Shown here: piece by piece, positions 1-40,596 of the stretch | Layout: each line of letters starts with the position of its first letter | Numbering within the stretch: the stretch's first letter is position 1 | Origin: Candidatus Woesearchaeota archaeon | GTDB taxonomy: Archaea; Nanobdellota; Nanobdellia; SCGC-AAA011-G17; GW2011-AR20 | Direction of reading: 5' to 3' | Length of the DNA: 40,596 bases | NCBI GenBank assembly: GCA_018303025.1 | Contig: JAGVYZ010000020.1 | Location: 1 to 40,596 of the forward strand | Translations under genes and position numbers: made by a program | The notes under the pieces: generated by a model | Told to the model about the DNA's origin: nothing | Seen by the model: only the letters and a program-made list of their open reading frames with translations | Databases searched by the model: none

Positions 1-295
1 GAGAGCTAAGACGTTGTTGACCATCCAAAATTATTGCAAAATTTTTAGTTGAGTCTATATCTCCTTCAATGCCATAAAATGGTTGTGCTTTTAATGGTAT
101 ATTCTTAAAATCAACTTTCCAAGATAAAGCAATTCCTACATAATATCCTTGTAGAATTGAACTTATTAAATCCTTTATTTGTGTAGTATTCCATACAAAC
201 GGTCTTTGAAAAGCAGGGATTACTAAATCTTTGTTCTTTATCTGTTTCATTAAATCTCTTATGTTTTCGTTTTGGTTAACGATTGGTTTAGTCAT
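1..295 (-). CDS. DUF262 domain protein (GmrSD/ParB-like N-terminal region), partial, runs off left edge
   Basis: Own translation of minus strand from ATG at 295: MTKPIVNQNENIRDLMKQIKNKDLVIPAFQRPFVWNTTQIKDLISSILQGYYVGIALSW...FAIILDGQQRLSS. IPxFQRxFVW and ILDGQQRL are DUF262 hallmarks. Not in ORF track because it is incomplete. Confidence 0.85.
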   Translation of the reverse strand, partial: MTKPIVNQNENIRDLMKQIKNKDLVIPAFQRPFVWNTTQIKDLISSILQGYYVGIALSWKVDFKNIPLKAQPFYGIEGDIDSTKNFAIILDGQQRLSS

Positions 296-440
296 TTTAA
301 GTCCTTTTTGCTATTATTTTGAATAGTTTAATGTTTATAGATTTTTCTTTATTCTTAAATTTCATTAAATTTATGAATAAATTAGTCGTATTTTTATTTT
401 ATCTTAAAATGAATTAAAATTTGAAATAGCAGTTTAACAA

Positions 441-504
441 TCTAATTTGAAGATATCAACAGAATAAACTTCTAAAGAAAAAGAAACAAATGTGAGCATT
501 TAAC
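441..504 (+). repeat. Island repeat copy 1 (degenerate)
   Basis: tctaatttgaagatatcaacagaataaacttctaaagaaaaagaaacaaatgtgagcatttaac; matches copies 2-5 over ~60 nt; abuts stop of the nuclease gene. Confidence 0.85.
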
Positions 505-1670
505 TATTCTTCCTTTCTCTTGCTTAAAGTTAATCTAAAGTCTTTTTCTTTTGTAATTTTACCATGAACATGTGGATGAAGTTCGTTCTTGAAATATTTT
601 GATTGCAATTTAGGATAGCAAATCATTGAACAAGCATCATAAATGCCTTTTTCTTTTAATAAAGCAATGAACTCTTCCTTTTCTTCTGGCAATATAATCT
701 TTTCAATTTCTTTTACTTTTACTAAATTATTTGAGCCGTAAACAACATCAAAGTTAAATTGTTTAGAAAATTCAATTAATTTAGATTCAAACTCTTCTTT
801 TTTAAGATTAAGTTCAGTTAATTCAGCTTTAATTGAAGAATATTCATCAACTAGTTTCAAGCCAGAATCTTTCTTATATTCTGTTATATCTTTTTTCTCT
901 AAAACTAATTCATGCTTAAAACTAGGGCAATGTTCTTTAAAAGTGCACCAGGAACAAAGAGCAGATTGTTTTCTTGGAAAATTATCTTCTTTTGTTGCTT
1001 TTTCTATTTCTTTAATTAAAGAAACTATTTCTTCTTGCAATTTTTTAATTTGAATGTCATTTCTTTCTGAAGTTACTTCTTTGTTAAAAGTAAGCATGTG
1101 CCATAAAAGAATAACTTTTTTTGCATCTCTAAACTTGTCCTTAACCCAGGAAGAATACATTGCTAATTGCCTGTCTGAATCAGCATCTTCCTGGTCTTTC
1201 ATTGAATTGTTTGTTTTATAATCACAAACATAGTAAACATCTCCTTTACAGCCTAATTTGTCTATTCTTACATGCCAGGAGTTTCCATCAGGCAAAGTCA
1301 TCATTTGTTGAGTTTCTAAAGCAAGAATAGTCATGTCATCATTTTTATATTTGTCATAATAGTCTGAAATGAATTTTTCACCCATTTTTTTGAAATTATC
1401 TGCTGTTAGCTCTTTTCTGGCAACTAAGATGTTTTCTGAATATTCTTTTTGCCATAATTCTTTATAGAATTTAATTAATGTTGATTTAGCAACTCTTTTT
1501 TTATACTTTTTGTCTTCATACATCTTTTCTAAGACTTTATGGACTAAATCACCCATAAATGCTTCAATTGTTGTTGGAGTTTCAACTTTTAAATGATCAA
1601 TATATTGCAATTTATACCTGAAAGGACATTGTTCAAATGTAGAGACTCTTGAATGTGAGTAAGTAGCCAT
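504..1670 (-). CDS. RecB/Cas4-like PD-(D/E)XK nuclease with Cys cluster
   Basis: SxSRVSTFEQCPFRYKLQYI..., VRIDKLG...CDYKT, QLAMYSSW, CSWCTFKEHCP: PDDEXK_1-type architecture. Confidence 0.8.
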   Translation of the reverse strand: MATYSHSRVSTFEQCPFRYKLQYIDHLKVETPTTIEAFMGDLVHKVLEKMYEDKKYKKRVAKSTLIKFYKELWQKEYSENILVARKELTADNFKKMGEKFISDYYDKYKNDDMTILALETQQMMTLPDGNSWHVRIDKLGCKGDVYYVCDYKTNNSMKDQEDADSDRQLAMYSSWVKDKFRDAKKVILLWHMLTFNKEVTSERNDIQIKKLQEEIVSLIKEIEKATKEDNFPRKQSALCSWCTFKEHCPSFKHELVLEKKDITEYKKDSGLKLVDEYSSIKAELTELNLKKEEFESKLIEFSKQFNFDVVYGSNNLVKVKEIEKIILPEEKEEFIALLKEKGIYDACSMICYPKLQSKYFKNELHPHVHGKITKEKDFRLTLSKRKEE

Positions 1671-1894
1671 GGAAATTCTAAAATGTATAAGGATTTAAAA
1701 CTTGTTAATTTAATATTTATCCCAAAAGAAGAAAATGGGATAAAATTTAATATTGTAAAGTTTTATATATTTCTTCGTACAAAGTTTATTGTTACATTTA
1801 AAATCCATTTCGAACGAAGTCCTTTATGGTGCCTGCCTGCTCATGTGGACAGGATCGACTAGTAGGATGGTTTTGTAACATTTAATATTGAAAA

Positions 1895-2203
1895 ATGAAA
1901 AAAGATGAAGAATTCTGGAAGTTTTTTGATAGAAATTTAATTTACTCAGAAGAAACACAAAGTTTTGTAATGAGACTACATAGTAAATGGAAAAAGAATA
2001 TGCCTAAAGACAAGATAAAAGTTCAGTCTGATGCATTTGATGCTCTAAAAGAAATGCAGGAAGAATTAAAAGATAGAGTGAAATGTCCAGAATGCAATTC
2101 AGAAATGATTAATGTAGTAGATAGCAAAACAAAGGAAATAAGTAAATATTTATGGAAATGTCCAAAAGGATGCTTAGGAAATAAGATACTATCTAGAGGC
2201 TAA
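1895..2203 (+). CDS. Small zinc-ribbon protein
   Basis: 102 aa with CPECNSEM...WKCPKGCLG. Confidence 0.6.
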   Translation: MKKDEEFWKFFDRNLIYSEETQSFVMRLHSKWKKNMPKDKIKVQSDAFDALKEMQEELKDRVKCPECNSEMINVVDSKTKEISKYLWKCPKGCLGNKILSRG

Positions 2204-2206
2204 TAA

Positions 2207-2273
2207 ACTTCTATCTTGAAGATATAAACAAATTAAACTTCTAAAGAAAAAGAAGTTGATGTGAGCATTTAAC
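2207..2273 (+). repeat. Island repeat copy 2
   Basis: acttctatcttgaagatataaacaaattaaacttctaaagaaaaagaagttgatgtgagcatttaac. Confidence 0.9.
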
Positions 2274-2368
2274 TAAAAATCTTTCTGGCTGTTTTTTATC
2301 TTTTATTTATTGGATATTAACTAGATTTTTGCATTTAAATTAATTTAAACACTCTTCATAAGTTTTGC

Positions 2369-2431
2369 TTATCTTAAAATTATCCAATATCCCCCTTTAT
2401 CAGGTCCTATTCTTTTAATAAACCTAACTCT
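2369..2431 (-). pseudogene. 3' remnant of a third AlbA/Schlafen-type ATPase-wHTH gene
   Basis: Own translation: IRVRFIKRIGPDKGGYWIILR*, near-identical to the C-terminus IKRIGPDKGGYWKIIK* of ORF 5123..6511. Confidence 0.75.
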
Positions 2432-2474
2432 TATGGTTTAGAGAGATTTTTCTCAACATTTCTTTTGTTTATTC

Positions 2475-2546
2475 TTATAAAACCGATAAATCTTCAGCAG
2501 TGATATAAGGGGTTTCTTTATATTTTAGATATTGTTTAAGTTTCAT
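2475..2546 (-). CDS. Micro-ORF (23 aa) overlapping the DUF1016 stop by ATGA
   Basis: MKLKQYLKYKETPYITAEDLSVL*; may be a coupled micro-ORF or a remnant. Confidence 0.3.
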   Translation of the reverse strand: MKLKQYLKYKETPYITAEDLSVL

Positions 2547-3586
2547 TTATTTACCTCAAAACTTAATTGATAAAATTCATCTAATTTTTGTTTTAGAATC
2601 TTTTTATCAATCAATTTAGTTTTGTATTCTACAACAAGAGACGCTGACATATTCCTGCTTAGTGCATATTCAACAACATCTTTATCCTTGCTTTTGCATA
2701 AGATTACACCAACAGAAGGATTTTCGTGCTTCTTTTTTACATCCTTGTCAAGTGCCTCAAGATAAAAATTAAGTTTTCCCAGGTATTCAGGCTTAAAATC
2801 ATCAATTTTTAATTCAAATGCAACTAAGCATCGAAGTTCTCGATGAAAGAACAGCAAGTCAATAAAATAATCATTATTGCCTACTGATAACCTGTACTCC
2901 TGCCCGACAAACGTAAAATCCTTGCCAAACTCCAAAACAAAATGCTTAAAATTATTAACTAATCCATTTTGCAAATCTTTTTCTGAATGATTGGCAGGCA
3001 AATCAAGAAAATCTAAAACATAAGTATCTTTAAATGTAGAAACAACATCTTTTGACAATTGTGATATCTCTGTTGAGACTTTTTTAGAAAGCATAGTTCT
3101 TTCAAAAAAACCACTATCAATTTGTCGTTCTAATTCTCTTGAAGAATATCTTTCTTTAATTGAAAGCAAAATATAAAATTCTTTCTCTTCATTGCTTTTT
3201 GATTTTGATAATATAATAAGATGGTTAGTCCAAGATAATTGTGTCAGCAGTGCCGACACTTTTGCATTATCTGCATAGGTATCATAAAATTGCCTCATTC
3301 TAAATAATCCCCTGCGAGTAAAACCTTTAATTTCAGGATTATTCACAGAAATATAATCTGCTAAATTTTCAATAATTCCCTCGCCCCATTCTGCCTTTTT
3401 AATTTTGGCAGAAACATATTTTCCAACTTCCCAATAAAGAGCAATTAGTTCTTGATTAACAGACAATAATGCTTTTTCTTTCGCTTTATTAATCAATAAG
3501 AGTATATGTGAAAAATCCTTTTCATTAGTTCTCTTTACTGCAACCAACATTCTACAACCTCGCAATCTTCCCAGCATCAGTTTCAA
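2543..3586 (-). CDS. DUF1016 / YhcG-type PD-(D/E)XK nuclease (true start probably the internal ATG giving MLVAVKRTNEKDF)
   Basis: ALYWEVGKYVSAKI...WGEGIIENLADYI...GFTRRGLFRMRQFYDTY...LSWTNHLIIL; C-terminal DLLFFHRELRCLVAFELK. Confidence 0.88.
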   Translation of the reverse strand: MKLMLGRLRGCRMLVAVKRTNEKDFSHILLLINKAKEKALLSVNQELIALYWEVGKYVSAKIKKAEWGEGIIENLADYISVNNPEIKGFTRRGLFRMRQFYDTYADNAKVSALLTQLSWTNHLIILSKSKSNEEKEFYILLSIKERYSSRELERQIDSGFFERTMLSKKVSTEISQLSKDVVSTFKDTYVLDFLDLPANHSEKDLQNGLVNNFKHFVLEFGKDFTFVGQEYRLSVGNNDYFIDLLFFHRELRCLVAFELKIDDFKPEYLGKLNFYLEALDKDVKKKHENPSVGVILCKSKDKDVVEYALSRNMSASLVVEYKTKLIDKKILKQKLDEFYQLSFEVNK

Positions 3587-3659
3587 CTAAGTCCATGTCT
3601 TTAAGTTCATCAATAGCAGTCATTGAAATGTTGCCAAATAATTGAGTTTTTTGTTTCAT
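3552..3659 (-). CDS. Micro-ORF (35 aa), wHTH-like, ATGA-coupled to upstream AlbA gene
   Basis: MKQKTQLFGNISMTAIDELKDMDLVETDAGKIARL*; paralog of 4998..5126. Confidence 0.5.
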   Translation of the reverse strand: MKQKTQLFGNISMTAIDELKDMDLVETDAGKIARL

Positions 3660-4981
3660 TTTATTATCTCCCAGTATCCTGTTTTATCAGAGCCAACTCT
3701 CTTAAGAATTGATTCTTTTTTTAGTTTTGTAATATCTCTTTTTATAGTTTTTTCATTCACTTGTATTTCACTTGCAATTTCTGAAATTGTTATTTTATTA
3801 TTCTTTTGTATTATTTCCTTAATTTTTTCTAAACGATTTACAGGGACATTTACAGGGACATTTACAGGGACATTTACAGTGTCTTTTACAATGTTATCCC
3901 TTTTTATTTTTACAAAAAACCAGTCAGAATTAGTATCAAAAATAATTTTATCTTTCATAATTTCTTGTATTTTTAATATTCCTGAGCCTATTCTTTCAAC
4001 AAATCTGAGCCTATGAACTAGGTCAACCAATAATGGATTTCTAGATAAGCTTATTTTTCCTAATTCGCTTTTTTTGAATAATAACCTTGCAGGATTTGAA
4101 ATTTCAAATCTATCAGAATATATTTCAATCAAAACTCTTCCTTCAGAAAAATAATCTCTGTGAGTCATTGCATTGATTATTAATTCACGCAAAACACTTT
4201 CAGGAATTTCTGGTTTTTCTTCTCTTTCAATCTTTTCAATAATGTATTCTGTTCTTAATGTTTTTAGCACAAAAATTACTGCATTATTAAAATTTGAGAT
4301 AAAATCATCATCAAAATCCTGTTTATCCAATATTTTAGATTTTGTCTTGCCTTCATATAAAACACAAGTTATAATAGAGTTCAGGAAAAATCTTGAAGCT
4401 TTATTTGAGAAAAATAATACTCCAGCATTATTTAGTTTATCTTCTGTTATTAATCCTAAATTATGTAAAACATGCTCTTTTGGAAGAGAATTATCTATTC
4501 CTGCTTTTGAGATGAATGATTTGAATTTTTTATTATCAAAATCTCTTTCCATATCAAAATCAGGATTTGCTTTTCTATCAAAGCGAATTAAGTTTTCTTT
4601 TTGAAACAAACTTCTTATTTCTTCTCGTTTTAATTGTTGGGAATTTGTGCCTTGCCTTAGATAAAAATGCCCATTTGCTGTGTAAGGTTTTTCTTTGCCT
4701 TCAGGAATGTAGATTATTGCTAAATCTAAAACCTGCTCAATAATAACATGGAATGCAGGATCCATATTTCTAGCAATATCCTGAATCTGGGATTTGTCAT
4801 GATTTGTTAAATTATAGCCCCTAATTGTTCCATCATCTTTTACGCCCAGAATGATTTTCCCGCCAGAAGCATTTGCAAAAGCACAAATCTCTTTGCCTAA
4901 ATTGGAGCCTATATCTTCTTTAAATTCAATAGTGTATCCTTCACCTGTTTTTACAAGTTCAAGCAATTCTTTGTAATCCAT
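3656..4981 (-). CDS. AlbA_2/Schlafen-type ATP-binding protein with C-terminal wHTH
   Basis: GEGYTIEFKEDIGSNLGKEICAFANASGGKIILGVKDDG; LRELIINAMTHRDYFSEGRV; C-terminal wHTH; linker NVPVNVPVNVPVN. Confidence 0.88.
   Translation of the reverse strand: MDYKELLELVKTGEGYTIEFKEDIGSNLGKEICAFANASGGKIILGVKDDGTIRGYNLTNHDKSQIQDIARNMDPAFHVIIEQVLDLAIIYIPEGKEKPYTANGHFYLRQGTNSQQLKREEIRSLFQKENLIRFDRKANPDFDMERDFDNKKFKSFISKAGIDNSLPKEHVLHNLGLITEDKLNNAGVLFFSNKASRFFLNSIITCVLYEGKTKSKILDKQDFDDDFISNFNNAVIFVLKTLRTEYIIEKIEREEKPEIPESVLRELIINAMTHRDYFSEGRVLIEIYSDRFEISNPARLLFKKSELGKISLSRNPLLVDLVHRLRFVERIGSGILKIQEIMKDKIIFDTNSDWFFVKIKRDNIVKDTVNVPVNVPVNVPVNRLEKIKEIIQKNNKITISEIASEIQVNEKTIKRDITKLKKESILKRVGSDKTGYWEIIK
3837..3884 (-). 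repeat. 12-bp tandem repeat (3 exact copies plus degenerate 4th) in AlbA linker
   Basis: tttacagggaca x3 then tttacagtgtct; encodes (NVPV)n. Confidence 0.9.
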
Positions 4982-4997
4982 CTAAACCTCTTCTCTC

Positions 4998-5126
4998 CTA
5001 AAGTCGAGCAATCTTCCCAGCATCAGTAAGATTGTAGCCATTTTCAGTTGTGACTAAGTCCATGTCTTTAAGTTCATCAATAGCAGTCATTGAAATGTTG
5101 CCAAATAATTGAGTTTTTTGTTTCAT
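4998..5126 (-). CDS. Micro-ORF (42 aa), wHTH-like, ATGA-coupled to upstream AlbA gene
   Basis: MKQKTQLFGNISMTAIDELKDMDLVTTENGYNLTDAGKIARL*; its ATG overlaps the TGA of ORF 5123..6511. Confidence 0.55.
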   Translation of the reverse strand: MKQKTQLFGNISMTAIDELKDMDLVTTENGYNLTDAGKIARL

Positions 5127-6511
5127 TTTATTATCTTCCAGTATCCTCCTTTATCAGGTCCTATTCTTTTAATTTTACCTGATTCTTTAAGCTTCTCTAT
5201 ATGTTTCTGGATTGCAGAAGGATTTATTTGTAATTTATCTGATAACTCATCTCTGGTTATTCTTGGATTTTGTTTAATTAAGTCTAGTACTCTTTCTTGT
5301 CCTTTGGTTAGTATCTGACCACTTATCTGACCACTTATCTGACCACTTTTCTCCGAAGTTTCTTCCCTATAAAACCTTTGCTCATAGCTTTCTTTCTGCA
5401 AGTCAGGTCTTTCAAAAATTATAGTAAACCAGTTTTCATCAGTTTCTATTTTTGGCTCTTTTAGCTTGTATTCTTTCATGGCATTTCTTATTCTTAAAAT
5501 GCCTGTGCCTGCTTTTTCAACTAAATGCATTCTTTGAAGCAAACCAAAAAGCAGTTTATTTCTAGAAATGCTCTTTTTTCCTAAATCAGAAATCTTTATT
5601 CCAGAAACAAGACCTCCTGGATTTACAATCTCAATTCTGTCTTTAAAAACATAAATTTGTATTTCTGCATTTGAAAAATAGTCTCTATGCACAATTGCAT
5701 TAAGAACAGCTTCCTTTAAAGCTTCTTCAGGTATTTCAAGCTTCTCAACCCTCGGACCAGCTGTTTTAATTATATACTCTGTATTTAATTTTGATTTAAG
5801 ATAATTAATTGCATTTTCATAATTTGAATTTAAATCACTATTAAATTCTTTTTTATCAAGAATATTAACCTTATCTTTTCCTAAAAATAAAACACATGTA
5901 ATCTGGGCATTTAAGAAAAATTTAGTTATTTTATTGCAAAATAGCAAAACTCCTGCATTTTTTAATTTGTCTTTTTCTAAAAGCTCAAGATTTCTAAGAA
6001 TCTCTTCTTTGCTTAGAATTTGGCTGATATTTGATTTCTTTAAAAATAGGTTGAATGCTTCTTTATTGAAATCAGCTTCAAAATTAAATTTCTGATTTGA
6101 TTTTTCATCAAATAAGATTAATCCTTCTTTCTGAAAAAATGTTCTTATTTCTTCCCTTGTTAACTGCTGTGAATTTGTACCCTGCCTCATGAAAAATTTT
6201 CCATTAGCAGAATAGGGCTTGTTAGTTCCTTCCTGAACATCAATAATTAAAATATTTTCAATTTCATCAAGAGTAACCCCTAATTTTGGGTCAAGATTTC
6301 TGCAAAGGTCATAAATTTGTGATTTTAGCCTATTTGTAATTTCAATTCCCTTAATCTGTTTTTTGTCAGTTATTCCCAAAATAATCTTTCCGCCATTTGC
6401 ATTTGCAAAAGCGCAGATTTCTTTTGCTAACTCTGAAGAAAAAGTTTCTTTAAATTCCAGATTATATCCTTCACCTTCTGAAATTAGAAATTTTAGTTCT
6501 TTTTTATTCAT
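5123..6511 (-). CDS. AlbA_2/Schlafen-type ATP-binding protein with C-terminal wHTH (paralog)
   Basis: GEGYNLEFKETFSSELAKEICAFANANGGKIILGITD; LKEAVLNAIVHRDYFSNAEI; linker SGQISGQISGQ. Confidence 0.88.
   Translation of the reverse strand: MNKKELKFLISEGEGYNLEFKETFSSELAKEICAFANANGGKIILGITDKKQIKGIEITNRLKSQIYDLCRNLDPKLGVTLDEIENILIIDVQEGTNKPYSANGKFFMRQGTNSQQLTREEIRTFFQKEGLILFDEKSNQKFNFEADFNKEAFNLFLKKSNISQILSKEEILRNLELLEKDKLKNAGVLLFCNKITKFFLNAQITCVLFLGKDKVNILDKKEFNSDLNSNYENAINYLKSKLNTEYIIKTAGPRVEKLEIPEEALKEAVLNAIVHRDYFSNAEIQIYVFKDRIEIVNPGGLVSGIKISDLGKKSISRNKLLFGLLQRMHLVEKAGTGILRIRNAMKEYKLKEPKIETDENWFTIIFERPDLQKESYEQRFYREETSEKSGQISGQISGQILTKGQERVLDLIKQNPRITRDELSDKLQINPSAIQKHIEKLKESGKIKRIGPDKGGYWKIIK
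5312..5347 (-). repeat. 12-bp tandem repeat (3 exact copies) in AlbA linker
   Basis: tatctgaccact x3; encodes SGQI repeats at the position equivalent to 3837..3884. Confidence 0.9.
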
Positions 6512-6740
6512 TTTTCCTGCCCTTTAAATCAAAATCTAAAACGCCTTTTTCTTTTTGAAACTTTATTATTTTATCATAATATTTGGGATAATTTACTTTT
6601 ATCCTTTCAAGCTTCATTTTGATATATTCATTTTTGCATTTATCTGAGCAAAATAATAAGACTTTTTCATCTTTAAATTGGGGAGCTAACCAAATGCCTG
6701 AATCAAATTTCTTTCTGCACGTTTTGCAAGTTTCATTCAT
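6504..6740 (-). CDS. Small Cys-rich (TRASH/MYM-like zinc finger) protein
   Basis: ETCKTCRKKFDSG...LFCSDKCKNEYIKMK; overlaps both operon neighbours by 8 nt. Confidence 0.6.
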   Translation of the reverse strand: MNETCKTCRKKFDSGIWLAPQFKDEKVLLFCSDKCKNEYIKMKLERIKVNYPKYYDKIIKFQKEKGVLDFDLKGRKNE

Positions 6741-8250
6741 CTTCTTTGTCTAAACAGCATTTTTTATATTTTTTTCCAGAGCCACAGGGGCAAAGCTCAT
6801 TTCTTCCAATTTTTCTTGCCTGTACCTCTAAACCGAGTCTTTTTGCACTTTCAATTAAGAAATTTTGAATAAATTCTTTATTTCGAATTGTAATCATGTT
6901 ATAATCTTGGGAATTAAATAGATTGATTAATTTATTAAAATAATCTATTGCTTTTTTTCCAGCATCATCAATTTCATAATAATCAAATCGATTAAGGTAA
7001 ATTTCAACTAAATTAATATAAGAAGCAATTAATTTTGGATTTAATTCTATAGATTTTTCATATAACTCTATTGCCTCATTATATTTATTAAATTTCTCAG
7101 CAGTATTTGCTGCCCTTAAATAAAGCTCCCCATTTTCTGGTTCTTCCTTAATCCTTTTTAATATATATTCGTAAGCTTTATTATATTGAATTTCTTTGTC
7201 TTCAATCATTATTTTTTTATTAACTGGTAAAACACCTGTGTCCCTGCCATCTAATATTCTCATTTGTTTGCCAAGAATATCCATCTTTCCATTTTTAGTC
7301 AATTCAAGATCATGGCTATGGCAGTGTTTGCACATTATTTCACATTCGAAAGAATAATAGTTCTCTTTGCCTTTATCAATTGACCAAATTAATCCAGTTT
7401 TTATATTCTGCCTCTCTTTACAGTTATTGCATATAAAATTTGCTTCAAAACTATCATCTGCTTCGCTTGACCTCTCTAAAAATTCCTTTCGGTCTTTATC
7501 AGTAATTTTAGATTTACCCAAAAGGTTATTATCTTTCTTAAAATATTCTTTAAGCTTTTCTATCTCTTTTTCAGTCTCTTCTTCATACTTTTCTGGATCT
7601 CTGATAATTTTTATAGTATCTTCAATCTCAATTATTTCCTGCTTTGACAAGTTCTTCATCTTAAATAGTTCTTCTAAAATAGACAATACTTCTTTATTTT
7701 CCTGTTTATCAAAATCTCCTACAAACATATAAATTTCAAACCAATCATCATATTTTTTGTAATCTTTTATATAATCCTTTGTTATTTCAACCATAAAATT
7801 ATACACTCTTTCGTCTTTTATGCCTGTTAAAGCTCCTGTTAAAAAAGTATAATCTTTTTTATCTGCAAAGTTCTTTTTTACGCTTTCAAACAATAAAGGT
7901 ATGGCTGGTTTTCCTATTGCTATAAGAGCATCCATAGCGTCATTGCAATTTTCCCAATAATCTTTATCATTCTTTTCTATAAATGAAATTAAATAAGGAA
8001 TAGATTTCTCACTCTTAATCTCTTTTAAAGCTTCTAATGCAAAAAGACAGCTCCATGTTTCTTTATTTTTTAAAAGTTCATAAAGAAAGTTTAGTGCCTT
8101 TTCACCTTTTTTTATTATTTCATTAATAGGTTTGTTTAATTTTTTTCTAACATCTTCATATTCTAATTTATACCCATTAGGATTATCATATTCTTTTAAC
8201 TCTTCAATAAGCCCGATTATTTCATCTTCTATTTTTTCTTTTGCTTCCAT
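6733..8250 (-). CDS. HEAT-like + TPR protein with C-terminal SEC-C zinc motif
   Basis: C-terminal GRNELCPCGSGKKYKKCC; EPENGELYLRAANTAEKFNKYNEAIELYEKSIELNP (TPR); N-terminal HEAT-like repeats. Confidence 0.8.
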   Translation of the reverse strand: MEAKEKIEDEIIGLIEELKEYDNPNGYKLEYEDVRKKLNKPINEIIKKGEKALNFLYELLKNKETWSCLFALEALKEIKSEKSIPYLISFIEKNDKDYWENCNDAMDALIAIGKPAIPLLFESVKKNFADKKDYTFLTGALTGIKDERVYNFMVEITKDYIKDYKKYDDWFEIYMFVGDFDKQENKEVLSILEELFKMKNLSKQEIIEIEDTIKIIRDPEKYEEETEKEIEKLKEYFKKDNNLLGKSKITDKDRKEFLERSSEADDSFEANFICNNCKERQNIKTGLIWSIDKGKENYYSFECEIMCKHCHSHDLELTKNGKMDILGKQMRILDGRDTGVLPVNKKIMIEDKEIQYNKAYEYILKRIKEEPENGELYLRAANTAEKFNKYNEAIELYEKSIELNPKLIASYINLVEIYLNRFDYYEIDDAGKKAIDYFNKLINLFNSQDYNMITIRNKEFIQNFLIESAKRLGLEVQARKIGRNELCPCGSGKKYKKCCLDKEDE

Positions 8251-8252
8251 TT

Positions 8253-8332
8253 ACGACCTTTCCTTCCCATCATTTGCAGTCTGTCGGAAATTCCGACAAA
8301 CTGAAGTTTCAACTAATTCGCCTGAATCAAAT
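8253..8332 (-). pseudogene. RhuM-family fragment
   Basis: Own translation: FDSGELVETSVCRNFRQTANDGKERS*; resembles the conserved SVCRxFRxTAxDGK segment of RhuM proteins. Confidence 0.65.
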
Positions 8333-8337
8333 TATCT

Positions 8338-8697
8338 TTAAATGTCTTTCAAAGAAAGCCTAAATGCTTTTTCTTTTTTAGTTAGCTCTATAATTTCTTT
8401 ATCTAATTCTCCTTTAATGATTGCTGGACCTATTTTTAAATAATTAACAGAAGAAAACTTATCATAAAACCCTTTCTTTTTAATTAGCTCAACAAAAAAA
8501 GTTTTATCTTCAGGATAGATAACTTTAGTATATTCTTTAATTGAACATTTTTTATTTGTTCCAAATAAAATATCAGCGTTTTTTTGTCTGGCTAATTCAA
8601 TAATTTCTCCCTTTAATTCTGCTTCTTTTGCTTCTACTTCCTTTTTTAAGTTTTGTAGTTTTTCAAATTCATCAACTAAATTGTTATCATTGCTCAT
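8338..8697 (-). CDS. Stand-alone C-terminal domain paralog of nuclease 504..1670
   Basis: LVDEFEKLQNLKKEVEAKEAELKGEIIELARQKNADILFGTN...EKAFRLSL aligns with LVDEYSSIKAELTELNLKKEEFESKLIEFSKQFNFDVVYGSN...EKDFRLTL. Confidence 0.75.
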   Translation of the reverse strand: MSNDNNLVDEFEKLQNLKKEVEAKEAELKGEIIELARQKNADILFGTNKKCSIKEYTKVIYPEDKTFFVELIKKKGFYDKFSSVNYLKIGPAIIKGELDKEIIELTKKEKAFRLSLKDI

Positions 8698-8777
8698 TTA
8701 AATTCTAAAATGTATAAGGATTTAAAACTTCCTAGAAGATAGAAACTTCTTTAAAGCATTAATTATTCTTTAGTTGT

Positions 8778-8933
8778 ATGGCTGTTCCAACCAGAAGGGA
8801 TATGATGTATAGCAATATGATGGCGAGAAGCAAGGCTAGGGCTAAAGAAGTTAAAGAAGAAGACAAGCCTAAAGATGAACAAGATGTTAAGTCTTTGATT
8901 GAGTTGTGGAAGAAGAATAAAGAGAAAAAATGA
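8778..8933 (+). CDS. Small basic/charged hypothetical protein (51 aa)
   Basis: MAVPTRRDMMYSNMMARSKARAKEVKEEDKPKDEQDVKSLIELWKKNKEKK*. Confidence 0.45.
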   Translation: MAVPTRRDMMYSNMMARSKARAKEVKEEDKPKDEQDVKSLIELWKKNKEKK

Positions 8934-8975
8934 AACAGTATTCTAAAAATGTTATAAATTAACAGTTTAGAATTA

Positions 8976-9143
8976 ATGAGTGAGTTTAACAAAGGATTTG
9001 ATGTAACAAATCTTAGAAGAATGAGGAGATTTTACCAAATGTATATAAAATGGGAGACAGTGTCTCCCAAATTAACATGGTCACATTATTCTGAGTTAAT
9101 TAAAATAGAAGATGAAACAAAGAGAAAATATTTTGAAAAATAA
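8976..9143 (+). pseudogene. Truncated DUF1016/YhcG gene (N-terminal fragment, 55 aa)
   Basis: MSEFNKGFDVTNLRRMRRFYQMYIKWETVSPKLTWSHYSELIKIEDETKRKYFEK*; ends exactly where island repeat copy 3 begins. Confidence 0.8.
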
Positions 9144-9197
9144 AGATATAAGCAAATTAAACTTCTAAAGAAAAAGAAGTTGATGTGAGCATTTAAC
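9143..9197 (+). repeat. Island repeat copy 3 (lacks the first ~12 nt)
   Basis: aagatataagcaaattaaacttctaaagaaaaagaagttgatgtgagcatttaac. Confidence 0.9.
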
Positions 9198-9314
9198 AAA
9201 ATAAAACAGTATTCTAAAACTGCTATAAGGTAATAGTTTATGTTGTTTCAGAAATAGTCAAAAAGTGCCTGTTTTTGAAACGAGACTCTTTAATGTGAAT
9301 ATTGCCTTATTCTT

Positions 9315-9339
9315 AAAAGTGTCATAAAGTGACACTTTT
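9315..9339. promoter_or_regulatory. Perfect 10-bp inverted repeat upstream of abiEi (candidate autoregulatory operator)
   Basis: AAAAGTGTCA-TAAAG-TGACACTTTT, followed by TATA-like tttatatat about 30 nt before the ATG. Confidence 0.6.
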
Positions 9340-9384
9340 CTAAATAGGAGAAAGATTTATATATCGGCATTATTTATACTATTT

Positions 9385-9975
9385 ATGACAATAAAAAATA
9401 CCATATTTGAAGCACTGCTGAATCGGGGGAAGATATTATCTAAAGAAGAAATAGTAGGGCTTTCAAAGGAATATAAAGAAAAATTTAAAATTAAAACTCC
9501 TAAAGATTTGTTAAAATATTTAGCAAGGCATAAATATATCCGAAGAATTTTTGAGGGATTTTATTACATTAACTCTTTTGATGAGAGAACAAGAAACTTC
9601 TTTGAATTAGAAGATAAAGAAATTTTGTTTAGAGTTTTAAATAAACTAAAAATTAAATGGTATGTCGGACTAGAATCTGCAATATATCTGCAAGGCAAAA
9701 CATGGCAAACTCCAAATAGAATATCTATAGTAAATACAAAATTCAGCGGGTTAAAAAAAATATTTGGGCTTAATGTAAAGTTCTTTAAAACAAAGGAAAT
9801 CTTCTTTTTTGGATTGAAAAAAATAAAGACTGATAAGGGCACAGAATATTTTTATTCAGATCCTGCAAAAACCTATATAGACAGAGTCTACTTTAATGAA
9901 GTAAAACATTTAACAAGAGTAAAGAATACTAAAGAATATTTAAAGAGGTATCCAAAATGGGTTGGCAAGAAATAA
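9385..9975 (+). CDS. abiEi: AbiEi-type antitoxin / transcriptional regulator
   Basis: Winged-helix N-terminus, YVGLESAIYLQG; overlaps the AbiEii gene. Confidence 0.75.
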   Translation: MTIKNTIFEALLNRGKILSKEEIVGLSKEYKEKFKIKTPKDLLKYLARHKYIRRIFEGFYYINSFDERTRNFFELEDKEILFRVLNKLKIKWYVGLESAIYLQGKTWQTPNRISIVNTKFSGLKKIFGLNVKFFKTKEIFFFGLKKIKTDKGTEYFYSDPAKTYIDRVYFNEVKHLTRVKNTKEYLKRYPKWVGKK

Positions 9976-10850
9976 ACATCAATAAATATGTTTCAGAAGT
10001 AAAGAGCAATCTTAATATTAATGTTTCTGATGAAATTATAAAGAAAGACCTTATTCTAACATTGGTATTAGCAGAACTTGAAAAAAAGAGTCTGGGCAAA
10101 GAGCTTATTTTTAAAGGAGGAACTTTGCTTTCAAGAAACTATTTGAATTATCATCGATTTTCTGAAGATCTGGATTTTGTTTTCAAAGATTCAACTTCTA
10201 TAAGCGAATTAACAAGACATGCGAGAGAAAGAAAAGTCAAAACTTTTCTTGATTCTTTTGTTCCAAAACTAAAAGAAGTTGCAGATGCTCTTGGATTTGA
10301 TTTTAGCACAGATAGAAGCAATAAGAAATATTGCAGGATGCTTTCTGGAAGAGTAGTTTACACATTTAAGATTTATTATTCTGAAACTAATTTCATAAAG
10401 GTAGAGATTAACTTTATTGAAAAAATACTGGATAAAACTCCTGAAGTTTCGGTTATTGCTATAACAAACCTTTTTGATTCTAAAAAATTAATGAGTGATC
10501 TTGGCTTAAATTATGCAAACTTTAAAGTAGAAAGTTATTCATTAAAAGAAATTACTTTAGAGAAATACAGAGCAGTTCTAACAAGAAAAAATCTTCAAAA
10601 CAGGGATTTATTTGATTTATTCTTGATTAAAGACTCATTAAACGCAGATACAAAGCTAATTGTTGACAAAATAAAGAATTCTGCCCTTATCAAAAAAGAC
10701 TTAGTTAGTTTAATAAAAGATAAGTTCTTTGAAAGCGAGGAGAAAATAGAATCATTGGCAGTAGCTAAATATAATCCAAAAGAATTTGAAGAGTTTAAGC
10801 AAAAAATCAAACCAAAACTTATTGAAATTTGCGAATTGTTTCTTAAATAA
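9957..10850 (+). CDS. abiEii: AbiEii nucleotidyltransferase toxin
   Basis: LIFKGGTLLSRNYLNYHRFSEDLDFVF: KGGT...R(F/Y)SEDLDF motif of the AbiEii NTase family. Confidence 0.88.
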   Translation: MGWQEININKYVSEVKSNLNINVSDEIIKKDLILTLVLAELEKKSLGKELIFKGGTLLSRNYLNYHRFSEDLDFVFKDSTSISELTRHARERKVKTFLDSFVPKLKEVADALGFDFSTDRSNKKYCRMLSGRVVYTFKIYYSETNFIKVEINFIEKILDKTPEVSVIAITNLFDSKKLMSDLGLNYANFKVESYSLKEITLEKYRAVLTRKNLQNRDLFDLFLIKDSLNADTKLIVDKIKNSALIKKDLVSLIKDKFFESEEKIESLAVAKYNPKEFEEFKQKIKPKLIEICELFLK

Positions 10851-10913
10851 CTTCTATCTTGAAGATATAAGCAAATTAAACTTTTAAAGATAAAAGCAGA
10901 TGTGAGCATTTAA
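10850..10913 (+). repeat. Island repeat copy 4
   Basis: acttctatcttgaagatataagcaaattaaacttttaaagataaaagcagatgtgagcatttaac. Confidence 0.9.
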
Positions 10914-10920
10914 CTAAAGT

Positions 10921-10957
10921 TTACCCTTTATTTATAAAATAATATTTTAAAGGGTAA
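10921..10957. repeat. 37-nt hairpin element, copy A (3' of fic)
   Basis: TTACCCTTTA-17 nt-TAAAGGGTAA; near-identical copy at 12011..12047. Confidence 0.85.
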
Positions 10958-11019
10958 GTTACAAAAAGATATTCCAATAGTTCTTGCTCATTTCATTTGC
11001 ATTAAATACTAGCAATCTT

Positions 11020-11979
11020 CTATATTTTTCTTTGCTTGCTTCTATATTTTTCTTTGCTTGCTTCCAAAAGCTCTGATTTGTCTGCTTCTTTTAATGCATC
11101 TAAGTACAAATCCCTTTTTTTCTTGCTTATAATCAAGGGAGGGTAATTATTTCTTATTAAAATATAATTTAAGAGCATCCTGCCTGTTCTTCCATTTCCA
11201 TCCATGAAAGGATGTATTTTTTCGAATTTATGATGAAATATTGATGCTAAAACAAACGGATGAAGCTTATTCTTATTTTGTTCATAGAACTTTAACAATA
11301 AGTCCATATCTGTTTTGACATAGGGAAAAGGAGTTGCTTTAAAATTTGCTAGTTTAACTCTTACATCTGAGGTTCTATAACTTATTCTTGGATCTATGTT
11401 TTTTAACAAATTTTCATGTACATTTATTATAAAATCATGAGTTAAATCTTCTTTTTTGTTTAATAAATCAAAAAATACCTTTTCTGTGTTTTGTAAGTCA
11501 TAAATTTCCCTTAATGTTTTGTTTTTTGGTGTAAACCCTTCTTCTAACAGACTTCTTGCTTCTTCTAATTTTATTGTGTTGCCTTCTATTGAAGTTGTAT
11601 TAAAAGCAAATTCAACAATAAAATTTTTTAAAATCTCATTTTTTGTTAGATTATCCTGTTTTTCAAAGATTGCATTAAAATGAATCTTGCAGGCTTCAAT
11701 CTCGTTTAAATTGTCTTCTAAAAAATCGTCTTTTTTTAATTTTAAATCTTCTACTTTTTTTAAATAATAATTTGATTCAATAACATTATGTATCTTCTTA
11801 TAGGCTTTTTTTATTTTTTCCTTGTATTTTGGAAGATTATTTATTGAATTTTTTACTTCTTCTATTGAACTGCCTAAATAAGCGACATCTTTAACAATTA
11901 TCTTATTTCCTTTTACTTCTGAAGCTCTTAGATAGTAATAGGTTTTAGTTCCTATTGTTTTCTTGTAGATATATACCAT
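11020..11979 (-). CDS. Fic family protein, C-terminus altered by a 22-bp duplication frameshift
   Basis: HPFMDGNGRTGRMLLNYILI (Fic motif HPFx[D/E]GNGRxxR) and the TSIEGN segment. Confidence 0.9.
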   Translation of the reverse strand: MVYIYKKTIGTKTYYYLRASEVKGNKIIVKDVAYLGSSIEEVKNSINNLPKYKEKIKKAYKKIHNVIESNYYLKKVEDLKLKKDDFLEDNLNEIEACKIHFNAIFEKQDNLTKNEILKNFIVEFAFNTTSIEGNTIKLEEARSLLEEGFTPKNKTLREIYDLQNTEKVFFDLLNKKEDLTHDFIINVHENLLKNIDPRISYRTSDVRVKLANFKATPFPYVKTDMDLLLKFYEQNKNKLHPFVLASIFHHKFEKIHPFMDGNGRTGRMLLNYILIRNNYPPLIISKKKRDLYLDALKEADKSELLEASKEKYRSKQRKI

Positions 11980-12010
11980 TAAATTGCTAAGAAAGCGCTA
12001 TTTATAAATC

Positions 12011-12047
12011 TTACCCTTTATTTCCAAAATTATATTTTAAAGGGTAA
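12011..12047. repeat. 37-nt hairpin element, copy B (5' of fic, between divergent fic and KilA-N genes)
   Basis: TTACCCTTTATTTCCAAAATTATATTTTAAAGGGTAA. Confidence 0.85.
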
Positions 12048-12135
12048 ATATGTTCTATAAAATATATATTAAAAGGTAGGGGTAAAGGACAAACACCTTT
12101 AGAAAGTTTATAAATAAAAGATGCTTAGATTATAG

Positions 12136-12963
12136 ATGGACCAAAAAGTTAAGGTTTTAGGAACTAAAGTATCTGTACTTTTTGATAAAGATTACATTTC
12201 ATTAACAGATATTGCAAAATATAAAGATCAGGATCATCCTGCCGATGTAATAAAAAATTGGATTAGATCTAAAGATAGTATTGACTTTTTAGGCTTATGG
12301 GAAAAAATAAACAACCCAAAATTTAAACTGGTCGAATTCGACCAGTTTAGAACTCAAGCAGGAAGCAATGCTTTCGTATTATCTCCTCAGAAATGGATAG
12401 AAAAAACAAATGCTATAGGAATAATATCTGAATCTGGTAGATACGGTGGAACATATGCACATAAAGATATTGCTTTTGAATTTGCATCATGGGTTTCTGT
12501 TGAGTTCAAACTGTATTTAATAAAAGAATTTCAAAGATTAAAAGAAGAAGAAAGTGAAAGAAAATCACTAGATTGGGATATAAAAAGAAATCTTGTAAAA
12601 ATAAATTATAGGATTCATACTGATGCAATTAAAAAACATCTTGTTCCTGGAAGAATCTCAAGAACAGAAGAAAACTTAATTTATGCTACAGAAGCAGATA
12701 TTTTGAATTTAGCTCTTTTTGGAATGACTGCAAAAGAATGGAGGGAGAAAAATTCTTCTCTTGAAGGAAACATGAGAGATTATGCTGATGTTTCTCAGCT
12801 CGTCTGTCTTTCTAATCTTGAAAATTTGAATGCATTATTTATTAAAGAGAAATTAAACAAATCAAAAAGACTTGAAAAATTAAACTTAATAGCAATAGAG
12901 CAAATGCTCATTTTAACTAAAATTGATAATATTAAACGGTTAGGGACAAAAAATGATACTTAG
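12136..12963 (+). CDS. KilA-N domain DNA-binding protein
   Basis: DYISLTDIAKYKD...IKNWIRSKDSIDFLGLWE..., NAIGIISESGRYGGTYAHKDIAFEFASWVSVEFKLYLIKEFQRLK. Confidence 0.9.
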   Translation: MDQKVKVLGTKVSVLFDKDYISLTDIAKYKDQDHPADVIKNWIRSKDSIDFLGLWEKINNPKFKLVEFDQFRTQAGSNAFVLSPQKWIEKTNAIGIISESGRYGGTYAHKDIAFEFASWVSVEFKLYLIKEFQRLKEEESERKSLDWDIKRNLVKINYRIHTDAIKKHLVPGRISRTEENLIYATEADILNLALFGMTAKEWREKNSSLEGNMRDYADVSQLVCLSNLENLNALFIKEKLNKSKRLEKLNLIAIEQMLILTKIDNIKRLGTKNDT

Positions 12964-13258
12964 TCCATTAAAAGATAAAATTTTGACTTATGAACAAGAT
13001 GATATAGAAGCAAGTATTAAATGGAAACTAGAATTAGGTAATGAAATATTCAAAAAATCAGATGTTAAAAGAGCTGTGTTTTGGCTTAAAGCTGAAATAA
13101 AAAATAATTCTAATAATCTTTCTTTGAAAAAAATTAATTCCATTATAGATGAATCTTTTACTGATGTAACAAAAAGAAGAAAAGCTCATCCTTTTTATGA
13201 AAATGATAAACCTGTTATTGATCCTGCTGAATTTTTTAAAATATTAAGTGAAAAATAG
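12953..13258 (+). CDS. Hypothetical protein overlapping and coupled to the KilA-N gene
   Basis: 11-nt overlap with KilA-N ORF; 101 aa. Confidence 0.6.
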   Translation: MILSPLKDKILTYEQDDIEASIKWKLELGNEIFKKSDVKRAVFWLKAEIKNNSNNLSLKKINSIIDESFTDVTKRRKAHPFYENDKPVIDPAEFFKILSEK

Positions 13259-13282
13259 AATAACTTTGAAGCAATAATTTAA

Positions 13283-13345
13283 TCTATCTTGAAGATATAA
13301 GCAAATTAAACTTCTAAATAAAAAGAAGTTGATGTGAGCATTTAA
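13283..13345 (+). repeat. Island repeat copy 5 (apparent right border of island)
   Basis: tctatcttgaagatataagcaaattaaacttctaaataaaaagaagttgatgtgagcatttaa. Confidence 0.9.
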
Positions 13346-13416
13346 ATAAGCAGAGTCTCTTAAGGAAAGAAAACAAGAATGTTAGCAAAAGAAAACATTT
13401 AGAAAATAAAGAAAAT

Positions 13417-13677
13417 TTAAAGTAAACAAGCTTGCAAAACACCTTGAAAATAACCAACTGTTTTTGGATTGGCTTCTGTCAATCTTGTATCTGTTTTTAG
13501 GCTTTGAACAAAACCTAAACCCATGTTCATTCTGTCTTGATAATCTGGAATTTCTATGCCATATCTGCTTAGGTCTCTTCTTACGTTTTCATAAAGTTGT
13601 AGTTTTCCATCTCCTAAGTTAGCATCCGCAATTATTTCTGGAAATGCTTTGCTTAAATCAGTTCTATCTGTTCTCAT
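13417..13677 (-). CDS. Hypothetical protein
   Basis: 86 aa ORF with coding-like composition. Confidence 0.45.
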   Translation of the reverse strand: MRTDRTDLSKAFPEIIADANLGDGKLQLYENVRRDLSRYGIEIPDYQDRMNMGLGFVQSLKTDTRLTEANPKTVGYFQGVLQACLL

Positions 13678-13757
13678 TAAAGTAAGATAAAAGAAATTTA
13701 TTTAAGGTTAACTTTTAATCAAAAAAACTTAAATACTACTTCTTTCTTATATATTAC

Positions 13758-14291
13758 ATGGAACATATATGGAAGTCTTTTAAGGAGATTTTAATTGAGC
13801 CTTATAATTTTTTTTCAAAGAAATTGTATTTGAAAAGAGCAATTGAATATGTTCTTGTTTTGTATTTGATTACTTTTATTTTTTCTACTTTGTTTAAACT
13901 TATAACATCTACTATACCTTTAAATCAGGCTTTAATGACTGTATTGTCTTTCTTTTTAGGATTGATAATTGTTGTTTTATTAATCTTAATTTCTGCTTTA
14001 ATATTTCATTTATTTTTATTGTTATTTAGGGTTGAGAAAAATGATTATTGGGCTGTAGCTAGCATATTTGCTTATTGCTTAACGCCTTTAATTATTGCTA
14101 ACTTATTTTTCTTTTTGCAGTATTTTTATTATTTAATTGCTTTCTTTATTGTCTGGAATGTAATATTATTAATGACAGGAATAAGCCATTATTACAATAT
14201 TTCTAAAATAAAGAGCTTTTTTGTTGTAATTTTCTCTTATTTGGTTATTTTATTAATAACTGGATTCATTGCTGGATTAGTTGTTAAATAG
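13758..14291 (+). CDS. Multi-pass membrane protein (Yip1-like)
   Basis: Five or so hydrophobic segments; Yip1-like arrangement is tentative. Confidence 0.6.
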   Translation: MEHIWKSFKEILIEPYNFFSKKLYLKRAIEYVLVLYLITFIFSTLFKLITSTIPLNQALMTVLSFFLGLIIVVLLILISALIFHLFLLLFRVEKNDYWAVASIFAYCLTPLIIANLFFFLQYFYYLIAFFIVWNVILLMTGISHYYNISKIKSFFVVIFSYLVILLITGFIAGLVVK

Positions 14292-14355
14292 GTATTTTTT
14301 AATATAATATTTATTTTAAATATATATTTATAAGTAAGTTTAAATTTATATAAAT

Positions 14356-15054
14356 ATGAGTGATTTAACTGCAGAAAGAACTAGAATACCTTTTGATTAT
14401 CATGGTTTTTCTTTTGATTTACTTTATCCTGAAATTGGACCTTCTTATAATGCTCTTGGTTTAAAATTAGGAATTAATGAAAATGGATTTGTCATGGCTT
14501 CTGCAGCTGAAGCTGTTTCTGCTTTGGTTGCTTTACTTTCTATTCCATTAACAGACTATTATAGAGATAAAACAATTCATATGCTAAGAACTACTGGTTT
14601 ATGGCTGGATACTGCTTGTCGTTTTGTTCCTGAAAAAGGAATGTATATTGAAGATCATCCTGAAATTGAAAAGGTAACTGCTGAAAATAATTCTGGACGT
14701 ATAATTGAAAGGTTTAAAGATGTAAAAGCAGAGGATTTGTCAAAAAGATTTAATGAAGGTGAGATTGGATTTGTTCCTTTAACTAATTTAGAAGATGAAG
14801 TTACACCAATTAGAGTTTGTGGATTTGCAAGATATCCTTTAGTTCAAACTCTTTTTCATGAAGAAGCTGAAAGACTAGGTGATATTGCATCTGGACTTAA
14901 TGGTTCTGCTTATGTTTCTGTTTTAAGACCTGCTAATCCTGTTACAAAATTTCCAGTTATTAATATTAGAAAAGATGGGGGATTGCAAGTTAGGTTATTT
15001 CCTTATTCTGGAACAGTTGATGGTTCTGCTTTTGCTATTTCAAGAAGAGAATAA
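14356..15054 (+). CDS. Hypothetical protein
   Basis: 232 aa ORF with TATA-like promoter (tatatttataag) upstream. Confidence 0.65.
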   Translation: MSDLTAERTRIPFDYHGFSFDLLYPEIGPSYNALGLKLGINENGFVMASAAEAVSALVALLSIPLTDYYRDKTIHMLRTTGLWLDTACRFVPEKGMYIEDHPEIEKVTAENNSGRIIERFKDVKAEDLSKRFNEGEIGFVPLTNLEDEVTPIRVCGFARYPLVQTLFHEEAERLGDIASGLNGSAYVSVLRPANPVTKFPVINIRKDGGLQVRLFPYSGTVDGSAFAISRRE

Positions 15055-15084
15055 ATTTTTTATGGAAAAGTTTATAAACTATAG

Positions 15085-15372
15085 TTGGCTATAGGTAGCT
15101 ATATGATAACCACTATACAAGTTGAAGGCAAAGTAAAAGACAAACTAGATGAATTAAAAGTTCACCCTAGAGAAAGTTATAATGATTTAATTATAAGATT
15201 ATTAGAGAATAATTCTTTAAAAGATACAAGCAAAGAAAGCTTAATTGAAACAATAGAAACTCTTTCTGATCCTGAAACAATGAGAGATATTGCTGATGCA
15301 TTAGAAAATTATGAAAAAGGAGAATTTGTTGAATTTGAAAAATTAAAAAAAGAGCTTGGTTTGAATGTATAA
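15085..15372 (+). CDS. Antitoxin of RelBE-type module (start possibly at 15103, MITTIQVEG)
   Basis: Small AbrB/VapB-like protein whose stop overlaps the downstream RelE/ParE-like ORF. Confidence 0.7.
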   Translation: MAIGSYMITTIQVEGKVKDKLDELKVHPRESYNDLIIRLLENNSLKDTSKESLIETIETLSDPETMRDIADALENYEKGEFVEFEKLKKELGLNV

Positions 15373-15616
15373 TATTCGTTTTGAAAAAAGAGCAGCTGAT
15401 TTCTTTAGGAAATTAGAAAAACCTATTCAAGAGAGAATTGGCAAAAAGATTGAAAATCTAAAAACAAATCCTAAATTAGGAGTTCCATTAACTGGAGATT
15501 TAGTTGGATTATGGAAATTAAGAATTGGTGATTATAGGGTTATATACCAAATAAAAGAAAATGAGCTAATTATTTATGTTTTAAAAATTGGCCATAGAAG
15601 AAACGTATATTCATAA
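15365..15616 (+). CDS. RelE/ParE-superfamily toxin
   Basis: YNIRFEKRAADFFRKLEKPIQERI...LKTNPKLGVPLTGDLVGLWKLRIGDYRVIYQIKENELIIYVLKIGHRRNVY. Confidence 0.9.
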   Translation: MYNIRFEKRAADFFRKLEKPIQERIGKKIENLKTNPKLGVPLTGDLVGLWKLRIGDYRVIYQIKENELIIYVLKIGHRRNVYS

Positions 15617-15653
15617 TAACAATATTTAAATAATCTATATTTATGGAAAACCT

Positions 15654-17375
15654 ATGGTTGACATAGAGATTTTAAGACACTCAGCAGCACATGTATTGGC
15701 AATGGCTGTTAAAGAATTGTATCCTGGTGCTAAATTAGGAATAGGGCCTGCTACTGAAGAAGGATTCTATTATGATTTTGATAATTTAGAAATAAAAGAA
15801 GAAGAATTAGTTCAAATTGAGAAAAAATGTATTGAAATTATTAGAAAGAATTTAAAATTTGAGAAAAGTGAATTAGATAAGAAAAAAGCTAAAGAAATTT
15901 TGAAAAATGAACCTTACAAATTAGAGTTATTACAGGATATTGAGAAGCCTTCTTTCTATAAAACAGGTGATTTTATTGATTTATGCTCTGGTCCTCATGT
16001 TGAGAATACAAAAGAGATTAAGGCATTTAAATTATTAAGATTAGCTGGTGCTTATTGGAAAGGCGATTCTAAAAATAAGATGTTAACAAGAATTTATGGA
16101 ACTGCTTTTGGTTCTGAAAAAGAATTAAAAGAATTTTTGAGATTAAGGGAAGAAGCTGAAAAAAGAAATCACGTAAAAATAGGAAAGGAAATGGGAATTT
16201 TTATGATTTCTGATTTAGTTGGAAAAGGATTGCCTATTTGGCTGCCAAGGGGTAATGCAATTAAAGAAGAAGTTGAGAAACTAGCGAAAGAAAAAGAAAA
16301 AGAAGATGGTTATGTCAGAGTTAGCACTCCTTTATTGGGCAAAAAAGAATTATACTTGAAATCAGGGCATTTGCCTTATTATGAAGAAAGCATGTATCCT
16401 GCTATGGTCATGGATGATGGAACTTATTATTTGAAAGCAATGAATTGTCCTCACCATCATTTAATATTCAAGCATGAATTAAGAAGCTATAGAGAGATGC
16501 CATTAAGGATAGCTGAGTATGGGATATGCCATAGAAATGAATTATCAGGAACATTAACTGGATTAATCAGGGTTAGGGCTATGAACATGAATGATGCTCA
16601 TATTTATTGCACTAAAGAACAGATTGAAGAAGAATTTGAAAATGTAATTAAATTAATACAAGATTACTATAAAATATTTAATTTACAAAATTATTGGTTT
16701 AGATTGTCTAAATGGGATCCTAATCATAAGGACAAATACATTGACCAGCCTAAAAACTGGGAATATACAGAGAATATATTAAGAAATGTTTTGAAAAGAT
16801 TAAAAGTTAAATTTGTTGAAGCTGAAAATGAGGCTGCTTTTTATGGACCTAAAGTTGATATCCAGTTTAAGTCTGTAACTGGAAGAGAAGAATCAATGAG
16901 CACCATTCAATTAGATTTCTTAGCTAAAGAAAGATTTGAATTAAGCTATCAGGATAAGGATGGAAAAGAAAACAAAGAAGTATTTGTTATTCATAGAGCT
17001 CCTTTGTCCACTCATGAAAGATTCATGGCATTCTTAATTGAGCATTTTGCAGGAAAATTTCCATTATGGTTAAGTCCTGTACAAGTAAAGGTTGTTAATA
17101 TTACTGAAAGAAATTTGGATTATTCTAAGAAAATCTTTGAAAGATTAAAGAAAGAAGATATTAGAGTAGAACTAGATGAAAGAAGTGAAAGTTTAAGTAA
17201 AAAAGTAAGAGATGCTCAAATTGAAAAAGTTAATTTTGTAATTACAATAGGTGATAAAGAAGAAGAGAAAAAAACCTTAGCAATAAGAGACAGAGAGGGT
17301 AAAACTGAGTTTAATGTAAACTTAGAAGACTTTATTAAAAAAATAAAGGAACAGATAAATGCTAGAACAATATAA
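15654..17375 (+). CDS. thrS: Threonyl-tRNA synthetase, bacterial-type, apparently lacking TGS
   Basis: SAAHVLAMAVKELYPGAKLGIGPATEEGFYYDF; GDFIDLCSGPHV; YLKAMNCPHHHLIFKHELRSYREMPLRIAEYG; PLSTHERFMAFLIEHFAGKFPLWLSPVQ. Confidence 0.95.
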   Translation: MVDIEILRHSAAHVLAMAVKELYPGAKLGIGPATEEGFYYDFDNLEIKEEELVQIEKKCIEIIRKNLKFEKSELDKKKAKEILKNEPYKLELLQDIEKPSFYKTGDFIDLCSGPHVENTKEIKAFKLLRLAGAYWKGDSKNKMLTRIYGTAFGSEKELKEFLRLREEAEKRNHVKIGKEMGIFMISDLVGKGLPIWLPRGNAIKEEVEKLAKEKEKEDGYVRVSTPLLGKKELYLKSGHLPYYEESMYPAMVMDDGTYYLKAMNCPHHHLIFKHELRSYREMPLRIAEYGICHRNELSGTLTGLIRVRAMNMNDAHIYCTKEQIEEEFENVIKLIQDYYKIFNLQNYWFRLSKWDPNHKDKYIDQPKNWEYTENILRNVLKRLKVKFVEAENEAAFYGPKVDIQFKSVTGREESMSTIQLDFLAKERFELSYQDKDGKENKEVFVIHRAPLSTHERFMAFLIEHFAGKFPLWLSPVQVKVVNITERNLDYSKKIFERLKKEDIRVELDERSESLSKKVRDAQIEKVNFVITIGDKEEEKKTLAIRDREGKTEFNVNLEDFIKKIKEQINARTI

Positions 17376-17835
17376 ACGACTTTTAGATTCTAAAGAGTTT
17401 AAAGATTGGAGAAAGAAAAATTATGATTCTTATTTATGCAGCTGCTTTAATGCAAAAGATGGAATAAATGATGCTTTTTGGAATTTTGATTTTTACAATA
17501 AGAATGACAGGATAACTACATTTGGTGTTGCTGAAGAGATAATTGTTAATGAAAATCAGGAAATATTCAAGCATGATAAAGACAAGGTAGATAAGATTAG
17601 CTTAGATGATGTTAAAGTAGATTTAGATCATGCTTTAGAGATAATTGAAAGACCTGAAGGTGAGAGTTTTGTAAAAACTATTTCTATATTGCAATTTAAA
17701 GATATTTTACTTTGGAACATTACTATGATTAGTGCTTCTTTTAATATTTTAAATGTGAAAATTGATGCTGTTTCTGGAGAAGAGACTTATAGAAATTTAG
17801 GCAGTGTTATGGATTTTAGAAAGATTGTGAAGTAG
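17359..17835 (+). CDS. Hypothetical protein overlapping thrS 3' end
   Basis: 158 aa, coding-like; overlap of 17 nt. Confidence 0.6.
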   Translation: MLEQYKRLLDSKEFKDWRKKNYDSYLCSCFNAKDGINDAFWNFDFYNKNDRITTFGVAEEIIVNENQEIFKHDKDKVDKISLDDVKVDLDHALEIIERPEGESFVKTISILQFKDILLWNITMISASFNILNVKIDAVSGEETYRNLGSVMDFRKIVK

Positions 17836-17869
17836 TAAGGTTTAAATTATTTTCTTTTTATTATTATTT

Positions 17870-19339
17870 ATGAGTACAACGACAATTGAAGCAAAACCTT
17901 TAACTGATAAATGGGATGGTGTTGAGGATCCTTTAAGATTTTATCAAAAAGTTTATGGTTCTGCAACACCTTGGACAGAAATAGACAATCTTGATTTAGA
18001 TCCTGATTTAATTAAAACATTAAAAGATAGAAGACTTCTTAGTTATTTGCTAAGAGAAAGAAAAGCTAAAGAAAAAGAACCTGAAAGGAAATTTGTTGAT
18101 GTTACATCTAGTTATATTAGGGGAAGAGTAGCTACTGAAGCTGAAAAAAAACAAGTAATTGAAACAAAATCAAGAAAACCAATTAAAAGAGATGGATTTA
18201 CTCAAGAAGAATTAAATTCATTGCCTTGGTATTTTGATTTATTATCTGAAGAAGGATTTCCTAGAATTGCTAGAAGTTATTTGAAATCAATAGGGGTGTT
18301 AATAGAACAAAACTATGATAATGCTTTAGCTAGAGATCCTGTTGGCAAAGCTTTAAGACAAATTGATGGGGAAATTGATTTAGAAAAAAAAGTAAGAACC
18401 AAAAGAATTGTTACAAGACATACTAGATTTGTAAACCCTAAACCAATAACACCTTTAGCTGTTTATTTGAAAAAATATAATGGACTTACATTTGATAAAG
18501 TAGAAGAAAAAGATCCTACTCTTGCTGTTGAATTAAAAAAATGGGGATATGTTGGACTATACATCCCTTCATCTAAAAAAGTTGTGAAAGATTCAAATCT
18601 TATTTATGACCCTGAAACAAAAAAATTTGTTAGAAAAGGACCTGAATTAGTAGATGTTACTGGGCATTTTATTATTATAGATAGAAATTCTCCTAAAAAT
18701 ATAAGAATAACCCATAGTTATGAAGGAACTGATTTAGATACTTTTTCAGAAAGTTTTAGAAGCAAAATTGCAAAAATACCTGCTTTTTATAAAAGCATAA
18801 GTGCTTTTCATCAATATATAGATGATATATTTCCATGCACTCAAGATGGATTAAAAGATGATTATCCACGTATGTATGAAGCACTTAAAAAAACAGGATG
18901 TTTGGGATTAGTACCTTCTTCTTTATTTGAAGTTTCTAGAATGTTTAGACTTCTTGAACAATTAGATTTAGTAACTCATAAAACAAAAAGAAGATTAGAT
19001 AACTTATTTACTTTAGAAGATTCTGTTGATGAACCTGAAGATACTGTTGAAGATAAACATGAAGAAACTATAGTTCCTAAAATCGATTATGAACCTGCTC
19101 CTGAACCCATTGTAGAAATCGAAAAATCTAAATCTCCAAAAAGGACTTATACTCATAATCCTTATAGAAATTGTGATGAACAAATGTTAAGAATGATTCT
19201 TGGAAATGTTTATCATAATAGGTCAATTGGACAAATACAAAGAGATGACCAACAGTTATATGCTGTTTTGATTAATCCTAACAATAGAGAAATAAAAAAT
19301 GAAGTTCCAAGATTAAGAGAATCTAAAAAACTAACCTAA
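17870..19339 (+). CDS. Hypothetical protein
   Basis: 489 aa ORF; no recognised family. Confidence 0.7.
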   Translation: MSTTTIEAKPLTDKWDGVEDPLRFYQKVYGSATPWTEIDNLDLDPDLIKTLKDRRLLSYLLRERKAKEKEPERKFVDVTSSYIRGRVATEAEKKQVIETKSRKPIKRDGFTQEELNSLPWYFDLLSEEGFPRIARSYLKSIGVLIEQNYDNALARDPVGKALRQIDGEIDLEKKVRTKRIVTRHTRFVNPKPITPLAVYLKKYNGLTFDKVEEKDPTLAVELKKWGYVGLYIPSSKKVVKDSNLIYDPETKKFVRKGPELVDVTGHFIIIDRNSPKNIRITHSYEGTDLDTFSESFRSKIAKIPAFYKSISAFHQYIDDIFPCTQDGLKDDYPRMYEALKKTGCLGLVPSSLFEVSRMFRLLEQLDLVTHKTKRRLDNLFTLEDSVDEPEDTVEDKHEETIVPKIDYEPAPEPIVEIEKSKSPKRTYTHNPYRNCDEQMLRMILGNVYHNRSIGQIQRDDQQLYAVLINPNNREIKNEVPRLRESKKLT

Positions 19340-20030
19340 TTATATAAAAAACCTCGTCATCTGTGTCAAATGTTTCATAATTTTTGAAATTATATTTTAA
19401 GATTCTTTTGAACCAGCGCCTTCCTTTCTTTTTTATTATTTGATTATTTGATAGAACTTTCTTTGCAAAACTTACTACTATAAAATCTGCTTTTATTTTG
19501 TTTAAGATTTCTAGAGAAATATTCTTTTTTATTGCTTCTAGTGATTCCAAAACTTTTAATAGAAAACAAACATGGACTTTTGGAAGTTTTTCATAATTAT
19601 CATTGATTAGGTCAAATAATTCTGCTTTGCTCTTTAAATTGTTTTTTTTGAAATATTCACTTATTTTTTTTATGTTTTCACTGCTTATATCATAAGCGTA
19701 ATAGTTGTTTAATTTTAAATCTAAAGGTGTTAAACCACAACCTAAGTCTAATATTGATTTTGGAGAACCTGTTATTTCAAATATTTTTTCATAGACTTCT
19801 TTTTTTCTTGGTTCATAATATTCTTTAAATGAGCCATATGATTTTCTTAGTTTTTTTCTTATTTCCTTGAACATTACTTTATAGTTTTTTGTTTTTTCAA
19901 AGTTTTTTACATCTGAATTTATGTTATTTTCTTTTAGATAAGATTCTACTAAAGATAGAACTAAGGAGTCTTTAATATCTTTAAGCTCTTTTTTCTTTTT
20001 TATATTTGAACAGATTTCTAATAAGTTCAT
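19323..20030 (-). CDS. FmrO/ArmA-Rmt-like 16S rRNA methyltransferase homolog
   Basis: SPKSILDLGCGLTPLDLKL, AYDISSENIKKI, VCFLLKVLESLEAIKK, FIVVSFAKKVLSNN...RRWFKRIL follow the FmrO-family pattern. Confidence 0.6.
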   Translation of the reverse strand: MNLLEICSNIKKKKELKDIKDSLVLSLVESYLKENNINSDVKNFEKTKNYKVMFKEIRKKLRKSYGSFKEYYEPRKKEVYEKIFEITGSPKSILDLGCGLTPLDLKLNNYYAYDISSENIKKISEYFKKNNLKSKAELFDLINDNYEKLPKVHVCFLLKVLESLEAIKKNISLEILNKIKADFIVVSFAKKVLSNNQIIKKKGRRWFKRILKYNFKNYETFDTDDEVFYIIRLVF

Positions 20031-20451
20031 AGATTAATCCTCCTATTGCAAAAGATATTGGAATTTGATAAAATAAAAATATGTAAAATGGAAGTAGGAA
20101 GTAGAGAAATGTTAATATTGTTTTTTTATAACTTTCTTCTTTTAGTGAATAATCATATAAAGAATAAATGAAAACTAGGAAAATATTGATTAGACTTGAA
20201 AAAGTCAAGATGGATAAGAAAAAATAAGAGTTTTTTACTATGTCTGCAAAGATAAAACCTGCTAAAATCCAGAGTAATGAATGGTTTGCTTTTAAATTTA
20301 TTAAAATCAATGAAAGCAAAAGGATTAATTTGCCTAAAAAGATGTATTTTTCCCCCTGCTTTATTTCTTTGTTTATTATTTTCTTAAAATATGTTCCTAT
20401 TAATATGCCCAGAGAAGATAGTATGGATAACAACATAAACCTTAATTTCAT
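19981..20451 (-). CDS. Multi-pass membrane protein
   Basis: Strongly hydrophobic 156 aa ORF overlapping the methyltransferase start. Confidence 0.6.
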   Translation of the reverse strand: MKLRFMLLSILSSLGILIGTYFKKIINKEIKQGEKYIFLGKLILLLSLILINLKANHSLLWILAGFIFADIVKNSYFFLSILTFSSLINIFLVFIYSLYDYSLKEESYKKTILTFLYFLLPFYIFLFYQIPISFAIGGLIYELIRNLFKYKKEKRA

Positions 20452-20638
20452 CTTGAGTTTAAAAAATTATTCAAAAATTATTTCTTAGGTTTCTTTTTAC
20501 CATCCTAAAAGACAAAAGTCTTTGGGACCCCGAAAACTTAAAGTTTTCTTCGGAAAGAAAGAAGCATTAAATCCTGAAAGAAAGAAAAACTATTTCTTAA
20601 TGTGAATATTGGAATATAAGAATGTTTAAAAGCACTTT

Positions 20639-20914
20639 TTGGATAGTAAATGCATGGCTGACATGAAGTATTTCGAAGAAAATGGAAAAATGTTCAAGAT
20701 TGACTCTGATGGAGAAAAATATAGGATATCATTCTCAGAAGAATTGCAGTTAAAGAACTTAAAATCAAGCCAGGAAAACAAGAAATGGGCTATATATAAT
20801 TTCTATGTCAAGATGGGAATTTTAGCTGTTATGCTAATGTTATTCTTAATGCTGGTGTTTGTACTTTATGAATTAGACAGAATTGATTTCTTTACTGGAA
20901 TATTATACAGATAA
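20639..20914 (+). CDS. Small single-TM membrane protein
   Basis: MGILAVMLMLFLMLVFVLYEL segment. Confidence 0.6.
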   Translation: MDSKCMADMKYFEENGKMFKIDSDGEKYRISFSEELQLKNLKSSQENKKWAIYNFYVKMGILAVMLMLFLMLVFVLYELDRIDFFTGILYR

Positions 20915-20955
20915 AATTATAAACAAACTTTTTTATTGTTAATTAGGAGATTAAA

Positions 20956-21522
20956 ATGGATTTACCTCATGGAGATGATAGGACAAAGAAGTTTGTATCT
21001 TGCGTTGGATTAATAACAAGCAATGGGCCTTATGGAGATAATATCATGGCCTGCGAGTGGATTCACCAGGTTTCTTATAGTCCTGGGATTATGATGATTT
21101 CAGTAAAAACATCCAGAGCTAGTTATGAAAATATCAAACAATCTAAAGAATTTGGTATTAGCATTGCTTCTACTGAGCAAAATACTCTTTCTAGCTTATC
21201 TGGTGGAAGTTCTGCTAAGGTAATTGATAAAATTAATGCATTAAAAGAATTAGGATATAAATTTTACAAAGCCAAGAAAATTAATGTTTTAATGGTTGAA
21301 GATTCTGCATTAAATATTGAATGCAAATTAATGAAAGAAGTTGTTCTTGGAGATTATGTTTTATTTCTTGGAGAGATTATTGAGACTAAATTAGGCGAAA
21401 AAGAACCTTTAGCTTATCATGGTGGAAAATACTGGAAATTAGAAAATACAATTCCTAAACCAGAACCTGAAAAACTAGCTAACTTAAGCAAGGTTTTAGA
21501 GAAGTATAGAAAGAAAAAGTAG
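20956..21522 (+). CDS. Flavin reductase-like / flavoredoxin-type protein
   Basis: CVGLITSNGPYGDNIMACEWIHQVSYSPGIMMISVKTSRASYENIKQSKEFGISIAS. Confidence 0.8.
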   Translation: MDLPHGDDRTKKFVSCVGLITSNGPYGDNIMACEWIHQVSYSPGIMMISVKTSRASYENIKQSKEFGISIASTEQNTLSSLSGGSSAKVIDKINALKELGYKFYKAKKINVLMVEDSALNIECKLMKEVVLGDYVLFLGEIIETKLGEKEPLAYHGGKYWKLENTIPKPEPEKLANLSKVLEKYRKKK

Positions 21523-21560
21523 CAATGAAATTACAATATCTTTAAAAGATTTTTTCTATC

Positions 21561-22739
21561 TTGTTTTTATTGGAGGAGATAGAGATGAAAAATTATTTTA
21601 TGACTTCAGAGAGTGTTACAGAAGGGCATCCTGATAAAATTTGCGATCAAATAAGTGATGCTATTCTAGACAATTTAATTGTGCAGGATCCTTATTCGAG
21701 GGTTGCTGTTGAAACTATGGTTACAACAGGAAGTGTTCATGTTGCAGGCGAGGTAACAACAAGAGGATTTGCGGATGTTCAACAGATTGCAAGAAGAGTT
21801 TTAAAAGAAATTGGATATACTAATCCTGAATTTGGAATGGACTGTGAGGATGCTGGTGTGTGGGTTTCTATTCATGGACAAAGTGTTGATATTGCACAAG
21901 GTGTAAATTCTGATAAAAATAAAGAGCAAGGTGCAGGTGACCAGGGAATGATGTATGGATTTGCATGCAATGAAACAGAAGAATTAATGCCAATGCCTAT
22001 TATTTTTGCTCACAAATTAACTAAGAGATTAGCTGAGGTTAGAAAAAGTGGAATTATACCTTCATTGGGTCCTGATGGAAAATCCCAAGTTACTATTGAG
22101 TATAAGGATAATAAACCCTATAGAATTGAAGCTGTTGTTATTGCTCAACAACATAAAGAAGATATTGAAGAAGATGAATTAAGGCAGAGCATTTTTGAGA
22201 ATGTAATAAAACCTGTTTGCGGAAAAATGCTGGATAATAATACCAAAGTTCATATTAATGCAACAGGAAGATTTGTTATTGGCGGACCAGAAGGAGATAC
22301 AGGTGTAACTGGAAGAAAAATAATTGTAGACACTTATGGCGGTGTAGGAAGACATGGTGGTGGAGCTTTTTCTGGAAAAGATCCTAGCAAAGTTGATAGA
22401 AGCGGAGCATATATGGCAAGATATGTTGCTAAAAATATAGTTGCTGCTGGCTTAGCTGACAAATGTGAAGTGCAAATAAGTTATGCTATTGGAGTTGCTA
22501 AACCAACATCTGTCCATGTTGATTGCTTTGGAACAAATAAAATTCCTGAAGAAAGAATTATGGAATTAATTTTAGAGAATTTTGACATGAGACCAAGAGC
22601 AATTATTGAACACTTAAATCTTAGAAGACCAATTTACAGGAAAACAGCTGCTTATGGACATTTTGGAAGAAAAGACGAGGATTTTACCTGGGAAAAAACA
22701 GACAAGGCTGAGATTTTAAGAGAAGAAGCAAAAGTTTAA
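21561..22739 (+). CDS. metK: S-adenosylmethionine synthetase, bacterial type (start likely internal [11 protein letters not shown])
   Basis: [71 protein letters not shown]. Confidence 0.96.
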
Positions 22740-22764
22740 ATTAAACTTTTATTTTTTCTTTTAT

Positions 22765-23721
22765 ATGAAAAGAAAATACATTTTACTTTTTGCTTTGATT
22801 TTAATTATTGCTGCTTTCTTTTTTAATCTTGATAAAGAGGATATTACTGGAAGCACTGTAATTGATATTCCTAGTGAGAATGAAAGCATTTCTGTTTATT
22901 TTTGTCCATCTGAAAATTGTTTTCTACCTTTTTTAGATGCTGTTAAAAATTCTGAAAAAGTAGATTGTGCTTTTTTTGACATTAATGATATTGAATTAAT
23001 TGATGTTTTAAAAGAGAAAAATGCTCGTTTATTTGTTGATAATTATGAAGATGTTGTTAATTTATCTTTTGTAAGAGTTGATAATAAAGATGCTTACATG
23101 CATAATAAGTTTTGTATATTAGATGATAAAATTATAACTGGAAGCTTAAATCCCACTATTACTGACATTAACAAGAATAATAACAATTATTTAATTATTA
23201 AGTCTAAATATTTACTAGAAAATTATGCAAATGAATTCAATGAAATCTGGAATTATGAAAATATTTCCAAAAATGTAAATTATCCTGCTGTTTATTTAAA
23301 TGGAAATAAAATAGAGAATTATTTTTGCCCCGAAGACAATTGCGAGGATAGAATATATGATATTTTGGAAAATGCTAGTGAAAGCATTTATTTCATAACT
23401 TATTCTTTTACTTCAGACAGATTAGGAGAGTTAATCTTGAGTAAAAATATAACTAAACAAGGTGTGTTTGACAATAGCCAGGCTGGAAGCAGGTATTCTG
23501 AATATTGGAAACTGCAAAATTATTCTATAAGAGACAATAACAAGGGATTAATGCATCACAAGGTGTTTATTATTGACAAGAAAATTGTTGTGACTGGAAG
23601 CTATAATCCTACTATGAACGGAAATGAGAACAATGACGAGAATATATTAATTATTCATGATGAGAAAATAGCTTCTTTATACTTAAATGAGTTTTGGAAG
23701 ATTTATAATTATCAAAGCTAA
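22765..23721 (+). CDS. Phospholipase D-superfamily (double HKD) protein with N-terminal membrane anchor
   Basis: HNKFCILDDKIITGSLNPT and HHKVFIIDKKIVVTGSYNPT; N-terminal hydrophobic segment. Confidence 0.88.
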   Translation: MKRKYILLFALILIIAAFFFNLDKEDITGSTVIDIPSENESISVYFCPSENCFLPFLDAVKNSEKVDCAFFDINDIELIDVLKEKNARLFVDNYEDVVNLSFVRVDNKDAYMHNKFCILDDKIITGSLNPTITDINKNNNNYLIIKSKYLLENYANEFNEIWNYENISKNVNYPAVYLNGNKIENYFCPEDNCEDRIYDILENASESIYFITYSFTSDRLGELILSKNITKQGVFDNSQAGSRYSEYWKLQNYSIRDNNKGLMHHKVFIIDKKIVVTGSYNPTMNGNENNDENILIIHDEKIASLYLNEFWKIYNYQS

Positions 23722-23759
23722 AAGACAAGCTTTAAAAATTTTTTTATAAATCAATATTT

Positions 23760-24476
23760 ATGGCAACTGTCTTAGAATTAGCTATAAGGGAAGGTTCTGG
23801 AATAGAAATATTAGGAGAACCACAAGAAAGACTGGCATTAATGTCTGGAGATTTACAGACTATTCCTGCTTCTAAAGGATTTTCACTAAAACATTATAGG
23901 CTAAGTCCTGTATTTAGAAATAATCTAGGTATGCTGGGTTATATGAGCTTGGGCATAATGAGATATGGATTAGATGCTTATTTGAAAAAATGGGGGCATG
24001 ATGAAACATATTTTGATGGTGTAGATGTTTTAAAAGTTCTTACTGAAAATCCTGATGCTTTTATGGAATGGAGTCTTTTGGCTGGAGTAATTGATATTCC
24101 TGAAACAATTATTGAAAGCTTAAAATGTGAAAAAGAAAGGGCTATGGGTTCCAGAAAAAGAAGGGTTGGAACTGATAGAGATTTTATAAATGCTTTTGGA
24201 TTAAGTCAATTTACAGATGAACTTAATATTCCTGGTTTTAATTCTGATGAATTTGGTTTAAATGGCGTTTATAGAACAGCTTATCATCCTGATTCACATA
24301 ATCCTAATTTATTTGATATGGATGTTTTAAAAGGAGAAATAAAGCATGATACAGAAGTTTTGGTTGGTTATTTAGCAAAAATGCAGGACTGGGTAAGATA
24401 TGCACAAAGTGAGGATTGGAGGAAAAAACCAATTCAATATTCAGAAGTTAGCCTTGCATTAGGTCCAAGAGTTTAA
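23760..24476 (+). CDS. Hypothetical protein
   Basis: 238 aa ORF. Confidence 0.65.
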   Translation: MATVLELAIREGSGIEILGEPQERLALMSGDLQTIPASKGFSLKHYRLSPVFRNNLGMLGYMSLGIMRYGLDAYLKKWGHDETYFDGVDVLKVLTENPDAFMEWSLLAGVIDIPETIIESLKCEKERAMGSRKRRVGTDRDFINAFGLSQFTDELNIPGFNSDEFGLNGVYRTAYHPDSHNPNLFDMDVLKGEIKHDTEVLVGYLAKMQDWVRYAQSEDWRKKPIQYSEVSLALGPRV

Positions 24477-24546
24477 ATCTACAATTTTAGATTATACAAT
24501 AATTAAATATAGAAATGCTTTTAGATGGTATTTTTTAATCTTAAGA

Positions 24547-25131
24547 ATGATTTTACTTCGACCAACTAATACTGAAATTGTTTATCAAAGACTAAGAAGT
24601 TCTAGAAGAGAAACAGAATATGATTGTGATATAGAAGAATTAATGCCTGGGGATATTGAAGGTATAACTTGTGATACTCCTACGATACCTTTACCTGCAC
24701 CTTTGGAAAAATGTTATGTTCTATTAGAATCTGATGGATTTGCATATTCTGGCGAAATAGGAATTTCAGCCGGAGATAAAACTTGCATTGATGAATTAAG
24801 AGGTTTTAATCGTGTTAATTTAATAAAATATTTTGAAGATCTTAGGAGTTCTACTCCTGTAGATTTAGGTGATAAAATTATTGCAATGGACAGTGGAGTT
24901 TATTTTTATGATGTTAATCCAAATCAAGCTTCTTTTATGTTATGTTATGATATTGAAGATAATGTTGCTTTATTGACTTTTGGGAAGAGCGGAACAAGGA
25001 GAAGAGAGCTTTCTACTCCTGGTGATTTTAAAAAATCTTTAGATGACTTTTGCAGAACAGTTAATTTAGTAATAAATTGTTTTTATGCTAATCCCTATGA
25101 GCATAAACTAGAATTGCCTGTTTATTTTTAA
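24547..25131 (+). CDS. Hypothetical protein
   Basis: 194 aa ORF. Confidence 0.65.
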   Translation: MILLRPTNTEIVYQRLRSSRRETEYDCDIEELMPGDIEGITCDTPTIPLPAPLEKCYVLLESDGFAYSGEIGISAGDKTCIDELRGFNRVNLIKYFEDLRSSTPVDLGDKIIAMDSGVYFYDVNPNQASFMLCYDIEDNVALLTFGKSGTRRRELSTPGDFKKSLDDFCRTVNLVINCFYANPYEHKLELPVYF

Positions 25132-25601
25132 TTAAAATCTATTCTTAATTGGTGATTTGGTTCTTCTACTATTGGATATTTAGGTTCAACTTTGGCAAAT
25201 AAGTCTCTATTCAATCTTTTTCTGTAAACATTTTCTACTTCTGCCCTATGTTCTGCTGGTATAATTACTCTTGGATAAAATTCTGATTCTGCTGTATGTG
25301 CTTCAACTACTAAACCTGACATAGTGTCAGACACTCTTAATCTTACATAATTTGTCAATGATTTTTTAAAATAATCAGACAATCTTCCGTTTAATGTTCT
25401 ATCTGGTCTACTATAAACTCTTCCTGAATTGTGCCTAAATCCTCTTTCACATTCATTTTTTTCTGCAAGTTTCCAAGCATCCCAGAAAAAAGTTTTTGCA
25501 TGAGAATATTCATCTCTTTTAAGAGTTAATACACCTACATGACCTGGTGTAATTTGGTTTACTGGTTTTTGTTTAGGGGCTAAATTTCTCATAAAATCCA
25601 T
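25128..25601 (-). CDS. Hypothetical protein
   Basis: 157 aa ORF; convergent with the previous gene. Confidence 0.6.
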   Translation of the reverse strand: MDFMRNLAPKQKPVNQITPGHVGVLTLKRDEYSHAKTFFWDAWKLAEKNECERGFRHNSGRVYSRPDRTLNGRLSDYFKKSLTNYVRLRVSDTMSGLVVEAHTAESEFYPRVIIPAEHRAEVENVYRKRLNRDLFAKVEPKYPIVEEPNHQLRIDFN

Positions 25602-25637
25602 AGGTTTTTTTTCCTTATAAATCTTTTGTTTTTGTTA

Positions 25638-26735
25638 CTACTCTTTGGTTACCCAATTACTTAAGAATTCTTTCCTGAATTTTTTGAAATTATTTTCTTT
25701 AATGTTTAATCTTATTTCTTTCATTAGGTTTGTAATATAATGAATATTATGATAAGTTGCTAGTTTGTATCCTACTCCTTCCTTGAATTTTAATTGATAT
25801 TGGATATATGCTCTGCTATAATTCTTGCAAACATAACAAGAACAGTTTTCATCTATTGGAGATTCATCTTTAAAAAATTCTTTTCTTAGAATATGGAGCT
25901 TGCCTTTTGATGTAAATAAATTGCCATGGCGTGCATTTTGTGTTGGGAAAACTGAATCAAAAATATCTATTCCTTCATTTACTGAATTTACAATATCTGG
26001 AGGAGAGCCTACACCCATTAAGTATCTTACTTTATCTTTTCTTAGATATTTTGCATGCAGTTTAATTGAATCAAACATTTTCTTTTTGCTTTCTCCTATG
26101 CATAAACCACCTAATGCCAATCCATCTACCTCTTTTTTATTAAAAAATTCTATGCTTTTTTTCCTTAAAGCAGGAAAAACAGAACCCTGGGTTATTCCAA
26201 ATAATAACTGTTTTTTATCTTTATGTGCTTTAATGCATCTATCTGCCCAAGCATGAGTTAGTTTAACTGCATCTTTTACACTTTCATAATCTTGACCATA
26301 TTCAGGCAAGTTATCTAAACACATTACTACATCTGCTCCTATTTTTTCCTGGACTTCCATTGATTTTTCTGGAGTGAAATTAAATTTTTTCCCATCAAAC
26401 GGACTTTTGAAATTTATTCCTTGTTCATTGTAATCAATTAAAAAAGCTGGCCTTAACATTTGGAAGCCACCAGAATCAGTGAAAATTACATTATGAAACT
26501 TCATGAAATTATGCAATCCTTTAAATTTTTCAATTACTTCTAAACCTGGTCTTAAATATAAAACCAATGAATTTGAGATTATTGCTGGTGTTCCTATTGT
26601 TTCTAATTCTATACTTGATAAATGCTTTACAGATGCTTTTGTAGCTACTGGCATAAAGAAAGGTGTTTCAATTTCACCATGCCTTGTTTTGAATTTGCAG
26701 TTTCTTGCATTTTTTTCTTTAGATAAGATTTCCAT
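25638..26735 (-). CDS. tgt: tRNA-guanine transglycosylase, bacterial-type architecture
   Basis: TDSGGFQML, QNARHGNLFTSKGKL, zinc site CSCYVCKNYSRAYIQYQLKFKEGVGYKLATYHNIHYI; no C-terminal PUA extension. Confidence 0.93.
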   Translation of the reverse strand: MEILSKEKNARNCKFKTRHGEIETPFFMPVATKASVKHLSSIELETIGTPAIISNSLVLYLRPGLEVIEKFKGLHNFMKFHNVIFTDSGGFQMLRPAFLIDYNEQGINFKSPFDGKKFNFTPEKSMEVQEKIGADVVMCLDNLPEYGQDYESVKDAVKLTHAWADRCIKAHKDKKQLLFGITQGSVFPALRKKSIEFFNKKEVDGLALGGLCIGESKKKMFDSIKLHAKYLRKDKVRYLMGVGSPPDIVNSVNEGIDIFDSVFPTQNARHGNLFTSKGKLHILRKEFFKDESPIDENCSCYVCKNYSRAYIQYQLKFKEGVGYKLATYHNIHYITNLMKEIRLNIKENNFKKFRKEFLSNWVTKE

Positions 26736-26844
26736 GTAAAATATTATTTCTAATTATTTTTAAGACTAATTGTTTATGCATGAAAAGAAATTTAGATATT
26801 ATTTCATTTTCTGGTGGTGCTGAAAGAAATTTTAAAAAATAGAT

Positions 26845-27378
26845 TTAAGAAAAATCTTTAGTAGAGTCTATTATTTCTTTTACTTTATTTACAAATTTTA
26901 TTGCACTTGTTCTTAGAAATTCTGCTTCGTTTAAATCAAAAGTTTTTTGCGTTGAATAACTTGCTTTATTCCTCTTACCCTTTGCTTCAATATAGTAAAG
27001 AACCTCTTCTTTCTTTATTGTTATTTTTTCCAATGTTTCAATCTCTTCTTTATTCAATTCTTTTTTATAAAATTCTTTAATAAGGATAAGAAGTGTTGCT
27101 AAATGATCTTTTGTTGAATATCCTTTCAAAGCACAAAGTGCTAAAGAAGCATGGTAAATAGAATAATAAGTGCTTACGATAGCCCAATCATTAAACTCTT
27201 TTAATTCTAAAGTTGATTTTGCAAATTTTAAGTTATGGTCTGTTTTTTCGATATGACCTTTTACAAGCTCTTGAATTTCTGTTTCTTTTTTTACTTTCTT
27301 TGATTTAAGATATTTTTGAAAATCTTTGATTCTTCTTTTTTCATCTTCAAGCCAAATATCCCATATTTCTTTAGCCAT
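26845..27378 (-). CDS. HEPN domain protein, partner of MNT
   Basis: NLKFAKSTLELKEFNDWAIVSTYYSIYHASLALCALKGYSTKDH. Confidence 0.8.
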   Translation of the reverse strand: MAKEIWDIWLEDEKRRIKDFQKYLKSKKVKKETEIQELVKGHIEKTDHNLKFAKSTLELKEFNDWAIVSTYYSIYHASLALCALKGYSTKDHLATLLILIKEFYKKELNKEEIETLEKITIKKEEVLYYIEAKGKRNKASYSTQKTFDLNEAEFLRTSAIKFVNKVKEIIDSTKDFS

Positions 27379-27997
27379 TTAACACCTCTTTGTAAAATTT
27401 ATCAAACCCTGTTATTGCAAATCCTGTTTTTATAGCATGAGTTATAACTTTATCCTCTTCTTTAAGTATTTGCTCTTTAAAATAGTCAAAGTCAACAATA
27501 AATGTTTGTATTTTAGTTCCTGTTATAGCTTCTATATCTTCTTTTAGTTTTGTGTCTTTTTTTTCTTTATTGTTATAAATGAGTAGAATATCTATATCGC
27601 TTTCTTTTGAAAACGTCCCCTTTGCAGTTGAGCCAAAGACTACGGCAATTAAAGGTTTAACTTTAAGATTATCTAAGAATTCATTAATTGCCCTTTTTCT
27701 TTCTGAAGGCAGATTATTAAATCTTTTATAATCAAAATAAGAAAAAATAAAGTATATAATTTTATTATTTGGATTGATTTTATAAAAGGTATTTCCTATT
27801 TTTTTAGTAGAAACTATTAAATTTTCTAGATTCTTCAAATGTTTAAGAGTTGTATTTGGTGTTAAATTAGTTTCCCTTAATATTTCACTAAAATATAATT
27901 CTTTATTTCTGTTTCTATAAAAACATTCTAGTATTTTTTCCTTTCCTTTCCCAAACAAACTATCTTTATTGTTCATTTTATGTATAATCTTGTTCAT
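27371..27997 (-). CDS. MNT-family nucleotidyltransferase with N-terminal winged helix
   Basis: VVFGSTAKGTFSKESDIDILLIY (GSxxxGxxxxxSDIDLL motif); N-terminal HTH. Confidence 0.88.
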   Translation of the reverse strand: MNKIIHKMNNKDSLFGKGKEKILECFYRNRNKELYFSEILRETNLTPNTTLKHLKNLENLIVSTKKIGNTFYKINPNNKIIYFIFSYFDYKRFNNLPSERKRAINEFLDNLKVKPLIAVVFGSTAKGTFSKESDIDILLIYNNKEKKDTKLKEDIEAITGTKIQTFIVDFDYFKEQILKEEDKVITHAIKTGFAITGFDKFYKEVLNG

Positions 27998-28071
27998 TTT
28001 ATGTACTTATAAGCTTTTGGATTAGGTATGAAAAGAAATTAAGCATTAATCAGATTAGAAGAAATTTATAG

Positions 28072-28986
28072 TTAATGTTGATTTAATCTTCCTAATATTT
28101 GTATTAGGCTATTTCTAACTTTTCTTTTTATTTTTGGATCGAGTTCCCAATAATGTACATCCCAAGTTCTTCTATCTTCGTCATCTGAATTAACATATCC
28201 TGTTCCTAAAATTTCAGGAATTCCTGTTGGTTTTCCTCTTAGAACTATTGGAAAATCTAATTTGTCTTCAAGAATTGGAGCTGGATAAATTGTAAAGTGA
28301 TTTTTTGTCGGATTAAACTCAAAATATGGAACTATTTCCTGATTATTTATTTTAATTGCAGCTTTTTGAACTCTTCTTCCATGTGACCATTGTCTAATAA
28401 GATTTTCATAGAATTTGTCTGGATTTATTGGACATACTAAAATTGGCAATGGTTCTTCTGGTAAATCAAATCTTGCTGTTTGATAACAAACAGGTCGATC
28501 TCCAAAAATAAAAGGATACCAAAATAAGAAATCACTTTGTTGTTCTATTACAACTCCTCTTATATGAGGGTTATGATAAATTGAGAGTGGTGATGATGAA
28601 ATTGATTTTTTAGAATTGCGTGCAAATTCTAACTCATCCCAACCATTTTGTTTACCATTAATATTATATGATTCATAATGAGACATTGGTTTTACTGAAA
28701 CAAAACAAGGAACAGTTAATCCAAACATATTTACATCTTTGATAATTATTGGAACATTATCTTTTGGCCATACTTTTAATTCTGCAACTTTTTTTTCTTC
28801 TACTTTAGCATGATTATAAGGCGAGGGAATTAGAGTATATGGAAAAGAAACAGTTTGCAAAGTTGAATCAAATTCTTCTTGAGAATAAACTCTTCTTCCT
28901 TCGAAACCTAATTGCCACCAGAGAACATCTCTTTTATCTATAATACCCTTATTTTTTAATTCATTAAGCAAATTCTTATCAATCAT
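28072..28986 (-). CDS. Hypothetical protein
   Basis: 304 aa ORF in a minus-strand gene cluster. Confidence 0.65.
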   Translation of the reverse strand: MIDKNLLNELKNKGIIDKRDVLWWQLGFEGRRVYSQEEFDSTLQTVSFPYTLIPSPYNHAKVEEKKVAELKVWPKDNVPIIIKDVNMFGLTVPCFVSVKPMSHYESYNINGKQNGWDELEFARNSKKSISSSPLSIYHNPHIRGVVIEQQSDFLFWYPFIFGDRPVCYQTARFDLPEEPLPILVCPINPDKFYENLIRQWSHGRRVQKAAIKINNQEIVPYFEFNPTKNHFTIYPAPILEDKLDFPIVLRGKPTGIPEILGTGYVNSDDEDRRTWDVHYWELDPKIKRKVRNSLIQILGRLNQH

Positions 28987-28987
28987 T

Positions 28988-29485
28988 TTAAATATAATCT
29001 AAAGGATTTATTCCATATTGTTTCTCCAAATGGGTTCTTGCTCCTTTTAATCTTTGAATCAAACTAGGAACTTCTCTTAATTCTGGAACTATGTAAATTT
29101 TTGTGTCGGGAATACGACCTCTCATATCTGGATTTATCCAAAATGCAGTAATTCCTAGTTTGTCTGCTAAAGAAGCTTCTTCTCGCGATCTAGTAATTAA
29201 AACATCTTCTTGATGTAATTTTTTTAATATGCTTTCTACTGTAAAATCAACTACCAAGCATTCTTTGTTTAATGGGCTATCTGCATACCATGGTTTTGTT
29301 TGTTTTTCTGTATTGTGAAGAAAAATTTTTGTTTTGCGCATTCCTTTTTTGGAAGCAATGATAACATTGCCGTAGGCTGGCAAGGTGCTTAGAGTAAGAA
29401 CACTTCCTGGAATTCTTTTACCTCTATCTAAAATTATACCTTCAGATTGCACTAACACATTCACTTTCTTCTCCCCCTGAATCAT
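28988..29485 (-). CDS. Hypothetical protein
   Basis: 165 aa ORF, adjacent to 28072..28986. Confidence 0.6.
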   Translation of the reverse strand: MIQGEKKVNVLVQSEGIILDRGKRIPGSVLTLSTLPAYGNVIIASKKGMRKTKIFLHNTEKQTKPWYADSPLNKECLVVDFTVESILKKLHQEDVLITRSREEASLADKLGITAFWINPDMRGRIPDTKIYIVPELREVPSLIQRLKGARTHLEKQYGINPLDYI

Positions 29486-29759
29486 TTATTATTTTATTTT
29501 CTATTGCTTCTATGTTTTCTGGTTTTCCTTCTAATTTTATTTTAATCTTTGTTTGTTCCTGGGATTTTTTTTCGTAAGTAACTTCTACTTCATAATCATT
29601 TAAGTACCATACATGGGTTATTGGTTTTGCTCCTTGTTTTTTCTCTACTGAAACATTTAAAGAATGAGGAACATTTGAAATATATCTTGAAAAATTTTCA
29701 TGACTCCAAAAGCCTTCTCCTATATCATGATAAATAACCTTAATGATTATATTTTTCAT
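29442..29759 (-). CDS. Hypothetical protein
   Basis: 105 aa ORF overlapping the downstream gene. Confidence 0.55.
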   Translation of the reverse strand: MKNIIIKVIYHDIGEGFWSHENFSRYISNVPHSLNVSVEKKQGAKPITHVWYLNDYEVEVTYEKKSQEQTKIKIKLEGKPENIEAIENKIINDSGGEESECVSAI

Positions 29760-29876
29760 GTTTTATGTAGAATTTTCTTATTTATAAATTTATGTTTTGG
29801 AACCACTCTAAAATGGTAAAGTTTAAATATAAGAAGCGTGCTAAAATAATAAGCAAAAAGAGTGAAGGGGTAAAAA

Positions 29877-30005
29877 ATGCAGGCTATATGCAAAGAATGT
29901 GGAGCAATATATACAATTGAAGGAAACTTGCCAGAAGAATTTTCTTGTTTCTGCAAGTCAGAGGAATTTAAAATTATAAATGAAGGGATTGAGCTAACTG
30001 CGTAA
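29877..30005 (+). CDS. Small zinc-ribbon protein (42 aa)
   Basis: MQAICKECGAIYTIEGNLPEEFSCFCKSEEFKIINEGIELTA*; CxxC...CxC pairs; Shine-Dalgarno-like gaagggg upstream. Confidence 0.6.
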   Translation: MQAICKECGAIYTIEGNLPEEFSCFCKSEEFKIINEGIELTA

Positions 30006-30104
30006 GGACTGCGTCCTTCACGAACCTGCAAAAATTCTTTCTTTTTATTTAACTTTAAAGTAAATACATTAATTTTATAAAAGAATTAATCAATTAATTT
30101 CTTA

Positions 30105-31127
30105 ATGCCACAACCACCATTCATACAGTTAACAGGTATTTCAAAAATTTTTAACAAAAATATCGTATTGGAAGATTTAAATTTGAGTGTTGGTTATGGT
30201 GAAATTCTAGGAATAATTGGAAAATCTGGTTCTGGAAAAACAACATTGTTAAATATTATTATTGGATTTCTAAAACCAGACAAGGGAAGTGTTATTTTTC
30301 AATCAAGAAATATTCACAAGGATGAAATTAATGTTGATACTCAATTTGGTTTTGCCTCTCAAGAGTTTTCTTTTTATGATAAATTAACTGTTGATGAAAA
30401 CTTAAGGTATTTTGGAAGTCTGTACAAAATAAAGGATAAAACATTAGACCAGAGGATACCTGAATTATTAAAATTTGTTGACTTGGAAGACAAGAGAAAT
30501 TTACTTGCAAGCAATTTGTCAACTGGAATGAAAAAAAGATTAGATATTGCCTGTTCATTAATTCATGATCCTAAAATATTAATTTTAGATGAACCCACAA
30601 GTGACTTGGATACTTTCTTGAGAAGAGATATTATTGCTTTATTAAAAAAAATCAATAAAGAAAAAGAGGTAACTATTGTTCTGACTTCTCATTTATTAGA
30701 TGAATTAGATATTTGCAACAGGATAGCTATTTTAAACAATAAACAAATTGTTGCTACTGGCAGTTCTGATGAATTAAAAGAAAAATGCTCAAATAATATG
30801 GAAATCATATTAGAAATTGCTTCTGGTAATTATGGTTATCTGCAAAAAATGTATAAATCTGATGACAGGGTTTCAAAATCATTAGTTAAAGATGGAAAAT
30901 TTATTTTATATACAAGCAAATCTGAAACAATATTAAGAGAATTATTATCTGAAATTAATTCTCATGGTGATAAATTATTAGATGTTGATGTTAACAAACC
31001 CAGCTTGAATGAAGTGTTTGAATATTTTGTAAATGCAAGCAATGAAAAAGCAATTGTTACTAAAAAAGAGGATAAAATAAAAAAGAAAAATGATAAGGAT
31101 ACTGGAGATAATAAAGAAGAATCTTAA
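30105..31127 (+). CDS. ABC transporter ATP-binding protein
   Basis: IIGKSGSGKTTLLN (Walker A), NLSTGMKKRLDIACSL (signature), KILILDEPTSDLD (Walker B). Confidence 0.95.
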   Translation: MPQPPFIQLTGISKIFNKNIVLEDLNLSVGYGEILGIIGKSGSGKTTLLNIIIGFLKPDKGSVIFQSRNIHKDEINVDTQFGFASQEFSFYDKLTVDENLRYFGSLYKIKDKTLDQRIPELLKFVDLEDKRNLLASNLSTGMKKRLDIACSLIHDPKILILDEPTSDLDTFLRRDIIALLKKINKEKEVTIVLTSHLLDELDICNRIAILNNKQIVATGSSDELKEKCSNNMEIILEIASGNYGYLQKMYKSDDRVSKSLVKDGKFILYTSKSETILRELLSEINSHGDKLLDVDVNKPSLNEVFEYFVNASNEKAIVTKKEDKIKKKNDKDTGDNKEES

Positions 31128-32562
31128 ATTATTGGTAAGAAGCAAGACATCTGCTTTAATTGTCTTAGTTGGACCTTTATTATTAATGTTGTTAATGGGG
31201 TTAGCTTTTAATTCATCATCTGCTTTAGATATTAAAGTAGGAACTTATTCTGAATCTTATTCTGAATTATCAACTGGAATTAAAACACAATTACAAGATG
31301 ATTCTTTTAAAGTTGTTGAGATGAGCTCTGAACAAAATTGTTTAGATGCTGTAAAAAGAGGAGATGTTCATATTTGTGTTGTATTTCCAAAAGATTTATC
31401 TGTACAATCTACTGAAAATGTAATTTTTCATGTTGATAAAACAAGAATGAATCTGGTTTATCTTGTTATTAATAGTATCTCAAATAAATTATCTGTAAAG
31501 TCATCTGAATTAAGCACTGCTTTAACAACTACTTTGGTTAATGCTGTAAATAATATCAATAGTGATGTTACTGGAAATTCAGAGAGTATTTCTCAATTAG
31601 GTGTCAACTTAAATCAGGCGGTAACTGAAGTAAATAATGCACAAGGTGCTTTGGCTAATATACAAATGCCTAATCTAACTGAAATTATGGAAGGAAATAT
31701 GAGTGATGATGTTTTGGGTGACCTTAAAAGTGCACAGACTAAAATAGACAATTTCTTTGCTATGAAAGGAAACATTGACACTGCTATAAATTCTGCTAAA
31801 GAGAATTTAAATACTGCTTCTACCAATAACCAAAAAGTGCAGGATGTTGTAAAAAAAATAAATGATAATATCAATTCTATACAAATTAAAGAAGTTTCTA
31901 AAATCGTCACTCCTATTAAAACTGAAATAAAACCTATTGCTGCTGAAAAAACATATTTGGATTCTTCTCTTCCTTCTGTTTTAATGCTTGTTCTATTATT
32001 TGCAGGTGTATTTTTAGCTTCAACAATTATTATTTCTGAGAAGACCTCCAGAGCTTATTTCAGGAATTTTATAACTCCCACTAATTATGCAATATTTTTG
32101 ATTGGAAATTATTTATCTAATCTCCTTGTTTTAATATTGCAAACATTAGTAATCTTTGCTGTAATGTTTTCTGTTACTAAATTCCTGCCTTCATCTGGTG
32201 CTATTTTAAATTTGTTTATTATTATTTTATTAGTAAGCTCTGTATTTATATTACTTGGAATGTTAATTGGCTACTTGTTTAAAAATGAGGAGACAGCTAC
32301 TATTGGAAGCATTACAATAAGCTTTGTTTTGATATTTTTTTCAAACATAATTTTACCTACTGAAACATTACCTGCTACTATAAGAAGCATTGTCAACTTT
32401 AATCCTGTCATGCTTGGAGAAACTGCTTTGAGAAGAACATTATTATTTGAAGAAAGCTTAAGTTCAATTAGTCTGCATATTTATGTTTTATTAGGGTATG
32501 TTGTACTTTTATTTGTTTTAGTTTATCTAGCTAGAGAGTTGACTAAAAGAAGAGTTAACTAA
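31090..32562 (+). CDS. ABC-2 type transporter permease
   Basis: N-terminal TM, large extracytoplasmic region, C-terminal TM cluster; overlaps ATPase gene by 38 nt. Confidence 0.85.
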   Translation: MIRILEIIKKNLKLLVRSKTSALIVLVGPLLLMLLMGLAFNSSSALDIKVGTYSESYSELSTGIKTQLQDDSFKVVEMSSEQNCLDAVKRGDVHICVVFPKDLSVQSTENVIFHVDKTRMNLVYLVINSISNKLSVKSSELSTALTTTLVNAVNNINSDVTGNSESISQLGVNLNQAVTEVNNAQGALANIQMPNLTEIMEGNMSDDVLGDLKSAQTKIDNFFAMKGNIDTAINSAKENLNTASTNNQKVQDVVKKINDNINSIQIKEVSKIVTPIKTEIKPIAAEKTYLDSSLPSVLMLVLLFAGVFLASTIIISEKTSRAYFRNFITPTNYAIFLIGNYLSNLLVLILQTLVIFAVMFSVTKFLPSSGAILNLFIIILLVSSVFILLGMLIGYLFKNEETATIGSITISFVLIFFSNIILPTETLPATIRSIVNFNPVMLGETALRRTLLFEESLSSISLHIYVLLGYVVLLFVLVYLARELTKRRVN

Positions 32563-32580
32563 AGATAGATTTATAAATCT

Positions 32581-33150
32581 TTGATGATTTCTTATTACAT
32601 GATAGGCTGGATAATACTTGGGATTGTAGTCGTAATTATTGTTATATTTATTTATTACTATAATAGATTTATCAGCTTAGTTAATCAGATAGAGAATGCT
32701 TTATCTCAAATTGATGTTCAATTAAAAAAGAGAGCTGATTTAGTACCTAATTTAATTGAAGCTGTAAAAGGCTATATGAAGCATGAAAAAAGCATTATAA
32801 AAGAAGTTACTGATGCAAGAAAAGCTTTGGTTGGTGCTAAAGATTTGAATGGAAAATTAAAAGCAGGCGATAATTTACAAAATGCATTAAAATCAATATT
32901 TGCTATTGCTGAAAATTATCCTAACTTAAAAGCTAATGAGAATTTCTTGCAATTGCAAAATGAATTAAGTTCTATTGAAGACAAGGTTGCTTATTCAAGG
33001 CAATATTACAATGACGGAATAATGAGTTATAATTTGATTAATACAACTATTCCTGGTGTATGGTTTGCTTCTCTTTATGGTTTTAAGAAGAAAGATTACT
33101 TGCAAATAAAAGAAGTAGAGAGAGAAGTTGTAAAGGTTAAGTTTGAGTAA
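32581..33150 (+). CDS. LemA family protein
   Basis: YNRFISLVNQIENALSQIDVQLKKRADLVPNLIEAVKGYMKHEKSIIKEVTDAR; YNDGIMSYNLINTTIPGVWFASLYGF. Confidence 0.95.
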   Translation: MMISYYMIGWIILGIVVVIIVIFIYYYNRFISLVNQIENALSQIDVQLKKRADLVPNLIEAVKGYMKHEKSIIKEVTDARKALVGAKDLNGKLKAGDNLQNALKSIFAIAENYPNLKANENFLQLQNELSSIEDKVAYSRQYYNDGIMSYNLINTTIPGVWFASLYGFKKKDYLQIKEVEREVVKVKFE

Positions 33151-33280
33151 TTTTAACTAACTCCTCTGTAGAATAAATGATTATTTTTGATTGTTTTTTT
33201 AATTCTTTTTTAAAATCTTCTGTTTTTCCTGATTTTATTAGTATAGAAAATAGAATATTAGCGTCTATAACTAAATCCAT
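33137..33280 (-). pseudogene. Truncated PIN-domain toxin (VapC-like)
   Basis: Own translation: MDLVIDANILFSILIKSGKTEDFKKELKKQSKIIIYSTEELVKITQT*; first PIN Asp segment only. Confidence 0.75.
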
Positions 33281-33281
33281 T

Positions 33282-33503
33282 TTAAGAAAGTCTTCTTTTT
33301 ACAAGATTCTTATTAAGCTCTCTTCCAAGCCTTAATGCGTCTTCTTCTGTAAATGTGCTCTTTGCCTTGAATTTTTTTATAAATTCTAAAGCTGTTATCT
33401 TTTCATCAAATGCTTCTCTCGCTACTGCACTCCAGTTTATTTCTGCAAAAGAATCCATTTTTTCCTTTAATTCAATTGGTATTGATAGTGTTACGTTTAC
33501 CAT
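33282..33503 (-). CDS. VapB-like antitoxin
   Basis: 73 aa MVNVTLSIPIELKEKMDSFAEINWSAVAREAF (RHH-type), directly upstream of the PIN remnant. Confidence 0.75.
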   Translation of the reverse strand: MVNVTLSIPIELKEKMDSFAEINWSAVAREAFDEKITALEFIKKFKAKSTFTEEDALRLGRELNKNLVKRRLS

Positions 33504-33572
33504 TTTTCTTATTTTGTGTGTATATGTGAAAATACGTGAGAATATTTAAATGTTTCGCTTTGTGGTTTTTTA

Positions 33573-34421
33573 CTAAGATAAACTAAAATCTTTTAAAAAT
33601 CTCCAAAACTGAGGCCAGCTTTTATTTACACATTCTGGATATTCTATTTTTATAGAATTTCTTTTTAACATTGCTACTGCCTGGATAACCCTATGGTCTC
33701 TTGAAGTTATTTCTTTTTGATGAAGTGCTAATTCCATTTCATTTATTCTATCACTTTCATGACCTCTTAGACTAGGCCATCTTTTTTCAGCTTCTTTATT
33801 TATTAATCCAAATGCTCTTGCAAAACAATAATCTTCTGCTTGTTCTGGAGTAAATTCTATTTTTCCTGTTTTTATATAATTTAAATAAGCTAATGCTTGG
33901 GCTAATATTGTCTCATCATATCTTGGCTCCCATAATTTGCCTTGTTTTCTTGCTTTTGTCCAGTGTTCTATTGCTTCATAAGTTGTTTGTAATTTATATG
34001 GTGGATTTATGATTCTTTGAGAATTTCCTAATAAAACAGATGCACTAGCCCATTGAGAAGTTCCATTATCTAATTCTAATAATTGCTCTAATGACCAATT
34101 TGTTATTTCTGGATTATTACAGATTTTTCTATCTTTAAGTGTGCCTTGAAGAATAAATCTTTTATCTAACCCTAATTTCCATGAAGCAAACCTCAAAAAT
34201 CTGTATAATGTTCCTGATTCTCCTACATCAATTGGGGTATTTTCCTTCCATTGAATAGAGGCATGATAAAGTGATTTTAAATCATCACTTAATTTTTCAT
34301 AATGTTGCTGTAAAAAATTTATGCAATCAGAATAATTATTAATTAAATCTAAGACACCAATTCTTATCATCCATGATTTATCTAAAGGAATATAATCTTT
34401 TTTTATTAAATCATTTTTCAT
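33573..34421 (-). CDS. Hypothetical protein
   Basis: 282 aa ORF. Confidence 0.6.
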   Translation of the reverse strand: MKNDLIKKDYIPLDKSWMIRIGVLDLINNYSDCINFLQQHYEKLSDDLKSLYHASIQWKENTPIDVGESGTLYRFLRFASWKLGLDKRFILQGTLKDRKICNNPEITNWSLEQLLELDNGTSQWASASVLLGNSQRIINPPYKLQTTYEAIEHWTKARKQGKLWEPRYDETILAQALAYLNYIKTGKIEFTPEQAEDYCFARAFGLINKEAEKRWPSLRGHESDRINEMELALHQKEITSRDHRVIQAVAMLKRNSIKIEYPECVNKSWPQFWRFLKDFSLS

Positions 34422-34498
34422 AACTTTGAGAAGTACAATAAACTTTAAAATGTACTGATTATCTAAAAGTTTAACATTTATTAAATTTGCAAAAGTTT

Positions 34499-34834
34499 TT
34501 ATTTTTTCCTAAGTTCTTCTCTTAAATGATAAGCAAGTTGAACTCCTAATATCCTAAATTCTTCAGAAGATAAAGGTGTTCTAATTTTAACTAAATCAAA
34601 AGTATCTGTAATATCTGGCTTTGATATTGTTGTTATTCTGTCTCCTTTTTTGAATTCCTTTGCTATTGTTCCAATTAGTCTATGTAAATTATCATCTGTA
34701 AATGGATGGCCTTCAAAATAAACACCTTCTACAGGAGGTATGACTTCACATTCATATTTTATATCTTGAGTAAAACTATCACTGCCTAAATTTGGAACTA
34801 TTGTTTCCACTCTTGAAAATAAGTATTCTTGCAT
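34499..34834 (-). CDS. Hypothetical protein
   Basis: 111 aa ORF. Confidence 0.55.
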   Translation of the reverse strand: MQEYLFSRVETIVPNLGSDSFTQDIKYECEVIPPVEGVYFEGHPFTDDNLHRLIGTIAKEFKKGDRITTISKPDITDTFDLVKIRTPLSSEEFRILGVQLAYHLREELRKK

Positions 34835-34895
34835 TTAAGTATTAAAACCTAAAAATTTATAAGTGTATTCAAAACAAAACCTATAAAAAGGAATA

Positions 34896-35786
34896 TTGAG
34901 TTTTAATAACATGGAAAGATTAAATTTTCATGATGAGATTAAGAAGAACAAGATTTATTCTGGATTGCTTATACTAATAGTATTTGCTGTTTTATTTGCA
35001 TTAGCTTATGTTATAATGAGAATATTTTCTCCTGGTAGTTTCTTTTTTATTATGATTGTTGCTATTGTTATATCATTGCTTTATATTGTGATTGGATATT
35101 ATAATTCAGCTAAGATTGCTGTTGCTTCTGTTAATGCGAAAGAAGCTTCTACGAGTGAATATAGGCAGTATCATGACTTAGTTGAAGGATTATGTTTGGC
35201 TTCTGGATTGCCTAAACCTAAATTGTATATTATGCAAAATGAACAGATAAATGCATTTGCTTCTGGAAGAGATCCTAAGAATGCGGTTATTTGCGTTACA
35301 ACTGGATGTTTAAATAAATTAAACAAACAAGAGCTAGAAGGTGTTTTATCTCATGAGCTTTCTCATATTGCTAATTATGACATAAGATTCATGACATTAA
35401 CTGCTGTATTAGTCGGAATGATTGCTATTATTTCTGAAATATTTTTGAGAAGCTTATGGTTTAGAGGCAATGACAGAGATAACAAAGGTGGAGCTATTCT
35501 TATTGTTATTGGAATAGTATTAGCTATCTTAGCTCCTTTAATAACGCAATTAGTGCAGTTTGCTATTTCAAGAAAAAGAGAATTAGTAGCTGACTCAAAT
35601 GCTGTCAAGTTTACAAGAAGTCCTACTGGATTGATAAATGCACTAACTAAGATTAAAGATAATAAAGACATGAAAGTAAGTGGGGCTGTTGCTCCTTTGT
35701 TTTTAGCTAAGCCTTCTAATGTTGCTAATTTATTTGAAACTCATCCGCCTTTAACTGAAAGAATTGAAAGATTGAAAAAAATGTAA
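34896..35786 (+). CDS. htpX: HtpX-family membrane metalloprotease (start possibly internal, MERLNFHDEI)
   Basis: GVLSHELSHIANYD (HExxH), N-terminal TM segments, RKRELVADSNAVKFT. Confidence 0.94.
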   Translation: MSFNNMERLNFHDEIKKNKIYSGLLILIVFAVLFALAYVIMRIFSPGSFFFIMIVAIVISLLYIVIGYYNSAKIAVASVNAKEASTSEYRQYHDLVEGLCLASGLPKPKLYIMQNEQINAFASGRDPKNAVICVTTGCLNKLNKQELEGVLSHELSHIANYDIRFMTLTAVLVGMIAIISEIFLRSLWFRGNDRDNKGGAILIVIGIVLAILAPLITQLVQFAISRKRELVADSNAVKFTRSPTGLINALTKIKDNKDMKVSGAVAPLFLAKPSNVANLFETHPPLTERIERLKKM

Positions 35787-35788
35787 TT

Positions 35789-37108
35789 TTATTTTAAAAT
35801 TCTTTCAACATCTCTCCAGCCAATATCTGTTCTATAATGCAGGTTATTTCCTTCTATTGAAATATATGCAATAGCTGAATAAGCACGCTGCCTTGCTTCT
35901 AAAATATCTTTTCCTTCTGCAACAACACTAAATAATCTTCCTCCATTAGCATAAGTTTTTCCATCTATAATATCAATTCCTGCTCCAAATATATTTATTC
36001 CTTCTAATTGCATTGCTTGTTCAAGTCCATAAATTCTTTTTCCTCTGGCTTGTGAATAATCTTGAGGATAACCGCGAGATGCACCTACTATACAAACCCT
36101 TGTTTTATTATCTTGAGAAATCTTTACTTGATTAAGCCTTTTTTCTAAACAAGCCTGTATAAGGTCTAGGTAATCTGTTTTTAAAGATGGAAGAACAACC
36201 TGGCATTCTGGGTCTCCCCATCTTGCATTGTATTCTATATTCATTAATTTTCCATTAACAACAATTCCGCCTAAATAAAGAATTCCTGTAAAAGGAACTC
36301 CTTCTGAAGCCATACCTAAAATTACTTTTGAAATCATTTGTTTTTCTATTTCATCTTTTAAAGGATTGGTTATTAATGCAGGCGAAATAGCACCCATTCC
36401 GCCTGTTTGCTCTCCTTCATCAAAATTATTAACTGTTTTATTATCCTGAGCTGATTTAAATATTCTATAAGACAATCCATCACTTATTGCATAATATGAA
36501 AATTCTTCTCCTACTAATCCTTCTTCAATTAAAAATCTTCTTCCAGCTCTATCTGGGAATGTTTTCATTAATCTAATATTTTGAATAGCTTGTTCTAATG
36601 TTGTTGATTTAAGTGCACCTTTACCTGCACACAAACCGATTGCTTTTATGTAGAATATTCCTGGATTTTCTTGATAAAGTCTTGTTACATATTCTATTGC
36701 TGAAGCTTCATTATCAAAATATCTAAATTTAGGATGTGGAATTTCTTGTCTTTGCATAAACTGACGAGCCCAATTTTTATCACTTTCAATTCTTGCTGCT
36801 AATTTTGTTGGGCCAAATACCTGAAAACCATTTTGCTGCAATAAATCTACTGTGCCTGATGCAAGTGCATCATCCTGGGCAACATCAATTAAATCAGGCT
36901 TATATTCTTCTGCAATTCTAAGAATAGATATTGGATCTTTTAATGAACTCCTTTTGTCTACAATAACATTCTTTTTCCTCCAGTTTAGAAAGTCATTTCC
37001 AGGAGTAACTATCACTCTTTCTACTTGAGGACTATTTCTATATGCATGAGAGATTACATCTTCTCTTGCTCCATTGCCAACAATCATAACAGAAAGCCCT
37101 CTTACCAT
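35789..37108 (-). CDS. purD: Phosphoribosylamine-glycine ligase-like ATP-grasp enzyme
   Basis: VMIVGNGAREDVISHAYRNS, FGPTKLAARIESDKNWARQFM, RFLIEEGLVGEEFSYYAISDG, NIEYNARWGDPECQVVLP. Confidence 0.88.
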   Translation of the reverse strand: MVRGLSVMIVGNGAREDVISHAYRNSPQVERVIVTPGNDFLNWRKKNVIVDKRSSLKDPISILRIAEEYKPDLIDVAQDDALASGTVDLLQQNGFQVFGPTKLAARIESDKNWARQFMQRQEIPHPKFRYFDNEASAIEYVTRLYQENPGIFYIKAIGLCAGKGALKSTTLEQAIQNIRLMKTFPDRAGRRFLIEEGLVGEEFSYYAISDGLSYRIFKSAQDNKTVNNFDEGEQTGGMGAISPALITNPLKDEIEKQMISKVILGMASEGVPFTGILYLGGIVVNGKLMNIEYNARWGDPECQVVLPSLKTDYLDLIQACLEKRLNQVKISQDNKTRVCIVGASRGYPQDYSQARGKRIYGLEQAMQLEGINIFGAGIDIIDGKTYANGGRLFSVVAEGKDILEARQRAYSAIAYISIEGNNLHYRTDIGWRDVERILK

Positions 37109-37209
37109 TTTTTTATGATTCTAAAGGAATTAATAAAGAGTTCTATATTTTAATATATAATTGAAAAAAATGTAGATATCTTTAAATATATCTTCTATGT
37201 TTTCATTAC

Positions 37210-38694
37210 ATGCTAACCAATGTATTAATTGGAGGAAAAGCTGGACAGGGTCCTAATGTTTTAGCGAACATTATTTCTGAGATTTTAGTTAAAACAGGAT
37301 ACTATGTTTTTCTTTCAAGAGAATATGAATCAGTAATAAGAGGTGGACATAATTATAATATATTAACTTTCTCTGATACTAAAGTTTATAGCAATGAGAA
37401 TAAGATTGATATTTTAATTTGCCTGGATGATAATACTGAATTAGTTCATAAAAGCAAAATAAGAAAAGAGACACTTGTTTTGAGAAATAAAGACAATAAA
37501 GAGAATATTTATTTTGCCGGGAAATTATTAAAGATATTGGGTTTTGATTTTAAATTTTTGGAAATTGAAATTAAAAAATTAAGGAATTTCGATGCTAATT
37601 TGAAAAATGCAAAAGAAGGTTATGAAAGCGAAAATTCTAAATTTAACTTAAAAACTTCTAAGAATAAAACTAATTATTTCATGAATGGCGCTCAGGGTGT
37701 AAAAGAAGGTGCTTTGAAGGGTGGAATGGATGTTTATTTTGCTTATCCAATGACACCAGCTACTTCTCTTTTATCTGAACTAGCTGAGAAACAAGTTGAG
37801 AATAATATTTTAACATTAGAATTGGAAAATGAGATTGCTGTTTTTAATGCTGCTATTGGAAGTGCTATTACTGGTGCTAAATCAATGGTTGGAACTTCTG
37901 GCGGCGGATTTGATTTAATGACAGAAGCTTTAAGTTTAGCTGGTATTGGAGAAATTCCTGTTGTTGCTTATTTAGCTCAAAGACCAGGACCTGCTACTGG
38001 TGTTGCTACTAAAACAGCTCAGGGTGACTTGAATATTGCTTTATATTCTGGGCATGGTGAATTTTCAAGAGTTGTTGTTGCTCCTGGCGACCCAATAGAA
38101 AGTGCTGAATTAACTTCTGCTTTGTTTTATTTATCCCAGAAATTTAAAATTCCCTGTTTGATATTATCTGACAAGCAATTAGCTGAAAGCTTTTACACAT
38201 TAAACGGGAAAGCTAATATTGTGAAATCTGAAAAATTAACTTCTTTGAAAAGATACAATAGCTATGAACATCTTGATTCTGGGGAAGCTACTGAAGATAC
38301 TGCAATTGTTGAAAAAAATGTTGAAAGAAGATTAATGAAGGCTAATGAAATAAAAAGAGAAGTTGAGAAATTAGAAACTTGCAAGGTTTATGGAAAAGGA
38401 AAAACTTTAATTGTTGGATGGGGTTCTACTAAAGGCGCTATTTTTGATGCTATACAAGGATTAGATGCAAGATTTTTACAAGTACTTTATTTAGAACCAT
38501 TTTCTGATAAAATAGTTGCTGAATTAAAAAAAGCTGATAATATAATTGTTGTTGAAAATAATGCAACTGCCCAGTTGGCTAATTTGATTACTGCTAAGAC
38601 TGGAATTTTTATTAAAAATAAAATTTTGAAATACAATGGACTGCCTTTTTACTCTGATGAGCTAAAAGAAGAGATAAAGAAGAGGATGAAATGA
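37210..38694 (+). CDS. 2-oxoacid:ferredoxin oxidoreductase, fused gamma-alpha subunit
   Basis: GGKAGQGPNVLANIISEI...VIRGGHN (gamma); NGAQGVKEGALKGGMDVYFAYPMTPAT...MVGTSGGGFDLMTEALSLAG (alpha). Confidence 0.93.
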   Translation: MLTNVLIGGKAGQGPNVLANIISEILVKTGYYVFLSREYESVIRGGHNYNILTFSDTKVYSNENKIDILICLDDNTELVHKSKIRKETLVLRNKDNKENIYFAGKLLKILGFDFKFLEIEIKKLRNFDANLKNAKEGYESENSKFNLKTSKNKTNYFMNGAQGVKEGALKGGMDVYFAYPMTPATSLLSELAEKQVENNILTLELENEIAVFNAAIGSAITGAKSMVGTSGGGFDLMTEALSLAGIGEIPVVAYLAQRPGPATGVATKTAQGDLNIALYSGHGEFSRVVVAPGDPIESAELTSALFYLSQKFKIPCLILSDKQLAESFYTLNGKANIVKSEKLTSLKRYNSYEHLDSGEATEDTAIVEKNVERRLMKANEIKREVEKLETCKVYGKGKTLIVGWGSTKGAIFDAIQGLDARFLQVLYLEPFSDKIVAELKKADNIIVVENNATAQLANLITAKTGIFIKNKILKYNGLPFYSDELKEEIKKRMK

Positions 38695-38945
38695 TAACTA
38701 AGGAAGACTTTGAGATATTACATTGGGTAGAATTTATGAATTATAATGATCCAAAAAAATTGTCACAACAAATGGGTCTATCAGAAAAAGAAGCTGAAAT
38801 AAAAATGAAAGAGCTTGAAAAAAATGAGTTAATCATAAGAGAATGCCGCTTTGGAAAACTTTATGGTTATAAATTAACAGAAAAAGGGCTAAAAATTTGG
38901 AATGCTAAAAGATATTTAAACTGGAAATTGGGATTAGGATATTAA
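38691..38945 (+). CDS. Small winged-helix protein between oxidoreductase subunits
   Basis: KLSQQMGLSEKEAEIKMKELEKNELIIRECRFGKLYGYKLTEKGLKIW; ATGA overlap with the alpha subunit gene. Confidence 0.75.
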   Translation: MITKEDFEILHWVEFMNYNDPKKLSQQMGLSEKEAEIKMKELEKNELIIRECRFGKLYGYKLTEKGLKIWNAKRYLNWKLGLGY

Positions 38946-38946
38946 A

Positions 38947-39783
38947 ATGGAAAATTTAAATACAATGATTAAACCAACATGGTGTCCTGGATGCTTTAAT
39001 TTTCAAATACTTACTGGGGTAAAAAATGTAGTCTTTAATGAACTCAATTCTGGGAAAAAGAGGGATGAATTTGCAATTGTTTCTGGAATTGGATGTCATG
39101 CAAAGATATTTGATTATCTGAATATAAACGGAATCAATACTTTGCATGGCAGAGTTCTGCCTACTTGCTTTGGAATAAAAATAGGGAATCCTAATCTGAA
39201 AGTCATTGGATTTTCTGGTGATGGTGATGCATATGCAGAAGGAATGGAACATTTAGTTCATATGGCAAGGTATAATGTTGACATGAAATATATTATTCAT
39301 GACAATCAGGTATTTGCTTTAACTACTGGACAATCTACACCTACAACTGAAATTGGATTTAAAGATAAGACTAATCCTTTAGGCGCTAAACTGAATCCAT
39401 TAAATCCAATTAAATTAATGTTATCTTTAAATGTTGGATTTGTAGCTAGGGTATTTGCTGATGTGAAATCTGTTGAAGATGTATTAAAAGAAGCTTTGAA
39501 ATATAAAGGATTTGCATTTATTGAAGTAATACAGCCTTGTCTGATATTTCACCAGGATACTGGTTTTAAAGAAAGGATATATTCTTTGCAGGAAGCTAAG
39601 CATGATAAGACTAATATTACTGAAGCTTTGAAAAAAGCTGAAGAATTTGATTATAATGATTCTAAAAGCAAGATTCCAACTGGAATATTCTACCAGAAAG
39701 AAAGAGAGATTTTTGAAGACAAGTTTGAACAATTAAAGAAATTAAAAGATAAGAAAATGTCCTGGAAGGATATTAAAAGATGA
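38947..39783 (+). CDS. 2-oxoacid:ferredoxin oxidoreductase beta subunit
   Basis: TWCPGCFNFQIL, GIGCHAKIFDYL, LHGRVLPTCFGIKIGNPNLKVIGFSGDGDAYAEGMEHLVHMAR. Confidence 0.95.
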   Translation: MENLNTMIKPTWCPGCFNFQILTGVKNVVFNELNSGKKRDEFAIVSGIGCHAKIFDYLNINGINTLHGRVLPTCFGIKIGNPNLKVIGFSGDGDAYAEGMEHLVHMARYNVDMKYIIHDNQVFALTTGQSTPTTEIGFKDKTNPLGAKLNPLNPIKLMLSLNVGFVARVFADVKSVEDVLKEALKYKGFAFIEVIQPCLIFHQDTGFKERIYSLQEAKHDKTNITEALKKAEEFDYNDSKSKIPTGIFYQKEREIFEDKFEQLKKLKDKKMSWKDIKR

Positions 39784-40596
39784 ATGACAAGAATTTAGAC
39801 TTAAATTCTTTAAAAAATGAAAAATTAATTGCTCTTCTTGCTCCTTCTTTTGCTGTAATGTTTGATTATCCTGAAATAATATTAAAGTTGCGTAAACTTG
39901 GATTTGATAAAGTTGTTGAATTAACTTTTGGCGCTAAACTTGTTAATCATGAATATCATAAGATTCTGAAAAATTCTAAAAAATTATTAATTTCTACTGT
40001 TTGCCCTGGTGTTGTTGAGACTATTAAAAATAAATATCCTAAATTTATTAAAAACTTGATTTCTGTTGATAGTCCAATGGTTGCTACTGCTAAAATATGC
40101 AAAAGAGTTTATCCTAATCATAAAACCTGCTTTATTTCACCTTGCACTTTTAAGAAAATAGAAGCAAGAAATTCTGATTATGTTGATTATGTTATTGATT
40201 ATATGGAACTTGCTAAATTAGTTTCTAATATTTCTGTTAAAGGAAAGGATAATTTTGACATGTTTTACAATGAATATACTAAAGTTTATCCATTATCAGG
40301 AGGGCTATCTAAAACAGCTCATTTGAAAGGAATAATTAAACCTGGGGAAGAGATATGCATTGATGGAATTGTAAACATAATTAAATTTTTAGAAAATCCT
40401 GATCCTAAAGTAAGATTTATGGATGTTACTTTTTGCGTTGGAGGTTGTATTGGCGGACCTTTTGTAAACTCTAATCTGGATATTGAAGGAAGAAAGAAAA
40501 GAATTTTAGATTATACAAAAAAATCTTCTGCTCTTGATATTCCTAAAGAAAGTAAAGGCATTTTAGAAGTTGCAAAAGGAATAAAATTTAAGACGA
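39780..40596 (+). CDS. [FeFe]-hydrogenase large-subunit C-terminal (H-cluster-like) domain protein, partial, runs off right edge
   Basis: Own translation: LLAPSFAVMFDYPEIILKLRKLGFDKVVELTFGAKLV...STVCPGVVETIKNKYP...ISPCTFKKIEARNSDYVDYVIDYMEL...YPLSGGLSKTAHLKG...MDVTFCVGGCIGGPF. Absent from ORF track because it is incomplete. Confidence 0.82.
   Translation, partial: MNDKNLDLNSLKNEKLIALLAPSFAVMFDYPEIILKLRKLGFDKVVELTFGAKLVNHEYHKILKNSKKLLISTVCPGVVETIKNKYPKFIKNLISVDSPMVATAKICKRVYPNHKTCFISPCTFKKIEARNSDYVDYVIDYMELAKLVSNISVKGKDNFDMFYNEYTKVYPLSGGLSKTAHLKGIIKPGEEICIDGIVNIIKFLENPDPKVRFMDVTFCVGGCIGGPFVNSNLDIEGRKKRILDYTKKSSALDIPKESKGILEVAKGIKFKT

Follow-up and report, generated by a model that had tools for sequence, protein, structure and literature searches.

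Greening et al. reportedly described, in Cell in 2024, an ultraminimal [FeFe] hydrogenase from DPANN archaea with a bound H-cluster and H2-producing activity. The H-domain fold and its cubane cysteines are also found in the Nar1/IOP1/CIAO3 proteins, which are eukaryotic, have a role in Fe-S assembly and are not known to need HydEFG; nor is Nar1/IOP1 known to make H2. F-domain relay clusters occur across most groups of [FeFe] hydrogenases, but groups A and E include members that lack them (2026 paper, PMC13104023). Characterised sensors of groups C and D have F-clusters at the N-terminus and a [4Fe-4S] domain at the C-terminus, to which group C adds a PAS domain (PMC13104023), and the group B enzyme CpIII has the motif TSCCCP (PMC12138974). 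The definition of group E used here is taken in part from PMC13104023, and no detailed description of this group was found in the literature searched.

Results

The window, i.e., the whole stretch of 40,596 nucleotides that was analysed, is the complete contig C39 of a genome of 1.06 Mb that is 87.5% complete. At its right end, the ORF calls give four genes on the + strand that overlap or abut each other (Table 1). The preliminary description read these as an operon of 2-oxoacid:ferredoxin oxidoreductase (OFOR) followed by a coupled last ORF, and both Pfam and direct reading of the sequence bear this out, the ATGA overlap at 39780 coupling the H-domain gene to the OFOR beta gene. An assembly error is an unlikely source of this gene order, which recurs in other genomes. 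A PurD-like (GARS) gene (window positions 35789-37108; Pfam GARS_N/A/C) is divergent from the operon, with a gap of about 100 bp, and an archaeal-type RNA polymerase subunit was read by eye in L106.

Table 1. Positions of the OFOR and H-domain genes and of the active-site codons in the window.
Feature	Position	Strand	Evidence
OFOR (2-oxoacid:ferredoxin oxidoreductase) fused gamma-alpha subunit, 494 aa	37210..38694	+	PF01558 + PF01855; TIGR03710; ten other genomes
Winged-helix-like ORF, 84 aa, between OFOR alpha and beta	38691..38945	+	Sub-threshold winged-helix matches; overlaps alpha stop
OFOR beta subunit, 278 aa, TPP domain	38947..39783	+	PF02775 + PF12367; NF008820
Ultraminimal [FeFe]-hydrogenase-like H-domain protein, 272 aa read	39780..40596	+	PF02906; orthologues; AlphaFold model; PDB matches
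V74-C75-P76 codons: proton-relay position lost, first cubane ligand kept	39999..40007	+	CpI C299/C300 alignment
P121-C122-x-x-K125 codons: second cubane ligand and Lys equivalent to CpI K358	40140..40154	+	Alignment to CpI
C219-x-x-x-C223 codons: third and fourth cubane ligands	40434..40448	+	Matches CpI MACxxGC

The gamma-alpha subunit matches POR (E 1.6e-13) and POR_N (E 1.2e-38) in Pfam, while the beta subunit matches TPP_enzyme_C (E 4.6e-28) and PFO_beta_C (E 2.1e-12). Against NCBIfam, the gamma-alpha subunit matches TIGR03710 (OAFO_sf, E 1.4e-127) and the beta subunit NF008820 (E 1.5e-92), both under the curated cut-offs, and for this reason the substrate of the OFOR cannot be named. By their positions, Cys 13, 16, 50 and 198 of the beta subunit are candidate ligands of one [4Fe-4S] cluster. 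The small ORF between the two subunits has sub-threshold winged-helix matches only (HTH_45, E 0.0011; Rio2_N, E 1e-4), with no homologue in the other H-domain loci examined. In those loci the alpha-beta interval holds different insertions or none, among them a membrane protein-like ORF (L008) and an acetyltransferase-like ORF (L009).

The H-domain ORF is open at the contig end. Five orthologues from relatives, 51-60% identical to it, end within a few residues of the cut, and the lengths called here for the 26 other short orthologues lie between 275 and 311 aa. Because the orthologues end where the contig is cut, the protein has no further domain, and it lacks at most a few residues. This answers indirectly the question, raised in the preliminary description, of whether a C-terminal domain lies to the right of the window. 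A larger enzyme truncated by the contig end is ruled out, since the orthologues end at the same point, and so, by the lengths of the orthologues, is a sensor with a C-terminal domain beyond the contig end.

PF02906 (Fe_hyd_lg_C) matches the protein with E 1.6e-38 and 133 bits (cut-off 22.1), over positions 2-245 of 245. The best NCBIfam match is TIGR04105, an [FeFe] hydrogenase model (E 4.5e-35, model positions 220-458), with a score of 121.2 bits where the curated cut-off for this group B model is 450. An AlphaFold model was obtained with pLDDT 86.7 and pTM 0.86, and in the structure search all 50 PDB matches listed are [FeFe] hydrogenases or H-domain subunits, the best of them being 8a6t, 7p8n and CpI (E down to 2.7e-16; TM-score by query length 0.78 to both 8a6t_A and CpI). 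The full-length PF02906 match and the fold search support the earlier reading of a minimal H-domain without N-terminal ferredoxin domains. A Nar1/IOP1-like family, which had been named as an outcome that would overturn this reading, did not come up, as no Nar1 entry was found in the sequence searches or among the structure matches listed. The H-domain protein is among the smallest known hydrogenase-type proteins. The H-domain profile also gives short, weak hits in ORFs that look unrelated (85-257 aa; L101 at G003:C69:257-424, L099 and L100; E 1e-3 to 1e-5), and the protein itself has a weak FolB match (Pfam, E 0.039); these are probably due to chance.

For the active site, 27 short proteins from five families (the window protein and 26 orthologues) were aligned, with the roles of the CpI residues taken from established knowledge and PMC10407848. 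Cys75, 122, 219 and 223 align to the four cubane ligands of the H-cluster in CpI and are invariant in 27/27, so the four cysteines pointed out in the preliminary description are indeed kept; the Val that it saw at the first Cys of TSCCP also stands, as residue 74 aligns to C299 of CpI and is V, P, T or A in all 27, never C. Altogether 45 residues are invariant across these divergent proteins, including A21-P22-S23, P121 and K125. Of these, P22, S23 and K125 are presumed contacts of the di-iron site, to which C223 is the expected bridge. The position of S319 is taken by I, A, M, L or V, that of E279 is, according to the alignment used, either gapped or next to a Tyr that is invariant, and where CpI has M353 and M497 close to the di-iron site, the short forms have other residues, mostly Ser and Phe. 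Neither the TSCCP motif that includes C299 nor the proton path through E279 and S319, the features looked for in a group A enzyme, is present in the short forms. An invariant segment specific to these forms, F-Y-x-x-Y-T-K (Y163, Y166, T167 and K168), might, as a guess, serve as a proton path or a docking surface of their own. Three pairs of orthologues give a dN/dS (NG86) of about 0.05-0.12, so the H-domain gene is constrained and under strong purifying selection.

The short form was found in 28 of the 381 genomes of the class that were sampled, as 27 bare H-domains (272-311 aa) and one divergent protein of 356 aa (genome G122), and the phylum-wide sample added none outside the class. A long canonical HydA, mostly with TSCCP or TTCCP and in some cases cut by contig ends, is present in 23/381. 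The 356-aa protein (L076, G122:C22:55340-56128) has two N-terminal CxxCxxCxxxCP ferredoxin motifs, read by eye, and a divergent H-domain with the motifs STCP, SPCPAK and LFCPGGCIGGPG. It may stand midway between forms with ferredoxin domains and those with a bare H-domain.

Maturases were searched with the models TIGR03955 (HydG), TIGR03956 (HydE) and TIGR03918, which detect Thermotoga maritima and genome G041. HydG over the cut-off was found in 0/28 short-form genomes and 4/23 long-form genomes, and HydE likewise in none of the 28 and in the same four long-form genomes. The short-form genomes are 81-100% complete, and chance loss of the maturases in all of them is negligible. The difference in HydG between the short and the long form is modest (p 0.035), because most genomes with a long canonical HydA also lack maturases: 19/23 (e.g., L077-L098), several of them 93-100% complete, are without HydG or HydE over the cut-off. 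Of the seven genomes tested for HydF, G041 alone has a match of nearly full length, and in the six short-form genomes among those tested the matches cover the GTPase domain only. The preliminary description had counted a genome and community without maturases, together with a protein that binds no H-cluster, among the findings that would speak against it, and for the genome the first part did come true for HydE and HydG, with HydF matched in its GTPase domain only. However, as 19/23 canonical HydA genomes share the absence, we dropped it as proof that no H-cluster is bound, and we regard it as a class-wide puzzle.

OFOR alpha and beta adjoin the short-form gene in 11/28 loci (the window and ten other genomes) and are not adjacent to it in 17/28, where LSM-like, RNase Z-like, TFIIB-like and transporter-like ORFs were read by eye nearby. 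OFOR-beta is present in 26/28 short-form genomes, the two without a match being G122, the most divergent, and G129, while it is present in 2/32 genomes of the same order without the short form (Fisher p 2e-12, partly confounded and inflated by shared ancestry). When restricted to the order, the counts are 6/6 and 2/32 (p 1e-5). The coupling to OFOR that had been proposed from the gene order thus holds statistically. Copies from another family of the class (f23) share up to 70% identity with the OFOR-beta of the window, but that of G003, which belongs to its own family, shares 45%, and the H-domain protein does not group with its G003 counterpart either. Simple vertical inheritance of the window copy is thus unsupported, and since both genes look closer to the other family than to G003, this suggests that the H-domain and OFOR genes moved together. 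In relatives, ORFs like acyl-CoA synthetase (ADP-forming type) or like AMP-forming acetyl-CoA synthetase adjoin the operon, as read by eye. The window genome also has an 80-aa single-cluster ferredoxin-like ORF (L107 1387-1629, G000:C36), a candidate carrier from OFOR to the H-domain protein.

Discussion

On balance, we consider it probable that the protein is a group-E-like ultraminimal [FeFe] hydrogenase which passes the electrons of OFOR to protons as H2, with a di-iron site that would probably come from a host or from a non-homologous maturation. OFOR would oxidise a 2-oxoacid to acyl-CoA and CO2, and electrons would pass from the [4Fe-4S] cluster of the beta subunit to the cubane of the H-domain, either directly or via a small ferredoxin, so that a bare H-domain without relay clusters could discharge the electrons of the neighbouring OFOR. 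At the predicted di-iron site protons would be reduced to H2. This step would probably be slow, as the usual proton path (C299, E279 and S319) is missing, and the acyl-CoA may yield ATP via an acyl-CoA synthetase, as the neighbours in some relatives suggest. In group D enzymes, an alternative proton path can exist (PMC10407848). We infer the bound di-iron site, the direction of catalysis, the route of the electrons and the source of the di-iron precursor. Several observations count against the hydrogenase reading: none of the 28 short-form genomes has HydE or HydG over the cut-off, and in the six tested for it HydF is matched in its GTPase domain only; the canonical proton path is absent and the M353 and M497 equivalents are replaced; and in 17/28 loci OFOR is not adjacent, with G122 and G129 having no OFOR-beta match.

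In the main alternative, the H-domain has been repurposed and holds the [4Fe-4S] cubane only, serving OFOR as a dedicated electron carrier, a redox switch or a partner in assembly, in a way comparable with Nar1/IOP1. The lack of HydE and HydG (0/28), the invariance of the four cubane Cys in spite of a lost proton path and lost Met353 and Met497 equivalents, and the invariant segment particular to the short form all point that way. Nevertheless, the absence of maturases is not specific to the short form, because it is shared by 19/23 canonical HydA genomes, most of which have an intact TSCCP or TTCCP; invariance extends to P22, S23 and K125, which presumably contact the di-iron site, and to the bridging C223; the best NCBIfam match is the hydrogenase model TIGR04105; and an ultraminimal DPANN enzyme is said to be active. 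We hold this alternative to be rather unlikely.

A sensory role, in which the protein would respond to redox state or H2 and regulate OFOR in the manner of the HydS proteins of groups C and D, with the winged-helix-like ORF as a possible output, is improbable. The C299 position is lost as in these groups, where it is mostly Ala (PMC10407848), and the winged-helix-like ORF does lie within the operon; but that ORF has no match in other loci, PAS, phosphatase and additional FeS domains are missing from all 27 short proteins of the alignment, and the characterised sensors have FeS domains at both the N- and the C-terminus (PMC13104023). Of the two options offered in the preliminary description, the fermentative H2 outlet fares better, and the redox sensor is weakened by the lack of a signalling domain in the 27 short proteins. 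That the gene is a decaying, functionless remnant of an [FeFe] hydrogenase would agree with the loss of F-domains, proton path and maturases, but is very improbable and largely refuted by constraint (dN/dS about 0.05-0.12, NG86, three pairs), by the 45 invariant residues in 27 divergent proteins and by the correlation of its presence with OFOR.

It is also quite possible, though we would stop just short of calling it probable, that a class-wide archaeal lineage keeps H-domain proteins without HydE and HydG, whether by an unknown maturation, by import of the finished H-cluster from host cells, or as dedicated cubane-only electron partners of OFOR.

Among the known systems, the archaeal OFORs (TIGR03710 / NF041170 / NF041171) are likewise built from a fused gamma-alpha and a beta subunit, and their domains match, although the subunits of the window score under the curated cut-offs of these models. 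The H-domain fold and the cubane Cys of Nar1/IOP1/CIAO3 are also present in the window protein. On the tested features, the short form is not of group A, B, C or D. The monomeric group B enzymes (TIGR04105) give the best NCBIfam match, but the window protein is without their N-terminal half. With the sensory enzymes of groups C and D (TmHydS, TamHydS) it shares a non-Cys residue at the proton-relay position and the missing canonical proton path (PMC10407848), whereas their F-clusters, C-terminal [4Fe-4S] domain and PAS domain are absent from it and from the 26 orthologues.

By its architecture, the window protein seems to fit the ultraminimal group E. The orthologues are one-domain proteins of 275-311 aa, each a bare H-domain without an F-domain as in that group, in what we infer, from genome size and from archaeal genes such as the RNA polymerase subunit in L106, to be DPANN genomes. 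Shared with the DPANN enzymes of group E are the bare H-domain without F-domain relay, the small DPANN-type genome and the single short polypeptide, while the association with OFOR and the absence of HydE and HydG were measured here on short forms. The bare H-domain kind is already reported, and the maturation gap is the interesting part, as the absence of HydE and HydG in 28/28 carriers sharpens the question of who builds the H-cluster; it would be truly surprising if the archaea depended on a host for the cofactor, or if a second pathway of maturation existed. If active, such a protein would show how little protein H2 catalysis needs. Fermentation in small symbiotic archaea would then have a simple sink for its electrons, and these archaea would supply H2 to their partners.
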